Below, one piece after another: positions 1 to 64,000 of a stretch of DNA of 64,000 bases. Position 1 is the first letter of the stretch. Every line of letters begins with the position of its first letter. The stretch spans positions 62,001 to 126,000 of the forward strand of contig CANSLJ010000005.1 in the NCBI GenBank assembly GCA_947647735.1. Direction: 5' to 3'. The DNA is from an uncultured bacterium. Its GTDB lineage: Bacteria; Bacillota; Clostridia; Lachnospirales; Lachnospiraceae. Position numbers and translations under genes: made by a program. The notes under the pieces were generated by a model. The model did no database searches and was not told the origin of the DNA. It saw only the letters and a list, made by a program, of their open reading frames with translations.

Positions 1-1
1 C

Positions 2-535
2 GCAAAAGAATGTATTATGGGGCGCAGAAGTGTTCGTCAGTTCACAGAGCAGGCGATCGACCACGAGCTTCTTTCCGAGATCGTGGAGACAGCTTCCTAC
101 TATCCCAGCTGGAAACATACTCAGATCGTACGGTTTGTTGCTGTGGAGGGGGAGAAGAAGGAAAGGCTCGCAAAAGAATGTACTGATATGTGGGCGAACA
201 ACGGAAAGATCATGGAAGCCGCTCCGGTGGTAATGGCGATCACCATCATCAAAAACCGTTCCGGTTTTGAGAGAGATGGTTCCTATTCCACAAACAAGAA
301 GGACGGCTGGCAGATGTACGATGCGGGAATTGCTTCCCAGACACTTTGCCTGGCGGCTTACGAGAAGGGGATAGCATCTGTTATTCTTGGCCTCTTTGAC
401 GATGTGAAAGCAGCGTCTATTTTAGAGATTCCGGAGGACAGAGAGGTGGCGGCTCTGATCCCTATGGGATATGCGGCCGAGGAGCCTAAAGCACCGAGAA
501 GAAAACCGGTGGAAGAATTATTGTCGTTTTGTTAA
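2..535 (+). CDS. nitroreductase family protein (5' truncated)
   Basis: FMN-dependent nitroreductase-like protein. The visible frame runs from base 2 and includes the segment MGRRSVRQF, the usual R-S-V-R-x-F motif that binds the FMN phosphate near the N-terminus of this family. The in-frame ATG at 17 lies inside this motif region, so the true start is probably upstream of the window. The C-terminal part (MYDAGIASQTLCLAAYEKGI ... ALIPMGY) also fits the family, in which such proteins reduce nitro compounds, flavins or quinones with NAD(P)H. Substrate cannot be told. A strong terminator follows directly, so it is the last gene of its unit. Confidence 0.85.
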   Translation, partial: AKECIMGRRSVRQFTEQAIDHELLSEIVETASYYPSWKHTQIVRFVAVEGEKKERLAKECTDMWANNGKIMEAAPVVMAITIIKNRSGFERDGSYSTNKKDGWQMYDAGIASQTLCLAAYEKGIASVILGLFDDVKAASILEIPEDREVAALIPMGYAAEEPKAPRRKPVEELLSFC

Positions 536-541
536 TTAGAG

Positions 542-571
542 GCGGAGGGACTTTTATCCCTTCGCTTTTTT
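542..571 (+). terminator. Rho-independent terminator after the nitroreductase gene
   Basis: Stem 542-550 (GCGGAGGGA) pairs with 557-565 (TCCCTTCGC, one G-T wobble) around a 6-nt loop, followed by a T run at 566-571. It separates the nitroreductase from pyrB. Confidence 0.85.
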
Positions 572-607
572 ATGGCTTATGCGAAACTGGAATGGAGGTA
601 TTATTTT

Positions 608-1519
608 ATGAATCATTTACTTAGTCCTCTGGATTTTTCGACGGAGGAACTTGACGAACTGTTTGACCTTGCGGACGATATTGAGAGGAACCCTGAAAAA
701 TATGCGCATGTCTGTGCGGGAAAAAAGCTTGCCACCTGTTTTTATGAACCCAGCACAAGGACAAGGCTGAGTTTTGAGACGGCGATGTTAAATCTGGGTG
801 GGAGTGTGATCGGATTTTCCGATGCGGCATCTTCCTCCGCATCGAAGGGAGAGAGTGTTGCGGATACAACACGTGTGATCTGCTGCTTTGCGGATATTTG
901 TGCCATGCGGCACCCGAAGGAGGGAGCGGCGTTTGTGGCGGCATCCAATTCCTCTATCCCGATCATTAATGCAGGGGACGGCGGGCACCAGCATCCCACG
1001 CAGACGCTGACGGACCTGATGACGATCCATGCGCTGAAAGGCAGGCTCGGGAACTTTACGGTGGGACTTTGCGGAGATCTGAAGTTCGGGCGCACCGTAC
1101 ATTCCCTGATCCATGCGCTGGTGCGCTATGAGAATGTGACATTCAAATTTATCTCGCCGGAGGAACTGAGGGTTCCGGATTATATCATTGAGATGCTGAG
1201 AGAGAAGGAGATTCCCTATGAGGAAGTGATCAGTCTGGAGAGCTGCATCCCGGAACTTGACCTGTTATATATGACGAGGGTACAGAGGGAGCGTTTCTTT
1301 AACGAGGAGGATTATGTCCGGTTGAAGGATTTCTATATCCTGGATAAAGCGAAGATGAATCTGGCAAAGCAGGATTGTCTGGTGCTGCATCCGCTGCCGA
1401 GGGTGAATGAGATTTCTGTCGAGGTGGATGATGACGAGAGGGCGGTTTACTTTAAGCAGGTGCAGTACGGGGTGTATGTGAGGATGGCGCTGATATTGAA
1501 GCTGCTGGAGCTTGCGTAA
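608..1519 (+). CDS. pyrB: aspartate carbamoyltransferase catalytic subunit PyrB
   Basis: Catalytic chain (303 aa) of aspartate transcarbamoylase, joining carbamoyl phosphate and aspartate to N-carbamoyl-aspartate in de novo pyrimidine synthesis. Visible hallmarks are the carbamoyl-phosphate site STRTR (about residues 49-53), HPTQTLTDL (from about 129) and the HPLPR motif (about 261). The open frame extends up to 572, inside the preceding terminator region, but the ATG at 608 has a GGAGG at 594-598 and begins at the usual family N-terminus ([10 protein letters not shown]), so it is preferred. pyrI follows 47 bases downstream, as in other class B ATCases, so the pair should form a regulated holoenzyme. 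No PyrR-type attenuator or other pyr genes are visible nearby. Confidence 0.96.
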
Positions 1520-1566
1520 AATGAGGGCGCAACGATGGAGAGACGGAACGAAAATAGGAGGTCAGT

Positions 1567-2010
1567 ATGCTTAATGTAGGGAAAATTGAGGAAGGACTGG
1601 TTTTGGATCATATAAAAGCCGGGAAGAGTATGGAGATATACAGGTATCTGCAGCTTGACAAGCTGGATTGCACGGTCGCGATCATTAAGAATGCCCGCAG
1701 CAATAAGATGGAGAAGAAGGATATCATCAAGGTTGAGTGTGACATTGATACGCTGAATCTGGATATTCTGGGGTATATTGACCATAATATCACAGTCAAT
1801 GTGATCCAGAAGGGAGAGATCGTGGAGAAGAAGGCGCTTCATCTGCCGAAAGAGATCAAAAATGTGATCCATTGCCATAATCCCCGTTGTATTACATCGA
1901 TAGAGCAGGAGCTTCCGCATATTTTTGTGCTGGCGGATGCGGCAAAGGAGGTTTACCGGTGTAAATATTGTGAGGAGAAGTACAGTAAGAAGGCATCACG
2001 TGATAAATGA
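1567..2010 (+). CDS. pyrI: aspartate carbamoyltransferase regulatory subunit PyrI
   Basis: Regulatory chain (147 aa) of aspartate transcarbamoylase, which binds nucleotide effectors and clamps the catalytic trimers. The C-terminal zinc site has the four expected cysteines, Cys103-x4-Cys108 (CHNPRC) and Cys132-x2-Cys135 (CKYC), and the N-terminal part matches the allosteric domain (KIEEGLVLDHI). An AGGAGG-type site lies 5-10 bases before the ATG. It follows pyrB in the same direction and is almost certainly co-transcribed with it. Confidence 0.96.
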   Translation: MLNVGKIEEGLVLDHIKAGKSMEIYRYLQLDKLDCTVAIIKNARSNKMEKKDIIKVECDIDTLNLDILGYIDHNITVNVIQKGEIVEKKALHLPKEIKNVIHCHNPRCITSIEQELPHIFVLADAAKEVYRCKYCEEKYSKKASRDK

Positions 2011-2373
2011 GGTGTGTGGTGGAAAAAGAGTATTGCAGATAAAATAGATAGTAAATGAAGTGAATGGTAAATAAAATATATTATATATGTGGGTGAAAGG
2101 TTTATGTTATGCAGGAAATTGGAATAGTAAAAATCTTTCACCCAGGATTGTTTGTAAGCTGAGAATTGAAACAGGAGTTTGGCAAAAGTTCAGAATGAAT
2201 TGAAAGATGCTTGACAAATGATCAGAAAAATAGTATCTTAACATCATATCAGATATAATTCGGATAGAGTCTTTAATTTTCAAATGTGCGTATCGCACGG
2301 TCGGCGGTTTCTGCCGGAGTTTACCAATTATAGTTTTGAACATTTGTAGTATTGTTTTATGGGAGGTTTGTTT
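2011..2373. other. intergenic region pyrI to Rpn-like gene, with a long inverted repeat
   Basis: AT-rich gap without a convincing gene. A perfect 10-bp inverted repeat, TGGGTGAAAG at 2090-2099 and CTTTCACCCA at 2135-2144, encloses 35 bases. It may act as a weak terminator for pyrBI, but no T run follows. A promoter for the next gene is listed separately. Confidence 0.5.
2211..2239 (+). promoter_or_regulatory. sigma-A type promoter for the Rpn-like gene
   Basis: TTGACA at 2211-2216, a 17-base spacer, then TATCTT at 2234-2239. It would give a 5' leader of about 130 bases before the ATG at 2374. Confidence 0.6.
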
Positions 2374-3429
2374 ATGGCAACAAAGTTGAAAAAATATTTT
2401 CCTGTTATCAGGGAGAAGAAAGAGGTGCTGGCAGAGATTGCGAAAAAGGAGCTTCTTCAGGAGAAGTTTGAAAGCTGGGAGATAGAGCAGCAGGAAGAAT
2501 TTCTGAATATTTGTACAGGGGTAAAAGGGTTGAAACTTTTATACGATGGTTTTTTCAGGGAAATCATGAATCCAGAGTATGTGCCAGAGAGGCTTAATGA
2601 TTTTCTTTCCCAGATGTTGGGAAAAAAGGTCAGAGTGCTTAAGGTTTTACCGGGGGATTCTACAAGAATTGCAAATGAGAGTTCTCTGTTGATTATGGAT
2701 ATGGTGGTGGAATTGGAAGATGGGAGCATAGCCAATTTGGAAATGCAAAAGATTGGCTATCTGTTTCCGGGACAAAGGTGTGCCTGCTATTCTGCAGATC
2801 TGTTGCTGCGTCAATATAAACGTGTAAGAGGAGAGAGGAAAAAGAAATTTAGTTATCGTAACATAAAAGATGTCTATACAATAGTATTATTTGAAAAAAG
2901 TCCTAAAGAATTTTATGAATATCCGGAGGAGTTTTATCACTTTTTTGAGCAGAAGTCAAATACGAACCTGAGAATAGAGTTCCTTCAGAAATATCTTCTG
3001 ATTCCCCTTGACATCTTTAAGAAAAATCAGCAAAATAAGAGCATAAGTGGAAAAAGAGAAGCATGGTTGACTCTGCTTTCAAGTGATGATCCGGAGATGA
3101 TCATAAGACTGATTGAAGAATATCCGGAATTTTACGAGATATATGAGGAAGGCTATGAAATCTGTCTGAATATAGAGAGGATGATGGAGATGTTCTCAAA
3201 AGAATTATATGAACTTGATAAAAATACTGTACAATATATGATTGATGAGATGCAGGATACGATAGATGCGCAACGTGAGACCATCAATGAAATGCAGGAT
3301 GAGCAGGAAAAAAGGCTTAGCGGTACAATAAATATTTTACGAAGTATGAACATGCCGGAGCAGGAAATCATTCAAAAAATTTGTAGCTTATATGAAATAA
3401 AAGAAGAAAAAATACAAAAGTATTTATAA
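2374..3429 (+). CDS. Rpn / PD-(D/E)XK nuclease-family transposase-like protein
   Basis: 351-aa protein resembling the Rpn (recombination-promoting nuclease, PD-(D/E)XK transposase-like) family that is highly multiplied in Lachnospiraceae. The nuclease core is visible as LKLLYDGFFREIMNPEY, then DMVVELEDG followed by IANLEMQ, the D ... E-x-Q pattern of the family. The C-terminal third is coiled coil (DEMQDTIDAQRETINEMQDE) and ends in a small helical segment (MPEQEIIQKICSLYEIKEE). Start chosen at 2374 because GGGAGG lies at 2361-2366; the ATG at 2359 overlaps that site. Rpn proteins promote RecA-independent recombination in E. coli; the role here is not known. A similar C-terminal tail may survive as a remnant at 22925-23095. 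Confidence 0.75.
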   Translation: MATKLKKYFPVIREKKEVLAEIAKKELLQEKFESWEIEQQEEFLNICTGVKGLKLLYDGFFREIMNPEYVPERLNDFLSQMLGKKVRVLKVLPGDSTRIANESSLLIMDMVVELEDGSIANLEMQKIGYLFPGQRCACYSADLLLRQYKRVRGERKKKFSYRNIKDVYTIVLFEKSPKEFYEYPEEFYHFFEQKSNTNLRIEFLQKYLLIPLDIFKKNQQNKSISGKREAWLTLLSSDDPEMIIRLIEEYPEFYEIYEEGYEICLNIERMMEMFSKELYELDKNTVQYMIDEMQDTIDAQRETINEMQDEQEKRLSGTINILRSMNMPEQEIIQKICSLYEIKEEKIQKYL

Positions 3430-3483
3430 TTGTTTATATGCAAAATAACGAATCACATAGCGAATAAAAGGAAGGAGAAACTC

Positions 3484-3879
3484 ATGTCAACAGAATATGT
3501 AGAAAGAAAACGATTGTTATTTTTTGGCTTGCCCTGGACATTTACAAAATATACAGTAAAAGAGGAAATGATCACGATCAACACAGGGCTGTTGAGCACA
3601 AGGGAGAACGACTGCTACATGTATAAGGTGCAGGATGTGGAGCTGTCCGTTTCCCTGTGGGAGAGGATCTTCAAAATGGGAACAGTCATCTGTTATACAG
3701 GGGATACAACGAATCCCAAACTGTATATCGAGCATGTGAAAAATGCGAAAGCGATAAAGGATTTTATTCTGGAAGCATCGGAAGAGGCGAGAATGAAGCG
3801 CAGGACGATGAATACGCTGCGGATCGACGCGAACGTGGATATGGACGGCGACGGCGTTCCGGATGACTATGACGATTGA
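3484..3879 (+). CDS. PH-like domain protein with an Asp-rich, calcium-loop-like C-terminus
   Basis: 131-aa protein. Residues about 1-100 resemble the bacterial PH-like (bPH/YdbS-type) fold: a short aromatic start, then alternating strands (KYTVKEEMITINTGLLST ... VQDVELSVSLWERIFKMGTV). The last 17 residues (DANVDMDGDGVPDDYDD) have the D-x-D-x-D-G spacing of calcium-binding loops such as thrombospondin type-3 or EF-hand-like repeats, which is unusual on this fold. Start taken at the ATG at 3484, preceded by AAGGAAGGAG; the frame is open from 3430. No signal peptide or clear membrane helix, so it is probably cytoplasmic or peripheral. Function unknown. Confidence 0.6.
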   Translation: MSTEYVERKRLLFFGLPWTFTKYTVKEEMITINTGLLSTRENDCYMYKVQDVELSVSLWERIFKMGTVICYTGDTTNPKLYIEHVKNAKAIKDFILEASEEARMKRRTMNTLRIDANVDMDGDGVPDDYDD

Positions 3880-3921
3880 GTTCAGGCAGAATGAGCAGTG
3901 TGTGGAGGAAACAGATATAAA

Positions 3922-4767
3922 ATGGAACTTGGTCTGGTATTGGAGGGCGGGGCTATGCGCGGGATGTATACCGCTGGCGTCCTCGATGTATTTTTAGATC
4001 ATAAGATAAAGGTGGATCGCATTGTCGGCGTATCTGCTGGCGCATTATTCGGAATCAACTACCTGTCAGGGCAAAAGGGGCGGGTAATCCGCTATAATAA
4101 ACAGTTTAACAGTGATAAAAATTATATGGGGCTGCTTCCTCTTTTGCGGGAGGGGAACATTGTCAGTACAAAATATGCCTATGAGGACGTTCCACGCCGG
4201 TTTGATCCCTTTGATGATGAGCAATATCAAAAGTCCGGTGTGCCTTTTTACGCCGTTGTCACGGAAGTAAAAAGCGGAAAGCCGGACTATGTTCAGATCA
4301 ACAGCGTTTTTGAGCAGATGGATACCCTGCGTGCTTCCGGATCTATGCCTTTTGTGTCAAGGGCTGTAAAGATTGGGGAAAAAGAATTTTTAGATGGCGG
4401 GATTTCCGACGGAGTCCCGTTTCAGTGGCTTTCCTCACAGGGTTGTGATAAAATGATCGTCGTCCTGACGCGCGACATGGAATACCGAAAGAAACCCATG
4501 TCTCCCGCACTGACAGGGCTGTACAGCAGAAAATACCCTCAGATCGCAAAACAGTTACGCGGCAGACATCTCCGGTATAACCGCACCATAGAAACGCTGA
4601 AACAGTGGGAAAAAGACGGCAGAGCTTTCGTTATACGCCCCTCAAAACCGATCAGGATCAAAAAGATCGAGAAAGATCCGGATAAACTGCAGGCGGTCTA
4701 TGACCTCGGTGTGCATGATGCCGAAAGTGCCATTCTATTATTGAAGGAATATATTAACAAATACTGA
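3922..4767 (+). CDS. patatin-like phospholipase family protein
   Basis: 281-aa patatin-family lipid acyl hydrolase of the YjjU type. The oxyanion segment LEGGAMRGMYTAGVLD, the nucleophile motif GVSAG (G-x-S-x-G) and the catalytic Asp in LDGGISDGVP (D-G-G) are all present, so the Ser-Asp dyad looks intact. Basic C-terminus and no signal peptide, so it is likely cytoplasmic. Start set at the ATG at 3922 (MELGLVLEGG); GGAGG at 3904-3908 sits a little far (13 bases). A GTG at 3898 would give an unlikely 8-residue extension. It converges on the membrane protein gene on the other strand, with repeat copy 1 between them. Confidence 0.85.
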   Translation: MELGLVLEGGAMRGMYTAGVLDVFLDHKIKVDRIVGVSAGALFGINYLSGQKGRVIRYNKQFNSDKNYMGLLPLLREGNIVSTKYAYEDVPRRFDPFDDEQYQKSGVPFYAVVTEVKSGKPDYVQINSVFEQMDTLRASGSMPFVSRAVKIGEKEFLDGGISDGVPFQWLSSQGCDKMIVVLTRDMEYRKKPMSPALTGLYSRKYPQIAKQLRGRHLRYNRTIETLKQWEKDGRAFVIRPSKPIRIKKIEKDPDKLQAVYDLGVHDAESAILLLKEYINKY

Positions 4768-4810
4768 TATTGAAAAAATTGCTTTGGATATGTATTATAG
4801 GCTCAGTCAG

Positions 4811-4947
4811 TGCAGCAGGGGGGGAATATATCCTGTGAAGGCTGTAGAAAAACGTCGGTACTTAGTGAGGTATTTCACGAACTTAGTACCGCTACGTTTT
4901 TCTCCAAGCGGAAGCGTGCCTGAGCAGGATATATTCCCCCTGTTGCA
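4811..4947. repeat. structured palindromic repeat, family 1, copy 1
   Basis: A 137-base element with nested symmetry. The outer arms 4811-4835 and 4925-4947 are inverted complements apart from one substitution and two extra Gs. Inside lies a hairpin: 4847-4855 (GAAAAACGT) pairs with 4894-4902 (ACGTTTTTC) and 4856-4862 (CGGTACT) with 4885-4891 (AGTACCG), with a further GTGA/TCAC pair (4865-4868, 4875-4878) near the tip. A second copy at 28674-28813 shares the core from TATCCT to AGGATA but has unrelated outer arms that are again self-complementary. It lies between the convergent patatin and CmpB-like genes. No coding potential is supported. Confidence 0.85.
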
Positions 4948-4958
4948 CGTCCGGACCA

Positions 4959-5405
4959 CTATACTCCCCGAAACCCGTTTTTCAACGTAAACTTCTCCAA
5001 AACCACCCCTGCCAGAAACCAGTTCGGAAAGAAGTCCAGGCGGACATGGGAACCGATGCGGAGCCGGCTTCTGCTGTAATCCCAGGGTTCCAGCCCCTTT
5101 TTATCAAGAAGCTTTCCGGAAGTGAACTCCCCGAGGAAAATGAGCAGAGCGTACAAAGTGCCGCGCAGAGGGAACCATACTTTATGGGTGATACGAAACA
5201 GCGGACGAAGAAAGGCGGCGCAGCCGTAGATCGGGAACATCCACAGGGAAGTGGTTCCTTTCAGCTGAAAGTCGCGCCTCTGAAGCGCTATGAGTGCGGT
5301 GTAAAGGATCTCGAAGCACCAGCCCGCAATGCCGCAGTGCAGAAACAGTTTAAAGAGCGGCATGGGGGCTTCTTTTTTTTGTGTTGTTGTAATTGTTTTT
5401 TTCAT
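4959..5405 (-). CDS. CmpB-like (putative ABC transporter permease type) membrane protein
   Basis: About 148-aa membrane protein resembling the ABC_trans_CmpB family (PF06541): LHCGIAGWCFEILY, then TTSLWMFPIYGCAAFL, then a helix around TLYALLIFLGEFTSGKLL and a final PWDYS ... FPNWFLAGVVLE segment. Members are small four-helix proteins of unknown substrate. The frame is open far upstream, but the extra N-terminal residues are low complexity and unlike the family. The ATG at 5405 (MKKTITTTQ) or the one at 5363 (MPLFKLF) is more likely; neither has a strong ribosome binding site, so the start is uncertain. Divergent from folC. Confidence 0.65.
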   Translation of the reverse strand: MKKTITTTQKKEAPMPLFKLFLHCGIAGWCFEILYTALIALQRRDFQLKGTTSLWMFPIYGCAAFLRPLFRITHKVWFPLRGTLYALLIFLGEFTSGKLLDKKGLEPWDYSRSRLRIGSHVRLDFFPNWFLAGVVLEKFTLKNGFRGV

Positions 5406-5566
5406 ATCCATAGAAAAAGTATGGACAGAACGGGAAAGATTATTCATAATAGTCTGAGGCAGCAGATCGCAGAACGGATATTGCGGGTGGTATATTGTGG
5501 GGAAGATCGTCTCAGATCTGTTTACAGAGACCGGATTTGTCATATGAAAAACACAGGAGTATGCAG

Positions 5567-6901
5567 ATGAATTATAGGGAGACTTTGGATTATATAGAAG
5601 AAATGGGAAAACTCGGCAGCGTGCCGGGGCTTGAAAGTACATCAGAACTCTGCAGGCGGCTGGGAAATCCGCAGGACGACCTTTTTTTCGTGCATATTGC
5701 AGGGACAAACGGGAAGGGCTCTGTGCTTGCCTATGTCTACAGTATTTTGAAAACAGCGGGATATCGGGTGGGGCATTACTCCTCGCCGGCGGTTTACGCT
5801 TACCGGGAGAAAATACAGGTAAACGGAAAGGAGATCCTGGCAAGGGAATTTGCAGCGCTGATGACGCTGGTGCGTGAGGAGGCAGATGCCATGGAGGCGG
5901 AGGGGATGCCGCATCCCACGGTGTTTGAGATGGAGACGGCGGTGAGTTTTTTGTATTTCAAAGAACAGCATTGTGATATCGTGCTTCTGGAATGCGGGAT
6001 GGGTGGTGATCTGGATGCCACCAATGTTGTGAGAAATACGCTGGTTGCAGCATTTTCCTCCATCAGCATGGATCATATGGCATATCTGGGCAATACACTG
6101 GCAGAGATCGCAGGGCATAAAGCCGGCATCATCAAACCGGGGGCGGAAGTTGTATGCGGGATCCAGCGGCCGGAGGTGCTGGAGATCTTAAGACGAAGAG
6201 CCAAGGAAACAACATGCAGAACAGTGGAGGCAGAGCGGATCACGCATATAAAATACGGTCTGGAAAAGCAGCGCTTTGATTACCTGTCCGGCAGCGGAAC
6301 CTTATACCGGCATCTGGAAGTCTCTCTGGCAGGCGTGGTGCAGCCTGAAAATGCGGCACTGGCGGTGGAGATCGCGGAGGCTTTGGGGAAAAAGGGCTTT
6401 TCCGTCACGGAAAAACAGATAAAAGCAGGGCTTATGCAGGCGAAATGGGCATACCGGTTTGAGATCGCGGCAAAGAAACCTTATTTTATTCTGGATGGCG
6501 CCCACAATGAGGATGCGGCAAAACGTCTGGCGGAAGGGATACGGTTTTATTTTACAAATAGGAAGATTCTCTATATAATAGGAATGTTGAGAGATAAAGA
6601 ATATGAAAAAGTGATAGCGCAGACCTACGCCTATGCAGAGCAGATCATCACGATAACGCCGCCAGAGCAGGAGCGGGGGCTGCCGGGACATGAACTGGCG
6701 CTGGCGGCATCGGCGTATCATCCCCGTGTGACGGAGGCTGCCTCTCTGGAGGAGGCAGTGGAAATGGCGTATCTGCTGGCGGAGAAAGACTGGGTTATCC
6801 TTGCCTTTGGTTCCCTTTCCTATCTGGGGGCTCTCGGCAGGATTGTGAGAGACAGGAGCGAAAAACATGATAGATCAGGAAAAAATAAAAGAAGCCGTTA
6901 A
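5567..6901 (+). CDS. folC: bifunctional folylpolyglutamate synthase / dihydrofolate synthase FolC
   Basis: 444-aa Mur-ligase-type enzyme that adds glutamate to dihydropteroate and to folates. The ATP-binding loop GTNGKGS sits at residues 46-52, followed by [30 protein letters not shown] and the C-terminal DGAHNEDA motif, all usual for FolC. Start at 5567: AGGAG at 5555-5559 is 7 bases away, while the ATG at 5561 would be too close. First gene of the folate operon. Its 3' end overlaps folE by 35 bases, so translation is probably coupled. Confidence 0.93.
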
Positions 6902-7424
6902 ACTGCTGCTGGAGGGCATCGGTGAGGATACGGAACGGGAAGGCTTAAAGGAGACGCCGGACCGGATCGCCAGAATGTACGGTGAGATCTGCGGCGGAAT
7001 GGATATGGATGCGGGGGCGGTGTTATCCAAAACTTTTACCACGGAAAAAACGGAGATGGTACTGGAGAAAGATATCGTATTTTACTCCATGTGCGAGCAT
7101 CATATGCTGCCCTTTTTCGGGAAGGTGCATATTGCCTATATTCCTGATGGAAAGATCGTGGGTTTAAGCAAGCTGGCGAGGTGCGTGGAAGTCTACGCAA
7201 AGAGGCTGCAGCTTCAGGAGAGGATGACAGAGCAGATCGCGGAGGCTGTGATGGAGCATCTTTCGCCCAAGGGCGTGATGGTGCTGACGGAGGCGGAGCA
7301 TCTGTGCATGACCATGCGGGGCGTTAAGAAGCCCGGCAGCAGGACAGTCACCTATGCAGTAAAAGGTGTTTTTCAGGAGGATGTGCAGTTGCAGCAGAAG
7401 TTTTTCTGGATGCTGGAGCGGTGA
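6867..7424 (+). CDS. folE: GTP cyclohydrolase I FolE
   Basis: 185-aa type IA GTP cyclohydrolase, which opens GTP to 7,8-dihydroneopterin triphosphate, the first step of folate synthesis. The zinc ligands are visible as Cys76 and His79 ([10 protein letters not shown]) and Cys147 (EHLCMTMRG), with the typical [14 protein letters not shown] near the N-terminus and VGLSKLAR in the middle. The start codon lies within the end of folC. The enzyme is of full family length and looks intact. Confidence 0.95.
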
Positions 7425-7571
7425 GAGGATTGTTGTAAACAGGAAGTCAGGCTGTGATGGAATGGGATTAATGAAGGATTGTAATAAAAAAAGACCGCAA
7501 TAAAGAAAGAGACGTGTGCTTTGAAAAGACGAAAAAGGTATGTAGCAGAGAGAAAACGGTTAAGATAAAAA

Positions 7572-8054
7572 ATGGATCGCATCAATAAAATTTTAAACAA
7601 CAAGATATATATGGAATGTATAGATAAAAACAAGATGGCAGAAGTAAGCAGGAGCTTCTGCCATCATGATATGGGGCATTTTCTGGATGTGGCAAGGCTG
7701 GCGATGATCTTTGATCTGCAGGAGGGGCTCGGCATTTCGAGGGAGATGATCTATGCGGCGGCGCTGCTCCATGATATCGGCAGATGGAAGCAGTATGAGG
7801 ACGGAACGCCCCATGAAAGGGCTTCGGCAGAGCTGGCACCGGAGATCCTTGCAGACTGCGGGTTTTCGGAGGCGGAATCAGAGCAGATCCTTTCCGCTAT
7901 CCTGAATCACCGGAATGCAGCGGTAAAACAGGAGCAGACGCTGGCTGGCATTTTATATCGTGCGGATAAGATGAGCAGGAGCTGTTTTTGCTGTGAGGCG
8001 GAGCGGGAGTGCGACTGGAAAGGGGATAAGAAGAATCTGGAGTTAAGGTATTAA
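7572..8054 (+). CDS. HD-domain phosphohydrolase in the folate operon
   Basis: 160-aa HD-superfamily protein. The metal-binding pattern is visible: His31/His32 (CHHDMGH), the HD pair His67-Asp68 (LLHDIGRW) and Asp132 (YRADKMSR), so it should be an active metal-dependent phosphohydrolase. It lies between folE and folP on the same strand, 18 bases before folP, and no Nudix-type dihydroneopterin triphosphate pyrophosphatase (FolQ/NudB) is seen in the operon. Inference: it may supply that dephosphorylation step. The C-terminus is cysteine-rich (CFCCEAEREC), an odd detail. No strong ribosome binding site precedes the ATG at 7572. Confidence 0.75.
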   Translation: MDRINKILNNKIYMECIDKNKMAEVSRSFCHHDMGHFLDVARLAMIFDLQEGLGISREMIYAAALLHDIGRWKQYEDGTPHERASAELAPEILADCGFSEAESEQILSAILNHRNAAVKQEQTLAGILYRADKMSRSCFCCEAERECDWKGDKKNLELRY

Positions 8055-8072
8055 GAGCGGGAGGCGGGATTT

Positions 8073-8906
8073 ATGAAGATAGGCAACAGAGATTTTGACA
8101 CAAAACACCACTGCTATGTCATGGGAATATTAAACGTGACGCCGGATTCCTTTTCTGACGGCGGGAAGTTTCAGAAGATAAACCGGGCGCTCTTTCATGT
8201 GGAGGAGATGGTGGAAGAGGGCGCGGATATCATAGATATCGGCGGAGAGTCCACAAGGCCGGGATATGCGGAGGTTCCTGCGGAGGAGGAGATGGAGCGG
8301 GTTGTGCCGGTGATCGAAAAGATCAGGGAGAGGTTTGACATTCCGATATCGCTGGATACCTGTAAGGTGTCAGTGGCAAAAGCCGGACTTTCTGCAGGGG
8401 CGGATATGATCAATGATATCTGGGGATTAAAGCATGATGCGGGAATGGCTGCGGTGATAGCCGGGGCGGGAGTTCCCTGCTGTCTGATGCACAACCGGAA
8501 GGAGGCTGTTTATCAGTCATTCATAGCAGATGTTGTGGATGACCTGCGGGAAAGCATTTCTCTGGCGGAGAAGGCTGGTATTTCAGAGGATCATATCATC
8601 TTAGATCCGGGTATCGGTTTTGCAAAGAGCTATGAACAGAATCTGGAGATGATCGCAAAGCTGGATGCGCTGCACGTGCTGGGGTGTCCGCTTCTTCTTG
8701 GATGCAGCAGAAAGTCTGTGATCGGGCTTACGCTGGATCTGCCGGCGGACGAACGGTTGGAGGGGACGCTTGTGACGACGGTGTTTGGGGTGATAAAGGG
8801 CTGCGGGTTTGTCAGGGTGCATGATGTGAAGGAGAATGTGAGGGCGGTGCGGATGGCGGAAGCGGTGAAACGTTATGATTCTGCATTGAGTTCTGAGAGC
8901 AGATGA
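8073..8906 (+). CDS. folP: dihydropteroate synthase FolP
   Basis: 277-aa TIM-barrel enzyme joining dihydropterin pyrophosphate and p-aminobenzoate, the sulfonamide target. Family signatures are present in order: MGILNVTPDSFSDGG (about residues 17-31), GGESTRPG, SLDTCK, LDPGIGF and the C-terminal VRVHDV. The start has GGAGG a few bases upstream. The last 34 bases overlap, tail to tail, the end of the toxin gene on the other strand, so the final residues of FolP were probably fixed when the toxin module arrived. Confidence 0.95.
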   Translation: MKIGNRDFDTKHHCYVMGILNVTPDSFSDGGKFQKINRALFHVEEMVEEGADIIDIGGESTRPGYAEVPAEEEMERVVPVIEKIRERFDIPISLDTCKVSVAKAGLSAGADMINDIWGLKHDAGMAAVIAGAGVPCCLMHNRKEAVYQSFIADVVDDLRESISLAEKAGISEDHIILDPGIGFAKSYEQNLEMIAKLDALHVLGCPLLLGCSRKSVIGLTLDLPADERLEGTLVTTVFGVIKGCGFVRVHDVKENVRAVRMAEAVKRYDSALSSESR

Positions 8907-9367
8907 TTTTTTACGTCTGTTATATGCTGACGGAAAGAGTTGTTCTTTGTTTTTTCAATAGCTAAAATCCGAAATAGTTTTCGTTCCAATTCTGAAATTA
9001 AATCTTCATTTTTGATGATATAATGCTTTTTATCATTGCCAACATGGATGCCGTCTATGTAAGAATCCGTGATGGGAATAGCGTCACTAATGAAAAAAAT
9101 AGATTGTGTGGAAGTACGCCCGATGTGGTAATAGCAGGAACGAATATCTCTTTCAGGAAGACCCAGATAGAAATTCAGACGTTTTTGTGCGGCAGTATTG
9201 CGGTGATTCAGTTTTCCCATCGGGATAGCCCAGTATAGTTTTTCGTGCTCATTAGATTTAATAAGACAGACAATAGGGCGATGTTTTGTGTCATTCCATG
9301 TGCCACCGTTATTTTTTATCATTTGCGAAAAAGAAGGCGTTGCGTAATAAATACCACGTTCAATCAT
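8873..9367 (-). CDS. type III toxin-antitoxin system toxin (ToxN/CptN/AbiQ-like endoribonuclease)
   Basis: 164-aa protein resembling the toxin of type III systems (ToxN/AbiQ superfamily, MazF-like fold): MIERGIYYATPSFSQMI, then RPIVCLIKS, YWAIPMGK and a C-terminal helix. The gene order supports this strongly. On the same strand, upstream, come three 42-nt tandem repeats and then a terminator, exactly the antitoxin RNA-terminator-toxin order of these systems. The toxin is expected to cut the repeat transcript into units that bind and inhibit it. Start at the ATG at 9367, with GAGGT just upstream (GAGGTAATTCT); the frame is open further but crosses the terminator. Repeat length of 42 and a Clostridia host suggest the cptIN subfamily, not proven. 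Stop overlaps the end of folP. Confidence 0.85.
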   Translation of the reverse strand: MIERGIYYATPSFSQMIKNNGGTWNDTKHRPIVCLIKSNEHEKLYWAIPMGKLNHRNTAAQKRLNFYLGLPERDIRSCYYHIGRTSTQSIFFISDAIPITDSYIDGIHVGNDKKHYIIKNEDLISELERKLFRILAIEKTKNNSFRQHITDVKNHLLSELNAES

Positions 9368-9400
9368 AGAATTACCTCGATGTGTTGTAGAAGTGTGAAA

Positions 9401-9429
9401 AGAAAATCTCCGGCTCACACCGGAGACTG
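9401..9429 (-). terminator. terminator between antitoxin repeats and toxin gene
   Basis: On the minus strand TCTCCGG and CCGGAGA form a perfect 7-bp stem with a 6-base loop, followed by TTTTCTTTT. It sits between the 42-nt repeats and the toxin start. In type III systems this terminator sets the excess of antitoxin RNA over toxin mRNA. Confidence 0.88.
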
Positions 9430-9430
9430 G

Positions 9431-9556
9431 TAAACAATGTTTCTTTGGCGCACATTGTGAAGCGTATTTGTGTAAACAATGTTTCTTTGGCGTACATTGT
9501 GAAACGTATTTAAATAAACAATGTTTCTTTGGCGCACATTGTGAAGCGTTTTGTAT
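9431..9556 (-). ncRNA. type III antitoxin RNA, three 42-nt tandem repeats
   Basis: Three tandem units begin at 9431, 9473 and 9515 on the plus-strand coordinates, each with TAAACAATGTTTCTTTGGCG followed by (C/T)ACATTGTGAA(G/A)CGT. Period is exactly 42. The units differ at a few positions only, mostly at the unit junctions. Read on the minus strand they form the antitoxin precursor, transcribed from the promoter at 9562-9589. ACAATGT and ACATTGT segments within a unit allow short stems, as expected for pseudoknotted antitoxin RNAs. Confidence 0.88.
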
Positions 9557-9561
9557 TCTTT

Positions 9562-9589
9562 ATTATACACAAAAAGATATAAAATGCAA
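9562..9589 (-). promoter_or_regulatory. promoter of the type III toxin-antitoxin operon
   Basis: Minus strand: TTGCAT (-35, plus coordinates 9584-9589), 16-base spacer, TATAAT (-10, 9562-9567). Transcription would start at about 9555, right at the first antitoxin repeat. Confidence 0.75.
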
Positions 9590-9658
9590 GAGGGATTTTG
9601 AAGTTTTGAAAAATTTTATAAAATATAATACAGCATTACTATCGTAAGGATAGTATTG

Positions 9659-9868
9659 CTATTTCTCCCGGATTTCAAACAGGTCTCCAACTTCACAATC
9701 AAAATATTCGCACAGTTTTAAAAGCAGGTTTGCATCTATCCGCTGAAATTCGTCACGGTAATATCTGTTAAAGTTTGTCCGTTCTATATCTAATGCAGAA
9801 CATACCTTTTTCTTTGACAGTCCTCTTTCATTCAGTAGCTCTTCGAGTTTTATATGCAGGTATTTCAT
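9659..9868 (-). CDS. Xre-family helix-turn-helix regulator
   Basis: 69-aa protein that is almost entirely one Cro/C1-type HTH domain: LEELLNERGLSKKKVCSALDIERTNFNRYYR, followed by ANLLLKLCEYFDCEVGDLFEI, the usual end of single-domain Xre regulators. AAGGAG lies just before the ATG. It is on the same strand as, and directly upstream of, the type III toxin-antitoxin promoter, so it could regulate that module, but this is inference. An imperfect 11-bp stem at 9633-9643/9649-9659 overlaps the stop and may terminate the gene. Confidence 0.85.
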   Translation of the reverse strand: MKYLHIKLEELLNERGLSKKKVCSALDIERTNFNRYYRDEFQRIDANLLLKLCEYFDCEVGDLFEIREK

Positions 9869-9984
9869 CTCATACTCTCCTTTTCTCTATTTTATCCAAA
9901 GTCTCTTTGAAAAATAATTCTTTATATAGACATGCTTATATAGAGAGGCTATAATAGACAAATAAAGAAGTGTGGAGAGAGAAG

Positions 9985-10284
9985 ATGAAAGAAAAAGCCA
10001 TAGACGATATTCTAAAAGATTATTACCCATGCATCGTCGAGCGCCTGAGTAAAGTCTATAATCAAAACGAAGAATACAGGCAGAACATCGAAAAGGAAAA
10101 CAGGCTGGAGGATCTTTTGGAGAAGGCTTTTTCGGGGGAGCAGTTAAGAATAGTAGAAGAATATCACGATGCGGTATGCGCGACTCTGAATATATGCGAA
10201 GTGCTGGCGTACAGGCAGGGGATGAGGGATCTGGCAGAGATTTTGGGGATAGGAGATAAAACAGACAGAATAATTGTTGAGTAA
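9985..10284 (+). CDS. small helical protein, DUF6809-like
   Basis: 99-aa protein, predicted mostly helical (KAIDDILKDYYPCIVERLSKVY ... RLEDLLEKAFSGEQLRIVEEY), ending with a helix AVCATLNICEVLAYRQGMRDLAEIL. The final Y-R-x-G-M-R-D-L-x-E pattern resembles the G-x-R-L end of DUF6809 proteins, which are common in clostridial mobile DNA. The assignment is tentative. Start at the ATG at 9985, with GGAGAG at 9974-9979; the open frame begins at a GTG at 9970. It lies in the island that splits the folate operon. Confidence 0.55.
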   Translation: MKEKAIDDILKDYYPCIVERLSKVYNQNEEYRQNIEKENRLEDLLEKAFSGEQLRIVEEYHDAVCATLNICEVLAYRQGMRDLAEILGIGDKTDRIIVE

Positions 10285-10352
10285 ATGAGGGAGGAATGTT
10301 ATAGTTATCTGAGGTAAATCCAAAAGAAAACAGCAAAGGAAGTACATACTCT

Positions 10353-11183
10353 ATGGATCAGATCAGAATCAGGAACCTCAGGATATTTGCCCATCACGGC
10401 GTGTATGAGCAGGAAAAGGAGCAGGGACAGAATTTCTGCGTCAATGCGGTGCTCTATACCGATACGGAGAGGGCGGGAAAAAGCGATGATATCGCGGATG
10501 CCGTGGACTATGGCGCGGTCTGTCTGTTTATCGATCAGTACATGCGGGAGAATCGCTTTGATCTTCTGGAGGCGGTGACAAGGCATGTGGCGGAGGAATT
10601 GCTATTTGCATTTCCGGCGATCCGGAAGATAGAACTGGAGGTGGAAAAGCCGGATGCGCCGATCCCTCTCCGGTTTGACAGCGTATCCGTAAAGATAGAA
10701 AAGGGCTGGCATCGCATCTTTGTGGCGCTGGGCTCCAATATGGGTGATAAGTTAAAATATCTGGAACGTGCGGTGGCGGATCTGGAGGCGGATGCTTATT
10801 TCAGGGACATCAGGGTTTCCGATTACATAGAGACAGCGCCCTACGGCGGCGTGGAACAGGATGATTTTCTGAACGGCGTGCTGGAAGCGGAAACTCTTTA
10901 CAGTCCGGAAGAGCTCCTTGCGCGGCTGCAGGAGGAGGAGCAGATTGCAGAGAGAAAGCGGGAGGTTCACTGGGGACCGCGGACGCTGGATCTGGATATC
11001 CTGTTTTATGAGGATCTTGTTCTGACAAAAAAAGAACTGTCGGTTCCTCATCCTGATATGAAGAACCGGCAGTTTGTGCTGGAGCCGCTCTCGCAACTGG
11101 CACCGTTCTTTGTGCATCCGGTTTACCGGAAAACGGTGGCGGAGCTGCTGGCGGAGCTGATGTCTGCTGGAGATAAGGTATAA
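10353..11183 (+). CDS. folK: FolB-FolK fusion: dihydroneopterin aldolase / hydroxymethyldihydropterin pyrophosphokinase
   Basis: 276-aa bifunctional enzyme. Residues about 1-112 are dihydroneopterin aldolase (IRNLRIFAHHGVYEQEKEQGQ, VDYGAVC, LLEAVTRHVAEE, VEKPDAPIP). Residues about 115-276 are HPPK (HRIFVALGSNMGD, then WGPRTLDLDILFY, then PHPDMKNRQFVLEPL). Both active sites look complete, so it makes and pyrophosphorylates 6-hydroxymethyl-dihydropterin, the substrate of FolP. It belongs to the folate operon but is separated from folP by 1.4 kb of inserted toxin-antitoxin DNA. Whether it now has its own promoter is not clear. Confidence 0.93.
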   Translation: MDQIRIRNLRIFAHHGVYEQEKEQGQNFCVNAVLYTDTERAGKSDDIADAVDYGAVCLFIDQYMRENRFDLLEAVTRHVAEELLFAFPAIRKIELEVEKPDAPIPLRFDSVSVKIEKGWHRIFVALGSNMGDKLKYLERAVADLEADAYFRDIRVSDYIETAPYGGVEQDDFLNGVLEAETLYSPEELLARLQEEEQIAERKREVHWGPRTLDLDILFYEDLVLTKKELSVPHPDMKNRQFVLEPLSQLAPFFVHPVYRKTVAELLAELMSAGDKV

Positions 11184-11216
11184 CATTTGCTGGAAAAAGT
11201 GTGAAAGCGGTTTGAG

Positions 11217-11241
11217 CTGCCTGTCTGGTTCAGACAGGCAG
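11217..11241. terminator. hairpin between convergent folBK and DUF5050 genes
   Basis: CTGCCTGTCTG (11217-11227) and CAGACAGGCAG (11231-11241) form a perfect 11-bp stem with a 3-base loop. No T run follows on either strand, so it is an imperfect terminator, placed between two converging genes. Confidence 0.55.
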
Positions 11242-11254
11242 TAAATGATCGGAA

Positions 11255-12304
11255 TCAGTCTTCGCGATTCTCCAGCGCAGCTTGTTCCGCTTCCGGGAAC
11301 TGATCCACCGCCACAGGTCCGAAGGTGCTGGTGCGGTAGATGACACTGTCGTCATCAAAGGGCTGGAAATAAGTGTAGGCGGAGGTGGCGTTGATCCTGT
11401 GGTAGACGCCCTCCATCACCACTTCGGCGCCGCTGCCGTCGATGTTCATACGTTTCAGGGCAGGTGTATCAGTGCCGTTTGTCTGGTAGTAGATCACATT
11501 GTCATAGATATTATAATAATCGAGCCGTTCATCTGTCAGTGCGACCAGTTCATCGTTTGACAGGTCATAGCGGAACAGATGGTAGTCATTGTCCACATCC
11601 ATATAATACACATAGTTTCCGATCACAGTGGGGTAGCTTGTGTTGCCCTCCCAGATCAGGCGGTTTGTATCCGTCTTTGTATCCCATGCGTACAGATAAT
11701 GGTCATTGATAAGCCCGCTGTAGTAGATGGTGCCGTTCTGCACGCTGGCGGTCTCCACGATATCCTTGCTCAGTTCGATCTCCTCCTTGGAGCCGGCGGC
11801 GGGAATCTTGTGGAAGGTACTGAACTCGTTGTTGTCATAATGCTGGCAGTAGATCTGGTCCCCGATCAGCACCAGCATGGTTGCCATATCATTATCCAGA
11901 CAGGAGCTCTCTTTTCCCTTTAAGGTGGAGCGGTAGATGCCTGTTGTGGCACGGATATAGCCGAGGCCGGAACCGCCGTTTCTGCTCTCCAGATAATAGA
12001 ACAGGTAATTTCCTCCGGCGTTGATATAGGAGACGCTGGAATTCAGCAGTTTTTCCATCTCGCTTCCGTCAGGATTCATCACATAGAGGGCGTCCCCGTC
12101 ATAAGGGTTGGAGAAGTAAACCTTTCCGTCAAACTCGCAAAAACGTCCTTCTCCGCGGATGTTTCCAGCGGTATTGCCGATGGTATCTTCAGGGATGGGT
12201 GATAAGCGGACACCCCGCTTCTCGAGATAGATCGCCAGGACCAAAAACAGGATCAAGATGGCGGGGATGATGAAATAGGTTGGTTTTTTGACAGTTTTTT
12301 TCAT
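11255..12304 (-). CDS. membrane-anchored DUF5050-type beta-propeller protein
   Basis: 349-aa protein with one N-terminal membrane helix (about residues 10-26, FIIPAILILFLVLAIYL) and a large extracytoplasmic part made of repeated strand pairs such as GKVYFSNPYDGDALYVMNPDGSEM, GNYLFYYLE, GDQIYCQHYD, NGTIYYSG, NYVYYMD and DNVIYYQTN. This is the WD/propeller-like pattern of DUF5050 proteins common in Lachnospiraceae, often linked to cell-surface functions. Function is unknown. Upstream of the start, on the minus strand, AGGAA is visible. No enzymatic motif is seen. Confidence 0.75.
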   Translation of the reverse strand: MKKTVKKPTYFIIPAILILFLVLAIYLEKRGVRLSPIPEDTIGNTAGNIRGEGRFCEFDGKVYFSNPYDGDALYVMNPDGSEMEKLLNSSVSYINAGGNYLFYYLESRNGGSGLGYIRATTGIYRSTLKGKESSCLDNDMATMLVLIGDQIYCQHYDNNEFSTFHKIPAAGSKEEIELSKDIVETASVQNGTIYYSGLINDHYLYAWDTKTDTNRLIWEGNTSYPTVIGNYVYYMDVDNDYHLFRYDLSNDELVALTDERLDYYNIYDNVIYYQTNGTDTPALKRMNIDGSGAEVVMEGVYHRINATSAYTYFQPFDDDSVIYRTSTFGPVAVDQFPEAEQAALENRED

Positions 12305-12331
12305 GATGGTTTTCCTCGATATATCAATTTT

Positions 12332-12649
12332 CTAAGATAACACTTTACTTTGATAGTTTTCTAATTGATGAAATATACCGACCACATTTACAGTATCATT
12401 TTTTATTTCAAAGATGATAATATAATCCATTTGTGGTACGATCGCTTCATGGTAGTCTTTGCCTGCTAAATAGGTATCTTTGCTGAGGGGAAACTGCAGG
12501 GGATTTTCTTCTAAACGTGCATAGATATTTTCAATGCCATTTAACAGGTGCAGGGCTGCCTGTTCACTTTTTAATCGGTGTAATAAGTGATACACAAGAT
12601 GGTCGAGTAATTCATCTGCGCGTTTTGTAATGATCAGCTTATAAGCCAT
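12332..12649 (-). CDS. ParE/RelE-family toxin of a type II toxin-antitoxin pair
   Basis: 105-aa protein resembling the RelE/ParE superfamily: YKLIITKRADELLDHLVYHL at the N-terminus, then a helix with RLEENPLQFPL, DYHEAIVPQMDYIIIFEI and VNVVGIFHQLENY, the typical beta-sheet end of the fold. It overlaps the antitoxin gene by 11 bases, typical of translational coupling. Whether it acts on ribosomes (RelE-like) or gyrase (ParE-like) cannot be told. Confidence 0.82.
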   Translation of the reverse strand: MAYKLIITKRADELLDHLVYHLLHRLKSEQAALHLLNGIENIYARLEENPLQFPLSKDTYLAGKDYHEAIVPQMDYIIIFEIKNDTVNVVGIFHQLENYQSKVLS

Positions 12650-12899
12650 ATTTTGCCCTCATTTCTGCTAAAGCAGTTTTTGCATCCTTTACCTGACCAT
12701 TTTGTATCTGCTTTTCGGATATTTCGATATCCTGATAGATAGAAAGCCGGCGCATGGTGCTCTCATAGATCTCCATACTCATAATGACCATGTCACCATA
12801 TCCATTTTTGGTAATATAGATGGGCTCATCTGCTCTATGGCACATATCAGAAATTTCGGAAGTGTTTTTTAAACTTTTAATAGGAATGATCTGTGGCAT
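12639..12899 (-). CDS. Phd/YefM-family antitoxin
   Basis: 86-aa antitoxin. The N-terminal PQIIPIKSLKNTSEISDMCHRADEPIYITKNGYGDMVIMSMEIYE matches the DNA-binding Phd/YefM fold (I-x-x-S-x-L-x-x ... I-x-V-T-K-N-G ... V-V-M); the helical tail should wrap the toxin. It precedes the toxin gene, with an excellent AAAGGAGGT site. Promoter and a 24-bp palindrome lie upstream. Confidence 0.85.
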   Translation of the reverse strand: MPQIIPIKSLKNTSEISDMCHRADEPIYITKNGYGDMVIMSMEIYESTMRRLSIYQDIEISEKQIQNGQVKDAKTALAEMRAKYGL

Positions 12900-12920
12900 T
12901 TGACGTACCTCCTTTGAAAA

Positions 12921-12949
12921 ATTATACCATAATTATCCCCCTGCCTCAA
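12921..12949 (-). promoter_or_regulatory. promoter of the Phd/ParE operon
   Basis: Minus strand: TTGAGG (-35, plus coordinates 12944-12949), 17-base spacer and ATGGTATAAT, an extended -10 (TATAAT at 12921-12926). Confidence 0.7.
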
Positions 12950-12968
12950 TAAAATTATTTGCAAATTT

Positions 12969-12992
12969 AGTATGAAAGTCTACTTTCATACT
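12969..12992. promoter_or_regulatory. 24-bp palindrome, possible operator
   Basis: AGTATGAAAG (12969-12978) and CTTTCATACT (12983-12992) form a perfect inverted repeat with TCTA between. It lies about 20 bases upstream of the antitoxin -35 element, in the divergent region shared with the acetyltransferase gene. Could be the site where the Phd-like antitoxin binds to repress itself. Confidence 0.5.
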
Positions 12993-13115
12993 TTATCCGC
13001 CCTTGCTATCAGAAAATAAATGTACTAAAATATAAAATGATCTTTTTTCAGAATTGTGTATCCGGTAAAAACGACTGGCAATTGTACTTACAAATCGGTA
13101 CCTGGGGGAATAATT

Positions 13116-13640
13116 GTGGAAATATACAGAATTACTACATCAAACGTTAATTCCGTTGCAGAGCTGATGGCCGCTATAAAACCGGACTGGTGGGATTTTG
13201 AGGGGGCATGTCAGCAGCTGCTGGATGTATCTTTGCTTGCGAATTTGATCGGCTGGTATATTGGGGATGAAACATCTCCAAAAGGCTGGATTTTGTGTGC
13301 TGAATATGAGGGGTATTCTTATTTGAGCATAGAATGCCTTGGATATGATGAAAATGGTGTTTTTGTTATGGAAGAGCAGTTAGAACCATTATTGCGGCAA
13401 GCCGAGAAATACGCGGAGGAAAAAGGATATCGAAATCTGAAGTATGTTATAGGCTCGACGGATATGTCATGCCATGGCAGGCCGATTCAAAATTATGCGG
13501 ATGAATTGAAAGAACTGAAATCGTATGGAAGAAAGCATTTTGACTATTTTGTTGAGTACGGTTTTTCTCCGACGGGTTTTATCCCAAACTGCTATGGAGA
13601 AAACTATCACGGCATCATGATGATAAAGCCGCTTATGTAA
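13116..13640 (+). CDS. GNAT-like acetyltransferase (tentative)
   Basis: 174-aa cytoplasmic protein. The layout fits a GNAT fold: an N-terminal helix (NSVAELMAAI), strands GWILCAEYEG and YLSIECLGYD, a helix QAEKYAEEKGYRNLKYVIG and a C-terminal FDYFVEYGFSPTGFIPNCYG, resembling the usual Y-x-x-x-G-F end. The acetyl-CoA loop is not obvious, so confidence is limited. The frame is open from 13056, but the GTG at 13116 has GGGGGAA at 13104-13110 and starts at a plausible strand. Divergent from the Phd/ParE pair. Confidence 0.5.
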   Translation: MEIYRITTSNVNSVAELMAAIKPDWWDFEGACQQLLDVSLLANLIGWYIGDETSPKGWILCAEYEGYSYLSIECLGYDENGVFVMEEQLEPLLRQAEKYAEEKGYRNLKYVIGSTDMSCHGRPIQNYADELKELKSYGRKHFDYFVEYGFSPTGFIPNCYGENYHGIMMIKPLM

Positions 13641-13767
13641 AATTGGGGTTGTGGAGTAGTTCATGTGATATTTTCCGAAAAGGAGATGTTTCATGAGATG
13701 GGTTATACATAAATAAAGGTTTCATTGTTTTAACTATAAAAAAGAGAATGAAAGAGAGGAAGATCAG

Positions 13768-14898
13768 ATGATAGATTTACTTACGCTCCGGGGGCAGATT
13801 GACGAGATTGACAGAGAGATCGTTTCCCTTTATGAAAGAAGAATGAAAATTTCCGGGCAGGTAGCCGAATATAAGATAGAGACAGGGAAAAAGGTGTTTG
13901 ACAAGCAGCGGGAGGACGAGAAACTGGCTGTATTAAAATCCCTCGCCAGCAATGACTTTAACAGGCACGGCATCACGGAACTGTTTGAGCAGATCATGTC
14001 CATGAGCCGCAAGCTTCAGTATCAGATGCTCTCGGAGAAGGGGGCTTTGGGGAAACTGCCCTTTATCGGGGTGGATAAGCTGGATACCGAGAAGGCGAGG
14101 GTGGTCTTTCAGGGGGCGGACGGCGCCTATTCCCAGGCGGCGATGATGCAGTATTTCGGGGATCAGATCAGCAGCTTCCATGTGGACACGTTCCGGGATG
14201 CGATGATAGCCATAGACGAGGGAAGCGCGGACTTCGCGGTGCTGCCAATAGAAAATTCCACGGCAGGGGTTGTCAGCGAGATATACGATCTGCTGGTGGA
14301 GTTTGAAAATTATATCGTGGGAGAACAGGTCATCAGGATCGAGCATTGTCTGATGGGTCTGCCGGGGACGAGGCTTTCGGATATCCATACCGTGTATTCC
14401 CATCCCCAGTCCCTGATGCAGAGCGCAAGATTCCTGCTGGAATATCCCGCATGGAAGCAGATCAGTATGAAGAACAATGCTTTTGCGGCGAGGAAGGTGC
14501 AGGAGGACGGCGATAAGAGCCAGGCGGCTATTGCCAGCGAATATGCGGCGAAGCTTTACGGGCTGGAGGTGTTGGAAAAGGGCGTCAACCAGTCCAGCTC
14601 CAACTCCACAAGATTTATCATCGTGACAAACCAGAAGATATTTCAGAAGGATGCAAAGAAAGTCAGCATCTGCTTTGAGGTGCCCCACGAGAGCGGTTCC
14701 CTGTACCATATGCTGTCCCATTTTATCTATAATAATCTGAACATGAACAAGATCGAGAGCCGTCCCATCGAGGAGCGGAACTGGGAGTATCGGTTTTTCA
14801 TTGATTTTGACGGAAACCTCGGGGATTCCGCGGTGAAGAATGCGCTGCGGGGCCTGCGGGATGAAGCGAGAAACATGAAGATTCTGGGGAACTACTGA
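13768..14898 (+). CDS. pheA: bifunctional chorismate mutase / prephenate dehydratase PheA
   Basis: 376-aa P-protein making phenylpyruvate for phenylalanine. Residues about 1-90 are AroQ-type chorismate mutase (LRGQIDEIDREIVSLYERR, then AEYKIETGKKVFDKQREDEK). About 110-290 are prephenate dehydratase (VVFQGADGAYSQAAMMQYFG, VLPIENSTAGVV, and the catalytic TRF in NSTRFIIV). The C-terminus is an ACT domain with the phenylalanine-binding ESRP motif (NKIESRPIEERNWEYRFFIDF), so feedback inhibition is expected. GAGG lies before the ATG. No T-box or other leader was seen upstream. Directly after the stop comes copy A of an intercistronic repeat. Confidence 0.95.
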   Translation: MIDLLTLRGQIDEIDREIVSLYERRMKISGQVAEYKIETGKKVFDKQREDEKLAVLKSLASNDFNRHGITELFEQIMSMSRKLQYQMLSEKGALGKLPFIGVDKLDTEKARVVFQGADGAYSQAAMMQYFGDQISSFHVDTFRDAMIAIDEGSADFAVLPIENSTAGVVSEIYDLLVEFENYIVGEQVIRIEHCLMGLPGTRLSDIHTVYSHPQSLMQSARFLLEYPAWKQISMKNNAFAARKVQEDGDKSQAAIASEYAAKLYGLEVLEKGVNQSSSNSTRFIIVTNQKIFQKDAKKVSICFEVPHESGSLYHMLSHFIYNNLNMNKIESRPIEERNWEYRFFIDFDGNLGDSAVKNALRGLRDEARNMKILGNY

Positions 14899-14899
14899 A

Positions 14900-15020
14900 T
14901 GAGCGCAGAAGAAAAACAAGCGGCTCCGAAGGAGACATTTGTTTTTCTTGCGCCATTCATGAGCAAACGTCCGATGAAATCGGACAGAGAGCGCGATAGC
15001 GCGGGTTTGCGAATAGAATA
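14900..15020 (+). repeat. intercistronic structured repeat, family 2, copy A
   Basis: Begins right after the pheA stop. Three stem-loops in a row: GAAAAACAAGCG pairing imperfectly with CATTTGTTTTTC (about 14911-14947), GTCCGA/TCGGAC around TGAAA (14969-14985), and GCGC/GCGC around GATA (14991-15002). Copy B lies at 26791-26900 on the minus strand, also directly after a stop codon and before the next gene of the same strand. The middle stem differs between copies but stays paired (GTCCGA/TCGGAC against GTTTGAC/GTCAAAC). Confidence 0.8.
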
Positions 15021-15042
15021 AAATGAGCGTACGGAGGATGGC

Positions 15043-16368
15043 ATGAGAGAAAAAGAACTGATCGTATACAGAAATATAGTCCGGGAGGAGGGAAAGCTTC
15101 TTTCCAATATGTCCGTTATCATGGATCGCTATAAGGAAATATACCACTATAAAAGCGCTTCCGGCAGGCTGGAAGAACTGAAGGATTTATTTTACGCCTG
15201 TATCCATGAACTGCTGGAGCTGGCGGGGAATCACGGTTTCTATGGAAACCTCTGGCACTGTTATCTGGCAAATCTGCTGGTGAACGATGAAAACAGTTAT
15301 AGCCGTGCCTGCGAAGTGGTGGGAGCTGTGGAGGGCAGTATCAACCAGGCGGTGTTACATGATATCATTATTTTCAAGGAGTTCTTCGACTTTGATTTTG
15401 CGCCTATGGCGAAGGTCTTCGGGGCGGAGAGCTGGGCTCTGATCGAAGATTATAAAAGCAGTGACGAGGAGAGCAAAGTTTACAATACAAGGATCCGGCA
15501 GAGGATCTGTGATCTGGCGGAGCAGTTCCGCTGTGACCACACGCCGGAGGAGATGAAGGAGACACTGACGCAGTTTTATAAGGATTACGGCGTTGGAAAG
15601 TTCGGACTGCACAAGGCGTTCCGCATTGTTTCAGGGGAGGAGGGAGCACAGATCGTACCGATCACCAATATCGCTCATGTGCATTTAGATGACCTGGTAG
15701 GGTATGAGAGCCAGAAGCGGAAGCTGATCGAGAATACGGAGGCCTTTGTGCAGAACAGAAAGGCGAACAACTGCCTGCTGTTCGGGGATGCGGGGACAGG
15801 GAAGTCTTCCAGTATCAAAGCCATCGCCAACGAATACTATGAAAAGGGGCTGCGTATCATTGAGATATACAAGCATCAGTTCCGGGATTTGAACGATATC
15901 ATCGGGCAGATCAAAAACAGGAATTATAAATTCATTATCTACATGGACGATCTGAGCTTTGAGGATTTTGAGACGGATTACAAGTATCTGAAGGCGGTGA
16001 TCGAGGGCGGATTGGAGAAGAAGCCGAAGAATGTGCTGATCTATGCGACTTCCAACAGAAGGCATCTGATCCGGGAGACGGCCTCGGATAAAAACGACAG
16101 GGATGAGGATCTGCATACGAATGACACAGTGCAGGAGAAGCTTTCCCTCGCCTACCGGTTCGGTGTGACAATTTATTTTGGAAAACCTGCACCAAAAGAG
16201 TTTCAGAATATTGTCAGAACGCTGGCAAAGCGTTATCATATTGATATGGAGGAAGAGAAACTGCTTCTGGAGGCAAACAAGTGGGAGTTATCCCACGGCG
16301 GCTTATCCGGCAGGACGGCACAGCAGTTTATTGATTACCTGCTCGGGAAAGCCCCATGCGGCGGCTGA
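15043..16368 (+). CDS. DUF815-family AAA ATPase
   Basis: 441-aa ATP-binding protein of the DUF815 family. The N-terminal 200 residues are helical; then comes DDLVGYESQKRKLIENTEAF, the Walker A GDAGTGKSS (about residues 247-255), the Walker B-like FIIYMDDLSFE, the sensor-like LIYATSNRRHLI and an HTND ... EKLSLAYRFG arginine-finger-like region, as in members annotated DUF815. The biochemical role is not known. GGAGG lies about 6 bases before the ATG. It is followed 46 bases later by ppx, so it may belong to the polyphosphate operon. Confidence 0.8.
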   Translation: MREKELIVYRNIVREEGKLLSNMSVIMDRYKEIYHYKSASGRLEELKDLFYACIHELLELAGNHGFYGNLWHCYLANLLVNDENSYSRACEVVGAVEGSINQAVLHDIIIFKEFFDFDFAPMAKVFGAESWALIEDYKSSDEESKVYNTRIRQRICDLAEQFRCDHTPEEMKETLTQFYKDYGVGKFGLHKAFRIVSGEEGAQIVPITNIAHVHLDDLVGYESQKRKLIENTEAFVQNRKANNCLLFGDAGTGKSSSIKAIANEYYEKGLRIIEIYKHQFRDLNDIIGQIKNRNYKFIIYMDDLSFEDFETDYKYLKAVIEGGLEKKPKNVLIYATSNRRHLIRETASDKNDRDEDLHTNDTVQEKLSLAYRFGVTIYFGKPAPKEFQNIVRTLAKRYHIDMEEEKLLLEANKWELSHGGLSGRTAQQFIDYLLGKAPCGG

Positions 16369-16414
16369 GAGGATGGGCAGACTACAAAATCATTAGAAAG
16401 CGGGGGAAGGCAAA

Positions 16415-17959
16415 GTGGCGATCACGACATTTGCGGCGATAGATATAGGTTCCTACGATCTGGAGATGAAGATTTTTGAGATTTCCGGCAAGGGCGGGAT
16501 GAAGCAGGTGGATGATATCCGTTACCGGCTGGACTTGGGGAGCGACACCTACGCGGAGGGGAAGGTCTCCTACGAGGCGGTGAATGAACTCTGCGGTATC
16601 CTGAAAGAGTTCCAGAATATCATGAAAGCCTATAAGGTCAGCGATTATAAGGCTTACGGGACCAGTGCCATACGGGAGACACAGAATACAAAGATACTGC
16701 TCGATCAGATCCGGCAGAGGACCGGTATCAAAATAGATGTGCTGAGTAATTCCGAGCAGCGGTTTATGGATTATAAATCCATCGCATCCAAGACGGAAGA
16801 TTTTAACAAGATCATGGAGAAGGGCACTGCCATCGTCGATATCGGAGGCGGCAGCATCCAGCTTTCCCTGTTTGAGAAGGGGAGCCTTATCACCACCCAG
16901 AATATGCGGCTGGGGGTTCTGCGGCTGCAGGAGTGGCTGAACCGTTTGAATGCGGCGTCCTCGAAGATCGAGGAGCTGATCGATGAGCTTGCCACGGCAC
17001 AGCTCTCCGTGTTTAAGAAGATGTATCTGAAAGACTGTAAGATCGAGAACATTATCGTGGTGGATGATTATCTTTCCGTGGTGCTGCAGAACGCTGCGAT
17101 CACGGGGGATCGCCCGGGTGTGATCGATACAGAGACTTATATGAATTTTCTGGAGTCGGTGCATGCCAGGACCATGCCGGAGATCGCGGGGACTCTGAAT
17201 ATCCCGCGGGAAAACGCATTGCTTCTGTTTATCTCAGCGGTGCTGGTGAAGCGGATCGTGAAGATGATGGACGCTTCTCTTTTGTGGGCGCCGGGGGTGA
17301 CATTGTGCGACGGTATCGCCTACGAGTACGCGGAGCAGCATAAGATCTTCAAGGTGGAGCATGATTTTGAGACGGATATCCTCTCCAGCGCCGAGAACAT
17401 CAGCAAGCGCTATATGGGCAGCAAAAAGCGGGGGGAGACGCTGGAGCGGATCGCGCTGACGATCTTTGACAGCATGAAGCGCATTCACGGGATGGGAAAG
17501 AGAGAGCGGCTTTTATTACAGCTCTCCACAAGGCTTCACGACTGCGGGAAATATATCAGTATGGTAAATCTGGGGGAATGCTCCTACAATATCATCATGT
17601 CCACGGAGATCATCGGGCTTTCCCACAAGGAGCGGGAGATCGTGGCAAATGTGGTGAAGTACAACCATGAGCCTTTCGTCTATTATTACGGGGCGGACGG
17701 CAGAAGCCTTCTGGATGAGGACGCCTATCTGGTGGTGGCGAAGCTGACCGCGATCCTGCGGGTGGCAAACGGGCTGGACCGGAGCCATAAGCAGAAGTTC
17801 AAGGATGTAAAGACTGTGGTGAAGGACGGACAGCTTGTGATCCATGTGGATACGGCGGCGGATATCACGCTGGAACGGGGGCTTTTCACAAAGCGTGCCG
17901 ATTTCTTTGAAGAGGTATACAGCATCAGGCCGGTGATCCGGCAGAAGAAGATCTTTTAG
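16415..17959 (+). CDS. ppx: exopolyphosphatase / guanosine pentaphosphate phosphatase family protein with HD-like domain
   Basis: 514-aa Ppx/GppA protein. ASKHA-type phosphatase motifs are visible: AAIDIGSYDLEMKIFE at the start, AYGTSAIRE, and AIVDIGGGSIQLSLFE. The C-terminal third is an HD-like domain (LSTRLHDCGKYI ... KYNHEP ... LTAILRVANGLDRSH). It should release phosphate from polyphosphate or convert pppGpp. GTG start with GGGGGAAGG just upstream. ppk lies 15 bases downstream, so synthesis and breakdown of polyphosphate are encoded together. Confidence 0.9.
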   Translation: MAITTFAAIDIGSYDLEMKIFEISGKGGMKQVDDIRYRLDLGSDTYAEGKVSYEAVNELCGILKEFQNIMKAYKVSDYKAYGTSAIRETQNTKILLDQIRQRTGIKIDVLSNSEQRFMDYKSIASKTEDFNKIMEKGTAIVDIGGGSIQLSLFEKGSLITTQNMRLGVLRLQEWLNRLNAASSKIEELIDELATAQLSVFKKMYLKDCKIENIIVVDDYLSVVLQNAAITGDRPGVIDTETYMNFLESVHARTMPEIAGTLNIPRENALLLFISAVLVKRIVKMMDASLLWAPGVTLCDGIAYEYAEQHKIFKVEHDFETDILSSAENISKRYMGSKKRGETLERIALTIFDSMKRIHGMGKRERLLLQLSTRLHDCGKYISMVNLGECSYNIIMSTEIIGLSHKEREIVANVVKYNHEPFVYYYGADGRSLLDEDAYLVVAKLTAILRVANGLDRSHKQKFKDVKTVVKDGQLVIHVDTAADITLERGLFTKRADFFEEVYSIRPVIRQKKIF

Positions 17960-17974
17960 AGAGGGGTGGTTATC

Positions 17975-20107
17975 ATGGGTGACAAAAAAGACTTTACAAA
18001 TCCGTCTTATTATACAAACAGGGAACTGAGCTGGGTGATGTTCAACCGGCGGGTATTGAGTGAAGCGAAGGATGTGAAGATCCCCCTGTTTGAGAGATTG
18101 AAATTTTTGAGTATCACGGCGTCCAATCTGGATGAGTTTTTCATGGTGCGGGTGGCGTCCCTGAAGGATATGGTAAACGCGAAATACAATAAGCCGGATA
18201 TCGCGGGGATGAAGCCGAAGGAGCAGCTCGAGGCGCTGAACAAGGTGACGCATGCCCTTGTAAAAGAGCAGTATCAGGTTTACAATAAGCAGCTCCTGCC
18301 GGCGCTCCTCGAGGCGGGAGTCAGGATCGTGCAGCGCCATGAGGATCTGAATGAGAAGCAGGCGGCGTATGTGGATAAGTATTTCGCGGACAATGTATAT
18401 CCTGTGCTGACGCCTATGGCGGTGGATTCCTCGAGGCCCTTTCCTCTTGTGCGGAATAAGACATTGAATCTGGGCGCCCTTGTGAAGAAAAAACAGGGGA
18501 AGGGCGAGGTGGAGTTTGCCACGGTGCAGGTGCCGGGGGTGCTGGCGAGAGTGGTGGAGATCCCCGCCGATGAGGAGGGCAAGAAATGTCTGATCTTCCT
18601 GGAGCAGATCATTGAGCGGAATATTGACAGATTGTTTTTGAATTATGATATCGAGTGTGTCTTCCCCTTCCGTATCATGAGAAATGCGGACCTGAGCATT
18701 GAGGAGGATGAGGCGGAGGATCTGTTAAAGGAGATCGAGAAGCAGTTAAAGAAGAGACAGTGGGGGCAGGTCATCCGTTTGGAGACAGAGGCCGGCGTGG
18801 ATGAGAAGCTGTTAAAGATCCTGGAGGAGGAGCTGATGGTGCAGGAGGAGGATATCTATGCCATCAAGGGTCCGCTGGATCTGACGGTGCTGATGAAGCT
18901 TTACGGCATGGAGGGGCACGATGATCTGAAAACGCCGAAGTATACGCCGAAGCCCATACCGGAGTTTCTGGAGGAGGGTGATATCTTTACCCAGATCAGG
19001 CGGCATGATATCTTCCTGCACCATCCTTATCAGACCTTTGAGCCGGTGGTGGATTTTGTGAGGCAGGCGTCGAAGGACAGCGAGGTTCTCGCTATCAAGC
19101 AGACACTCTACAGAGTCAGCGGAAATTCTCCGATCATCGCGGCGCTGGAGCAGGCGGCGGAGAACGGAAAACAGGTGACGGTGCTGGTGGAATTGAAGGC
19201 GCGGTTTGATGAGGAGAACAATATCCTCTGGGCAAAACGTCTGGAGAAGGCGGGCTGCCATGTTATCTACGGTCTGGTGGGACTGAAGACACACTGTAAG
19301 ATCACGCTGGTGGTGCGCCGGGAGGAGGACGGTATCCGGCGGTATGTACATCTGGGAACCGGCAATTACAATGATTCCACGGCGAAGCTCTACACGGATG
19401 TGGGACTGATGACCTGCAATGAACAGATAGGGGAGGATGCAACGGCGGTATTTAACATGCTGTCCGGCTATTCTGAACCGAGGAGCTGGAATAAGCTGGC
19501 GGTGGCGCCGCTCTGGTTGAAGGATCGCTTCATCTCTCTGATAAACAGGGAGAGGGAATATGCGCTGAAGGGGCATCATAGTCATATCATCGCGAAGATG
19601 AACGCTCTTTGTGACAGAGATGTCATTGTGGCGCTCTATGAGGCGTCCGCCGCGGGTGTGAAGATCGAGCTGATCGTGCGGGGGATCTGCTGTCTGAGGA
19701 CTGGGATCCCGGGAGTGAGCGAGAATATCACGGTGCGTTCGATCGTTGGGAATTTCCTGGAGCATGCGCGGATCTTCTACTTTGAGAACGACGGAAAGCC
19801 GGAGGTCTATTGTGCAAGTTCAGACTGGATGCCGAGGAATCTGGAGCGCCGTGTGGAGATCATGTTCCCGATCGAGAAGGAGGGACTGAAACAGAAGGCG
19901 ATGCATATTCTGGAATGCCAGTTGAAGGATAATATGAAATCCCATATGCTGACGGCGGAGGGAAATTACGAGAAGGTAAACCGCCGGATTCAGGAGCCGT
20001 TCTGTGCACAGGATACGTTCTGCCGGGAGGCGGGCGAGCTGGTGAAGCAGGAGAGGCGCGGCGCCGGTGAGCGGGTGTTTATTCCGGAGATGCATGTGGA
20101 GGGCTGA
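17975..20107 (+). CDS. ppk1: polyphosphate kinase 1
   Basis: 710-aa PPK1, which reversibly makes polyphosphate from ATP. The N-terminal domain shows NRELSWVMFNRRVL and ITASNLDEFFMVR; the phospholipase-D-like catalytic domains show AIKQTLYRVSG, TVLVELKARFDEENNI and RRYVHLGTGNYND, in which His459 is the expected phosphorylated histidine, and later ELIVRGICCLRTGIPG. All domains look complete. Start at the ATG at 17975 with GAGGGG 8 bases upstream; an in-frame GTG at 17966 overlaps that site. Confidence 0.95.
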   Translation: MGDKKDFTNPSYYTNRELSWVMFNRRVLSEAKDVKIPLFERLKFLSITASNLDEFFMVRVASLKDMVNAKYNKPDIAGMKPKEQLEALNKVTHALVKEQYQVYNKQLLPALLEAGVRIVQRHEDLNEKQAAYVDKYFADNVYPVLTPMAVDSSRPFPLVRNKTLNLGALVKKKQGKGEVEFATVQVPGVLARVVEIPADEEGKKCLIFLEQIIERNIDRLFLNYDIECVFPFRIMRNADLSIEEDEAEDLLKEIEKQLKKRQWGQVIRLETEAGVDEKLLKILEEELMVQEEDIYAIKGPLDLTVLMKLYGMEGHDDLKTPKYTPKPIPEFLEEGDIFTQIRRHDIFLHHPYQTFEPVVDFVRQASKDSEVLAIKQTLYRVSGNSPIIAALEQAAENGKQVTVLVELKARFDEENNILWAKRLEKAGCHVIYGLVGLKTHCKITLVVRREEDGIRRYVHLGTGNYNDSTAKLYTDVGLMTCNEQIGEDATAVFNMLSGYSEPRSWNKLAVAPLWLKDRFISLINREREYALKGHHSHIIAKMNALCDRDVIVALYEASAAGVKIELIVRGICCLRTGIPGVSENITVRSIVGNFLEHARIFYFENDGKPEVYCASSDWMPRNLERRVEIMFPIEKEGLKQKAMHILECQLKDNMKSHMLTAEGNYEKVNRRIQEPFCAQDTFCREAGELVKQERRGAGERVFIPEMHVEG

Positions 20108-20151
20108 AGGAATATATTTTTCAAAATAACAAGGAAAGGTTGGTAAAGGGT

Positions 20152-20418
20152 ATGACTTATGAGTATGATGATGCTGCCGTTCTCTGTTTTTTAGAAAATC
20201 AAAGGCAGTTGTTCCCGGAGGATGTGGTGGAGAACGCGAGTGAAGCGGAGGCTTTTCTGGAAGAGTGCATGGCGGTGATCGCCGATTCCGCGGACGAGGT
20301 ACTGGAATATTTTGAGGAACAGGGGATAGACACCGAGGAGGCGGATGCGGACAGCATCCTGGAGGCTTCCGAAGTCTTCGAGATCGGGGACGGGCGCTAT
20401 CTCATAGTGGAAGGGTAA
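20152..20418 (+). CDS. small acidic protein of unknown function
   Basis: 88-aa strongly acidic protein (DEVLEYFEEQGIDTEEADADS, EVFEIGDGRYLIVEG), predicted helical with a short beta end. No family recognised. Conserved-looking start at the ATG at 20152 with AAAGGG directly upstream; the frame is open from a TTG at 20140. It lies 44 bases after ppk and 10 bases before the next gene, so it is probably in the ppx-ppk operon. No cysteine pair or catalytic motif apart from one Cys. Confidence 0.6.
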   Translation: MTYEYDDAAVLCFLENQRQLFPEDVVENASEAEAFLEECMAVIADSADEVLEYFEEQGIDTEEADADSILEASEVFEIGDGRYLIVEG

Positions 20419-20428
20419 AAAAGAATTT

Positions 20429-21406
20429 ATGACAAGAACAAAAACGGTAAAGAAACATGTCAGGTGGGTAAAGGTGCTCCATGTGCTGATGACGCTGGTC
20501 TGGCCCGTCATGGTTGCCTTTGTGGTGACAGGGGGGAGCGTTTTGCATCGTACATACCAGAAAACCTATATGCCCTACTATAATCCGGCGGGCACATTGC
20601 TGCTGGTCTTCTGGCTTTTGTATGTGTATTTTATGATGATTATGATGCGCAATTATAACCTGCAGTCCATCGCAACCCAGGAGTGCGATTTTGATGCGTA
20701 TCTGGAATGCGTGAAATATCTGGAGAAATTTCAGTTTCCGAATGTCAGGCGGAGCCAGCGCATCAACCGCACCGACGCCTATCTGCTGATCGGGGATTTT
20801 GATGCGGCGTACAACAACCTGATGGAGATGAAGCCGAAGTACGAGCGCTGCAGCAACAGGGCGAGGATGATGTACGATTACTTCTGGTGCCGGTTTTACG
20901 GGGAGCTGGAGGACACACAGAATTTCCGGGTGTGTATGGACGCCTTCCGCAACAACTGGATCCACAACCCTCAGGTCAAACGGAAACTGCAGAACCAGGC
21001 GGTGACACTCCTGCAGGAGCTGAACTTCCGGGATATGATGTTTTCCGGAAAGAATGACAGGATCAAGGCGGATATGATGAATCTGTATGCGGCGGGGCTT
21101 TTGGGGAGCCGGTATGAGTTCGTCAGATACTGTTACTATATGGGCAGGCTGGAATACAATATGAACAATCTGCAGGTGGCGAAGCACTGGTTCGCCCAGA
21201 CTGTCAGTTTCGGGCTGCAGGAGTATATGAGCAGGCGGGCGGCGGATTTTCTGGCGATGCTGGACGCGATGCAGGTGCCATACTCGGCGGTGCCGCCGGC
21301 GCAGAATCAGTATTACTGTAATAAGCGGAGTTTTAATATGTCGTTAGGCATCATCAGCATACTGATGGGGCTTTTGCTGGTGCTGGTCGCCGGGATTTAT
21401 ATGTAG
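20429..21406 (+). CDS. membrane protein with TPR-like cytoplasmic region
   Basis: 325-aa protein with two N-terminal membrane helices (about residues 17-37, VLMTLVWPVMVAFVVTGG, and 54-74, AGTLLLVFWLLYVYFMMIMM) and one at the C-terminus (SLGIISILMGLLLVLVAGIYM). Between them lie about 220 residues of helical hairpins that look like TPR repeats (DAYLLIGDFDAAYNNLMEM, YYMGRLEYNMNNLQVAKHWFAQTV). Family not recognised. Its position after ppk suggests the same operon, but a link to polyphosphate is only a guess. A terminator follows. Confidence 0.6.
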   Translation: MTRTKTVKKHVRWVKVLHVLMTLVWPVMVAFVVTGGSVLHRTYQKTYMPYYNPAGTLLLVFWLLYVYFMMIMMRNYNLQSIATQECDFDAYLECVKYLEKFQFPNVRRSQRINRTDAYLLIGDFDAAYNNLMEMKPKYERCSNRARMMYDYFWCRFYGELEDTQNFRVCMDAFRNNWIHNPQVKRKLQNQAVTLLQELNFRDMMFSGKNDRIKADMMNLYAAGLLGSRYEFVRYCYYMGRLEYNMNNLQVAKHWFAQTVSFGLQEYMSRRAADFLAMLDAMQVPYSAVPPAQNQYYCNKRSFNMSLGIISILMGLLLVLVAGIYM

Positions 21407-21423
21407 GGACAATTTGAAAGGGA

Positions 21424-21457
21424 AACAGGCAGGAGTGACAGGACTGCCTGTTTTTTA
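21424..21457 (+). terminator. Rho-independent terminator ending the ppx-ppk unit
   Basis: AACAGGCAG (21424-21432) pairs with CTGCCTGTT (21444-21452) with a T run at the 3' side. Confidence 0.88.
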
Positions 21458-21648
21458 ATGGGAGTATGACGGGTTAAGATAGTGTGGTTGTATTGTTGTC
21501 AGATTTGCAAAATATGGAATCAAATACTAAAAATAGGATAAAAATATAAGTTTTGGGATTGCAGCCCTAAAAATGTGGATTTTTTGGAAGAATCAGGATA
21601 TAATAACAATAGAAAAGAAAAGCAATTAATCTGCCCGGAGGAAAGAAT

Positions 21649-22854
21649 ATGACCATACAAAGAACAGAGTATTTAAATAAGTTGATCGCATGGAAGGATA
21701 AACAGATCATTAAGATCGTGTCAGGTATCCGGCGATGCGGTAAGTCAACCTTGCTTGAGATATACCAGAACTGGCTGCGGGAACATGATGTGGAGGAAAA
21801 GCAGATCATATCGATCAATTTTGAAGATCTGGACTATGAAGAATTGACAGATTACAAAAAATTGTATCTTTACCTGAAAGAGCGGCTGGTAAACGGCGGG
21901 ATGACATACATTTTTCTGGATGAAGTGCATCATGTAGAGAACTTTCCGAAGGTCGTTGACAGCTTGTATATTAAGAAGGGTGTTGACATTTATATCACAG
22001 GATCGAATGCCTATATGCTTTCCGGCGAGATTGCCACACTCATTTCGGGGCGGTATGTTCAGATCGAGATGCTTCCGCTTTCTTTTCGGGAATATATGGA
22101 GAGCACGGGAAGTATGAATGATCGCGGGATCAAGTATGCAGAATATCTCGAAAACAGCTCTTTTCCGTATGCGCTGGTATTAAAGGGAAGGCCGGATGAA
22201 ATTCGCGATTATCTGGAGGGAATTTACAATACGATCGTTGTCAAAGATATTGTAAACAGAAAAAAAATAACGGATACCATGATGTTACAGAGTGTTCTGC
22301 GTTTTATATTTGACAATATCGGGAATCCGTTGTCTACAAAGAAAATTGCGGATACAATGACTTCGGCGGGCAGAAAAATCGATGCCAAGACGGTCGAGAA
22401 GTATCTGGAGGCACTGCGCGAAAGCTATATCATCTATCAGGCGAAGCGCTATAATATCAAAGGAAAACAATATCTGAAAACGCTTGAAAAGTATTATGTT
22501 GTTGATATCGGAATGAGGTATATGCTTCTGGGCTCCAGAGGGACTGATGGGGGACATATTCTGGAAAATGTTGTATATCTGGAATTGTTGAGAAGGGGTT
22601 ATGAGGTGTATGTCGGCAAGGTGGGGGAATATGAAGTTGATTTTGTTGCCGGAAATCATAAGGGGATCACTTATTTTCAGGTGGCTTTGACTGTTCGGGA
22701 TAAAGCAACGCTGGAAAGGGAGCTGAGACCGTTACAGTCGATCCGCGATCATTACCCGAAGATCATTTTAACGCTGGATGAGGATCCGGAGGCACAGTAT
22801 GACGGCATTCGCCGTATTAATGCGAGAGACTGGCTTCTTGAGTTGGCGGATTAA
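21649..22854 (+). CDS. AAA ATPase with DUF4143 domain
   Basis: 401-aa protein of the AAA_14 plus DUF4143 architecture. The Walker A is in IVSGIRRCGKSTLLEIY (about residues 24-40), Walker B in TYIFLDEVHHVENFPKVVD and the sensor in DIYITGSNAYMLSGEIATLISGRY. The DUF4143 part ends with a PD-(D/E)XK-like strand set (VYLELLRRGYEVYVGKVGEYEVDFVAG, where E-V-D-F-V follows the usual pattern). These proteins are very common in gut anaerobes, often in variable regions; their role is unknown. Starts at the ATG at 21649. Confidence 0.85.
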   Translation: MTIQRTEYLNKLIAWKDKQIIKIVSGIRRCGKSTLLEIYQNWLREHDVEEKQIISINFEDLDYEELTDYKKLYLYLKERLVNGGMTYIFLDEVHHVENFPKVVDSLYIKKGVDIYITGSNAYMLSGEIATLISGRYVQIEMLPLSFREYMESTGSMNDRGIKYAEYLENSSFPYALVLKGRPDEIRDYLEGIYNTIVVKDIVNRKKITDTMMLQSVLRFIFDNIGNPLSTKKIADTMTSAGRKIDAKTVEKYLEALRESYIIYQAKRYNIKGKQYLKTLEKYYVVDIGMRYMLLGSRGTDGGHILENVVYLELLRRGYEVYVGKVGEYEVDFVAGNHKGITYFQVALTVRDKATLERELRPLQSIRDHYPKIILTLDEDPEAQYDGIRRINARDWLLELAD

Positions 22855-22924
22855 GGACCGGGACGTGATGTACTGTGTGGCGTATAGCATTTTGAAACAG
22901 AGACAGGAGGCGGAGCTGATCTGA

Positions 22925-23095
22925 TGTCTGATAAAGGAACTTTATGATAAGGTGCTTCGGGAGGATGGAATAGAGATTGGAATCCGCATCTATAAGGAGA
23001 TACAATCTGGGGAGGCGGATGATAATATAATAGCTAAATCCTGCAGCTGTACGCCGGAGGAAGTGGAAAAGGTAAGAAAACAGTTTAAAATATAG
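22925..23095 (+). pseudogene. remnant of an Rpn-like or related gene (C-terminal tail)
   Basis: An open stretch without start codon encodes KELYDKVLREDGIEIGIRIY and, further on, PEEVEKVRKQFKI before a stop at 23093-23095. The helix-rich tail with its final EEVEKVR segment is like the ends of Rpn-type proteins (compare the MPEQEIIQKICSLYEI end of the protein at 2374-3429). The preceding bases 22855-22924 hold only short frames. Interpreted as a degraded gene fragment; the family is uncertain. Confidence 0.35.
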
Positions 23096-23116
23096 GGAAA
23101 GTCGGAAATTGGGAAT

Positions 23117-23148
23117 CGGGAGACCGGTTCCTGATTTTTTTGAAATTT
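23117..23148 (+). terminator. terminator before the ECF sigma operon
   Basis: GGAATCGG pairs with CCGGTTCC (one G-T wobble) around GAGA, followed after TGA by a run of seven Ts. Confidence 0.7.
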
Positions 23149-23211
23149 TTTGAAAAATCCGGTAGTATTTTTAACGGCTGATCCGTTTTAATAGATAGAG
23201 AGGGAAAAAAT

Positions 23212-23793
23212 ATGCTTTACTACATATCTCTTCTGGAGACAGAAGAACAGAAAATACAATTTACAGAAGTTTACATGCGGAACAGGGACAGGATGTATCA
23301 TATTGCTTTCGGATTTTTGAGGCAGCGAGAGGAGGCGGAGAATGCCGTACATGATGCGTTTATGAAGCTGGCGAATCATTTCGGACGGTATGAGCGATTA
23401 TCAGAAAGAGAGATGGACGGGCTGTGCGTTACGATCGTGAGGAATACGGCGATCGATCTGCTTGATAAGCAGAAGAAAGTTACCGCTTTAGAATCGGAGG
23501 ACATGGAGATGGAGTGGTGGAAAGCAGGCGGAGAGGGTGTCTGCCTTCCGGAGGAGGCGGTGGAGAAAAAGGAGCAGGCGGAGATGATCCGGCGGATTCT
23601 GGAGGGACTTCCGGTAATCTATCGAGATGCCCTGGTGCTGCGGTACTATTATGAGTTTTCGGTGAAAGAAATGGCGAAAATGCTCGGGATATCAAAACGC
23701 ACAGCGGATATGAGGCTGTACAGGGCTAAGGAAAAACTGAGGGAAGCGTTAGACGGGAAGAGCGAAGAAAGGTCCGGGGAAAGTGCCGGGTGA
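23212..23793 (+). CDS. ECF-type RNA polymerase sigma factor
   Basis: 193-aa sigma-70 family factor of ECF size. Region 2 is visible as YMRNRDRMYHIAFGFLRQREEAENAVHDAFMK, with the -10 recognition helix around VTIVRNTAIDLL. Region 4 is visible as LEGLPVIYRDALVLRYYYEFSVKEMAKMLGISKRTADMRLYRAKEKLREAL. Followed by an anti-sigma-like membrane protein and a lipoprotein in one operon. The linker between regions 2 and 4 is rich in Glu/Lys. The C-terminal tail is a low-complexity SEERSGESAG. Confidence 0.9.
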   Translation: MLYYISLLETEEQKIQFTEVYMRNRDRMYHIAFGFLRQREEAENAVHDAFMKLANHFGRYERLSEREMDGLCVTIVRNTAIDLLDKQKKVTALESEDMEMEWWKAGGEGVCLPEEAVEKKEQAEMIRRILEGLPVIYRDALVLRYYYEFSVKEMAKMLGISKRTADMRLYRAKEKLREALDGKSEERSGESAG

Positions 23794-23898
23794 GAAGGGG
23801 AAAAATGCCTGAGGAAAGCGCTGGATGGAAAGCCTGAAGAAGGACATTGGAAAAGCACCAGATGAGAAGAATGAAGGAAAGGCTGAGGAAGGTGCAGG

Positions 23899-24639
23899 AT
23901 GAAAAGGGAGTGCGGGATGCTGAACATGCAGGATGAAAAAGAGATAAAGAGATTGATCAGAGCATTGTTTGATGCGGAACTTGATCTTATGGAACAGGAT
24001 GAAGAACTGGGGGAGCCGGTGGCATTTTCCGGGAGTTTTGAGAAACGGATGCAGGAGCTGATCAGAAGGCAGAGGCTGGGGTATCAGGTAAAGACGGCGG
24101 TAAAATATGCATTGTCGGCAGCAGTGGTTTTTCTGCTTGTATTCTGTCTGACAAACCCCGGCAGGGTGGCGAAGGCATGGGATGCGCTTGTAAAATGGTA
24201 TCGTTATCCGAAACATGTGGAGCTGCATGTACATATGCCGGAGGAGGAAAAAGGAAAGGAGATTTTGGAGTATGAACTGACCTATGTCCCGGAGGGGTTT
24301 ATGGAAGGGCCGAGTGATTATGACGGGACGGAGGGGTATGTTCAGTATATTGATGAAGAGTATGCTTTGACGCAAAAGGTGATTTTACTGGCATATTCAT
24401 CCTCCAATGCTCATGCTTATTATCAGGAGACGGACGAGGCGTTATGGGAGAAAGATGAGGAGGGGAATGAGGTTTTTTGTATCAGGGAAGATGGGGATAT
24501 CAGGCTGGTGTGGTATTCGGAGAAGGATAAACTGACTTTCGTGCTGCTGACAAGCGGTCTGACCAAAGAAGAGACGTACCGGATAAAAGACGGAATCAGA
24601 ATAAAATGGAATACAGCAATAAAGGAGGGCACGAGATGA
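23899..24639 (+). CDS. membrane protein, DUF4367-like, probable anti-sigma partner
   Basis: 246-aa protein. Residues about 1-65 are cytoplasmic and charged, then a single membrane helix (KYALSAAVVFLLVFCLTN, about 74-91), then an extracellular part with YELTYVPEGFMEGPSDYDG and RLVWYSEKDKLTFVLLTSG, the pattern of DUF4367 domains, which often follow ECF sigma genes in Clostridia. It is likely to hold the sigma factor of the preceding gene at the membrane; this is inference from order and topology. It shares a 4-base ATGA overlap with the next gene. An internal ATG at 23917 is an alternative start. Confidence 0.7.
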   Translation: MKRECGMLNMQDEKEIKRLIRALFDAELDLMEQDEELGEPVAFSGSFEKRMQELIRRQRLGYQVKTAVKYALSAAVVFLLVFCLTNPGRVAKAWDALVKWYRYPKHVELHVHMPEEEKGKEILEYELTYVPEGFMEGPSDYDGTEGYVQYIDEEYALTQKVILLAYSSSNAHAYYQETDEALWEKDEEGNEVFCIREDGDIRLVWYSEKDKLTFVLLTSGLTKEETYRIKDGIRIKWNTAIKEGTR

Positions 24640-25895
24640 GAAAGAACAGAAATAGCGGATATGATATGAGCGGTAATTTCGGGCGCAGCGTTTTAGCGTG
24701 CCTATGCGCGGCAGGAATGTGTCTGCTGGCGGGATGCGGCGAGAAGGGGAGCAGCGCAGGAGAGATGACGGAAAATGCGGAGATATCCGCAGAGGAAGCA
24801 GCAGGGACAGAGGGATATTCAGGGGAAGCAAAAGGCAGCACAGAAGGAGAGGCATATGAGGTTTCAACGGGGAAAGCAGAGTGGGAAACTCCTTTATCCT
24901 GCACAGAAAAAGTGAGTGATAAGCTGTCTTTTGATGCGGAGGTAATTACGGCGGATTCTTTCCGGAGCGGGATGTTTTATCAGACAGAGGGACATTATCA
25001 GGAATATGACGCGGATGCTTTTCTGGAATTGTTTTTTGCGGATAAGACAATAGAGGACAGGTATACATACGAGATGTCCGACAGGAGCGGGGAGGAGAGG
25101 GAGGGGTATGCGTATCTGTCGGAGGACGGATGTCAGATCTGTCTTTATCCGACGGATGCCGTTTACAGTGTGACATCGGAACAGGATTATTATTTTTACG
25201 GCTTTTGTGATATTATCGGAAACCAGACGATGTACAATGCGGATCAGTATTCTCTGACAAAAGAGCTGTCCTTTATGACGAGAGAAGAGGTAAAGCGGAA
25301 GGTGCTTGAGACACTGGAGCAGACGGGGATCTATCCGGGGAATATAATTTATCAGGCGTATGCGCTGGATGTGCCTACGCTTTGTGAGGAATCTCAGAGA
25401 GTTTATGAATGGGGATTTCAGGAGGGCGAGGTGGATTTCAGGACGGAATGGGAAGCGGGACAGGAGGCTTACGAGTTCAGCTTCTGGCAGATATGTCAGG
25501 GGCTGCCGGTCTGGACGGCGGAGATCGGACCGCTCTGCACTGCAGATGAAAGCCAGGCGCCGGTCAGAGGAATTTACCGGAAGGATGGATTTGTAAGTTT
25601 AACTGTGACAGATATTCTGGATTTTGAAACAGGAAAAGAATATGATGAGCTGCTTCCTTTTGAGGAGATCGTCGACAGGATTTCAGAACAATATACGGAC
25701 GGTGTGGATGGTGAGGAGATTGTTATAAAGGAAATGAGGCTCTGTGCTCTGACATTCAGGGACGGGGAGGGAGGCTGTGATCTGAGGCCGGTGTGGATCT
25801 GTATTGGAGAATTGGCATGGGATGGAGATGGAAGCCTTGTGCAGATGACGTTTGATGCGGTGATAGGGGAGGAGGTTTATGGGAATATGGGATAA
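24636..25895 (+). CDS. lipoprotein in the ECF sigma operon (DUF6034-like)
   Basis: 419-aa lipoprotein: signal peptide with lipobox LLAGC near residue 30, followed by an acidic, Gly/Ser-rich spacer to about residue 85 and then a globular part. Segments such as LSFDAEVITADSFRSGMFYQ and YIDADAFLE-like DADAFLELFF resemble DUF6034 proteins of Lachnospiraceae, but this is from memory and tentative. Start at 24636, with AAGGAGG upstream; the start overlaps the stop of the DUF4367-like gene (ATGA). Probably senses or modifies something outside the membrane for the sigma/anti-sigma pair. Confidence 0.6.
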   Translation: MRKNRNSGYDMSGNFGRSVLACLCAAGMCLLAGCGEKGSSAGEMTENAEISAEEAAGTEGYSGEAKGSTEGEAYEVSTGKAEWETPLSCTEKVSDKLSFDAEVITADSFRSGMFYQTEGHYQEYDADAFLELFFADKTIEDRYTYEMSDRSGEEREGYAYLSEDGCQICLYPTDAVYSVTSEQDYYFYGFCDIIGNQTMYNADQYSLTKELSFMTREEVKRKVLETLEQTGIYPGNIIYQAYALDVPTLCEESQRVYEWGFQEGEVDFRTEWEAGQEAYEFSFWQICQGLPVWTAEIGPLCTADESQAPVRGIYRKDGFVSLTVTDILDFETGKEYDELLPFEEIVDRISEQYTDGVDGEEIVIKEMRLCALTFRDGEGGCDLRPVWICIGELAWDGDGSLVQMTFDAVIGEEVYGNMG

Positions 25896-25900
25896 AAAGT

Positions 25901-25937
25901 CCGCCATGCTGCAGGAAGTACCTCTGCAGCATGGCGG
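25901..25937. terminator. shared terminator between convergent genes
   Basis: CCGCCATGCTGCAG (25901-25914) pairs perfectly with CTGCAGCATGGCGG (25924-25937). On the minus strand it is followed by CTTTTTA, so it ends the HAD gene unit best; it also lies right after the lipoprotein gene. Confidence 0.85.
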
Positions 25938-25951
25938 GCTGTTAAAACGCG

Positions 25952-26764
25952 TTATTCTCTCGCCAGACGAAACAGTATCTCCGCCAGTCCGTCATGGTTG
26001 TTATCTTCCTTTGTCACAATGGAAGAAATGGCTTTCACCTCATCGCTGCCGTTGATCATGGCAATACTGTTACCCACAGCGGTCAGCATGGAGAAGTCGT
26101 TGTTGGCATCCCCGGCAGCGTAAGCCTCGGAAACCGGAACGCCGTACAGGTCACAGACAAATTTGACGGCGTTTCCCTTGCCGGAACGATAGTCCACAAA
26201 TTCCAGATACTGCGGGCAGGAGAAAACGGTGGTCAGTTTTCCTTCCATCCAGGTGGTGAGTTTTTCTTTTAACTGTTCCAGCTTTTCTCTGTCATCCAGG
26301 GAGATCGCCAGCGCCTTGTGGGGCGCTTCGTCCAGATGAGGCAGGATGTCAGAATCGTAGATATATTCCATCTGTGTCTGGCTTGCATAGTAGTCCGATT
26401 CCGGATCATGGCGGCGGCATACGACCTTTGTTGAGGAGTAGGTCTGGCAGTGCAGTCCCATCGCCTCCGCCGTGTCAATGATATGCAAGGCATCCTCCGG
26501 CTGCAGGCGCAGATCTGCCAGCGCTTTTTCCTGTCCGCAGTCGTAGATCACGGAGCCGTTGTAGCAGATCAGCAGAAGATCCTGATATTTATCAAGCCCT
26601 GTTCTTTTTGCCACTTCCCGGATATTGTTGAAGGGCCTGCCGGAGGTGATGATGAATTTATTGCCGGCAGAAATATAGGCATCGATCGCTTCCAGTGTTT
26701 TCGGTGTGATCAGCTTTTCGTCGTTGAGCAGTGTGCCGTCTAAATCTGTAAAAAACAAATGCAT
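25952..26764 (-). CDS. Cof-type HAD-superfamily phosphatase
   Basis: 270-aa haloacid dehalogenase family hydrolase of the Cof/YidA type. Motif I is FTDLDGTLL near the N-terminus, motif II FIITSGRPF, motif III Lys in the KGNAVKFVCD segment and motif IV AAGDANNDFSML. The C2 cap insertion lies between motifs II and III. Such enzymes remove phosphate from sugar phosphates, FMN or pyridoxal phosphate. Start set at the ATG at 26764 with AAAGGAG just upstream; the open frame continues upstream through copy B of the intercistronic repeat and is not coding there. Confidence 0.9.
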   Translation of the reverse strand: MHLFFTDLDGTLLNDEKLITPKTLEAIDAYISAGNKFIITSGRPFNNIREVAKRTGLDKYQDLLLICYNGSVIYDCGQEKALADLRLQPEDALHIIDTAEAMGLHCQTYSSTKVVCRRHDPESDYYASQTQMEYIYDSDILPHLDEAPHKALAISLDDREKLEQLKEKLTTWMEGKLTTVFSCPQYLEFVDYRSGKGNAVKFVCDLYGVPVSEAYAAGDANNDFSMLTAVGNSIAMINGSDEVKAISSIVTKEDNNHDGLAEILFRLARE

Positions 26765-26790
26765 GGTTTCGCTCCTTTCCTGTGGGTGAC

Positions 26791-26900
26791 TCGAAAGCCC
26801 GCGCTGACGCGCTCTATGTTTGACTTCGTCAAACGCTTTCTCGTGATTGTGCAAGAAAAACAAATGCCGCTTCGCGTCGCTTGTTTTTCTTTTGCACTAC
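26791..26900 (-). repeat. intercistronic structured repeat, family 2, copy B
   Basis: Starts directly after the stop of the ABC-F gene on the minus strand. It repeats the order seen at 14900-15020: GAAAAACAAGCG with CATTTGTTTTTC, then a stem GTTTGAC/GTCAAAC around GAA, then GCGC/GCGC around GTCA. Flanking words are shared (TAGAGCGCG, GCGCGGG), while the middle stem sequence is changed on both arms. It precedes the HAD gene on the same strand. Confidence 0.8.
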
Positions 26901-28541
26901 TCAGTTATCATCTTCATCAGAGGCGGTCTTTGTGTAGATTGTTCTCTTTCTCGCCATTTCATCGCTTTCCAGATATTCGTCGTAGGTTGTGATCTTATCG
27001 ATCAGGGAACCGTCCGGCAGGATCTCCATGATGCGGTTTGCAGTGGTCTGTACCACCTGATGGTCATGGCAGGAGAACAGTTCCACGCCGGGGAATTTCT
27101 TCATGCCTTCATTCAGCGCCGTGATGGATTCCATGTCGAGGTGGTTGGTGGGCTCGTCAAAGATCAGGCAGTTTGCGCCGCTGATCATCATCTTGGAGAG
27201 AAGGCAGCGTACCCGCTCGCCTCCGGATAATACTTTGACTTTCTTGACACCGTCGTCTCCGGCGAACAGCATACGTCCGAGGAATCCTCTGACATAGGTG
27301 ACATCCTTGATCGGGGAGTAGGCGGTGAGCCATTCCGTGATCGTATAGTCGTTGTCAAATTCCGCGTTGCTGTCCTTGGGGAAGTACGCCTGGGAGGTCG
27401 TTACGCCCCATTTATAGTATCCCTCGTCGGGTTCCATTTCCCCTGTGAGGATCTGGAAGAGGGTGGTCTTTGCCAGTTCGTTTCCGCCCACGAAGGCGAT
27501 CTTGTCATCATGTCCGACAATGAAGGAAATGTTGTCCAGCACCTTCTCGCCGTTGATGGTCTTGGACAGGTTTTCCACAAGCAGTACATCGTTGCCGATC
27601 TCCCGTTCGGGGCGGAAATCGATGTAGGGATATTTCCGGCTGGAGGGACGGATATCGTCAAGCTGGATCTTCTCCAGCGCACGTTTTCTGGAGGTTGCCT
27701 GTTTGGACTTGGAAGCGTTGGCGGAGAAGCGGGAGATGAATTCCTGCAGCTCTTTGATCTGTTCTTCCTTCTTCTTATTGGCTTCCTTGCGCTGTTTTAA
27801 GATCAGCTGGCTGGACTCGTACCAGAAGTCGTAGTTGCCGGCGAATAGCTGGATCTTGCCGTAGTCGATGTCTGCGGTGTGAGTGCAGACTTTGTTCAGG
27901 AAATACCGGTCGTGGGAGACCACGATGATGGTATTCTGGAAATTGATCAAAAACTCCTCGAGCCAGTTAATGGCATCCAGATCAAGATGGTTTGTGGGCT
28001 CATCCAGCAGCAGGATATCCGGATTGCCGAAGAGTGCTTTTGCCAGCAGGACCTTTACCTTCTGGCTGCCGTCAAGATCGGACATCTTTGCGGTGTGGAG
28101 TTCGGTGTCGATGCCAAGTCCGTTTAACAGCATGGAAGCGTTGGTGTCCGCATCCCATCCGTCCATCTCGGCAAACTCCGCCTCCAGTTCGCTGGCGCGG
28201 ATGCCGTCCTCGTCGGAAAAGTCTTCCTTTGCGTAAATGGCATCCTTTTCCTTCATGATCTCATAGAGGCGGGCATTGCCCATGATCACCGTGTCCATCA
28301 CGGTAAACTCATCATATTTAAAGTGATCCTGCTCCAGTACGGAGAGACGTTCGCCGGGGGTGATGGCGATATCGCCGTTTGTGGTCTCCAGTTCGCCGGA
28401 AAGGATCTTTAAGAAGGTGGATTTTCCTGCGCCGTTTGCACCGATGATGCCGTAGCAGTTCCCTTCGGTAAATTTTATGTTGACATCCTCAAACAGAGCT
28501 TTTTTTCCTACTCTGTAGGTCACATTGTTTGCACTAATCAT
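26901..28541 (-). CDS. ABC-F family ATP-binding protein
   Basis: 546-aa soluble protein with two ABC domains and no membrane part, as in ABC-F translation factors (YkpA/YbiT-like). Domain 1 has GANGAGKSTF and LLLDEPTNHLD, with a degenerate signature (DLDGSQKVKVLLAKAL). Domain 2 has GGNELAKTTL in place of a canonical P-loop, LSGGERVRCLL and IFDEPTNHLD. A charged linker (KQRKEANKKKEEQIKELQEF) joins them. The second Walker A (G-x-x-x-x-x-K-T-T) keeps Lys-Thr but loses the central Gly-x-Gly. ABC-F proteins bind the ribosome E site; whether this one protects against antibiotics cannot be told. Confidence 0.88.
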   Translation of the reverse strand: MISANNVTYRVGKKALFEDVNIKFTEGNCYGIIGANGAGKSTFLKILSGELETTNGDIAITPGERLSVLEQDHFKYDEFTVMDTVIMGNARLYEIMKEKDAIYAKEDFSDEDGIRASELEAEFAEMDGWDADTNASMLLNGLGIDTELHTAKMSDLDGSQKVKVLLAKALFGNPDILLLDEPTNHLDLDAINWLEEFLINFQNTIIVVSHDRYFLNKVCTHTADIDYGKIQLFAGNYDFWYESSQLILKQRKEANKKKEEQIKELQEFISRFSANASKSKQATSRKRALEKIQLDDIRPSSRKYPYIDFRPEREIGNDVLLVENLSKTINGEKVLDNISFIVGHDDKIAFVGGNELAKTTLFQILTGEMEPDEGYYKWGVTTSQAYFPKDSNAEFDNDYTITEWLTAYSPIKDVTYVRGFLGRMLFAGDDGVKKVKVLSGGERVRCLLSKMMISGANCLIFDEPTNHLDMESITALNEGMKKFPGVELFSCHDHQVVQTTANRIMEILPDGSLIDKITTYDEYLESDEMARKRTIYTKTASDEDDN

Positions 28542-28592
28542 GTTAAAACCTCGTATTTTCCTATATTTATGCCTTTAGGGCACACATTCTTT

Positions 28593-28620
28593 ATTATACA
28601 TGAAAGGAAAAATATTTCAA
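28593..28620 (-). promoter_or_regulatory. promoter of the ABC-F gene
   Basis: Minus strand: TTGAAA (-35, plus coordinates 28615-28620), 16-base spacer, TATAAT (-10, 28593-28598), about 50 bases upstream of the start codon. Confidence 0.65.
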
Positions 28621-28673
28621 TAAAAATCGATGACTGTTATTTATTTTACATTACTGCATGTTTGGCTCAACCT

Positions 28674-28813
28674 GGGCATCCATGGCAATGTATCCTGTGA
28701 AAGACTGTAGAAAAACATCGGCACTTAGCGAGGTAGTTCACGAGCTTAGTGTCCGTTACGTTTTTCTTCAAGCGGAAGCGTGTCTTGAATAGGATACATT
28801 GCCATGGATGCCC
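28674..28813. repeat. structured palindromic repeat, family 1, copy 2
   Basis: Outer arms 28674-28696 and 28791-28813 are a perfect 23-bp inverted repeat. The core (TATCCTGTGAA ... TGTAGAAAAAC ... CACTTAGCGAGGTA ... TTCACGAGCTTAG ... TTACGTTTTTCT ... CAAGCGGAAGCGTG) matches copy 1 closely, but the outer ~17 bases of each arm are unrelated to copy 1. In the inner stem CGGCACT here replaces CGGTACT, and AGTG replaces AGTA on the other side, keeping the pair. It sits in the divergent region between the ABC-F gene and ppdK. Confidence 0.85.
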
Positions 28814-28972
28814 CGCCCGTCCAAAAGTGTTTCTCGTGAATGTAAAATTGGTAAAATTTTCTCGAGTTGGGGGAAAATATTACTTTTTTGTAAAAAAATA
28901 GACGCATTTTGGGCAGAATATGGTATACTGTTTGTACTGAAAAAGCAGTATGTAAAGAAAAGGAGAGAAAGT

Positions 28973-31600
28973 ATGGCAAAATGGGTTTATTTGTTTACTG
29001 AAGGTAATGCAAATATGCGCGAACTTCTGGGAGGAAAGGGCGCGAATCTTGCTGAGATGACAAATCTGGGACTTCCTGTTCCCCAGGGTTTCACGATCAC
29101 GACGGAAGCCTGCACGCAGTATTATGAGGATGGCAGGCAGATCAACGATGAGATCATGGGGCAGATAAATGAACACATCGTGAAGATGGAAGAGATCACC
29201 GGCAAAAAGTTCGGCGACAGTGAAAATCCTCTTCTGGTATCGGTTCGTTCCGGCGCGAGGGCTTCCATGCCGGGTATGATGGATACGATCCTGAATCTGG
29301 GACTGAATGAGCAGGTTGTGGAAGTTGTGGCGAAGAAGACCGGCAATGAGAGATGGGCATGGGACTGCTACAGAAGATTTATCCAGATGTACTCCGACGT
29401 TGTTATGGAAGTCGGCAAGAAGTACTTTGAGGAACTGATCGATGAACTGAAGAAGGAAAAGGGCATCACGCAGGATATTGACCTGACAGCGGAAGATTTA
29501 AAGACGCTTGCTTCCCAGTTTAAGGCAGAATATAAGGAAAAGATTGGTGAAGATTTCCCGTCCGATCCGAAGGATCAGCTGATGGGCGCGGTAAAGGCTG
29601 TGTTCCGTTCCTGGGACAACCCCCGTGCGAACGTATACCGCCGCGACAATGATATCCCTTACTCCTGGGGAACGGCAGTAAACGTGCAGGAAATGGCATT
29701 CGGTAACTGGTCTGATGAATCCGGTACCGGCGTTGCCTTCACAAGAGATCCGGCGACAGGCGAGAAGAAACTCATGGGTGAGTTTTTGATGAACGCACAG
29801 GGCGAGGACGTTGTAGCAGGTGTCCGCACACCGATGCCGATCGCAAAGATGGCGGAAATAATGCCGGAAGTATTTGAGCAGTTTAATAAGGTATGTGCAA
29901 CTCTGGAGAGCCATTACAGAGATATGCAGGATATGGAATTTACCATTCAGGATAGAAAGCTTTACATGCTGCAGACAAGAAGCGGTAAGAGAACAGCACA
30001 GGCAGCGCTGAAGATCGCCTGCGATCTGGTGGACGAGGACATGAGAACAGAGGAGGAGGCGGTTGCCATGATCGATCCTCGTAATCTGGATACTCTGCTG
30101 CATCCTCAGTTTGATATGGCTGCCCTGAAGGCGAGCGAGCCTGTTGCAAGAGCGCTGGGCGCATCCCCGGGTGCGGCATGCGGTAAGATCGTATTCTCCG
30201 CAGAAGATGCAGTGGAATGGGCAGGCAGAGGCGAGAAGGTTGTTCTGGTTCGACTGGAGACTTCCCCCGAAGATATTACCGGCATGAAGGCGGCACAGGG
30301 GATCCTGACAGTCCGCGGCGGTATGACATCCCACGCGGCAGTTGTTGCCCGCGGCATGGGAACCTGCTGTGTATCCGGATGCGGCGATATCGTGATGGAT
30401 GAGGCAAACAAGAAATTCACACTGGCAGGCAAGGAATACCACGAGGGAGATCCGATCTCCATCGACGGTTCCACAGGTAATATCTACGACGGCATTATTC
30501 CGACAGTGGATGCTACGATCGCAGGCGAGTTTGAAAGAATTATGAACTGGGCTGACAAGTACAGAAGGCTTCAGGTCCGCACCAATGCTGATACGCCGAG
30601 AGATGCGAAAAAAGCGCGTGAACTGGGTGCAGAAGGCATCGGCCTTTGCCGTACAGAGCATATGTTCTTTGAGGAAGATAGAATTGCAGCGTTCCGTGAG
30701 ATGATCTGTTCCGATACCGTGGAAGAGAGAGAGAAGGCTCTTGACAGGATCATGCCTTACCAGCAGGGAGACTTCGAGCAGCTGTATGAGGCTATGGAGG
30801 GAAGACCTGTTACCATCCGCTTCCTGGATCCGCCTCTTCACGAGTTCCTTCCTACAGAGGAGGAAGATATTGAAAAGCTTGCAAATGATATGGGCAAGAC
30901 AGTGGAAGATATCAAGGCTATTATTGCCAGTCTGCACGAGTTCAACCCGATGATGGGACATCGTGGCTGCCGTCTAGCGGTTACCTATCCGGAGATCGCC
31001 ATTATGCAGACAAAGGCTGTTATCAAAGCGGCTCTGAATGTGCAGGCAAAACACGCTGACTGGAATCTGGTTCCCGAGATCATGATCCCGCTGGTAGGCG
31101 AGCTGAAAGAGTTTGTTTTTGTGAAAAAGCTGGTTACTACGACTGCTGACAAGCTGATCGAGGAGGCAGGTTCCTCCATGAAATATAAAGTGGGTACGAT
31201 GATCGAAATTCCTCGTGCGGCTATGACGGCTGATGAGATTTCAACCGAGGCTGAATTCTTCTCCTTCGGCAGTAACGATTTGACGCAGATGACGTTCGGC
31301 TTCTCTCGTGATGATGCGGGTAAGTTCCTGGGCGCTTACTATGATAAGAAGATTTACGAGAACGATCCGTTTGCAAAACTGGATCAGCATGGCGTGGGCC
31401 GTCTGATCTCCAATGCAACCCGCTGGGGCCGTTCCACCAATCCGGATCTGCATGTAGGTATCTGCGGCGAGCACGGCGGTGATCCGTCTTCCGTAATGTT
31501 CTGTCATAAGATCGGGCTGGACTATGTTTCCTGTTCGCCGTTCAGGGTGCCTATAGCAAGGCTGGCGGCTGCGCAGGCAGCAATCGAGGAGAAAAAATGA
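28973..31600 (+). CDS. ppdK: pyruvate, phosphate dikinase
   Basis: 875-aa PPDK, interconverting pyruvate + ATP + phosphate with phosphoenolpyruvate + AMP + pyrophosphate; in fermentative Clostridia it often runs in the glycolytic direction. The nucleotide-binding domain shows LLGGKGANLAEM and VSVRSGARASMPGMMDTILNLG. The swivelling domain carries the catalytic His454 in GGMTSHAAVVARGMG. The PEP/pyruvate domain shows GLCRTEHMFF and GICGEHGGDP with the catalytic cysteine. Start at 28973 with AAGGAG upstream. Full length and intact; a UUCG-capped terminator follows. Confidence 0.96.
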   Translation: MAKWVYLFTEGNANMRELLGGKGANLAEMTNLGLPVPQGFTITTEACTQYYEDGRQINDEIMGQINEHIVKMEEITGKKFGDSENPLLVSVRSGARASMPGMMDTILNLGLNEQVVEVVAKKTGNERWAWDCYRRFIQMYSDVVMEVGKKYFEELIDELKKEKGITQDIDLTAEDLKTLASQFKAEYKEKIGEDFPSDPKDQLMGAVKAVFRSWDNPRANVYRRDNDIPYSWGTAVNVQEMAFGNWSDESGTGVAFTRDPATGEKKLMGEFLMNAQGEDVVAGVRTPMPIAKMAEIMPEVFEQFNKVCATLESHYRDMQDMEFTIQDRKLYMLQTRSGKRTAQAALKIACDLVDEDMRTEEEAVAMIDPRNLDTLLHPQFDMAALKASEPVARALGASPGAACGKIVFSAEDAVEWAGRGEKVVLVRLETSPEDITGMKAAQGILTVRGGMTSHAAVVARGMGTCCVSGCGDIVMDEANKKFTLAGKEYHEGDPISIDGSTGNIYDGIIPTVDATIAGEFERIMNWADKYRRLQVRTNADTPRDAKKARELGAEGIGLCRTEHMFFEEDRIAAFREMICSDTVEEREKALDRIMPYQQGDFEQLYEAMEGRPVTIRFLDPPLHEFLPTEEEDIEKLANDMGKTVEDIKAIIASLHEFNPMMGHRGCRLAVTYPEIAIMQTKAVIKAALNVQAKHADWNLVPEIMIPLVGELKEFVFVKKLVTTTADKLIEEAGSSMKYKVGTMIEIPRAAMTADEISTEAEFFSFGSNDLTQMTFGFSRDDAGKFLGAYYDKKIYENDPFAKLDQHGVGRLISNATRWGRSTNPDLHVGICGEHGGDPSSVMFCHKIGLDYVSCSPFRVPIARLAAAQAAIEEKK

Positions 31601-31642
31601 TGCTTTGAATAGTATTGTTTTGTAAATAGTAAGATAGAAAAA

Positions 31643-31676
31643 ATGTCCTTTACGCTTCGGCGTGAAGGACATTTTT
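31643..31676 (+). terminator. Rho-independent terminator after ppdK
   Basis: 13-bp stem (31643-31655 with 31660-31672, one wobble pair) closed by a TTCG tetraloop and followed by TTTTT. Confidence 0.92.
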
Positions 31677-31691
31677 ATGAGAAATTTTTTA

Positions 31692-31739
31692 TTGCTATGA
31701 ATAAGACCGGATGTTATGATTATAGATAAGAAAAACAGG
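31692..31739 (+). promoter_or_regulatory. promoter and leader of the MntA/HepT operon
   Basis: TTGCTA (-35, 31692-31697), 17-base spacer, TATGAT (-10, 31715-31720). The 30 bases 31710-31739 match 34407-34436, upstream of VapBC, at 25 positions, including the -10 element and the leader up to the ribosome binding site. Confidence 0.6.
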
Positions 31740-31751
31740 AGGGATATTCCG

Positions 31752-32042
31752 GTGACAGATATTTCTATGATTAAAAAGGCTGTTGAGCCGATCGCATACA
31801 ACTATGGGGTTAAAAAAATATATTTATTTGGCTCTTATGCAAAAGGAACTGCAAATGAGGAAAGTGATATAGATTTGTTGGTAGAAAAAGGGAAACCAAT
31901 GTCTTTACTGAAGCTGTCAGGGATGCGCCAAAAGGTACAGGAGGCATTAAATCTTTCAGTTGATTTGGTGACTACAACAGGAATAGAGGAGAGTTTTAGA
32001 AAAGAAATAGCAGGGACGGAGATATTATTATATGAAGAGTAA
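31752..32042 (+). CDS. mntA: MntA-type nucleotidyltransferase antitoxin (type VII system)
   Basis: 96-aa minimal nucleotidyltransferase. The signature G-S-x10-D-x-D is intact: Gly27-Ser28 and Asp39, Asp41 (LFGSYAKGTANEESDIDLLVE). In MntA/HepT pairs the enzyme AMPylates a tyrosine of HepT to neutralise it. The open frame begins at an ATG at 31716, but that codon lies in the -10 element. The GTG at 31752 has AGGAGGG at 31737-31743 and is preferred. It overlaps the HEPN gene by 11 bases. Confidence 0.9.
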   Translation: MTDISMIKKAVEPIAYNYGVKKIYLFGSYAKGTANEESDIDLLVEKGKPMSLLKLSGMRQKVQEALNLSVDLVTTTGIEESFRKEIAGTEILLYEE

Positions 32043-32385
32043 AGATGTTATTATCTTAAAGAAAATTCTTGAATATTGTAATCAGTTAAATGAAGCCTGT
32101 GATATGTTTGGCAATGATTATGATAAGTTTGTGGAAAATTCTGTGTTTCAGAATGCATGTTGTATGTGTATCTTACAAATCGGTGAATTATGTAAATTGA
32201 TATCAGAAGAAATGAGGGTGGAAGAGAAAGCGGTTCCTTGGAAGGAATGGTGTGGAATCAGAGATATCTTTGCACATCAATATTCCAATTTAGACCATCA
32301 ATCGGCATGGGATACAATACAGTGTGATATACCGGAACTAAAGGAAGAAGTGGAAAGAATATTACAGGATAGAGATGGGGGTTAA
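32032..32385 (+). CDS. hepT: HepT-type HEPN toxin (DUF86)
   Basis: 117-aa HEPN-family RNase toxin. The R-x4-H-x-Y motif is present as Arg77, His82 and Tyr84 (RDIFAHQY); in characterised systems Arg/His cut RNA and the tyrosine is AMPylated by MntA. The surrounding helices (FQNACCMCILQIGELCKLIS) match the family. Cys is unusually frequent (CCMC). It is translated from a start inside mntA. Confidence 0.92.
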   Translation: MKSKDVIILKKILEYCNQLNEACDMFGNDYDKFVENSVFQNACCMCILQIGELCKLISEEMRVEEKAVPWKEWCGIRDIFAHQYSNLDHQSAWDTIQCDIPELKEEVERILQDRDGG

Positions 32386-32388
32386 GCG

Positions 32389-32613
32389 ATGTGCTATCTC
32401 ATAGCAAAAGAATTTGATAAAAAGGGCTGTATTGCAGTAAAGACAAGACATGGAAAAGTATTGGCGGATTTTACAGAAAAGCTTCAAAAACAGATAGGAA
32501 GGAATGGGGTACAGTTAGTAACGATCAGCTGTCCAAGTGCTTATGGAGAGTATGAGCCTTATGAAATTATGGAAAGTACAGAAAAATTTCAGGAGCGTGT
32601 TCTAAGTTTGTAA
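32389..32613 (+). CDS. small protein, DUF6718-like
   Basis: 74-aa protein starting 3 bases after hepT with a GGGGG site inside the end of hepT. The pattern MCYLIAKEFDKKGCIAVKT ... ISCPSAYGEYEPYEIMES matches the small DUF6718 proteins of gut Clostridia as remembered. Function is unknown. The tight spacing makes it the third gene of the MntA/HepT operon, at least in transcription. After its stop, 32613-32774 holds a frame without start (KILLENLKLADSEEERADIR ...) that may be a decayed gene piece. Confidence 0.6.
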   Translation: MCYLIAKEFDKKGCIAVKTRHGKVLADFTEKLQKQIGRNGVQLVTISCPSAYGEYEPYEIMESTEKFQERVLSL

Positions 32614-32858
32614 AGATTTTGCTTGAAAATTTAAAGTTAGCTGATTCGGAAGAAGAGAGAGCAGACATTCGGGCAAGAATGGTTGAAATGAAAAATGAAC
32701 GATATCAAAAGGATACGGAAAACAAAGAGTTTTGCAATAAACAAATCCCAATTCGACTTCGTGTTCCCAACTGAATACAATAAATAAATATTTTGCTTTT
32801 GAACTTGCATACCCTGTAGTATAATATACAAATCGGGATTTTTAAAGAGAGAGTAAGC

Positions 32859-33320
32859 ATGAAAAAATACGAACAATATGGACAACGAAAAAATGAGGAC
32901 TGGGAATGGTTTCCTTGGCTCCCTTGGTGGCCTCCTGAAACCCGTCCGCCATTCAAAATACGAACCAAGCCAGAAGATATTGCTCCATTCTTTTTTGTAG
33001 ATCACCACCCTTATGCCCTATCGCTTTTGCTGAAAATCAGTGACGGTTTTAAGGCGGATACGTTCCATAAGATGGGGCTTGAAGGAAGCAGTAAAGACTG
33101 GGAAACACTTGTACTGGGATTTATTAAAGAGTGGGAAGAGAACAACAGTGGCGTAGATATGTTTCATTTCGATTCGGATGAAGATGTTTTTTGCGTATAT
33201 TCTCAGTACATAGATGACATCAGTTTGTTTTCCAGATTGCTCAGAGCCGCCTGTAACGATGAAAAGAGGATGCGTGATTATTTTAGCCGTGGTTCACAAA
33301 AAATAAATGAGCAGAATTGA
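32859..33320 (+). CDS. Imm51-like immunity protein, orphan
   Basis: 153-aa protein. After a proline/tryptophan-rich start (WFPWLPWWPPETRPP) it shows PFFFVDHHPYALSLLLKI, LEGSSKDWETLVLGFIKEW, FDSDEDVFCVYSQ and a final helix LLRAACNDEKRMRDYFSRG. This order resembles the Imm51 family (F-F-x-V ... G-x-x-x-D-W ... F-D-x-x-x-x-x-F-C-x-Y-S), immunity proteins against polymorphic toxins. No toxin gene is seen next to it. GAGAG precedes the ATG. AT-rich relative to the core genes, so probably transferred. Confidence 0.6.
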   Translation: MKKYEQYGQRKNEDWEWFPWLPWWPPETRPPFKIRTKPEDIAPFFFVDHHPYALSLLLKISDGFKADTFHKMGLEGSSKDWETLVLGFIKEWEENNSGVDMFHFDSDEDVFCVYSQYIDDISLFSRLLRAACNDEKRMRDYFSRGSQKINEQN

Positions 33321-33635
33321 CAACTGTATTTGCGAAGTGAAACATCATAAACAATTTCAGTTTGCAGAATAAACCTGCAAATCATCTTAGCGGCAAGAAT
33401 TTATAAACCTGCACGAATCTTAACCTTAGAGACATCGGGAACACGAAAGTAAATTGGGAGATAAACAACAGGAAAAACATAAATATGGTATTTTACAAAT
33501 AGTCGGTTCCGTGGCTCTTGTAACAGGAGTTGTTGGTTTTAATATATTTAGAAAACGTATAATGGGAACAAGTAAGAACCTTATTACAAAAGAATAGCTA
33601 TTATTTAGAGATACTAAAATTTATGGAGAGAAATC
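33321..33635. other. AT-rich gap with a possible small membrane ORF
   Basis: Mostly featureless. A frame from a TTG at 33454 to a stop at 33597 encodes 47 residues with one hydrophobic stretch (ILQIVGSVALVTGVVGFNIF) and a basic end (RKRIMGTSKN). No ribosome binding site or ATG supports it, so it may be a real small membrane protein or a decayed gene. Confidence 0.3.
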
Positions 33636-34271
33636 ATGGCTTTTGGATATTTTATGAATATGGAAAAATTATCACTTACAATAGCGGAAAAGCACATATC
33701 ATACATGACAGAAAACAATTATGAAGATGATTGTTTTTTAAATATAGAGAAATTGATTAATAATATTGAAAGTGGATTTGTAGTAATAACTCAGTTGAGT
33801 TGCTATTTTGAAAGTTTTTTAAATACTATTATTAATGCATGTATGAATTACAATGGAGAAGTATTGTTAAAATGTAGTGTGGAAGAAAAAATTGATTTTA
33901 TATTTATGTATTATCAAAAAGATTGGCAGATTGTTAAAGGGCAAAATCCTTGGGCAATATATAAGAAAGCAACAAGAGTAAGAAATGAGATGATTCATTT
34001 TAAGAAAACATATATTGGTGATGGATCAGGTATACCTAATTTTCAACTTGGAGGGCAGTGGGTGGCTGAATTTTTTACCAAACAAAGTATGATGTTAATA
34101 AGAGATGGATATGTAAATTTAGCTGAGTTAATAGCAAATAATCTTGGACTTAATATATTTAAAAATATTGATATTTTTGAATGTGATGGAAGAGATGGAT
34201 TGGTTAATTATATATATGATGAAATGAATATTAATATTGATGAGTCAAGATATGAAGAAATATCGGATTAA
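33636..34271 (+). CDS. HEPN-like protein of unknown family
   Basis: 211-aa helical protein, very AT-rich. An R-x4-H motif, Arg116 to His121 (RVRNEMIHFKK), lies at the start of a helix following a long helical bundle (IESGFVVITQLSCYFESFLNTII), which is the layout of HEPN ribonucleases and MAE_28990/RiboL-PSP-type families. The tyrosine found two residues later in HepT is absent. GGAGAG precedes the ATG. No nucleotidyltransferase partner adjoins it. Candidate toxin or defence nuclease; family assignment is inference. Confidence 0.5.
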   Translation: MAFGYFMNMEKLSLTIAEKHISYMTENNYEDDCFLNIEKLINNIESGFVVITQLSCYFESFLNTIINACMNYNGEVLLKCSVEEKIDFIFMYYQKDWQIVKGQNPWAIYKKATRVRNEMIHFKKTYIGDGSGIPNFQLGGQWVAEFFTKQSMMLIRDGYVNLAELIANNLGLNIFKNIDIFECDGRDGLVNYIYDEMNINIDESRYEEISD

Positions 34272-34390
34272 TTGGATAGACTTCAGTTTTTTAACTTATA
34301 AACTCATGTTTGTAGAATAGTTATTTCAGTTTTAATCTAAATTTGTAAAAGTTATGTTATAGTAGTTATTATTATATAGTGATTTTTGTT

Positions 34391-34436
34391 TTGAGAAATA
34401 TAAACAGATATTATGATTAGCGATAAGAAAGGCAGG
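34391..34436 (+). promoter_or_regulatory. promoter and leader of the VapBC operon
   Basis: TATGAT (-10, 34412-34417) with TTGAGA (34391-34396) 15 bases upstream as a poor -35. 34407-34436 is 25/30 identical to the leader of the MntA/HepT operon at 31710-31739. Confidence 0.5.
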
Positions 34437-34449
34437 TGAAAATATATCT

Positions 34450-34656
34450 ATGATCGGTTATTATGATGGAACGGCAGTTCGTGTGAATGAGCCTTTACAA
34501 ATGAATCAGAAGGTTATTGTTATTCCGATAGAAAATGAAATTGATTTAGAGGGGTCAGCCGCAGGAGGGCTTCATAAATATGCGAATCCGTCTTTAATTG
34601 AACAGGAGAAAGATGCATGGCGGAAGGCGGTGATTAAAAAGCATGCAGAAGAATGA
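34450..34656 (+). CDS. VapB-like antitoxin
   Basis: 68-aa small protein. The first 30 residues (MIGYYDGTAVRVNEPLQMNQKVIVIPIENE) look like an AbrB/DUF104-type swapped-hairpin strand set (G-x-x-V ... P-L-x-x-x-Q-x-V-x-V-x-x), and the tail is helical. It overlaps the PIN gene by 14 bases. AGGTG lies upstream of the ATG. Identified as antitoxin mainly through its PIN partner. Confidence 0.75.
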   Translation: MIGYYDGTAVRVNEPLQMNQKVIVIPIENEIDLEGSAAGGLHKYANPSLIEQEKDAWRKAVIKKHAEE

Positions 34657-35032
34657 TTGTATATTAGATGCCAATGCAGTACTGAGGTATTTGCTAAGAG
34701 ACAATGAAGAACAATTTCAACAGATAAATTTTATCATCCAAAGTAAACGTTGTTATATAACATTGGAGATTTTGGCAGAGGTCTGTTATGTTTTGGATGG
34801 AGTTTATCAGGTTACGAGAGAAGATATTATTCGTATTTTTCGAAAATTGAATAATGATGTAGTTATTTATAATGCAGATGTATTGCTTCGTGGATTGGAT
34901 ATTTTTAATAAGACGCCTAAACTTGACTTTATAGATTGTCTTTTATATGGCTATAAATTGGAGAAAGGCATTGATATTGTGACTTTTGATCAAAAGTTAC
35001 GCAAGCGACTAGAAGACATATCTTTGCAATGA
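34643..35032 (+). CDS. PIN-domain toxin (VapC-like)
   Basis: 129-aa PIN ribonuclease. The acidic metal-binding residues are visible: Asp9 (ILDANAVLRYLLRD), Glu in LEILAEVCYVL (about 42-46), Asp95/Asp98 (LDFIDCLLYGY) and Asp116 (IVTFDQKLRK). VapC-type toxins cut tRNA or rRNA. It starts inside the antitoxin gene. Intact and full length. Confidence 0.9.
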   Translation: MQKNDCILDANAVLRYLLRDNEEQFQQINFIIQSKRCYITLEILAEVCYVLDGVYQVTREDIIRIFRKLNNDVVIYNADVLLRGLDIFNKTPKLDFIDCLLYGYKLEKGIDIVTFDQKLRKRLEDISLQ

Positions 35033-35870
35033 GAAATGCTGAAAGAAATTATTATGGTAAAAAAAGAAAAGATAAAAAATATTAGGCAGAAGTAAGTCTT
35101 GTAATCATTCTTATAGTACAAAAGAATGATGCCGAGATGGATACATAGCAGTTCGTTAAATACCGCACAGGCAGCTATTCAGAATTGATGCCATAGGAAT
35201 TTGAGTACAATTTGGCAAAAGTATAGAGAAATGGCTTGAAATCAAGGGATTTCTGGCATGGAGGGGTTCACCGGGGTGGCTGGTGGGCTCCTCTTTTTTG
35301 GGTTTGGGGATAGGGCTGTGAATATGGCGATTGGGAAATTGCGGATACTTTTTGGAGAAACCTCGGACTTTTGCCCAAAAGTATAGTTTTGCCAAATTTT
35401 ATAGGGTTTTGCTAAAAGGTTTGCGAAATTTGTAGTTTATGGTATTTTATATATGAAGACATTAAAGAACTATTATTTCATTCAAAATTTCTATATATTC
35501 GATGGGATGTATGCTGTATATAGACAAGATTGAAATCAATAAGTCAGAAAGTTCTGAACTTACTTCCCTTTCAGAATGGAAGTATTAGGATGAACATTTG
35601 GAAATAATCGTTCTGAAACTGGAATGTAATACGCTATTTTTGGGTGAATGCTGGATTAAGGACAAAATTTTGAGCAAAAGGCGATAATACAGAAAAGTGC
35701 AAGTCTATGATGGGTGTTATGGAAAAAGCAAGATACAGCAATGTAGGTTGCTATAAAGGTAAAGATTTCTCGTATTGAAGGCGAAGACCGTCTTGGCATA
35801 GAGAGTGTCAGTTTCTTGATAAAAAGCAGCAAAAGGTTGTATAATTATATCGAATAAAATATAGGAGTGT
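35033..35870. other. gene-free region with inverted TTTTGGCAAAA-type modules
   Basis: No supported gene. A perfect 12-bp inverted repeat, AATTTGGCAAAA (35209-35220) and TTTTGCCAAATT (35387-35398), bounds a 190-bp block. The motif CTTTTGCCCAAAAGTATA (35368-35385) recurs at 38341-38358 with one change, and 35403-35422 recurs inverted at 38377-38396 with two changes. The rest shows only short frames with many stops. Confidence 0.55.
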
Positions 35871-35876
35871 TTGTCA

Positions 35877-37928
35877 ATGATTGAGCGATTGATAGCGGAA
35901 GCAACAGATTGTGATTTTAAAGTTTTACTTGAGATAAAGAAGCCAAAAAGTTGGTTGAAAAGCGTAAGTGCTTTTGCTAATGGAATAGGGGGTGTTTTGT
36001 TTTTTGGTGTTGGGAATGATAAAGAAATAGTTGGTTTAGAGGATATTCAAGCAGATGCTGAAAATATTAGCCGTTTGATTAGAGAACGGATTACTCCTTT
36101 GCCACAGTTTGTGCTTACCCCAGCGGAGGAGCAAGGGAAAAATTTATTGATATTATCTGTTATTGCCGGACGATCAACACCATATTACTATAAAGCGGAT
36201 GGTATTATGGAGGCTTATATTCGTAATGGGAACGAAACGGTGGCAGCTCCAGATTATGTGGTCAATGAATTAATCCTAAAGGGAACGAATAGGTCTTTTG
36301 ATGCATTAATCTCAGATAATCAAAAGACTGAATATAGTTTCACTTTATTGGAAGCGACTTATCGGGAGAGGACGGGATATTCGCTTTCAGTATCAGATTA
36401 TGTATCTTTTGGACTTGCTAATAGAGAAGGGAATCTAACAAATGCTGGTAGGCTTTTTGCTGATCAGAATATTGTATTTAATTCTAGGATTTTTTGCACT
36501 CGCTGGAATGGACTTGAAAAGGGTTCTGTTTTTGATGACGCGCTGGATAATAAAGAATATGAGGGAAATCTAATTCACCTGTTTCAGAGTGGGTGTGATT
36601 TTGTATATAATAATTCCAAAATTAGGTTTTCAAAAGGAGCTCATTTCCGTGTGGATAAGCCGGATTATGCGGAACGTGCTGTGACTGAGGCAATTGTAAA
36701 CGCATTAATTCATCGGGATTATTATCTGCAAGGAAGTGAGATCCATATTGATATGTATGATGATAGAATAGAAATTCAATCGCCAGGCGGAATGTATCAG
36801 GGAAGAATAATACAGGAGTGTGATGTTGAATCAATCAGTTCTGTGCGACGCAATCCTATTATTGCTGATCTTTTTCATCGTATGAAATATATGGAACGTC
36901 GTGGAAGTGGCCTGAAAAAGATTATAAGTGAAACTGAAAAACTGCCGGGATATAAAAAAGAATGGAAACCTGAATTTTATTCTACATTAACTGATTTTCG
37001 TGTTGTCATTAAAAATATGAATTATTGTGAGCAAAAAGTGTATGAGTTAAAAAAGGGATACATGAATCCTATTCTAAAACATGAATCATTTAGGTTCTCA
37101 TTATTTGGTAAGCCACCAGTTATTCCGACTGATATGGCATTAGTCCTTTATTCACATAGTTCACGTGAATATTGCAATGTATATTTGCCAGAAGATAAAG
37201 TATTGTCATCAACTATAAGAAAATGGCATCTTGATCGTCTTGTGTATATAACTTTAAAAAAATTTGAGTTTCAGCATTGTTTTCGATTTCATTTTATTGA
37301 TGGAATGAATCAATGGGTCGATATTACTTATAACTTTATTGTTTCAGTAAAGCCAGACAGAGATACGATAAAAACTATTATAAAAAATAATGTCACTGAT
37401 ATTTCAGAGTCAATATTGGAATTTCTTAATGAGTTTACGTTAGATAAGTCTTACAAAGTTTTGGAGTTATCATTTCTTGAAAGAGATGCTTTACAAAAAA
37501 TGCGAGAGTTACTTCTACAGTTGACATATTTAAAAATACAAGTGAGCCAAGTTGCCTCATCTGTTGATGATGTGTCGAAAAAACAACTTGACAATAATGT
37601 AGTAGATAAAAAGCGTCTAATGGATACAGAGTTTCGTAGAAAAGAGATGGAAGTACTAAAAGAAAAGGTTGAGGTAGAAAAACAATTGGCTGAGATTGGT
37701 CACCAAGCTAAAATGAAAGATATTGAACTTGTAAAACAAAAAATATCACTTGTTAAAGGACTGGTTGAAGAGAGCATTTTAGACGATGTGATGGCCGGAC
37801 AGATAGTACGGCAATTGTTGCTGGGAGAAAGCCAGGTTCAAAATTCCTCAACTTCATCATTTTCAAGTGTTGGCATAGATGAAGCAAATATAATCAATAT
37901 AAGTGAGGATGGAAAAGATGATATCTGA
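35877..37928 (+). CDS. AlbA (Schlafen-like) - ATPase - SPFH-like coiled-coil fusion protein
   Basis: 683-aa protein. Residues about 10-125 form an AlbA_2/Schlafen-type domain (FKVLLEIKKPKSWLKSVSAFANGIGGVLFFGV, GLEDIQADAENISRLIRERITP). About 250-370 is the GHKL-like ATPase part usual in such regulators (AVTEAIVNALIHRDYYLQG, IEIQSPGG, RRGSGLKKI). The rest is unusual. About 400-560 shows strands like VDITYNFIVSV and helices that resemble an SPFH/band-7 domain, followed by a coiled coil (about 575-640: RRKEMEVLKEKVEVEKQLAE). No membrane helix. ATG at 35877 with AGGAG at 35862-35866; a TTG at 35871 also opens the frame. A 10-bp stem follows the stop. AT-rich; probably transferred. Confidence 0.65.
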   Translation: MIERLIAEATDCDFKVLLEIKKPKSWLKSVSAFANGIGGVLFFGVGNDKEIVGLEDIQADAENISRLIRERITPLPQFVLTPAEEQGKNLLILSVIAGRSTPYYYKADGIMEAYIRNGNETVAAPDYVVNELILKGTNRSFDALISDNQKTEYSFTLLEATYRERTGYSLSVSDYVSFGLANREGNLTNAGRLFADQNIVFNSRIFCTRWNGLEKGSVFDDALDNKEYEGNLIHLFQSGCDFVYNNSKIRFSKGAHFRVDKPDYAERAVTEAIVNALIHRDYYLQGSEIHIDMYDDRIEIQSPGGMYQGRIIQECDVESISSVRRNPIIADLFHRMKYMERRGSGLKKIISETEKLPGYKKEWKPEFYSTLTDFRVVIKNMNYCEQKVYELKKGYMNPILKHESFRFSLFGKPPVIPTDMALVLYSHSSREYCNVYLPEDKVLSSTIRKWHLDRLVYITLKKFEFQHCFRFHFIDGMNQWVDITYNFIVSVKPDRDTIKTIIKNNVTDISESILEFLNEFTLDKSYKVLELSFLERDALQKMRELLLQLTYLKIQVSQVASSVDDVSKKQLDNNVVDKKRLMDTEFRRKEMEVLKEKVEVEKQLAEIGHQAKMKDIELVKQKISLVKGLVEESILDDVMAGQIVRQLLLGESQVQNSSTSSFSSVGIDEANIINISEDGKDDI

Positions 37929-37960
37929 ATATGGGGATAAATAAAGGATACCCCATATTC
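37927..37960 (+). terminator. hairpin at the end of the AlbA/SPFH-like gene
   Basis: GAATATGGGG (37927-37936) pairs perfectly with CCCCATATTC (37951-37960), starting within the stop codon. No T run follows, so it is a weak terminator candidate. Confidence 0.5.
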
Positions 37961-38429
37961 TTGTGGTTGGAAGTTGAATTGTGTCTGAGAATAAGATTTT
38001 AAAATAGAGGAAGATGGAATAGTCAATATATTGCAATTTATATAATTTGAAGGGATAAACTATGCGATTCAAACAGTTAAATTCAGCGTTATCACACAGA
38101 TAAGGGCGCATAAAAACCTTTGGGTGATAAAAATTTGTCTGCAAATGCTGTTGAAATCTGGGCGATATTGTCGAATCTTGTCATGGTGTCTTAGTTTCCG
38201 GTGGATAAAGTTGCGGAAACCTCAAAAAGCCCGTAAATACGGCATTCTTGGCAGTACATAGGTCTGAAAGTTACATTATTTTCTTGTGTTTTAAGGGGCA
38301 TTTTTGCATTCGGGAGTGGGTGAACTTCTGTTCTGGGGTTCTTTTGCCAAAAAGTATAAACGATTTGGCGAAAGTGAAACCTTTTGGCAAAACCCCACTA
38401 TTTCAACTCGAAGATGATAAAAAGCGCAT
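37961..38429. other. gene-free region upstream of the broken IS element
   Basis: Contains the second set of TTTTGGCAAAA-type modules (38341-38396). No other gene or signal recognised; a frame at 38248-38538 runs into the IS sequence and is not supported. Confidence 0.5.
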
Positions 38430-39615
38430 GGGACTATCCCAAAGTTTGTGTAAACCTCCAAACTGGTGTAAGATAAGATTACTCAGTTTGGAGGTTTTAT
38501 TGTATGTCATTGCCATCTTCGATGGCAAGAAAAAATGAAAGCCCACAAAAAGCGGCAATGAGGGAAATGATGCGTGATTATCTAAAAAGCAATGATGTCA
38601 GCATCAAAAGCGGAACCGATGTAAATTCCATAATGCGTGACATGATGTCCGTCCTTCTGGAAGGGGCATTGGATGAGGAGCTGGATGAGGAACTCGGCTA
38701 CTCGAAGTATGATTATTGGAATAAGAACACGGACAACAGCCGCAACGGGCATTCCCAAAAGACCATGCACACCAGTTATGGGGACATGGATATGGCCATC
38801 CCCCGTGACCGCAACGGCGAATACGAGCCGCAGCTCATCAAGAAATATCAGAACACCGTGACACAGGACATGGAGGAGAAAATACTGTCCATGTATGCAA
38901 AGGGCATGACCACGGGCGATATTAAGTCTCATATGAAAGAGCTTTATGACATGGACATCTCTGACAGTACCATCAGCCGGATCACAGACAAGATACTTCC
39001 CATCGTCAGGGAATGGCAGGAGCGTCCATTGGAGGAGGTCATGCCGTGGTGTTCATGGATGCCGTTCACTACCATGTGCGCAGCGAGGGGCGCATTGTAA
39101 AGCGCACTGTTTACATAGCGTTAGGCATTGACATGAATGGGAAGAAGGATGTCCTCGGGATGTATGTCGGGGAGAGCGAAAGCGCCAAGTTCTGGCTGTC
39201 CATCATGAATGGGCTCAAGAACTGCGGCGTGGAGGACATCCTGATTGCCTGCGTGGATGGACTTTCCGGTTTTCCACAGGCAATTGAAGCGGTCTATCCG
39301 CAGACGGAAATCCAGCAGTGCATCATCCACCAGATCAGGAACTCCACGAAGTTCGTTTCCTACAAGGACATCAAAAAACTGATGGCAGATTTAAAGCGTG
39401 TATACGCTGCGCCAACCGAAGAAACCGCATTAAACGAACTGGAGCTGTTCAAAGACAAATGGGACGCCAAATACCCCAAGATCTATAAAACCTGGCATGA
39501 CAACTGGGCGACCCTTTCCACCTATTTCAAATATCCGGAAGCGGAGCCAATGTCCTCTGTATCTGTTGGAAACGAGCATAATTACCAGTCTAACCGCAGT
39601 TATATATTAAGCTGA
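38430..39615 (+). mobile_element. remnant of an IS256-family insertion sequence
   Basis: A left-end-like sequence, GGGACTATCCCAAAGTTTGT (38430-38449) continuing GTAAAC, matches the style of IS256-family ends of Clostridia. The transposase that follows is frameshifted and lacks its C-terminus. No matching right end was found down to 40080, so the copy is incomplete. Confidence 0.75.
38504..39615 (+). pseudogene. IS256-family transposase, frameshifted and 3' truncated
   Basis: Two overlapping frames make up one transposase. The first (to 39100) holds the N-terminal half (MREMMRDYLK, LGYSKYDYWNKNTDNSRNGH, PRDRNGEYEPQLIKKYQ, MYAKGMTTGDIKSHM). The second continues with VVFMDAVHYHVRSEGRIV (first catalytic Asp) and ACVDGLSGFPQAIEAVYP (second Asp). 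Restoring one base near 39048, between ATGCCG and TGGTG, joins them. After STYFKYPE at about 39540 the family continues with the catalytic Glu region, but here the frame ends in unrelated AEPMSSVSVGNEHNYQSN. The enzyme should be inactive. Confidence 0.88.
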
Positions 39616-40083
39616 ATAAAAAGTTATATCATTCGCCTTTTACGCTCATCATCGCCCGCATGTAATAGGATGGTATGCCTGATAGTTGAGGAATGTTCCA
39701 AAATACGTTCCATTATCCGCCCTGACAGAAAATTTGGCAGATACCGGAAACATACACGACGAAGATATTACAACCATATGAAAAGCTGTATTAAAAAACT
39801 ATACCTCCAGGAATTCCGGACTGTTTAAAAGTTAGCAGTTCTGTTTGTGATACAATTATTTATAAAGATGAACGTAATTTTCTGTTTACTATTCAACCTT
39901 TTTGAAAGCAGTTATCCTTAAGTTGACAACATTGTCAGCTAAACCGGTGGTCATGATTATTTCTTCTGCGGAGAAAATGAAGTCTGTCTGATCTTGAGGA
40001 CTTTCAGAATCCGATAGATTTTATATGGAAGTTATGATAAAATATCGTCAGATTTTACAGCTTTCACACAGGAGAGACAAAAG
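39616..40083. other. gene-free region after the IS remnant
   Basis: AT-rich, with stops in all frames. No repeat, RNA or promoter could be identified with confidence. It marks the right border of the accessory island. Confidence 0.5.
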
Positions 40084-40500
40084 ATGAAAATAATACTTGC
40101 ATTGGACGACGATAACGGCATGATGTTCAATAAAAGACGTCAGAGCCAGGATATCGAGGTGAGAAAAAAAATAGCGGAGATCACCGCCGGGAAGAGACTG
40201 TGGATGAACGGTTATTCCGGCAGGCAGTTTCGGGATATGGAGATGGATCTTTGCATAGAGGAGGATTTTCTTGGCAGGGCAGAGCAGGGGGATTACTGTT
40301 TTGTGGAGGACAGGGGTATTCTGGAGGCAGTAGAAAAGATTGAGGAACTGATCATCTTTCGATGGAACAGGAGATATCCGAGCGATCTTCATCTGGACTT
40401 TCTTCCGCGGGAGAAGGGATTTGTCTGTACCGGTATGGAAGAGTTTCCGGGGCATTCTCACGATAAGATCACAATGGAAGTATGGAGGAGAGAAAAATGA
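40084..40500 (+). CDS. conserved Lachnospiraceae protein of unknown function
   Basis: 138-aa cytoplasmic protein: MKIILALDDDNGMMFNKRRQSQD at the start, then ITAGKRLWMNGYSGRQF, LCIEEDFLGRA, GDYCFVEDRG and ELIIFRWNRRYPSDLHLDF. I recall similar proteins carrying a ribonuclease Z label in annotations, but the H-x-H-x-D-H metal motif of RNase Z is absent and the size is wrong. It overlaps the secreted nuclease gene by an ATGA and should be co-translated. Possible role as a partner or inhibitor of that nuclease is a guess. Confidence 0.65.
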   Translation: MKIILALDDDNGMMFNKRRQSQDIEVRKKIAEITAGKRLWMNGYSGRQFRDMEMDLCIEEDFLGRAEQGDYCFVEDRGILEAVEKIEELIIFRWNRRYPSDLHLDFLPREKGFVCTGMEEFPGHSHDKITMEVWRREK

Positions 40501-41780
40501 AAAGACTGCAGAAATTATTAGTCCTGTTTATGATGGGAATCCTGCTTGCCGGGTGCGGGTCTTCGGGGGAGGACGAAAGCGCGGCGCAGGAGTACAGCGA
40601 AGAGGCGGAACTGCCCGTGCAGGCGGATGATGGAGAGGCGAAGAAGTCGGCGTCGGCGGATGGCGGGGAAGCGGAAACAGCACTGTCGGCGGAGGAAGAC
40701 GATCCTGCAGGCGGCGAAAGAAGCAGAGCAAGGCAGGCGGCAGGGGAGGAGGAGACAAAAGAAGCCGAAGAGATCACATACATAGACGTTCCGGTATATT
40801 CCGGGAAAGCCTACGCGGAAATAAACGGCAATGTTCCCTATTTTAACGACGCTGAACTGTCCACGGAATCCTATGAGACATATGCGGAGCTGGACGATCT
40901 GGGAAGGTGCGGTCCGTGTATGGCGAGTGTGGGGCAGGATATCATGCCCACGAAAGAGCGCGAGGGGATCGGCGAGGTGAAGCCGACAGGCTGGCATACG
41001 GTCAAGTATGAGGGGGTTGTCGACGGAAATTATCTCTACAATCGCTGCCATCTGCTGGGATATCAGCTTACCGGGGAAAATGCCAACAGGCAGAATCTGA
41101 TCACCGGAACAAGGTATATGAATGTGGAGGGAATGCTTCCCTTTGAGAACATGGTCGCCGATTATGTGAAGGAGACGGGGAACCATGTGATGTACCGGGT
41201 GACGCCCCTGTTTGACGGGAATAATCTGGTTGCCGACGGGGTTCTGATGGAGGCGAGATCCGTTGAGGACGGCGGGGAGGATATCCTGTTTAATGTGTTC
41301 TGCTATAATGTGCAGCCGGGCGTTTCGATCGACTATGCGACGGGGGAGAGTTCGCTGGATCCCGCGACGGCCGCGCAGGCGGAGGGAAAGAGCAGATCGG
41401 CACAGCAGGAGCAGAATGCCCGTGGGTCTCAGACACAACAATCCCAGCCGGATTCTGTGCAGGCATCGCAGCCTCAGCCGGACGCCTCCCAGTCTCAGGC
41501 GCAGGCGCCGCCGGAGCAGGTACAACAGCCGGAACAGGTACAGGCGTCGCAGATCCAGCCGGAGCAGCCTTCGCAGCAGACATCTCCGTCGGCAGGCGCC
41601 GCCTATGCGGTGAATGCAAAAAACGGAAAGATCCATATCGTGGGAGCCTGCCCGGCAACGGGAACTTCCAGCAAGGCGATGAATGAGCCGGTATACTTCG
41701 GTACATATGAGGAGGCGGAGGCATATTCCATGGGGATAGCGCCGAATGAAAGCAAAAGGCAGTGCGGGAACTGCTGGTAA
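40497..41780 (+). CDS. secreted DNA/RNA non-specific endonuclease lipoprotein
   Basis: 427-aa lipoprotein with lipobox LLAGC (Cys20) and an acidic spacer to about residue 95. The nuclease domain (about 105-285) resembles the beta-beta-alpha-metal endonucleases: GWHTVKYEGVVDGNYLYNRCHLLGYQLTGENANRQNLITGTRYMN-type order, with the putative catalytic His185 in NRCHLLG and an Asn-rich NANRQN metal site. A Gln/Pro/Ser-rich linker (about 300-370) leads to a small C-terminal domain (NAKNGKIHIVGACPATG ... EEAEAYSMGIAP ... CGNCW) like the Cys-containing end of Ada or thermonuclease-type proteins. Start at 40497 with GGAGG 8 bases upstream. Likely degrades DNA outside the cell for nutrients or competition. 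Confidence 0.85.
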   Translation: MKRLQKLLVLFMMGILLAGCGSSGEDESAAQEYSEEAELPVQADDGEAKKSASADGGEAETALSAEEDDPAGGERSRARQAAGEEETKEAEEITYIDVPVYSGKAYAEINGNVPYFNDAELSTESYETYAELDDLGRCGPCMASVGQDIMPTKEREGIGEVKPTGWHTVKYEGVVDGNYLYNRCHLLGYQLTGENANRQNLITGTRYMNVEGMLPFENMVADYVKETGNHVMYRVTPLFDGNNLVADGVLMEARSVEDGGEDILFNVFCYNVQPGVSIDYATGESSLDPATAAQAEGKSRSAQQEQNARGSQTQQSQPDSVQASQPQPDASQSQAQAPPEQVQQPEQVQASQIQPEQPSQQTSPSAGAAYAVNAKNGKIHIVGACPATGTSSKAMNEPVYFGTYEEAEAYSMGIAPNESKRQCGNCW

Positions 41781-41793
41781 AAGAGGAAAAGAA

Positions 41794-41827
41794 AAAGGCA
41801 TCACGAGATTTTCGATGATGCCTTTTA
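41794..41827 (+). terminator. Rho-independent terminator after the nuclease gene
   Basis: AAAAGGCATCA pairs with TGATGCCTTTT around a loop that can itself form CGA/TCG pairs. Confidence 0.8.
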
Positions 41828-41903
41828 AAAAAGTTCTTATATATCTATCGATTTATTTTGTGAAATCCTTGCAAAATGAATGCGAAATACAGAGAAACGC
41901 TCA

Positions 41904-42632
41904 TCACAGATAAGGATGCATATAAGGCGCCGGTTCCGGCCCGCAGTACAACCCGTAAGCGTCGCAGATCCAGTAGGTTCCGTCTATATTCACACGGCAC
42001 CACTGATGGGAATACTGATTCTCATTCACATGCTCGTAAGGCATACCCAGAATATTCAGGCAGAGCCCTGTGGCCCGCGCGCATCCGGCGCAGGATGCGG
42101 TTCCCAGTATAAAATATCCGTAGGGATCATTGTAATGCGGCGTTGACATGGAGTACATCATACCGGATTCAAAGCGATACCGGAGCGCCACCGCGATTCC
42201 CATAAGTTGCTCTTCTTTCGGAAGCCCCACAAGCGGCGCAACCGTCTCCCACGCCGCGTTATATGCCTGGTTAAACTCCGCGTTGGTCTGTTTCTTTTTC
42301 AGGCTGGACAGGTTGGCAAGCTGATCGACCGGAACGGGAATACCTGTTGCGGCGTTCGGCGTGATAACAGCGTTCGCTGCCATGCCGTCCACCGGAGCGC
42401 CAGGTGCGGCTCCCTGATAAGGGGTTCTGCCCTCAGCCATGCCGCAGGCAATGTAGTGGTTCAAAAGCATCTGCGGATCGGTTCCGAGAGCGAGCGCCAC
42501 ATCCGGGTAGGCTGCCGCGTAATATGCCGGATCGAATGTCGATGCGGCGTGGGCCGGAAGAGAGAACTTTCCGGCAAGGAGCAGCATAACGCCTGCCGTG
42601 AATAATACGGTAAGAATTTTTTTGTGTTTCAA
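41904..42632 (-). CDS. secreted transglutaminase-like cysteine protein
   Basis: 242-aa exported protein: signal peptide (MKHKKILTVLFTAG ... LPAHA, cleavage near residue 29). Residues 32-72 form a short repeat-like module (FDPAYYAAAYPDVALALG ... HYIACGMAEGRTP) seen in wall-associated proteins of Firmicutes. The C-terminal half resembles a transglutaminase/cysteine-protease-like core: Cys181 or Cys184 (TASCAGCARATGLCLNILG), His209 (YSHQWCRVNID) and Asp224 (YWICDAYGLY) would form the triad. May act on the cell wall or surface proteins. Convergent with the nuclease gene. Confidence 0.75.
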   Translation of the reverse strand: MKHKKILTVLFTAGVMLLLAGKFSLPAHAASTFDPAYYAAAYPDVALALGTDPQMLLNHYIACGMAEGRTPYQGAAPGAPVDGMAANAVITPNAATGIPVPVDQLANLSSLKKKQTNAEFNQAYNAAWETVAPLVGLPKEEQLMGIAVALRYRFESGMMYSMSTPHYNDPYGYFILGTASCAGCARATGLCLNILGMPYEHVNENQYSHQWCRVNIDGTYWICDAYGLYCGPEPAPYMHPYL

Positions 42633-42703
42633 GATGTCTACCTCCTCATGTTGTAAATTTCTGTAAATTTACTATAACATGGGAGGTGTTGTTTATCAAT
42701 GAT

Positions 42704-44071
42704 TTACTTCCCGGCGGCACGTTCGATCCGCAATCGTATCTGCCACGGCATCTCCTTCGGCTCCGGCAGCAGATTGGTATTCCGGTATACTGAAAGGATG
42801 ATGCCCATAAACAGGAAGTTGATCACAGCGCAGTGTAGCCCGAATGTTAAAAACGGCATATCAATGCTGACAGTGAGCCCGAGCCCGAAATTCATTGTCA
42901 CATAGACGATGGATTTTAAGATCAGGATGACACTGCAGGAGACGCCCAGCAAAAAGCCAAGCCGGCTGCTCTGCATAAGGGATACGTGCAGTGCCCGCAT
43001 GAAGTAGGCGGCGATGATCCCGATCACCAGAAAAGTAACGATCAGGCCGAAATAGGCGGTCAGGCAGATCAGCACGTAGTCGCACCATGCCCCGGCAAGC
43101 TCACCGACTTTGCCGATGGTGCCTCCGCCGATAAGGGATGCGCCCTGAAGCTGCTCCCGCACCAGCATGGTCTGATAGCCCGCTTCACTGGCAAAAGCGG
43201 CAGGATTGAACATGACCTGAATGCGCCGGATCTGGTATTCGGCGAGATGCAGGAAGCGAGCCTGAAACAGCAGGACATCCCCCAGAAACAGTGCCGGTAT
43301 CCCTATGATGGATGCGAGCAGCACGCCGGTCTGCAGTTTTTTTCTTCCGCCGAAGATCCCCCGGAAGGAGGCGGCGCAGAGGGTGAGCAGGCATGCCATG
43401 ATGGAGAGCGCCATCTCTGCGGAGTGATAAGTGCCCGCCAGTAAAAGGAACAGCGTGTTGAAACAGAGCAGTCCCAGCGCTTTCAGGAGTCCCTTTGCTT
43501 TCTGGCCTCTCAGCCGGTAACAGAATACGGCAAACAGGGGAACAAACAGGATGCTGACTGACTGCCCAAGCAGAAGGTGCCGGGTGTAATCTAAAACGGG
43601 GCTGTGCAGAAAAAGAAAGGAGCCCGCCAGATACGCGCCGTAGATCAGCCATATATATCGGTAGAGCAGGCGGTAATCCGCAAAATAAACGGCTGCCATC
43701 ACGAAAAGGCCGATCGCGTTATACCAAATGGTCTTCATATGATAAGTGCTCTGGATATAACCGTTGTCATTGTACTGCCTGCAGATGATGGACTGCATGA
43801 TGATCCCGATCAGCGTTAAAATGAGCATGGCGCCCAGCATCCACACATCCGTTTTCGGGCGGTGGATTTTATCAAGCTGTAAACCGGCATCCACCGGGTT
43901 GCCCATCTCTTTTACAGCGAGGGCTTCCGCTTCCTCATCGCTCTTCCCGTCCAGCAGAAAGGCTTCTTTCTGGTCTTCGATATGAGCCGTGATCTCCTCT
44001 GCCACCAGCGTCCGCGCATGTTTATTGCGGATCTGTTCGGTAAGGCTTTTTAAATATTCCGTTCTGTTCAT
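42704..44071 (-). CDS. SEDS-family (FtsW/RodA-like) protein with permease-prefix domain
   Basis: 455-aa membrane protein. The first 70 residues (MNRTEYLKSLTEQIRNKHARTLVAEEITAHIEDQ ... EAEALAVKEMGNP) form a HAAS/permease-prefix domain with its typical A-x-x-x-M-G-x-P end. The rest has about ten membrane helices and resembles FtsW/RodA/SpoVE, the lipid II polymerases, including YQTMLVREQLQGASLIGGGTIG near the large external loop and a late V-T-M-N-F-G-L-x-L-T-V region. A PadR regulator gene lies 14 bases upstream on the same strand, so this is an inducible SEDS copy and not the main division protein. No PBP2b partner is adjacent. Confidence 0.8.
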   Translation of the reverse strand: MNRTEYLKSLTEQIRNKHARTLVAEEITAHIEDQKEAFLLDGKSDEEAEALAVKEMGNPVDAGLQLDKIHRPKTDVWMLGAMLILTLIGIIMQSIICRQYNDNGYIQSTYHMKTIWYNAIGLFVMAAVYFADYRLLYRYIWLIYGAYLAGSFLFLHSPVLDYTRHLLLGQSVSILFVPLFAVFCYRLRGQKAKGLLKALGLLCFNTLFLLLAGTYHSAEMALSIMACLLTLCAASFRGIFGGRKKLQTGVLLASIIGIPALFLGDVLLFQARFLHLAEYQIRRIQVMFNPAAFASEAGYQTMLVREQLQGASLIGGGTIGKVGELAGAWCDYVLICLTAYFGLIVTFLVIGIIAAYFMRALHVSLMQSSRLGFLLGVSCSVILILKSIVYVTMNFGLGLTVSIDMPFLTFGLHCAVINFLFMGIILSVYRNTNLLPEPKEMPWQIRLRIERAAGK

Positions 44072-44085
44072 AATGTGCCTCCTTC

Positions 44086-44415
44086 CTATACTCCATAGCA
44101 GAGAACGCTTGCCACTGCATGGGAATACTCCTGCCAGGAATTTTTCCGCTCCTGCAGTTCTTTCCTGCCTTTTCCTGTGATGGAATAGTATTTCCTCACC
44201 TTGCCCTGGGCTTCCTGCTCATAGCAGGTCAAAAGCCCTTTGTCCTCCATGCCGTGAAGCAGCGGGTACAGTGTGCCTGCTTTCAGGGAGAAGACGTTCT
44301 CCGAGCGGCTCCGCAGTTCTTCGATCATCTCATAGCCGTACATATCCTTTTCGGATAGCAGTTTCAGAAGCAGCATCGTGGTACTGCCGGAAACAAGACT
44401 TTTATCGATTGCCAT
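44086..44415 (-). CDS. PadR-family transcriptional regulator
   Basis: 109-aa winged-helix regulator: LLLKLLSEKDMYGYEMIEELRSRSENVFSLKAGTLYPLLHGMEDKGLL and YYSITGKGRKEL match PadR exactly in order. The C-terminal dimerisation helix is short. GGAGGA lies before the ATG. It precedes the SEDS gene and should repress the pair. The upstream region carries repeated TCGAxxATCTATA sites that could be its operator. Confidence 0.9.
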   Translation of the reverse strand: MAIDKSLVSGSTTMLLLKLLSEKDMYGYEMIEELRSRSENVFSLKAGTLYPLLHGMEDKGLLTCYEQEAQGKVRKYYSITGKGRKELQERKNSWQEYSHAVASVLCYGV

Positions 44416-44468
44416 AGTGATTCCTCCTTTAAGTTTAATGTAAATGAATGAATAGATAGATTTCCGAT

Positions 44469-44504
44469 ATATCGATTATCTATAATATATATCGAAAATC
44501 TATA
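44469..44504. promoter_or_regulatory. direct repeat upstream of padR, possible operator
   Basis: ATATCGATTATCTATA at 44469-44484 and ATATCGAAAATCTATA at 44489-44504 differ at two positions and are 20 bases apart, two helical turns. A CGATATATCG palindrome (44465-44474) overlaps the first. The classical PadR site (ATGT-N8-ACAT) is not seen. Confidence 0.5.
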
Positions 44505-44636
44505 TATGTCAAGAAGAATTTGAGAAGTTCAGGAAGTTCATTGAGTTAACAGTTGCCATAACGTGGCCGGCACGCTATAATAGAGCGGATGCAAAGTAGA
44601 TATACAAATAGAAACAAAAGAAAAGGAAGAAAGTAT

Positions 44637-46109
44637 ATGAACAGAAAATTCAGCAAAAGATTCGCCGCGATTTTCATGGCGATGATGACAGTATTTACAG
44701 TTTCCTGCGGTTCGGCAGAAAACGAACCGGCGGAAGAGGCAAAAGAGGGAACCGTTCAGGAGGAAGGCTCAGGGGAGGAAGGCAGGCACTCCTCCAGCGC
44801 GGATACATCCGGCGGTTTTGCAGCTGCCCACGATGCTTTCAAAACCACACTGACAAGAGAGGAAAATGACGACTATCCGATTCCGGAACCGCCGGAAGGC
44901 GTATTTGATCTGGTTTCCTATCCATCCAAAGTGGGGGATCTGGCGGCCTATGTGTCCAGCGATCCAGGCGACGGGGAGAAACATCCGCTGATCATCTGGG
45001 TAGTCGGCGGATGGGGCAACGGCATCGATGATTTCCCGTGGATCTATCCGGAGTGGGACGATGACCAGACGGGCTCCGCCTTCTGGCAGGAGGGGATCCT
45101 GACCATGTATCCGTCCTTCAGGGGCGGCAGCGGCAATCCGGGCTATTACGAGGCTTTGTTTGGCGAGGTGGACGATATCGTCTCCGCCTATGAGTATGCC
45201 GCATCCCTGCCCTATGTGGATCCGGAGCGCATTTATCTGGGCGGGCACAGCACCGGAGGCACCCGGGCGCTCCTGGCTTCCGAGTATACGGACAGCTTCC
45301 GCGCGGTGTTCTGCTTCGGCGCGGTGGATGAGATCATATACCACAATAACGACCAGTTTACTTTTGATACGGAAAATGAAGAAGAATATACCATGCGTTC
45401 CCCGATCCACTGGCTGGACGACATAGGGAGCCCCACTTTCCTGATCGAGGGGAGAGACGGTAATGCCGAATGTCTGGAGCGGATGGAGGCGGCGACGGAG
45501 AATGAAAACATCCATTGCTATGTGATGGAGGGACAGGATCATTTTTCCGTGCTGGCTCCGGCCACAAGGCTTGTGGCACAGAAGATCCTGGAGGATACCG
45601 GCGACGAGGTGAATATCTCCATCACGCAGGAGGAACTGGAGGAGGCGATGAAGAAGCTGCCGACCGCGCCGAAGCCTGTGATGGTGGAGCACCATCTGGA
45701 GGATATGGGACTGACATTCTCCTGTCCCTATGTGTGGCAGATCACGGATAATGAGAACGGGAACGGCGTGGATGTATACTCTGCCTATGATTATGACAAT
45801 GCGTGGGATATGTCGTCGCTCTTTATGTCGGCGTATGACGCGGAAAGCGCGGATGATCTGAAGATCCTGAGCAAGGCGATGGAGGCGCAGGGGTATATCG
45901 TGAGCGAGATCACGGTGGACGGACATCCGGCGATGGATGCCTCCGATGTGTATGAGAGCGAGAGCGGCACGATCTACTATCAGCGTTATATTTCCATTGA
46001 GAACGGGGATGCGTTTGTGGATCTTAACTTTATCACGTTTTCGGATTTCATGGATGAGGCGGATCTGGTGTTTCAGGATGTGATCGACAGTATTGTGTTT
46101 GATGATTGA
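44637..46109 (+). CDS. secreted alpha/beta hydrolase lipoprotein
   Basis: 490-aa exported protein with a lipobox-like TVSC (Cys24) and an acidic spacer. Residues about 75-330 form a prolyl-oligopeptidase-like alpha/beta hydrolase: HPLIIWVVGGWGNG (oxyanion region), YLGGHSTGGTRALLA with nucleophile Ser205, EGRDGNAE (Asp) and EGQDHFSV (His). The C-terminal 140 residues (LTFSCPYVWQITDN ... SSLFMSAYDAESADDL) form a separate PsbP-like beta domain of unknown role. Start at 44637; GGAAGAAAG lies upstream. Likely an esterase or peptidase at the cell surface. Confidence 0.8.
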   Translation: MNRKFSKRFAAIFMAMMTVFTVSCGSAENEPAEEAKEGTVQEEGSGEEGRHSSSADTSGGFAAAHDAFKTTLTREENDDYPIPEPPEGVFDLVSYPSKVGDLAAYVSSDPGDGEKHPLIIWVVGGWGNGIDDFPWIYPEWDDDQTGSAFWQEGILTMYPSFRGGSGNPGYYEALFGEVDDIVSAYEYAASLPYVDPERIYLGGHSTGGTRALLASEYTDSFRAVFCFGAVDEIIYHNNDQFTFDTENEEEYTMRSPIHWLDDIGSPTFLIEGRDGNAECLERMEAATENENIHCYVMEGQDHFSVLAPATRLVAQKILEDTGDEVNISITQEELEEAMKKLPTAPKPVMVEHHLEDMGLTFSCPYVWQITDNENGNGVDVYSAYDYDNAWDMSSLFMSAYDAESADDLKILSKAMEAQGYIVSEITVDGHPAMDASDVYESESGTIYYQRYISIENGDAFVDLNFITFSDFMDEADLVFQDVIDSIVFDD

Positions 46110-46158
46110 GGATGATGATCTGGAGTATTAATAACATACCATGATCAGGAATGAACAA

Positions 46159-46198
46159 AATGCAAAGTCTATTCGATAAGAAAGACTTTGCATTTTTT
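46159..46198 (+). terminator. Rho-independent terminator after the hydrolase gene
   Basis: AATGCAAAGTCT and AGACTTTGCATT pair perfectly over 12 bases, followed by TTTTTT. Confidence 0.9.
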
Positions 46199-46268
46199 AT
46201 CTCTAAAATCCCCGCCATTTTACGAATTGCATAAAAATCCCCGTCAAATCCAAAAACTACCACCCTTT

Positions 46269-46297
46269 TTTACCAAAAAACACTTTGCTATTATAAT
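46269..46297 (+). promoter_or_regulatory. promoter of the sugar ABC operon
   Basis: TTTACC (46269-46274), 17-base spacer, TATAAT (46292-46297). Only the -10 is a perfect match. No catabolite-response element was clearly seen. Confidence 0.5.
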
Positions 46298-46334
46298 AAT
46301 ATGAAGCAAAATATACAAAAGGAAGGACGAACGA

Positions 46335-47870
46335 ATGGGTGAGATAATTGTCTCGATGAAAAATATCTGTAAGTCGTTTCCCGGCGTAAAGGCACTTGAC
46401 AGTGTGGATTTTGAGTTGAGATCCGGTGAAGTGTTAGCGCTCCTCGGGGAAAACGGCGCAGGAAAGTCAACGCTCATGAAGGTGCTCAGCGGCGTCTACA
46501 CGAGGGATGAGGGTTCCCTTTCGATCTTCGGGAAGGAATACGGGGATCTGACACCGAAACAGGCACAGGAGGCGGGGGTTGCGATCATCCATCAGGAGCT
46601 GAACATGTGCAGGCACCTGACTGTCACGGAAAATATGTTTCTGGGCAGGGAACGCCGGGGCAGGATTTCCCTCGACAACAGTTCCATGGAGCAGGAAGCG
46701 AAGAGAATACTGGACGACCTGAAGATCGATATCAGCCCGAACCAGATCGTGGGTGAACTGCCGGTCTCCAAGCAGCAGATGGTGGAGATCGCGAAGGCGC
46801 TTTCCATCAACGCGAAGATCCTGATCATGGATGAGCCGACCTCATCTTTGACGGCAAGGGAGATCGAGGATCTGTTCCGTATCATCAAAAAGCTGCGCAG
46901 CGAGGGGAAAGGCATTGTTTACATATCCCATCGTCTGGAGGAGCTGCAGCATATCGTGGACAGGGTGACGATCATGCGTGACGGCCAGTACATCACGTCC
47001 ATGAACTTTGCGGATACCACGATGGATCAGATCATCGCCCACATGGTGGGACGTGAGATCAAGGAAAAGTTCCCGAGAGTGGAATGCGAGAAGGGAAAGA
47101 AGATATTTGAGGTAAAGAATCTGAACGCGGGGCGCATGGTGCGGGATGTGAATTTCTCCGCTTACGAAGGAGAGATCGTGGGATTTGCCGGCCTGATGGG
47201 TGCGGGGCGTACCGAGACCACGAGGGCTATCTTCGGCGTGGACCCGAAGGAGAGCGGTGAGATCTATGTGGACGGCAGGGAAGTGAAGATAAACTGTCCG
47301 ATGGATGCCATCAAAAACGGCGTGGTGCTTGCGCCGGAGGACAGGAAAAAAGACGGCCTCTGCACAAAGCTTTCCATCCGCCACAATCTGGCGCTGCCGA
47401 ATCTGGATATCGTCTGCAATAAACTGGGCGTGGTGAACAGCGGTGAGGAGAAGAAGCTCTGCGACAAGGCGGTGGTGGATCTGAAGATCAAGACCCCCAA
47501 CGTGGAGATCGATTCCGGCAATCTTTCCGGCGGCAACCAGCAGAAGGTGGTCGTGGGGAAATGGCTGGCGAGGGATTCCAGAGTGGTGATCTTCGATGAA
47601 CCCACAAGGGGTATCGATGTGGGGGCGAAGGTGGAGATATACCATCTGATGAACGATCTGAAAAAACAGGGGATCGCAGTTGTTTTTGTTTCCTCGGAGA
47701 TGCCGGAGGTTATGGGCATTGCGGACCGCATTATCGTCATGTGCGACGGCAGGATCACAGGCGAGGTGATGGCGAGGGAGACAACCCAGAATGAAATTCT
47801 GACATTGGCAACTACCTTTGAAGATAAAAAGATAGGAAAGAGTGAGGGAGGAAACGAAGAGCATGAGTAA
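46335..47870 (+). CDS. mglA: sugar ABC transporter ATP-binding protein (MglA/RbsA type)
   Basis: 511-aa double ABC ATPase of the CUT2 class. Domain 1: Walker A GENGAGKSTL, Q-loop IHQELN, signature region LPVSKQQMVEIAKAL and Walker B ILIMDEPTSSL. Domain 2: GLMGAGRTET in place of a normal Walker A, signature LSGGNQQKVVVGKWL and VVIFDEPTRGID. The altered second Walker A is usual for the class. It powers import through MglC. AAGGAAGGA precedes the ATG. The permease start overlaps its end by 8 bases. Confidence 0.93.
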   Translation: MGEIIVSMKNICKSFPGVKALDSVDFELRSGEVLALLGENGAGKSTLMKVLSGVYTRDEGSLSIFGKEYGDLTPKQAQEAGVAIIHQELNMCRHLTVTENMFLGRERRGRISLDNSSMEQEAKRILDDLKIDISPNQIVGELPVSKQQMVEIAKALSINAKILIMDEPTSSLTAREIEDLFRIIKKLRSEGKGIVYISHRLEELQHIVDRVTIMRDGQYITSMNFADTTMDQIIAHMVGREIKEKFPRVECEKGKKIFEVKNLNAGRMVRDVNFSAYEGEIVGFAGLMGAGRTETTRAIFGVDPKESGEIYVDGREVKINCPMDAIKNGVVLAPEDRKKDGLCTKLSIRHNLALPNLDIVCNKLGVVNSGEEKKLCDKAVVDLKIKTPNVEIDSGNLSGGNQQKVVVGKWLARDSRVVIFDEPTRGIDVGAKVEIYHLMNDLKKQGIAVVFVSSEMPEVMGIADRIIVMCDGRITGEVMARETTQNEILTLATTFEDKKIGKSEGGNEEHE

Positions 47871-48879
47871 TGAAAAGCAAAGTTTTCTGAAGAAATTATT
47901 GAGCATTCGGGGCATGGGCGCCGCCATAACGGCATTTATCGGCCTGATCGTCATCTATGTGGCATTCGGCCTGATCAATCCGGCGGTGTTTTCCGGACAG
48001 AATATTATGAACCTGCTGCGTTCCATGTCAAAATACCTGTTGATCGGTATTGCGCAGAGTTACATACTGATCACCGGAAACATTGACCTGTCCATCGGTT
48101 CCATGGTAGGCATGAGCGCGATGGTGGCGGCGACGCTGATGAGCAGAGGCGTAAACCCTGTGGTGGCGATCATTGTAGCGCTGGCCTGCTGTCTGGTCTG
48201 CGGCGTCGTAAACGGTTTTCTGGTGGGCAAGTTCAAACTGCCTCCCTTTATCGCAACCCTCGGCACCATGTTTATCACAAGAGGCGTTGCCTACATGGTA
48301 AACAGCAACAGAAATACGGATGCCATCGCAACCGGTATCGGCAAGGAAGCGGGGGATAAATTCCAGAGTATCTTTTATTACGGTACAACTTTAGGTGTTT
48401 ACAATACGTTCTGGATCGCCCTGATCTTCTTTATCATTTTCTTCTTTCTGATCTCCAAGACAAGGACGGGAAGGCACATATACGCCATCGGCTCCAACAT
48501 CGATGCGGCGAAGCTCTCCGGCGTGAATGTGGTGGCGACAACGACCAAGGCTTATGTGGTCAGCGCGATCTGTTCCTGTATGGTAGGCCTGATCCTCTGC
48601 GCACAGGCGGGCATGGGTAACATGGAAGCCGGCAATATGTATGAGATGTACGGCGTTGCAGCCGGCGTTATCGGCGGCGTATCGCCCCTGGGCGGAACGG
48701 GCCTTCTGCTCGGCACTTTCGCAGGTGCGGCAGTATGGCAGACACTGGAGAACGGCCTGAACATGATCGGCGCCCAGGTTGGTATCCAGAGGGTCGTGAT
48801 CGGCGTGATCGTGGTGGCGGCGGTACTGCTGGACGTGGTGGTAAGAGGCGGCCAGTTCAAGAAGAAAAAAGGAAACTAA
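47863..48879 (+). CDS. mglC: sugar ABC transporter permease (MglC/RbsC type)
   Basis: 338-aa permease with about ten membrane helices, resembling MglC/RbsC: SYILITGNIDLSIGSMVGMSAM, FKLPPFIATLGTMFITRGVAYM, TGRHIYAIGSNIDAAKLSGVNV, and GGVSPLGGTGLLLGTFAG near the end, the usual CUT2 landmarks. Start at 47863 with GGAGG upstream. It would form a homodimer in the membrane. The binding-protein gene follows after a structured 181-base gap. Confidence 0.93.
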   Translation: MSNEKQSFLKKLLSIRGMGAAITAFIGLIVIYVAFGLINPAVFSGQNIMNLLRSMSKYLLIGIAQSYILITGNIDLSIGSMVGMSAMVAATLMSRGVNPVVAIIVALACCLVCGVVNGFLVGKFKLPPFIATLGTMFITRGVAYMVNSNRNTDAIATGIGKEAGDKFQSIFYYGTTLGVYNTFWIALIFFIIFFFLISKTRTGRHIYAIGSNIDAAKLSGVNVVATTTKAYVVSAICSCMVGLILCAQAGMGNMEAGNMYEMYGVAAGVIGGVSPLGGTGLLLGTFAGAAVWQTLENGLNMIGAQVGIQRVVIGVIVVAAVLLDVVVRGGQFKKKKGN

Positions 48880-48914
48880 TCGCAGGAGCACAACTTCATG
48901 CGTTTAGCAAATAG

Positions 48915-49034
48915 TGAGCACAGCTCACAAAAAAACTAAAAGTCAGCATGAGCCCGTACAGTGCCCAGAGAATTTACGGGCGGGAAATCGACCGGAAATT
49001 TCTCTGCCGGATATGGTACTGGGAGGGCTCATGC
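48915..49034 (+). ncRNA. structured intercistronic RNA element before the binding-protein gene
   Basis: GCATGAGCCC (48946-48955) and GGGCTCATGC (49025-49034) form a perfect 10-bp closing stem over 69 bases. Inside, CCCAG (48964-48968) can pair with CTGGG (49019-49023), and AGAGAATTT with AAATTTCTCT. A separate hairpin GTGAGC-ACA-GCTCAC lies at about 48914-48928. It ends about 12 bases before the AGGAGG of the next gene. A role in mRNA stability or differential expression is inferred. Confidence 0.5.
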
Positions 49035-49060
49035 GGAACTGGAATAGGAGGAATTAAAAC

Positions 49061-50881
49061 ATGAAAAAGAAACTGTTAAGTTTGCTTTGCGGTGTGACCA
49101 TGCTGGCAGCGGCCCTGACCGGCTGCGGTTCTGCGGAAGCACCGGCGGCAGCAGAAGGGGAAGCGGCGGCTTCCGCAGACGGAGCAAAGATCGCTCTGAT
49201 CACCATGGACTCCATCGACCAGCACTGGATCAGCCTGAATGAGGGCGCCCAGAAAGCGGCGGGAGAGCTCGGCGTAGAAGTGACATTCATGTCACCTAAT
49301 ACAAAGGACGACGCACAGCAGATCGAGTGTGTGAACAATGCGGTGGCAGGCGGCTATGCAGCTATCATCGTGGCAGCAAACGGCCCCGACGCGATCTCTT
49401 CCGCACTGAAGGAAGCGATCGACGCAGGCATCAAGGTTGTATATGTAGACTCCCCTGCAAACGTGGATGCGGAAGCTACCTTCTCCACAGATAACGTGGC
49501 GGCAGGCACGACAGCAGGCGAAGAGATGATCAAGGCTCTGGAAGCAAAAGGCATTACAAGCGGTGACATCGGTATTGTCAATGTCAATGCGGCAACCCAG
49601 TCCACAGTGGACAGAGAAAACGGTTTCAGAAAAGCATTTGAAGGCACAGGCTTCAACCTGCTTGAGACACAGTACGGCGAAGGTGATGCGGCAAAATCCC
49701 AGACCATCGCAGAGAACTATATCACCCAGAAGGTAGTAGGTATCTTCGGATGTAACGAAGGAAGCACAACAGGAACAGGCAATGCGATCAAGGCATCCGG
49801 CAGCTCCGACATCGTGGGCGTAGGTTTTGATAAGTCCGATGCGATCCAGGGACTGATCACAGACGGATATCTGCTCTGCACCATGGCTCAGAATCCGGAC
49901 GTGATGGGTTATGAGGGCGTGAAGGCGGCAGTTGCGGCGATCGGCGGCGAATCCCTCGGCGGCAAAGTGACAGATACGGGCGTTTCCGTTATTGATGCGG
50001 CGGCACTCGGCGGTGCGGCACCGGCGGCAGATGCCGGCGACGCGGTGAAGGCAAGCAAGGCATGGAAGATCGCTCTGATCACAATGGACTCCATCGACCA
50101 GCACTGGGTAACCTTAAATGAGGGCGCTCAGGCAAAGGCGGAAGAACTCGGCGTAGAAGTGACATTCATGTCACCTAACACAAAAGACGACGCACAGCAG
50201 ATCGAATGTGTAAACAATGCGGTGGCAGGCAACTACGAAGCGATCATCGTGGCGGCAAACGGCCCCGACGCGATCTCCTCCGCACTGAAAGAAGCGATCG
50301 ACGCAGGCATCAAAGTTGTATATGTTGACTCCCCTGCAAATGTGGATGCGGAAGCTACCTTCTCCACAGATAACGTGGCGGCAGGTACAACGGCAGGCGA
50401 GGAGATGATCAAGGCTCTGGAGGCGGCAGGCGTGACAAGCGGCGATATCGGTATTGTCAACGTAAACGCGGCAACCCAGTCCACAGTGGACAGAGAAAAC
50501 GGCTTCAGAAAAGCATTTGAAGGCACAGATTTCAATCTTCTTGAGACACAGTACGGCGAAGGCGATGCGGCGAAGTCTCAGACCATCGCGGAGAACTATA
50601 TTACGCAGAACGTAGTAGGTATCTTCGGATGTAACGAAGGTTCTACAACAGGAACAGGCAATGCGATCAAGGCATCCGGTAATTCCGGTATCGTGGGTGT
50701 AGGTTTCGATAAATCCGATGCGATCATGAATCTGATCGGTGACGGATATCTGCTCTGCACCATGGCTCAGAATCCTGATGTGATGGGTTCCATGGGCGTG
50801 GAAGCCTGCGTGAAGGCATTGGAGGGTGAGTCCCTCGGCGGCGTGGTGACAGATACAGGGGTTTCTGTACTTACAAAATAA
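49061..50881 (+). CDS. sugar-binding lipoprotein with two tandem, nearly identical binding domains
   Basis: 606-aa lipoprotein (lipobox LTGC, Cys22) of the periplasmic-binding-protein type I class (Peripla_BP_4). It contains two full domains in one chain. Domain 1 starts at KIALITMDSIDQHW (from about residue 43) and domain 2 at the same words (from about residue 336). The offset is 879 bases, 293 residues. A short Ala/Gly/Asp linker (LGGAAPAADAGDAVKASK) joins them. Shared blocks include MSPNTKDDAQQIECVNNAVAG, AANGPDAISSALKEAIDAG and NVNAATQSTVDRENGFRKAF. By eye roughly nine residues in ten match, so the duplication is recent or homogenised. Partner of MglA/MglC. Confidence 0.93.
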   Translation: MKKKLLSLLCGVTMLAAALTGCGSAEAPAAAEGEAAASADGAKIALITMDSIDQHWISLNEGAQKAAGELGVEVTFMSPNTKDDAQQIECVNNAVAGGYAAIIVAANGPDAISSALKEAIDAGIKVVYVDSPANVDAEATFSTDNVAAGTTAGEEMIKALEAKGITSGDIGIVNVNAATQSTVDRENGFRKAFEGTGFNLLETQYGEGDAAKSQTIAENYITQKVVGIFGCNEGSTTGTGNAIKASGSSDIVGVGFDKSDAIQGLITDGYLLCTMAQNPDVMGYEGVKAAVAAIGGESLGGKVTDTGVSVIDAAALGGAAPAADAGDAVKASKAWKIALITMDSIDQHWVTLNEGAQAKAEELGVEVTFMSPNTKDDAQQIECVNNAVAGNYEAIIVAANGPDAISSALKEAIDAGIKVVYVDSPANVDAEATFSTDNVAAGTTAGEEMIKALEAAGVTSGDIGIVNVNAATQSTVDRENGFRKAFEGTDFNLLETQYGEGDAAKSQTIAENYITQNVVGIFGCNEGSTTGTGNAIKASGNSGIVGVGFDKSDAIMNLIGDGYLLCTMAQNPDVMGSMGVEACVKALEGESLGGVVTDTGVSVLTK

Positions 50882-50901
50882 TAGAATATAGTGTATACTG
50901 T

Positions 50902-50938
50902 GAAGTAGCCGCAGGCGTAAAGCGTGTGCGGCTACTTC
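50902..50938 (+). terminator. hairpin after the binding-protein gene
   Basis: GAAGTAGCCGCA (50902-50913) pairs perfectly with TGCGGCTACTTC (50927-50938). No T run follows, so it may attenuate or stabilise the transcript and not fully stop it before the regulator genes. Confidence 0.7.
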
Positions 50939-50987
50939 GTGATTGCGGGTTTGCGTGATCGGGGTAAGAAAAGAAAGTGTGGATGGT

Positions 50988-52583
50988 ATGCTGAAAGTTG
51001 TGATTGCGGATGATGAGGAGAGGATATGCAGGCTGATCGAGGCGCTGGTGGACTGGCGCTCGCTCGGTATGGAAGTGGCGGCTGCTGCGCATAACGGCCT
51101 GGAGGCGCTGGAGTTTGCGGAGCGGTTTCGCCCGGATATTCTGATCACGGATATCAGGATGCCGGGGTGCAGCGGGCTGGAGCTGATCGAGAAGGTGAAA
51201 AAGAGCATGCCGGAGCTGGAGATCATCATTATCAGCGGCTATGCTCATTTTGAGTATGCGAAGAGCGCTATCCAGTTTGGAGTCGGGGAGTATCTGCTGA
51301 AACCGATCAATAAGGCGGAGCTGACGATGACGCTGGAGCGGCTTCGAACGAAGATCGAGGGAAGGCTCCGGGAGAAGGAAGACAGACAGCAGATGGAGCA
51401 AAAGAGCAGGCATGATGTACTGCGGCTCAGGGAGCTTTTGCTGGAACGCCTGCTGGAGCAGAAGACGGGAGAGCTCTCGATCGGGGTGCTGCAGGAGGAG
51501 TATTATCTGGAGATGAAGCCCGGCTGTTTTCAGGCGATCTGGCTGAAAGTTGACAGTCCGGAAAAGGAACTGGGGGACGAGGGCAAAAGTATTGTGATGG
51601 AACGCGCCGGAAGGCTTCTGGAGAGCAATCTTCGGCATAAATGTTTTGATATGGTCTGCAGGGAGCAGGGGCAGGGGAATTATGTCGGGGTCCTGAACTA
51701 TGCGGAGGAGAGGCAGGAGGAGATCCGGCGCATTTTGAAGGACTGCCTGAATCAGCTTGAGAGCGGGAAGAAGCTGTACGGGGATATCTTCTTTTCCATG
51801 GCGGTGGGCAGTGTCGTAAGAGAACCGTCGGAGATGGCGGGATCTTTACAGGAAGCTTCCCTGATCATCATGGAGCGTCTGGTAAAGGGGACCGGCAGGC
51901 TTCTCGACTATATGCCGGAGGGAGATTCGGCGCTGCATGAGAAGAGCCTGATGGAAAAATATCTGAGGGCTGTTACCCATGCCATTGAGATCATGAGTGA
52001 GGAGGAGGCCCAAAAGGCGCTGGAACAGATCAGGGCGGGCGTTTCTGAGGTGAAGGATGTGCGGGGCTATGAGATATATGAGCTTGTCAGCTCCTGCGGC
52101 GCTCTGTTTTTAAGCCAGGTGGAGTCGAAGGACCGGCGGGAAAAGCTGGAGTTTTTTTCGGGAAAGTGCAGACAGTGCGGCTCCCAGGAGGCTCTGTTCG
52201 GGGTGCTGCAGGAATTGCAGGAGGATTATATCCGGGAGCTTGTACAGCAGCACGAGGGAGACATGGTGCGGCCGATCCGTCAGGCGAAGCAGTATATCCA
52301 GAATCATTTCAGCGAGCCCATCACCCAGGAGGAGGTCAGCAGTATCGTAGGGCTTTCCAGTACCTATTTCAGCGCTCTTTTTAAAAAGGAGGAGGGCGAA
52401 GGGTTTGCGAAATATCTGACCGGCGTGCGGATGGAGCAGGCGAAGATCCTGCTGCGGGAGAGCAACGCGTCGGTTTCGGAGATCTGTAAAAAAGTCGGGT
52501 ATAATGATCTGAAACATTTTACCCATAATTTTGAGAAGGCGACGGGGCTGAAACCCGGTGCCTACCGGAAGCTGTACGGATAA
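50988..52583 (+). CDS. YesN-type response regulator with AraC DNA-binding domain
   Basis: 531-aa regulator. Residues 1-120 form a receiver domain: acidic pocket ADDE, phosphoryl acceptor Asp55 (ILITDIRMPG) and Lys105 (YLLKPINK). A helical middle part leads to an AraC-type double HTH at about 430-531 (AKQYIQNHFSEPITQEEVSSIVGLSSTYFSALFKKEEGEGFAKYLTGVRMEQAK ... EICKKVGYNDLKHFTHNFEKATGLKPGAYRK). Start placed at 50988 (MLKVVIADDE); the frame is open from 50943 and no strong ribosome binding site is present. With the next gene it forms a two-component pair for the sugar operon. Confidence 0.9.
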   Translation: MLKVVIADDEERICRLIEALVDWRSLGMEVAAAAHNGLEALEFAERFRPDILITDIRMPGCSGLELIEKVKKSMPELEIIIISGYAHFEYAKSAIQFGVGEYLLKPINKAELTMTLERLRTKIEGRLREKEDRQQMEQKSRHDVLRLRELLLERLLEQKTGELSIGVLQEEYYLEMKPGCFQAIWLKVDSPEKELGDEGKSIVMERAGRLLESNLRHKCFDMVCREQGQGNYVGVLNYAEERQEEIRRILKDCLNQLESGKKLYGDIFFSMAVGSVVREPSEMAGSLQEASLIIMERLVKGTGRLLDYMPEGDSALHEKSLMEKYLRAVTHAIEIMSEEEAQKALEQIRAGVSEVKDVRGYEIYELVSSCGALFLSQVESKDRREKLEFFSGKCRQCGSQEALFGVLQELQEDYIRELVQQHEGDMVRPIRQAKQYIQNHFSEPITQEEVSSIVGLSSTYFSALFKKEEGEGFAKYLTGVRMEQAKILLRESNASVSEICKKVGYNDLKHFTHNFEKATGLKPGAYRKLYG

Positions 52584-52689
52584 ATGTCATATCGGATGCC
52601 GTGTGAAGACAGGGCTGGCGTTCCTGATATACCGGAAACAAGGTAAACAAAGACGGACGGCACAGAGGATTGTGGAGTATAGTAATTAT

Positions 52690-53718
52690 ATGCGGAATGA
52701 TACCAAAAAAAAGAAACCGTGGATATACATATCGAACAGGGCTTTTGTCCTTGTATTTCTGATGCTGGCTTTCTTTGTCCTGCAGACTTTTATACAGTGT
52801 ATCCTGTTTTTCCGGGATGAGGCTCCCTTCTGGCAGGTTGTGGCCTTTCTGATCATGACGATGGGATTTACGACGGTGTTTCTGGTGTTCATCGTGCGCC
52901 CCTATCAGCGGAACCAGATGATGATGCAGAGGATCCTGGACGGTTATATCCTGCCGGACAGCAGCCTCTTTGAGAAGGCGCTCCTTACGCCCAGCATGGA
53001 GGCGGAGATCGAGCGTCTGGAGCAGGTATTAAAATCCCCGGAGATGATGGATCTGAATAAAAGGCAGGCGCAGTATCTGGCGCTGCAGAACCAGATCAAT
53101 CCCCATTTTCTGTACAATACGCTGGAGAGCATCCGGGGCGAGGCGCTGATCGCGGGGATGGACAATATCGCGGATATGACGGAGGCGCTGGCGAAGTTTT
53201 TCCGCTATACCATCACAAAGGTGGAAAATCTGGTGTCGGTGGAGGAGGAGCTGGATAACTGCGAGACCTACTTCCTGATCCAGAAGTATCGTTTCGGGAG
53301 CCGCCTGCAGCTTCATATCCTGTGCGAGGAGGAGAGTAAAGAGAGCATCATGAACTGCAGGATCCCGAAGCTGACGCTGCAGCCGATTCTGGAGAACAGT
53401 ATCATCCACGGGACGGAGTTAAAGATCGGGACAGGGAATCTGACGATCCAGTTTGAACAGACGGATAAGCGGCTGGTCATCCGCATTTCAGACGACGGGG
53501 TGGGGATGGACGAACAGACGCTGGCGAAGCTTAACAGACAGCTCGGCAGAGGGACGAAGGCGCTGACGGATAAGGAAGAGAAGAAGGGCGGCATCGCGCT
53601 TGTCAATGTAAACAACCGTATCCATCTGCTGTTCGGGGAGGAGTACGGGATGCATGTTTATTCGATAAAGGATAAGGGGACGGATGTGGAAGTGACGCTG
53701 CCCATCGTGACGATGTAG
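52690..53718 (+). CDS. YesM-type sensor histidine kinase
   Basis: 342-aa kinase with two N-terminal membrane helices (about residues 19-40 and 50-69) and almost no extracellular sensor: the loop between them is about ten residues. The His_kinase domain has the phosphorylated His139 in NQINPHFLYNTLESIRGE. The ATPase part has LQPILENSIIHG and ISDDGVGMDE. Start at 52690; the open frame upstream is not supported. Because no sensor domain exists, the signal probably comes from a membrane partner, perhaps the ABC system or the ATPase-like protein of the next gene. Confidence 0.9.
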   Translation: MRNDTKKKKPWIYISNRAFVLVFLMLAFFVLQTFIQCILFFRDEAPFWQVVAFLIMTMGFTTVFLVFIVRPYQRNQMMMQRILDGYILPDSSLFEKALLTPSMEAEIERLEQVLKSPEMMDLNKRQAQYLALQNQINPHFLYNTLESIRGEALIAGMDNIADMTEALAKFFRYTITKVENLVSVEEELDNCETYFLIQKYRFGSRLQLHILCEEESKESIMNCRIPKLTLQPILENSIIHGTELKIGTGNLTIQFEQTDKRLVIRISDDGVGMDEQTLAKLNRQLGRGTKALTDKEEKKGGIALVNVNNRIHLLFGEEYGMHVYSIKDKGTDVEVTLPIVTM

Positions 53719-53728
53719 AGGAGATATT

Positions 53729-55186
53729 ATGCGACAGGAGATCTTCCGTATGGAGCGGGTGACTTATACGGAGCAGGGGGTTAAAAAACTGGAGAATTTC
53801 AACCTGCAGGTTTATGCGGGCGAGATCATGGGGCTCATACCGGTGAACGCCCACGGAAAAAATGCGATCCTGACTTTGCTGCAGAACAATCTCCCCCTGT
53901 ATGACGGGTATATTTATTATGGAGGAGAACTCGTCAATTCCTGGCGGGGTGCCGTAAAGAAGAGCAATCGTGTGAGCGTGATCCAGGCGCAGAACCGTCT
54001 GGTGAACGGCATGACGGTGGCGGATAATATCTTTGTGCTCCGGCAGGGGTTTAAGCAGTATGTACTGCACACTTCCATCCTGAAAAAACAGCTTCAACCT
54101 TTTATGGACGATATCGGCATGGACATTTCCGCGGACATGAGAGTGGAGAAGCTATCGGCCTTTGAGCGGGTGGTGGTGGAACTGCTGCGGGCGGTCGTTG
54201 TGGGCTATCGGCTGATCGTGCTGGATGAGATCAGTATCTTTGTCAGCCATGACGAGATGGAAAAACTCTATGAGATCATGCGACGATATACAAAGCAGGG
54301 CTTTTCTTTTCTGTATATCAGCTCCCATTTTGAGGAGATCCTGCATATCTGTGACAGGACGGGTTTTCTGTGCAATGGCCGTCTGCAGAAGGTGGTGCAG
54401 GCGCAGGATATGAACCGGAGATATCTGCGGGAGTGTCTGGAAGGGTACGACAGGAATGTCTGGGGCTATCCGGAAAACCGGCATTTCCGTCAGGCCGGAA
54501 GAGAGATCTTTCTGGAGGGAGAGCTGGAAGGCAGGGGGAGAGTGCGGAAGTTTTCCTTCACCGTCCGGGAGGGGGAATGCCTCACGCTGCAGGCGGAGGA
54601 TGATCAGATCCTGCAGAACTGTATCCTGTTTCTGACCGGGGAGGAGAGCCGGATCAAGATGGACGGCAGGAAGATGCGGATCGGTATGGATAAGGAGATC
54701 GCCGTGGTTTCGGCGGAACCTACCACGACAATGGTCTTTCCGGAGATGAGTTACATGGACAATCTCTGTATGGGGCTGGCAAGGCGGATGCCGGATGTGT
54801 GGAGCGGCAGAAAGATAAGAGCCAGCATCCGGCGGGAGTACGCGCAGATCCTGGGGGAGGATACTTTTGAGAAGTCCATAGAGGAGTTGTCGGAGCGGCA
54901 GAAGTATCAGCTTATCTACACAAGGATCGCCCTGCAGAAGCCCAGGGCGGCGTTTCTGATCCAGCCCTTTATGGGGGCGGATATGCCCCACAGGCGGTTT
55001 ATCTGGGAGATGCTGGAGCAGCTTCTGGATAGGGGGATCGCGCTGGTGCTGCTGTCGGTGAATCCGCTGGATACATGGCTGGTGGCACAGCGGACGCTGA
55101 AGCTGGGGAAAAACGGGATCTTTGAGGAGAAGCAGGAGTTTGAGGAGCATCAGATGGTCTATTCGTTTATGAAAGATAAAAGATAA
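53729..55186 (+). CDS. degenerate double ABC ATPase, probable regulatory paralogue of MglA
   Basis: 485-aa protein of MglA/RbsA layout with broken active sites. In domain 1 the Walker A region reads PVNAHGKNA (residues 38-46): Gly at the first position is lost, and the usual Ser/Thr after Lys is Asn. The signature is LSAFERVVVELLRA and Walker B RLIVLDEIS. In domain 2 the P-loop is absent (LQAEDDQILQNCILFL) and the signature is LSERQKYQLIYTRI. It starts 10 bases after the histidine kinase gene. It may sense or regulate and not hydrolyse ATP; this is inference from the missing motifs. Confidence 0.75.
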   Translation: MRQEIFRMERVTYTEQGVKKLENFNLQVYAGEIMGLIPVNAHGKNAILTLLQNNLPLYDGYIYYGGELVNSWRGAVKKSNRVSVIQAQNRLVNGMTVADNIFVLRQGFKQYVLHTSILKKQLQPFMDDIGMDISADMRVEKLSAFERVVVELLRAVVVGYRLIVLDEISIFVSHDEMEKLYEIMRRYTKQGFSFLYISSHFEEILHICDRTGFLCNGRLQKVVQAQDMNRRYLRECLEGYDRNVWGYPENRHFRQAGREIFLEGELEGRGRVRKFSFTVREGECLTLQAEDDQILQNCILFLTGEESRIKMDGRKMRIGMDKEIAVVSAEPTTTMVFPEMSYMDNLCMGLARRMPDVWSGRKIRASIRREYAQILGEDTFEKSIEELSERQKYQLIYTRIALQKPRAAFLIQPFMGADMPHRRFIWEMLEQLLDRGIALVLLSVNPLDTWLVAQRTLKLGKNGIFEEKQEFEEHQMVYSFMKDKR

Positions 55187-55199
55187 GGAGGAAACGAAG

Positions 55200-56192
55200 A
55201 TGAATCGTTATGTAGGACATGAGAGTCAGTATTTTGGCGTGGAGGAGCACAGGCTGGTCGGCGGGAGGGGCGACGGGATGCGGCTTTTGCAGGTGCGGAA
55301 CGGGAGAGGGCTGGAGTTTACCGTTTCTGCGGATCGGGCGGCGGATATCTCGAGGCTCAGTTTCTGCGGGATGAACATGGGGTATTTTGCTTCCTGCGGG
55401 TACGTGGCGCCGGCTTATTACGATGACAGGGAGGATCTGTTCCTGAAATCGTTCACGGCGGGATTTCTGACCACCTGCGGGCTGACCAATGCGGGGAGCC
55501 CCTGCGAGGATGCGGGGGAGATACTGCCGCTTCACGGAAGTATCGGGAATACGCCGACGGAGCATATTTACTGGGAGTCCGATGAAGAGGAGATCCGGAT
55601 CCATGCGAAGGTGGTGGACGCAAGGCTGTTTTCCCATAAACTGGCGCTTTACCGGACGATCCGCTGCTCCCTCGCGGAGAATACATTTGCGATAGAGGAC
55701 AGGATCAAAAATGAGGGGGACGGCGCCTATCCGGTGGAGGTGCTCTACCATATGAACATGGGCTATCCGCTCTTATCGGAAAAGTCCCTTGTCCATATCG
55801 GTTCCGATCAGGTGGTGCCCAGAAATGAGCGGGCGGCAGAGGGCATCGAAGAGTGGGATAAGATGAGAGAGCCGGAAGCAGGGTTTGAAGAGCAGTGCTA
55901 TTATCACAGGTTCAGCGGTGAGGGAAAGGCTGGTGTTTTCCAGCCGGAGGAAGGCCTGGGGCTGATGATCTCCTTTGACAGTGAGAATCTGAATTATTTC
56001 ACCGAGTGGAAGATGATGGGCGTGCGGGACTATGTGCTGGGGCTGGAACCCGGAAACTGTCATCCTGACGGAAGAAAGAAGATGAGAGAGGACGGCACGC
56101 TGAAGATCCTTGCGCCGGGGGAGGAAGTATCTTACCGGTTCCGGGTGAGCATGGTGAAAGGGATGGATGCGTGGAGGGAAATGATTCAATAG
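55200..56192 (+). CDS. aldose 1-epimerase family protein (DUF4432)
   Basis: 330-aa galactose-mutarotase-like protein of the DUF4432 group: LEFTVSADRAADISRLSF at the start, GLTNAGSPCEDAG, LPLHGSIGNTPTEHI with a probable catalytic His, VLYHMNMGYPLL with a second His, and LGLEPGNCHPDGR with the Glu near the C-terminus. It probably interconverts anomers of the sugar that the ABC system brings in. GGAGG lies before the ATG. Last gene of the sugar operon, followed by a very strong terminator. Confidence 0.88.
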   Translation: MNRYVGHESQYFGVEEHRLVGGRGDGMRLLQVRNGRGLEFTVSADRAADISRLSFCGMNMGYFASCGYVAPAYYDDREDLFLKSFTAGFLTTCGLTNAGSPCEDAGEILPLHGSIGNTPTEHIYWESDEEEIRIHAKVVDARLFSHKLALYRTIRCSLAENTFAIEDRIKNEGDGAYPVEVLYHMNMGYPLLSEKSLVHIGSDQVVPRNERAAEGIEEWDKMREPEAGFEEQCYYHRFSGEGKAGVFQPEEGLGLMISFDSENLNYFTEWKMMGVRDYVLGLEPGNCHPDGRKKMREDGTLKILAPGEEVSYRFRVSMVKGMDAWREMIQ

Positions 56193-56259
56193 CGAGAGTG
56201 AGTGTAACAATAAGAAATGGTTTTGGAAAGATAAATAAGAGACATGTAGTTATGTCACA

Positions 56260-56308
56260 AAATTTAAATCGGCGGGGAAGTTTATCCCCGCCGATTTAAA
56301 TTTTTATT
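56260..56308. terminator. strong bidirectional terminator
   Basis: A perfect 19-bp stem (56260-56278 with 56285-56303) around a 6-base loop, with T runs on both outer sides. It lies between the converging DUF4432 gene and the penicillin-binding protein gene. Confidence 0.92.
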
Positions 56309-59021
56309 CTTGTGGAGGCGGTGTAACAGCACCTTCTTCTGTGGGCTGCTGTTCTTCCGGTATGCCATACACGATGCCTGCAGCTGCCATTTCCATCTGC
56401 TGAAGCTGCAGTACGCCCTCATAGCCGGGGGTTGCAAAGAACATGGCGTTATGCTGACAGGTGACGGAAGGAGTCTGAGCCGCGGCAAGAGCTGCGGGAT
56501 CCTCCATAGTGCCCTGTACACCTTCTTCGCCGCCATCCTCTGCAGGCGGTGCCAGTGTATCGGGATTCAGCGTCAGAACACCGGATACCTTGAACGGGCA
56601 TTCCGGGCTGGCGGGAATCGGGCCTGTCAGATAGCTGTAGGCACAGACTGCGCCCGCATAATGGACGTTACAGGACGTGGTAGGTACGGTGCCTTCCGCA
56701 AAATATTCGGTTCTTGTTGATCCATCGCAAAGCCCCGGTACCGGGATCTTGCCGGACTGGGAACAGACGGTTGCCGTGACCAGGCCGGTAGGCGTGGGGA
56801 AAGATTCATTCGGCAGTTCCGCGTGAATCTCCGACATAACGATACGCCATAACTTTTTCGCCAGATTTTTCTCCTCGGAACTGGAGAGTTTCGTGGAGGA
56901 TAAAGTATTGTCGTAGCCGGCCCAGACGGAAGCAGTATAGTAGGGAGTATATCCGGTAAACCATACGTCCACATAATCGGAGGTCGTACCCGTCTTTCCG
57001 GCGATGGACATATTGCCGAAGTTGACGGAGCCGCCGGTGCCGCTCGTGACAACGTCCTGCATGGCGTTTGTCAGCAGGAAGGAAGTGGTTTCCTTCATAA
57101 CACGTCTGGTCTGCTGTGTCTGTGTCTTATCGAGAATGACGTTGCCGTCATGGTCTGTGATCTTCGTGTAGAGGATCGGTTCATTGTAAACGCCGCCGTT
57201 GGCAATAGCAGCATAGGCTGCAGTGAGTTCTTCATTGTATACACCTACGGTGACGCCGCCCAGAGCCAGTGACTGCTGGATATCGGAATAAATCTCATCT
57301 CCCACGACCTTGTCTGTGACAAGGGTGGTAAAGCCAAGGCTCTGCAGATAGTCGAAGCCAAGCTGGGGGGTGATCTGCGTCAGCGTCTTTACGGCGATGA
57401 TATTCAGGGAGTCCCGGATACCGTCACGGAAGGAGCAGATACCGCGATAGCCGCTGTACCAGTTGCTGACAGGCCTGCCGCCTTCATAAGAATAGGGCTC
57501 ATCCATATGCACGTCCGCCAGGGTCAGTCCCGCGCTGTCCAGAGCGGGAAGATAGGTGGAGACGATCTTGAAGGTGGAGCCGGGCTGTCTTGCGGCGTCG
57601 GTTGCCCTGTTCAGCGTTCTGCTGGCAGTCTTCGGGCCTCTGCCGCCCACCATGGCTACCACATGCCCCGTATCCTGATCCTGTATCACGATGGAAACCT
57701 GCGGCTGGGGCGTCAGGGTGATATTCTCACCGAATACTTCGTCGCCTTCCTGCATGATGGCTTCTTTATAAAAATCAATATCGGCCTGTGCGTCCTCCAT
57801 GGAGGGATAGAGCAGTGTATAGCTGCTTTTTACGGTTTCCTTATACCATTTGAGCATCTTCTGGGCGTTGAAGTTTTCCAGATCGCCGTTAGGATGCTGG
57901 ATCGTCAGTTCATAGGCAAGTTCCCATTTGGTGTTTGCCGGGAAGTTTTCCTCATTGGTAAAAGCGTTGTCACAGATCTTCTGGATGGCGGGATCCTGGG
58001 TGGCATAAATTTTCAGGCCGCCGCTGTAGAGCAGGTAATATGCCTGGTTTTCCGTATAGCCCGCATTGACCAGATCCTCCAGCACATCATCCACAAGGGC
58101 GTCCACAAAGTAGGAGTTGATGGTGTCATCCGCCACTTCAAGGTTGACGCTCTGGATGCGGGAGTATGGGTCGTCCGCCATGGCTTCATCGTATTCCGCC
58201 TGATCGATATAGCCCTGTTCCAGCATGTGTTCCAGCACTTTGTCCCGGCGCTCCTTGTTTTTTTCAGGATGGCTGATCGGGTTGTTGGCGGAGGGGTTCT
58301 GGGTGATGGCCGCGATCACGGAACACTCGGAGAGAGTGAGCTGGCTTACGTCCTTATTAAAATAACGGAGGGATGCAGCCTGCACGCCCAGAGTATTCTG
58401 GCCGAGGTTGATGGTATTCATATAATTTTCCAGGATCTTATCCTTGTCCATGGTTTTCTCCACTTCCAGGGCAAGGTACTGTTCCTGTACTTTACGTCTT
58501 ACTTTTTCCGAAAAATGTTCTTCGCTGGTCCAGCTTGTCAGTACATTGTTCTTGATGAGCTGCTGGGTGATGGTGCTGGCGCCCTGAGAAAAGTGGAAAC
58601 CGTTGCTCATGCCGATCCATGCGGCACGGAAGATACCTTGGATATCGATGCCGTTATGTTCATAGAAACGTTCGTCCTCGATAGCCACAAAGGCGTGCGC
58701 CATATTTTCGGGAATCTCGGACATGGGTTTCGGGATTCTGTTGGAATCAGAGGATACCAGTTTCGCGATCTGCCTGCCTTCGATGTCATAGACAAAGGTG
58801 GAGAAACCGGAGGGGGAGACATCCAGATTTTCTACAGCCGGCGCGGAGGCGAGGATGCCTTTAAAAGCGCCGAAGCCTGCCGCCGCGCCGATGATGCCGA
58901 CCGAAACCATGGCGGCGATACAGAGTTCCAGTACAAAGAGTGTGATCTTTTTGCCCCAGCGGCCGTGATGTGCATTCAGTTCTTTCTGCCTGCTGCGGAC
59001 TCCTTTTTTTCCGTAATTCAT
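56304..59021 (-). CDS. class A penicillin-binding protein (PBP1A-type)
   Basis: 905-aa bifunctional peptidoglycan synthase. One membrane helix near residues 25-50 (FVLELCIAAMVSVGIIG). GT51 glycosyltransferase motifs: AIEDERFYEHNGID with the catalytic Glu, GASTITQQLIKN, RKVQEQYLALEVEK. Transpeptidase motifs: STFK (SxxK), SLN (SxN, in RDSLNIIAVKTL) and KTGTT (KTG). The C-terminus has an Ala/Pro/Glu-rich tail with a Cys pair. Start at the ATG at 59021; a TTG at 59051 also opens the frame. Transcribed from a promoter at about 59163-59191 with a large palindrome at the start site. Confidence 0.93.
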   Translation of the reverse strand: MNYGKKGVRSRQKELNAHHGRWGKKITLFVLELCIAAMVSVGIIGAAAGFGAFKGILASAPAVENLDVSPSGFSTFVYDIEGRQIAKLVSSDSNRIPKPMSEIPENMAHAFVAIEDERFYEHNGIDIQGIFRAAWIGMSNGFHFSQGASTITQQLIKNNVLTSWTSEEHFSEKVRRKVQEQYLALEVEKTMDKDKILENYMNTINLGQNTLGVQAASLRYFNKDVSQLTLSECSVIAAITQNPSANNPISHPEKNKERRDKVLEHMLEQGYIDQAEYDEAMADDPYSRIQSVNLEVADDTINSYFVDALVDDVLEDLVNAGYTENQAYYLLYSGGLKIYATQDPAIQKICDNAFTNEENFPANTKWELAYELTIQHPNGDLENFNAQKMLKWYKETVKSSYTLLYPSMEDAQADIDFYKEAIMQEGDEVFGENITLTPQPQVSIVIQDQDTGHVVAMVGGRGPKTASRTLNRATDAARQPGSTFKIVSTYLPALDSAGLTLADVHMDEPYSYEGGRPVSNWYSGYRGICSFRDGIRDSLNIIAVKTLTQITPQLGFDYLQSLGFTTLVTDKVVGDEIYSDIQQSLALGGVTVGVYNEELTAAYAAIANGGVYNEPILYTKITDHDGNVILDKTQTQQTRRVMKETTSFLLTNAMQDVVTSGTGGSVNFGNMSIAGKTGTTSDYVDVWFTGYTPYYTASVWAGYDNTLSSTKLSSSEEKNLAKKLWRIVMSEIHAELPNESFPTPTGLVTATVCSQSGKIPVPGLCDGSTRTEYFAEGTVPTTSCNVHYAGAVCAYSYLTGPIPASPECPFKVSGVLTLNPDTLAPPAEDGGEEGVQGTMEDPAALAAAQTPSVTCQHNAMFFATPGYEGVLQLQQMEMAAAGIVYGIPEEQQPTEEGAVTPPPQE

Positions 59022-59127
59022 ATGATAAATAACCTGTGCCTTTCTATACAAGTTGCATTTTCGCCGGCTCCCTGTATTGCATAATACGGGAACCTTCTAA
59101 ATCCACTGACGCAGATTCAGAAGTAGC

Positions 59128-59159
59128 GGATAATTGAGTTGTACACAACTCAATTATCC
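59128..59159. promoter_or_regulatory. 32-bp palindrome at the PBP promoter, possible operator
   Basis: GGATAATTGAGTTGT (59128-59142) and ACAACTCAATTATCC (59145-59159) are perfect inverted complements with two bases between. On the minus strand it follows a -10 (TATAAT, 59163-59168) and -35 (TTGCCA, 59186-59191, spacer 17), so it covers the transcription start and early leader. Confidence 0.65.
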
Positions 59160-59162
59160 TTC

Positions 59163-59191
59163 ATTATAATATAATCTGTTGAAAATGGCAA
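59163..59191 (-). promoter_or_regulatory. promoter of the class A PBP gene
   Basis: Minus strand TTGCCA, 17-base spacer, TATAAT. Predicted start at about 59156, within the palindrome at 59128-59159. Confidence 0.65.
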
Positions 59192-59405
59192 ATTAAGGTT
59201 TTGTGAAGCAGATGTTACCGGATTTTGGAAGGCGGTAATACCTTTGTAACAAATTGTGTGCGATATTTTGAAAATTATGCCAAGTAAGTGTAATGAGGAT
59301 GGCAGAGGACAATATATCCTGTGCCTGAGATTGCAGGACTTGCATAGTTTAGAAATATCGGGTATCTTTAAAGAAGAAAAAAGACGGATAAAAGGAAAGC
59401 GCAAG

Positions 59406-60053
59406 ATGGAAAACAGGGAAGAGAAAGTGACAGAGTATCGGGTGTTATTAAATGAGGCGCACGGGGAGATCGAGGAGAAGAAGTCGCGGTTTATCTGTGT
59501 GGTGCGGGCGGTGCATTCGGAACAGGAGGCGTCGGCGTTTATAGAAGAGGAGAAGAAAAAGCATTGGGATGCGAGGCATCATTGTTCGGCGTTTGTGTTG
59601 GGGAGCAGGCAGGAACTGACGAGGTGCAGTGATGACGGGGAGCCCGGCGGGACGGCGGGGCGGCCTATGCTGGAGGTGCTTCTCGGGGAAGGGCTTTGTG
59701 ATGTGGCGGCTGTGGTGACCAGATATTTCGGCGGAACGCTGCTTGGGACCGGCGGGCTTGTGCGGGCTTACGGCGGGGCTGTGAAGGAGGCGCTTTCTCA
59801 TGCGGAGACAGGAATGATGCGTTACGGTGTGAAGCTGAGGATCGAGACGGATTATAACAGCGTGGGGAAGATCCAGCATCTGCTTGGAAGACGGGGGATC
59901 ATGCCGGAGGCGGAGTACGGGGAAGCGGTCTGCTTTGTCGTGACGGTGCCTGTGGGGGAAGCGGAGGCGCTGAAAAAAGAGGTGACGGAGGCGACCAACG
60001 GGAAAGCGATGCTGACGGAAGTGGAAAAAATTTATTTCATTGACAAGGGGTGA
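59406..60053 (+). CDS. YigZ/IMPACT-family protein
   Basis: 215-aa protein with the UPF0029/YigZ layout: SRFICVVRAVHSEQEASAF, HHCSAFVLG, SDDGEPGGTAGRPMLEVL (the D-G-E-P-x-G-T-A motif), VVTRYFGGTLLGTGGLVRAYGGAVKEAL, and a C-terminal DUF1949-like ferredoxin fold (LRIETDYNSVGKIQHLL). The eukaryotic relative IMPACT regulates GCN2; bacterial function is unclear. Start at 59406; AAAGGAAAG lies upstream. The frame is open from 59256 but has no support there. Confidence 0.93.
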   Translation: MENREEKVTEYRVLLNEAHGEIEEKKSRFICVVRAVHSEQEASAFIEEEKKKHWDARHHCSAFVLGSRQELTRCSDDGEPGGTAGRPMLEVLLGEGLCDVAAVVTRYFGGTLLGTGGLVRAYGGAVKEALSHAETGMMRYGVKLRIETDYNSVGKIQHLLGRRGIMPEAEYGEAVCFVVTVPVGEAEALKKEVTEATNGKAMLTEVEKIYFIDKG

Positions 60054-60146
60054 CGAGGTCACTATAATAATAGAAGCTATTGGGTTTGCGGAGTGATCCG
60101 TTATACCATACAATATAAAAGGCAGTTCAGAAAGGTGGTGGTTTTT

Positions 60147-60275
60147 ATGAAGAAGAGTACGGCGAAATGCAGCAGCGATAACCCTCTCCCTCGAAGTAGG
60201 CGCATAAAGATCACAACTGAAAAGGAGAGCTGCTATGGAAATGATACAGGAAGAAAGAACCCAGCAGGAAATTAA
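60147..60275 (+). CDS. leader ORF upstream of and overlapping mgtE
   Basis: A 42-codon ORF with a good start (AAAGGTGGTGG just upstream of the ATG at 60147). It contains DNPLPRSRRIKI (from residue 11), like the TPLPRRR segment of the enterobacterial leader MgtL that stalls or destabilises ribosomes at low magnesium. It overlaps the mgtE start by 41 bases. Its codons for residues 9-15 (AGCAG 60171-60175, CTCTCC 60184-60189) are complementary to CTGCT (60230-60234) and GGAGAG (60224-60229), the mgtE ribosome binding site. This suggests translation of the leader frees that site. The similarity to MgtL is by eye and short. Confidence 0.45.
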   Translation: MKKSTAKCSSDNPLPRSRRIKITTEKESCYGNDTGRKNPAGN

Positions 60276-61593
60276 GGAACTGCTGGATGGAAAGCAGTAC
60301 ACCAGGCTCCGCCAGAGAGTTGCAGAACTCAACGACGCGGATATTGCGGCGGCGATGGAGGAGATGGAGGAGAAAGATCTGTTAAAGATGTTTCGGATCC
60401 TGCCCAAGAGTATGGCTGCTGATGTCTTTTCCTATCTGGAGGTGGAAAGCCAGCAGTTTATTATCACGTCTCTGTCCGAGCGGGATGCGGCGGATATCAT
60501 CGACAATCTGATGTCGGATGATGCGGCGGATCTGCTGGAGGAGATGCCGGCGAATGTGGTAAAAAAGCTTCTTGCCGGCGCAAGTCCTGATACAAGGAGA
60601 GATATCAACCATCTGCTCCGGTATCCCGAAGATTCCGCAGGCAGCATTATGACTGTGGAGTTTATGGACTTCAAGGAAGATTACACGGTGGCGGATGCCA
60701 TTAACAAGATCCGCAAGACAGGTATGGATTCCGAGACCATCAATATCTGTTATGTGCTGGATCGGAAAAGGACGCTTGTGGGAACGGTGGCACTGCGCTA
60801 TCTGCTGCTCAGTGAATCGGATGCGATCATCGGGGAGATGATGCATGAGAATGTCATTTCTCTGCATACTCTGATGGATCAGGAGGAAGTAGCAAGACAG
60901 TTTAAAAAGTACGATTTTACATCCATGCCTGTGGTGGACAATGAAAACCGGCTGGTGGGCATTGTAACCGTCGATGACGTTGTGGATATCATGGAGGAAG
61001 AGACCACAGAGGATATCGAGAAGATGGCGGCTATCGTCCCTACGGACAAGCCGTATATGAAGACCAGCGTGATCGAGACCTGGAAGAAGAGGATGCCCTG
61101 GCTGCTCCTTTTGATGATCTCTGCCACATTCACCGGCAGGATCATTACTTCTTTTGAGGGAGCGCTGAGCGCTTATGTGGTGCTGACCGCCTATATCCCG
61201 ATGCTGATGGATACGGGAGGAAATGCAGGCGGACAGGCCAGTGTGACGATCATTCGAAGTATTTCCTTAAATGATATTGAATTCGCGGATCTGCCCCAGG
61301 TCATCTGGAAGGAGTTTCGGGTGGGGATCATCTGCGGCCTTACGCTGGCGGCGGCGAATTTTTTGAAATTGCTTCTGCTGGACCGGGTTTCGGTGCTGGT
61401 GGCGGCGGTGGTCTGCCTGACGCTTCTGGTAACGCTGGTTGCCGCGAAGTTTATCGGCTGTGTGCTGCCGATGCTTGCAAAAAAGATCGGGTTTGATCCG
61501 GCGGTGATGGCAAGCCCGTTTATCACGACAATTGTGGATGCGGTGTCGCTGCTGACATATTTTCAGATCGCGACAGTGCTGTTGGGACTATAA
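60235..61593 (+). CDS. mgtE: magnesium transporter MgtE
   Basis: 452-aa Mg2+ channel. The N-terminal helical domain (about 1-130: LRQRVAELNDADIAAAMEEMEEKDLLKMFRIL) and two CBS domains (about 135-255: EDSAGSIMTVEF, MPVVDNENRLVGIVTVDD) sense cytoplasmic magnesium. The membrane part (about 285-452) has five helices with MDTGGNAGGQASVTIIRSI, the conserved pore region. AAGGAG lies 8 bases before the ATG. The M-box riboswitch common for such genes is not visible; a leader ORF is present instead. Confidence 0.95.
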   Translation: MEMIQEERTQQEIKELLDGKQYTRLRQRVAELNDADIAAAMEEMEEKDLLKMFRILPKSMAADVFSYLEVESQQFIITSLSERDAADIIDNLMSDDAADLLEEMPANVVKKLLAGASPDTRRDINHLLRYPEDSAGSIMTVEFMDFKEDYTVADAINKIRKTGMDSETINICYVLDRKRTLVGTVALRYLLLSESDAIIGEMMHENVISLHTLMDQEEVARQFKKYDFTSMPVVDNENRLVGIVTVDDVVDIMEEETTEDIEKMAAIVPTDKPYMKTSVIETWKKRMPWLLLLMISATFTGRIITSFEGALSAYVVLTAYIPMLMDTGGNAGGQASVTIIRSISLNDIEFADLPQVIWKEFRVGIICGLTLAAANFLKLLLLDRVSVLVAAVVCLTLLVTLVAAKFIGCVLPMLAKKIGFDPAVMASPFITTIVDAVSLLTYFQIATVLLGL

Positions 61594-61614
61594 AATCAGG
61601 AGATATAAATAATT

Positions 61615-63447
61615 ATGAAACAGAAAAGAGAAGATATCAGAAATATAGCGATCATAGCCCATGTAGACCACGGCAAGACCACGCTGGTGGACGAACTGTT
61701 AAAACAGAGCGGGACCTTCAGGGAAAATCAGGCGGTGGCGGAGCGCGTCATGGATTCGGGCGATATCGAGCGGGAGAGGGGCATTACGATCCTGTCCAAG
61801 AATACCGCGATCACCTATAAGGATACGAAGATCAATATCATCGACACCCCGGGCCATGCGGATTTCGGCGGCGAGGTGGAGCGTGTCCTGAAGATGGTAA
61901 ACGGCGTTGTCCTTGTGGTGGACGCCTTTGAGGGACCGATGCCCCAGACAAAATTCGTGCTGAAAAAGGCGCTTGAACTGGATCTGGCGGTGATCGTCTG
62001 CATCAACAAGATCGACAGGCCGGAGGCAAGGCCGGAAGAGGTGGAGGAGGAAGTGCTGGAGCTGCTTCTGGAGCTGGATGCCAGCGATGAACAGCTTGAC
62101 TGTCCTTTTGTGTATGCCTCCGCGAAGAACGGCAGCGCCACAAGGAAGCTTACGGTGAAAAATAAGGATATGACGCCCCTTTTTGATACGATACTGGAGT
62201 ATATCCCGGCGCCGGAGGGAGATCCGGAGGCAGGTACCCAGGTACTGGTCAGCACCATCGATTATAACGAGTATGTTGGACGTATCGGTGTGGGCAAGGT
62301 GGACAATGGCGTGGTGAAAGTCAATCAGGAAGTGGTGATCGTCAACCATCATGAGCCGGATAAGCAGAAAAAGGTGAAGGTCAGCAAATTATATGAGTTT
62401 GACGGACTGAGCAAGGTGGAGGTGAAGGAGGCAGGGATAGGTTCTATCGTGGCGATCTCCGGTATCACAGATATCCATATCGGTGATACGCTCTGCTCCC
62501 CGGAGAATCCGGAGCCGATCCCCTTCCAGAAGATTTCCGAGCCGACCATTGCAATGGACTTTATCGTCAACGATTCCCCGCTGGCAGGACAGGAGGGAAA
62601 GTATGTGACAAGCCGCCATATCAGGGACAGGCTGTTCAGGGAACTGAACACGGACGTTTCCCTGCGGGTGGAGGAGACGGAAAATACGGATGCCTTCAAG
62701 GTCTCCGGCAGAGGCGAGCTGCATCTGTCCGTGCTGATCGAGAATATGCGCCGGGAAGGCTATGAATTTGCGGTCAGCAAGGCGGAAGTGATCTACAAGA
62801 AGGATGAGAACGGTAAGCTTCTCGAACCCATGGAGACGGTCTATGTGGATGTGCCGGAAGAATTTTCCGGTGTCGTGATAGAAAAGCTGAGCCTCAGAAA
62901 AGGCGAACTGCAGAATATGGGAAAAGCCTCAGGCGGCTATACCAGACTGGAGTTTTCCATGCCCTCCCGCGGACTGATCGGATACCGGGGGGATTTCCTG
63001 ACGGATACGAAAGGAAACGGCATCATGAATACCCAGTTTGACGGGTATGGCCCCTATAAAGGGGATATCCAGTACCGCAAACAGGGTTCCCTGATCGCCT
63101 TTGAGGCGGGGGAAGCCATCACATACGGCCTCTTTAACGCGCAGGAGAGAGGCGCGCTGTTCATCGGACCCGGTGAAAAAGTGTATGCGGGCATGGTGAT
63201 CGGACAGACCGGCAGGGCGGAGGATATCGAGGTCAATGTCTGCAAGACAAAGCATCTGACTAATACCCGTTCCTCCAGTGCGGACGAGGCGCTGCGCCTT
63301 GTGCCGAAGAAGATCATGAGCTTAGAGCAGGCGCTGGATTTCATTGATACGGACGAACTGCTGGAAGTGACACCGGAAACATTGCGGATCAGAAAAAAGA
63401 TACTGGATCCTACGCTGCGGAAGCGGGCGGCGATGAAGAAAGGGTAG
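61615..63447 (+). CDS. typA: ribosome-associated GTPase TypA/BipA
   Basis: 610-aa translational GTPase. G-domain motifs: AHVDHGKTTL (G1), RGITI (G2), DTPGHADFGGEVERVL (G3), NKIDRPEA (G4). Later come the EF-G-like domains III and V (GRGELHLSVLIENMRREGYEF and MPSRGLIGYRGDFLTDTKGNG) and the BipA-specific C-terminus (DEALRLVPKKIMSLEQALDFI). It assists ribosome assembly and stress growth. It begins 21 bases after mgtE. Confidence 0.96.
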   Translation: MKQKREDIRNIAIIAHVDHGKTTLVDELLKQSGTFRENQAVAERVMDSGDIERERGITILSKNTAITYKDTKINIIDTPGHADFGGEVERVLKMVNGVVLVVDAFEGPMPQTKFVLKKALELDLAVIVCINKIDRPEARPEEVEEEVLELLLELDASDEQLDCPFVYASAKNGSATRKLTVKNKDMTPLFDTILEYIPAPEGDPEAGTQVLVSTIDYNEYVGRIGVGKVDNGVVKVNQEVVIVNHHEPDKQKKVKVSKLYEFDGLSKVEVKEAGIGSIVAISGITDIHIGDTLCSPENPEPIPFQKISEPTIAMDFIVNDSPLAGQEGKYVTSRHIRDRLFRELNTDVSLRVEETENTDAFKVSGRGELHLSVLIENMRREGYEFAVSKAEVIYKKDENGKLLEPMETVYVDVPEEFSGVVIEKLSLRKGELQNMGKASGGYTRLEFSMPSRGLIGYRGDFLTDTKGNGIMNTQFDGYGPYKGDIQYRKQGSLIAFEAGEAITYGLFNAQERGALFIGPGEKVYAGMVIGQTGRAEDIEVNVCKTKHLTNTRSSSADEALRLVPKKIMSLEQALDFIDTDELLEVTPETLRIRKKILDPTLRKRAAMKKG

Positions 63448-63520
63448 GGAAGAAAATAAAAGAAAAATATGGCTGCAGTCCGGCCCCGATCGCGGAACGC
63501 AAAGAGAGAGAGAACGTACA

Positions 63521-64000
63521 ATGTTGACGATTAAGAAGATTATTGTAGAACATATGAGAAGAATCACCCTGATCATGGTGGTCGTTATCATCGTTCTCTC
63601 CACCGGGCTGCAGATCATCAATGCAAGGATCAAAGCAGGAGATGAGGCGGCACAGATATTTGTTCAGGTCGGACAGATCCTGGATGAAAATTCCAGGGAA
63701 CTGGAGAAGTCCACGGAGGAATATGCCACCATGTGCCTGAATGACGCGCGGACAGTGGCATATATTCTGGAGTATAATCCGGATGCGCGCAATGACGTGG
63801 AGGAACTGAAGAAGATCGCGGAGAACGTGGAGGTGGACGAGATCCATATTTTTGATAAGGAGGGTGTGATCGTTTCAGGAACACACCCGATCTATTATGG
63901 CCTGTCCTTTGATTCTGGTGATCAGATGCAGTTTTTCAAGCCGCTTTTGCAGGACAGGTCTCTGGAGCTGACGCAGGAGGTGACACCGAATACTGCGGAG
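63521..64000 (+). CDS. membrane sensor protein, 3' truncated at window end
   Basis: 160 codons visible, no stop. A membrane helix near the N-terminus (ITLIMVVVIIVLSTGLQII, about residues 15-33) is followed by an extracytoplasmic region with a long helix (QVGQILDENSRELEKSTEEYATMCLNDARTVAYIL), then VDEIHIFDKEGVIVSGTHPIYYGLSF, a pattern typical of Cache sensor domains. The output domain (kinase, GGDEF or methyl-accepting) lies beyond the window. The start codon has GAGAGAGAGA upstream. Confidence 0.75.
   Translation, partial: MLTIKKIIVEHMRRITLIMVVVIIVLSTGLQIINARIKAGDEAAQIFVQVGQILDENSRELEKSTEEYATMCLNDARTVAYILEYNPDARNDVEELKKIAENVEVDEIHIFDKEGVIVSGTHPIYYGLSFDSGDQMQFFKPLLQDRSLELTQEVTPNTAE

Follow-up and report, generated by a model that had tools for sequence, protein, structure and literature searches.

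A dispersed family of structured hairpins in Lachnospiraceae with a conserved core and variable, self-complementary stems

Introduction

Several described systems resemble, each in part, the hairpins reported here. REP sequences are GTAG- or CGTC-tagged palindromic repeats of 20-40 bp with short stems and a family-specific sequence, and their CGTC kind is reported without a dedicated transposase (PMC3733652). Like REP sequences, the Lachnospiraceae hairpins are high-copy and intergenic, lie by gene ends, have a stem whose foot bears an unpaired tag and also occur as inverted pairs; their foot tags are [C/T]AG at one end and CGTC at the other, where REP sequences have GTAG or CGTC (PMC3733652). 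Unlike REP sequences, they have a core with a three-way junction and a free-sequence stem of 25 bp, and the hairpin as a whole is far longer. Only a minority of copies have GTAG as their left foot, the others having CCAG or GCAG, and of the cognate Y1_Tnp gene that marks REP/RAYT systems the genome studied here has a fragment only, its assembly being incomplete. The features of CGTC repeats are present, namely many intergenic copies near gene 3' ends, with CGTC at one end and 6 of 130 copies overlapping a predicted gene.

The likeness to MITEs lies in a subfamily of type B copies with IS4-type terminal repeats and target duplications of 9-10 bp, both of which are expected of an IS4 MITE; in contrast, the copies that we started from (type A), and nearly all others in their genome, lack such ends, and what they conserve is an internal, structured part. 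Integron attC sites also keep a structure while their sequence varies, and are recognised as a folded single strand (PMC2727003); the likeness is one of principle only, and neither cassettes nor attC core boxes came to notice. Template switching between the arms of a hairpin, a mechanism described in two studies (PMC8794818, PMC8604942), yields multi-base compensatory changes and perfect stems such as those seen here, although the published work concerns RNA genes (PMC8794818), whereas here the process would act on a dispersed repeat. Finally, the hairpins show the strong covariation of a structured RNA, yet G-U and A-C pairs are nearly equal in their arms. The family is best filed among the non-coding dispersed repeats of Lachnospiraceae, of the REP/MITE kind, distinguished by a structured, conserved core and a long stem in which pairing is conserved and sequence but little. 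It amounts to a natural set of 199 long hairpins with one core and many stems, in related species and with filled and empty sites, and with it two questions become testable: does selection or DNA template switching keep stems perfect, and can a bacterial repeat be mobilised via its folded shape and not the sequence of its ends? The hairpins, which have no Rfam family, are moreover abundant next to stop codons in a bacterial family that is itself common.

Results

The window is a stretch of 64,000 nucleotides from an uncultured Lachnospiraceae bacterium (assembly GCA_947647735.1, contig CANSLJ010000005.1, positions 62,001 to 126,000). Its genome is referred to as G000, the other genomes compared as G001 to G008, and collected loci by L-numbers. 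The two copies of a structured repeat that the initial annotation had described are confirmed in the sequence, the covariance model placing them, both on the plus strand, at 4807-4949 (copy 1) and 28671-28814 (copy 2); in the rest of the window the model gave no further copy, save a weak reverse-strand echo of copy 1. The folding z-scores of the plus strand are -11.7 for copy 1 and -9.2 for copy 2, and none of 200 shuffles folds equally well. The predicted fold comprises an outer stem, P1, of about 25 bp, a core stem, P2, with a conserved tip, a small hairpin, P3, and a three-way junction; the conserved core is made up of the junction, the tip GAGGTN4-6CGA and the GNRA-type hairpin.

In copy 1, with all features on the plus strand, the 5' arm of P1 occupies 4810-4836 according to the fold and to the model match at 4807-4949, with free sequence at 4810-4826 and the shared TATATCCTG from 4827. 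P2 lies at 4845-4904, its conserved tip ACTTAGTGAGGTATTTCACGAACTTAGT at about 4860-4887, and P3 at 4908-4915, with a GNRA-type loop (GCGGAAGC) that across copies takes the forms GAGA, GAAA, GGAA, GGGA and GCGA. The 3' arm of P1, at 4925-4948, complements the 5' arm in the fold and is adjoined by a CGTCCG tag at 4948-4953; most copies also have a left-hand tag, [C/T]AG, near the 5' arm. The neighbours of copy 1 are convergent, a patatin-like gene ending at 4767 and a gene with an ABC_trans_CmpB match on the opposite strand having its stop codon at 4959. Copy 2 has its 5' arm from 28674 (GGGCATCCATGGCAATGTATCC) and its 3' arm to about 28813, and beyond them, also on the plus strand, a further outer inverted repeat in which ATTTTACATT at 28643-28652 is complementary to, and pairs with, AATGTAAAAT at 28839-28848. 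The partner AATGTAAAAT continues into a right flank, AAATTGG, that is also present in the empty relatives G003 and G001. Such outer inverted repeats occur beyond P1 in a minority of copies, mostly with a sequence of each copy's own, and exceed the 95th percentile of the null in 31 of 142 copies (22%). Copy 2 lies between divergent genes, that of an ABC transporter ATPase, reading away from 28541, and that of pyruvate phosphate dikinase; on the strength of its PF00005 and PF12848 matches, we read the former as a putative ABC-F type.

The core recurs far beyond these two copies. The 105-bp core has 40 matches in G000, and by DNA similarity it is found in 12 of 61 genomes, G000 included. A covariance model was built from 39 of the 40 matches, L027, in which the small hairpin is replaced, being omitted. 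With 150 candidates scored per genome, so that the counts, and the largest above all, are lower bounds, the model found at least 146 copies in the relative G003, at least 90 in G000, 26 in G001, 12 in G004, 7 in G005, 4 in G008 and 3 each in G006 and G007, and none among the candidates scored in G002. Across the flanks compared, G003 is 100% identical to the [Clostridium] symbiosum MAG record JAETSN01. After one duplicate had been dropped and reverse-strand palindrome echoes and weak partial matches left out, 199 distinct copies were collected (66 from G000, 82 from G003 and 51 from others). The tip pattern was found in at least 119 stretches of the GTDB collection and, judged by eye, the titles among the matches listed were mostly those of Lachnospiraceae or its genera. 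When 42 of these tip loci and one viral contig were run through the model, 15 fitted the architecture with scores of at least 73 bits.

The element is real. No Rfam family was found at it, either at the gathering score or at a relaxed E-value (the best sub-threshold match reached 21.1 bits against a gathering score of 50). The core had no match in the phage and plasmid collections; among viral contigs one of 9.5 kb came up, in which the covariance model found nothing. No description of the family was found in the open-licence full-text literature.

The arms of P1 pair within each copy, and this part of the initial annotation holds for the family at large. By eye, a long outer stem is present in the predicted folds of all 40 core matches of G000, in a few of them with mismatches, and the stem sequence differs. 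In the 39-copy alignment 93.0% of the cells pair, compared with 76.6% in shuffled alignments; 342 cells carry two-sided changes, compared with 108 in shuffled ones (none of 500 shuffles being as high), and such changes occur at all 21 P1 pairs. The structure as a whole beats 500 of 500 shuffles and every slid version of itself, and since kinship among the copies makes shuffles too easy to beat, the slid control weighs more. When the outer 25 nt of each arm are compared with the copy's own partner and with the partners of other copies, which is fairer than a local alignment that trims the arm ends, 194 of 199 copies exceed the 95th percentile of the cross-copy values and 150 of 199 the 99th. 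In contrast, the claim that arms are unrelated between copies does not hold throughout, because the arms group into families of related arms, clearest in G003; both window copies belong to distant families. The copies neither share identical arms in large numbers nor have arms that fail to pair, findings that would have spoken against the initial description. The GNRA hairpin, the P2 tip and the junction are kept across copies while the sequence of P1 varies widely.

The pairing is of a particular kind. By local alignment with trimmed ends, the P1 arms of the 199 copies contain 4809 Watson-Crick pairs, 73 G-U, 50 A-C, 75 other mismatches and 36 gaps, and are perfect in 95 copies. G-U makes up about 1.5% of the arm pairs, and the 73 to 50 ratio to A-C only just favours it (binomial 0.047). 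With G-U nearly equal to A-C, pairing in the arms is essentially Watson-Crick, and neither strand is clearly favoured as the RNA. The purine fraction of the 5' arm is 0.61-0.67, and thus the two strands differ in composition.

The family moves, or has moved, because at the same locus a copy can be present in one species and absent from another. In the three cleanest empty sites (L029 against L041, L028 against L116 and L138 against L115) the whole hairpin and both arms are missing; the difference from the filled site also takes in flanking sequence, about 14-20 nt on the right-hand side of P1 and 20-44 nt on its left, without a long target duplication (at most 3 bp, in L029). Empty orthologous sites vary, some having little or no extra sequence and others from tens to more than 100 unalignable bases. 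Copies that face an empty orthologous site may be young. Partial losses are seen as well: in the G008 orthologue of L088 the P2 core has been lost between two GGAG repeats with both arms kept, and at the L297 locus G000 has a stretch resembling the 3' foot of L297, possibly a remnant.

For one subfamily, the means of movement can be named. Some type B copies carry terminal inverted repeats, CAATGTCATTNAGTTA, and an element of G006, which reaches the end of its contig, is bounded by a one-mismatch form of them, CAATGTCATTTAGATA, and encodes a 437-aa IS4-family transposase (PF01609, NF033592). Target duplications of 9, 9 and 10 bp were found in three of the five complete copies with these ends that were inspected, the direct repeats being ATACCGCTCC, AGGCTGAAT and GGGCTGAAC. 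The copy of G008 is flanked by the 10-bp repeat ATACCGCTCC and is absent from G005, G006 and G007, and at its locus G000 holds another element (L134); two complete copies of G003 have 9-bp direct repeats; L112 and L113, also complete, have no clean duplication, and L112 sits within a longer palindrome. The terminal repeats shared with an IS4-family element, together with the target duplications, thus make this subfamily, consisting of some type B copies, a MITE carried by the terminal repeats of an IS4-family element. The hairpin element measures about 140 bp; copies with terminal repeats reach about 190-240 bp.

Type A copies have neither terminal repeats of the CAATGTCATTNAGTTA type nor a consistent target duplication, nor a strongly conserved flank past the foot tags, and no duplication offset common to all copies was found. 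G000 has 2 matches to the terminal repeat at one mismatch or fewer, against at least 90 model copies. G006 has the IS4 transposase and G004 one of 46% identity to it; at E 1e-20 it was not found in G000, G003 and G001, in assemblies that can lack IS copies. A Y1 tyrosine transposase was considered as the mover and rejected because its presence does not follow copy number: in these incomplete assemblies G000 has a fragment only, G003 has one, and G001, G002 and G005 have none. Inspection by eye of four intervals between paired elements revealed no recognisable transposase. Five pairs of elements lie less than 450 bp apart (L016, L019, L051, L114 and L118), all of them divergent (minus, plus). 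In G003, the copies L105 near 11483, L106 near 13432 and L111 near 6805 have a common left flank, GCATGGGCGTTTAGTTA, in place of the usual terminal repeat, and L106 and L111 share 163 bp at 97% identity.

Discussion

We consider it probable that these hairpins form a REP/MITE-like family of mobile non-coding elements that are propagated and kept for their folded shape, with the stem free in sequence, one subfamily being an IS4 MITE. This reading builds on the copy number, the presence or absence of copies at shared loci, the covariation, the terminal repeats and target duplications of the subfamily, the conservation of recognisable shared copies and the proximity to stop codons; what we infer is that the folded form is recognised, what the hairpin does and how its arms stay matched. 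The conserved part, that is, the P2 tip, the three-way junction, the GNRA-type hairpin and the unpaired foot tags, would be what a protein recognises, and the outer stem would be required only as a stem, so that its sequence could drift while its two sides stay complementary in the Watson-Crick sense. Some type B copies would travel as a MITE by means of IS4-family terminal repeats. After insertion the hairpin may be kept for its shape, acting at gene 3' ends, or mismatches may be repaired by arm-to-arm copying at the DNA level. A stronger version, in which an enzyme would read nothing but the foot tags and the core in its folded form, and the free stem would be rewritten in a matched way during propagation, seems to us quite unlikely; if it were true, such inheritance of shape would give near-identical cores bearing different yet self-complementary stems.

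The alternative that fares best, and which we hold tentatively as a serious contender, is that the hairpin is a cis-acting 3' UTR RNA element, present in the mRNA of the adjoining gene and affecting its stability or processing, with the stem selected locus by locus and mobility secondary. Its main support is the genomic context, for which a simple codon-score gene caller was used and 130 of 148 copies from G000 and G003 had usable flanks. Of these, 70 are antisense to both neighbours, 24 are sense with both, 19 lie between divergent and 11 between convergent genes, and 6 overlap a predicted gene. Where a gene of the opposite strand ends on the right (81 copies), 76 copies are no more than 50 nt from its stop codon, with a median of 20 nt; where a gene of the same strand ends on the left (35 copies), 16 are this close, with a median of 54. 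Among tandem contexts the excess of antisense over sense copies has a binomial probability of 2e-6 if copies are independent. Placement beside stop codons would fit a role in mRNA 3' ends. However, both orientations are seen, window copy 2 among divergent genes, and copy orientation also tracks the majority gene direction and GC skew, there being too few cases to separate gene direction from replication direction. The scarcity of G-U pairs in the arms, little commoner than A-C, is a further point against this reading, and a point for it is that in the core stems 9 of 31 changes between orthologues are one-sided wobbles. In several of the remaining tip loci the tip hairpin stands in a different setting, at times directly after a stop codon (by eye), which also speaks for the RNA. 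The settings with other architectures include L174, L177, L190, L200 and L206, several of which, by eye, seem to come after a stop codon; some loci have tandem tip hairpins, such as those of L177 and L200 with a distance of 44 nt, and L233 (Hungatella hathewayi) has a pair of tip hairpins at 581-671 that is flanked by tRNA genes on either side and precedes a 16S rRNA gene of the same strand.

The conservation of shared copies while their upstream flanks decay speaks for both the 3' UTR reading and ours. In orthologous elements identity averages 0.85; in the 60 nt upstream it is 0.60, against 0.58 after shuffling, and in the 60 nt downstream, where a gene often ends, it is 0.75, against 0.59; these means are for 9 of 11 comparisons, at 7 loci, in the more distant species, with two very close pairs kept apart. 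Decayed orthologues are unrecognisable and only recognisable pairs were compared, so that conservation in place may be overstated. Two-sided changes far outnumber one-sided ones, and shared elements are kept as the upstream flanks decay; selection for a long stem is thus the best supported of the three ideas in the initial annotation, although arm-to-arm template switching could supply part of the effect.

That one arm is copied onto the other during replication, so that mutations appear in both without selection, is an explanation that we regard as rather unlikely. In nine orthologous comparisons 23 arm changes are two-sided and 5 one-sided, with no wobble among these 5, whereas the 31 changes in the core stems, whose pairs were taken from the predicted fold, which favours pairs, comprise 16 two-sided changes that keep the pair, 1 that breaks it and 14 one-sided ones, including the 9 wobbles; the arms and core stems differ in one-sided wobbles (Fisher 0.002), which speaks for template switching. 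Against this, no inversion of the core was found in 20 comparisons of orthologues at 11 loci, though inversion of the spacer is a reported by-product, the arm changes are hardly clustered (4.23 runs, with 4.64 expected), and the outer inverted repeat exceeds chance in only the 31 of 142 copies given above. Two copies, L089 (1501-1652) and L075 (541-683), have arms and flanks that look, by eye, like tandem duplications, as though a repeated unit had extended the hairpin outwards.

Among paralogues, core and arm distances are strongly uncoupled, as seen also in an analysis of 143 copies of which 22 were without anchors. At a core distance of 0-3%, 25% of the arm pairs already differ, with 258 two-sided and 39 one-sided changes (53 comparisons, not independent), and at 9-12% the figure is 46%. 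The simple reading is that in spreading copy lineages the core is retained and the stem is free to drift in sequence. Homogenisation of the cores by gene conversion, with each arm keeping its own history, would look the same, and we therefore retain it as a rival, albeit an unlikely one; under it, similar cores with different arms would say nothing of fast arm change. Its support comes from orthologous loci, at which, unlike among paralogues, arm and core change are similar: 34 of 246 mapped arm pairs differ (29 two-sided, 5 one-sided, 212 the same), the core differs at 96 of 886 sites, and in the flanks, which are mostly coding, 12.8% of sites differ. Of the 12 pairs compared, L129/L323 was left out of these sums and L143/L287 could not be mapped, and 40 base pairs stayed unmapped; also left out were the same-locus copies L134/L045, L063/L052, L143/L287, and L044 against L133 and L311, which have unrelated arms or belong to another subtype and may be separate insertions. 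Conversion would also account for variant tips that replace the normal one at the same locus: in L097 (547-707), L325 (1599-1760) and L063 (1483-1641) a longer AT-rich hairpin tip takes the place of the GAGGT...CGA tip, and at the L097 and L325 loci the orthologous copies have the normal tip. However, at orthologous loci the likeness of the cores is no lower than that of the arms, and some copies, facing empty sites in other species, may be recent. In L027 (1483-1646) another hairpin replaces the small GNRA hairpin, and its loop could, by eye, form a pseudoknot with the bases that follow.

The two other ideas of the initial annotation concern the insertion itself and have lost most of their ground at the empty sites. 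Copying of flanking DNA into an inverted arm, which should leave one arm in each empty site, is very improbable: in 22 filled/empty comparisons a copy's own arms ranked among the top 10 of the arms of 198 other copies in 3 of 44 tests, about as expected by chance, and the three cleanest empty sites hold no arm. At the L012 locus, G003 does have a stretch, CCCTGTTTGGGGCATCCG, which resembles L012 in its 3' arm and tag and might be what is left of a single arm, but its score is matched by the arms of 10 of 198 other copies, and the full copy that G001 has at this locus means that the stretch can equally be a remnant of a whole element; the extension of the copy 2 partner AATGTAAAAT into sequence shared with empty relatives is the other point in favour of copying. 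Insertion of the core into the loops of existing palindromes, whose stems it would inherit, is largely refuted and highly improbable, since the outer inverted repeats and the palindrome around L112 that might suggest it are outweighed by clean empty sites without an arm-matching palindrome, by the same 22 comparisons without an excess of own arms, by arm families common to unrelated loci of G003 and by nearly constant arm length and foot tags.

Two further structured elements were noticed in the window. At 26788-26897 a second, unrelated structured repeat adjoins the stop codon of the putative ABC-F-type gene; G004 has several matches to it, and further ones occur in G001, G003 and G008. On the minus strand at 9434-9553 there is an Rfam match to Fusobacteriales-1 RNA (RF02920) of 96.5 bits.
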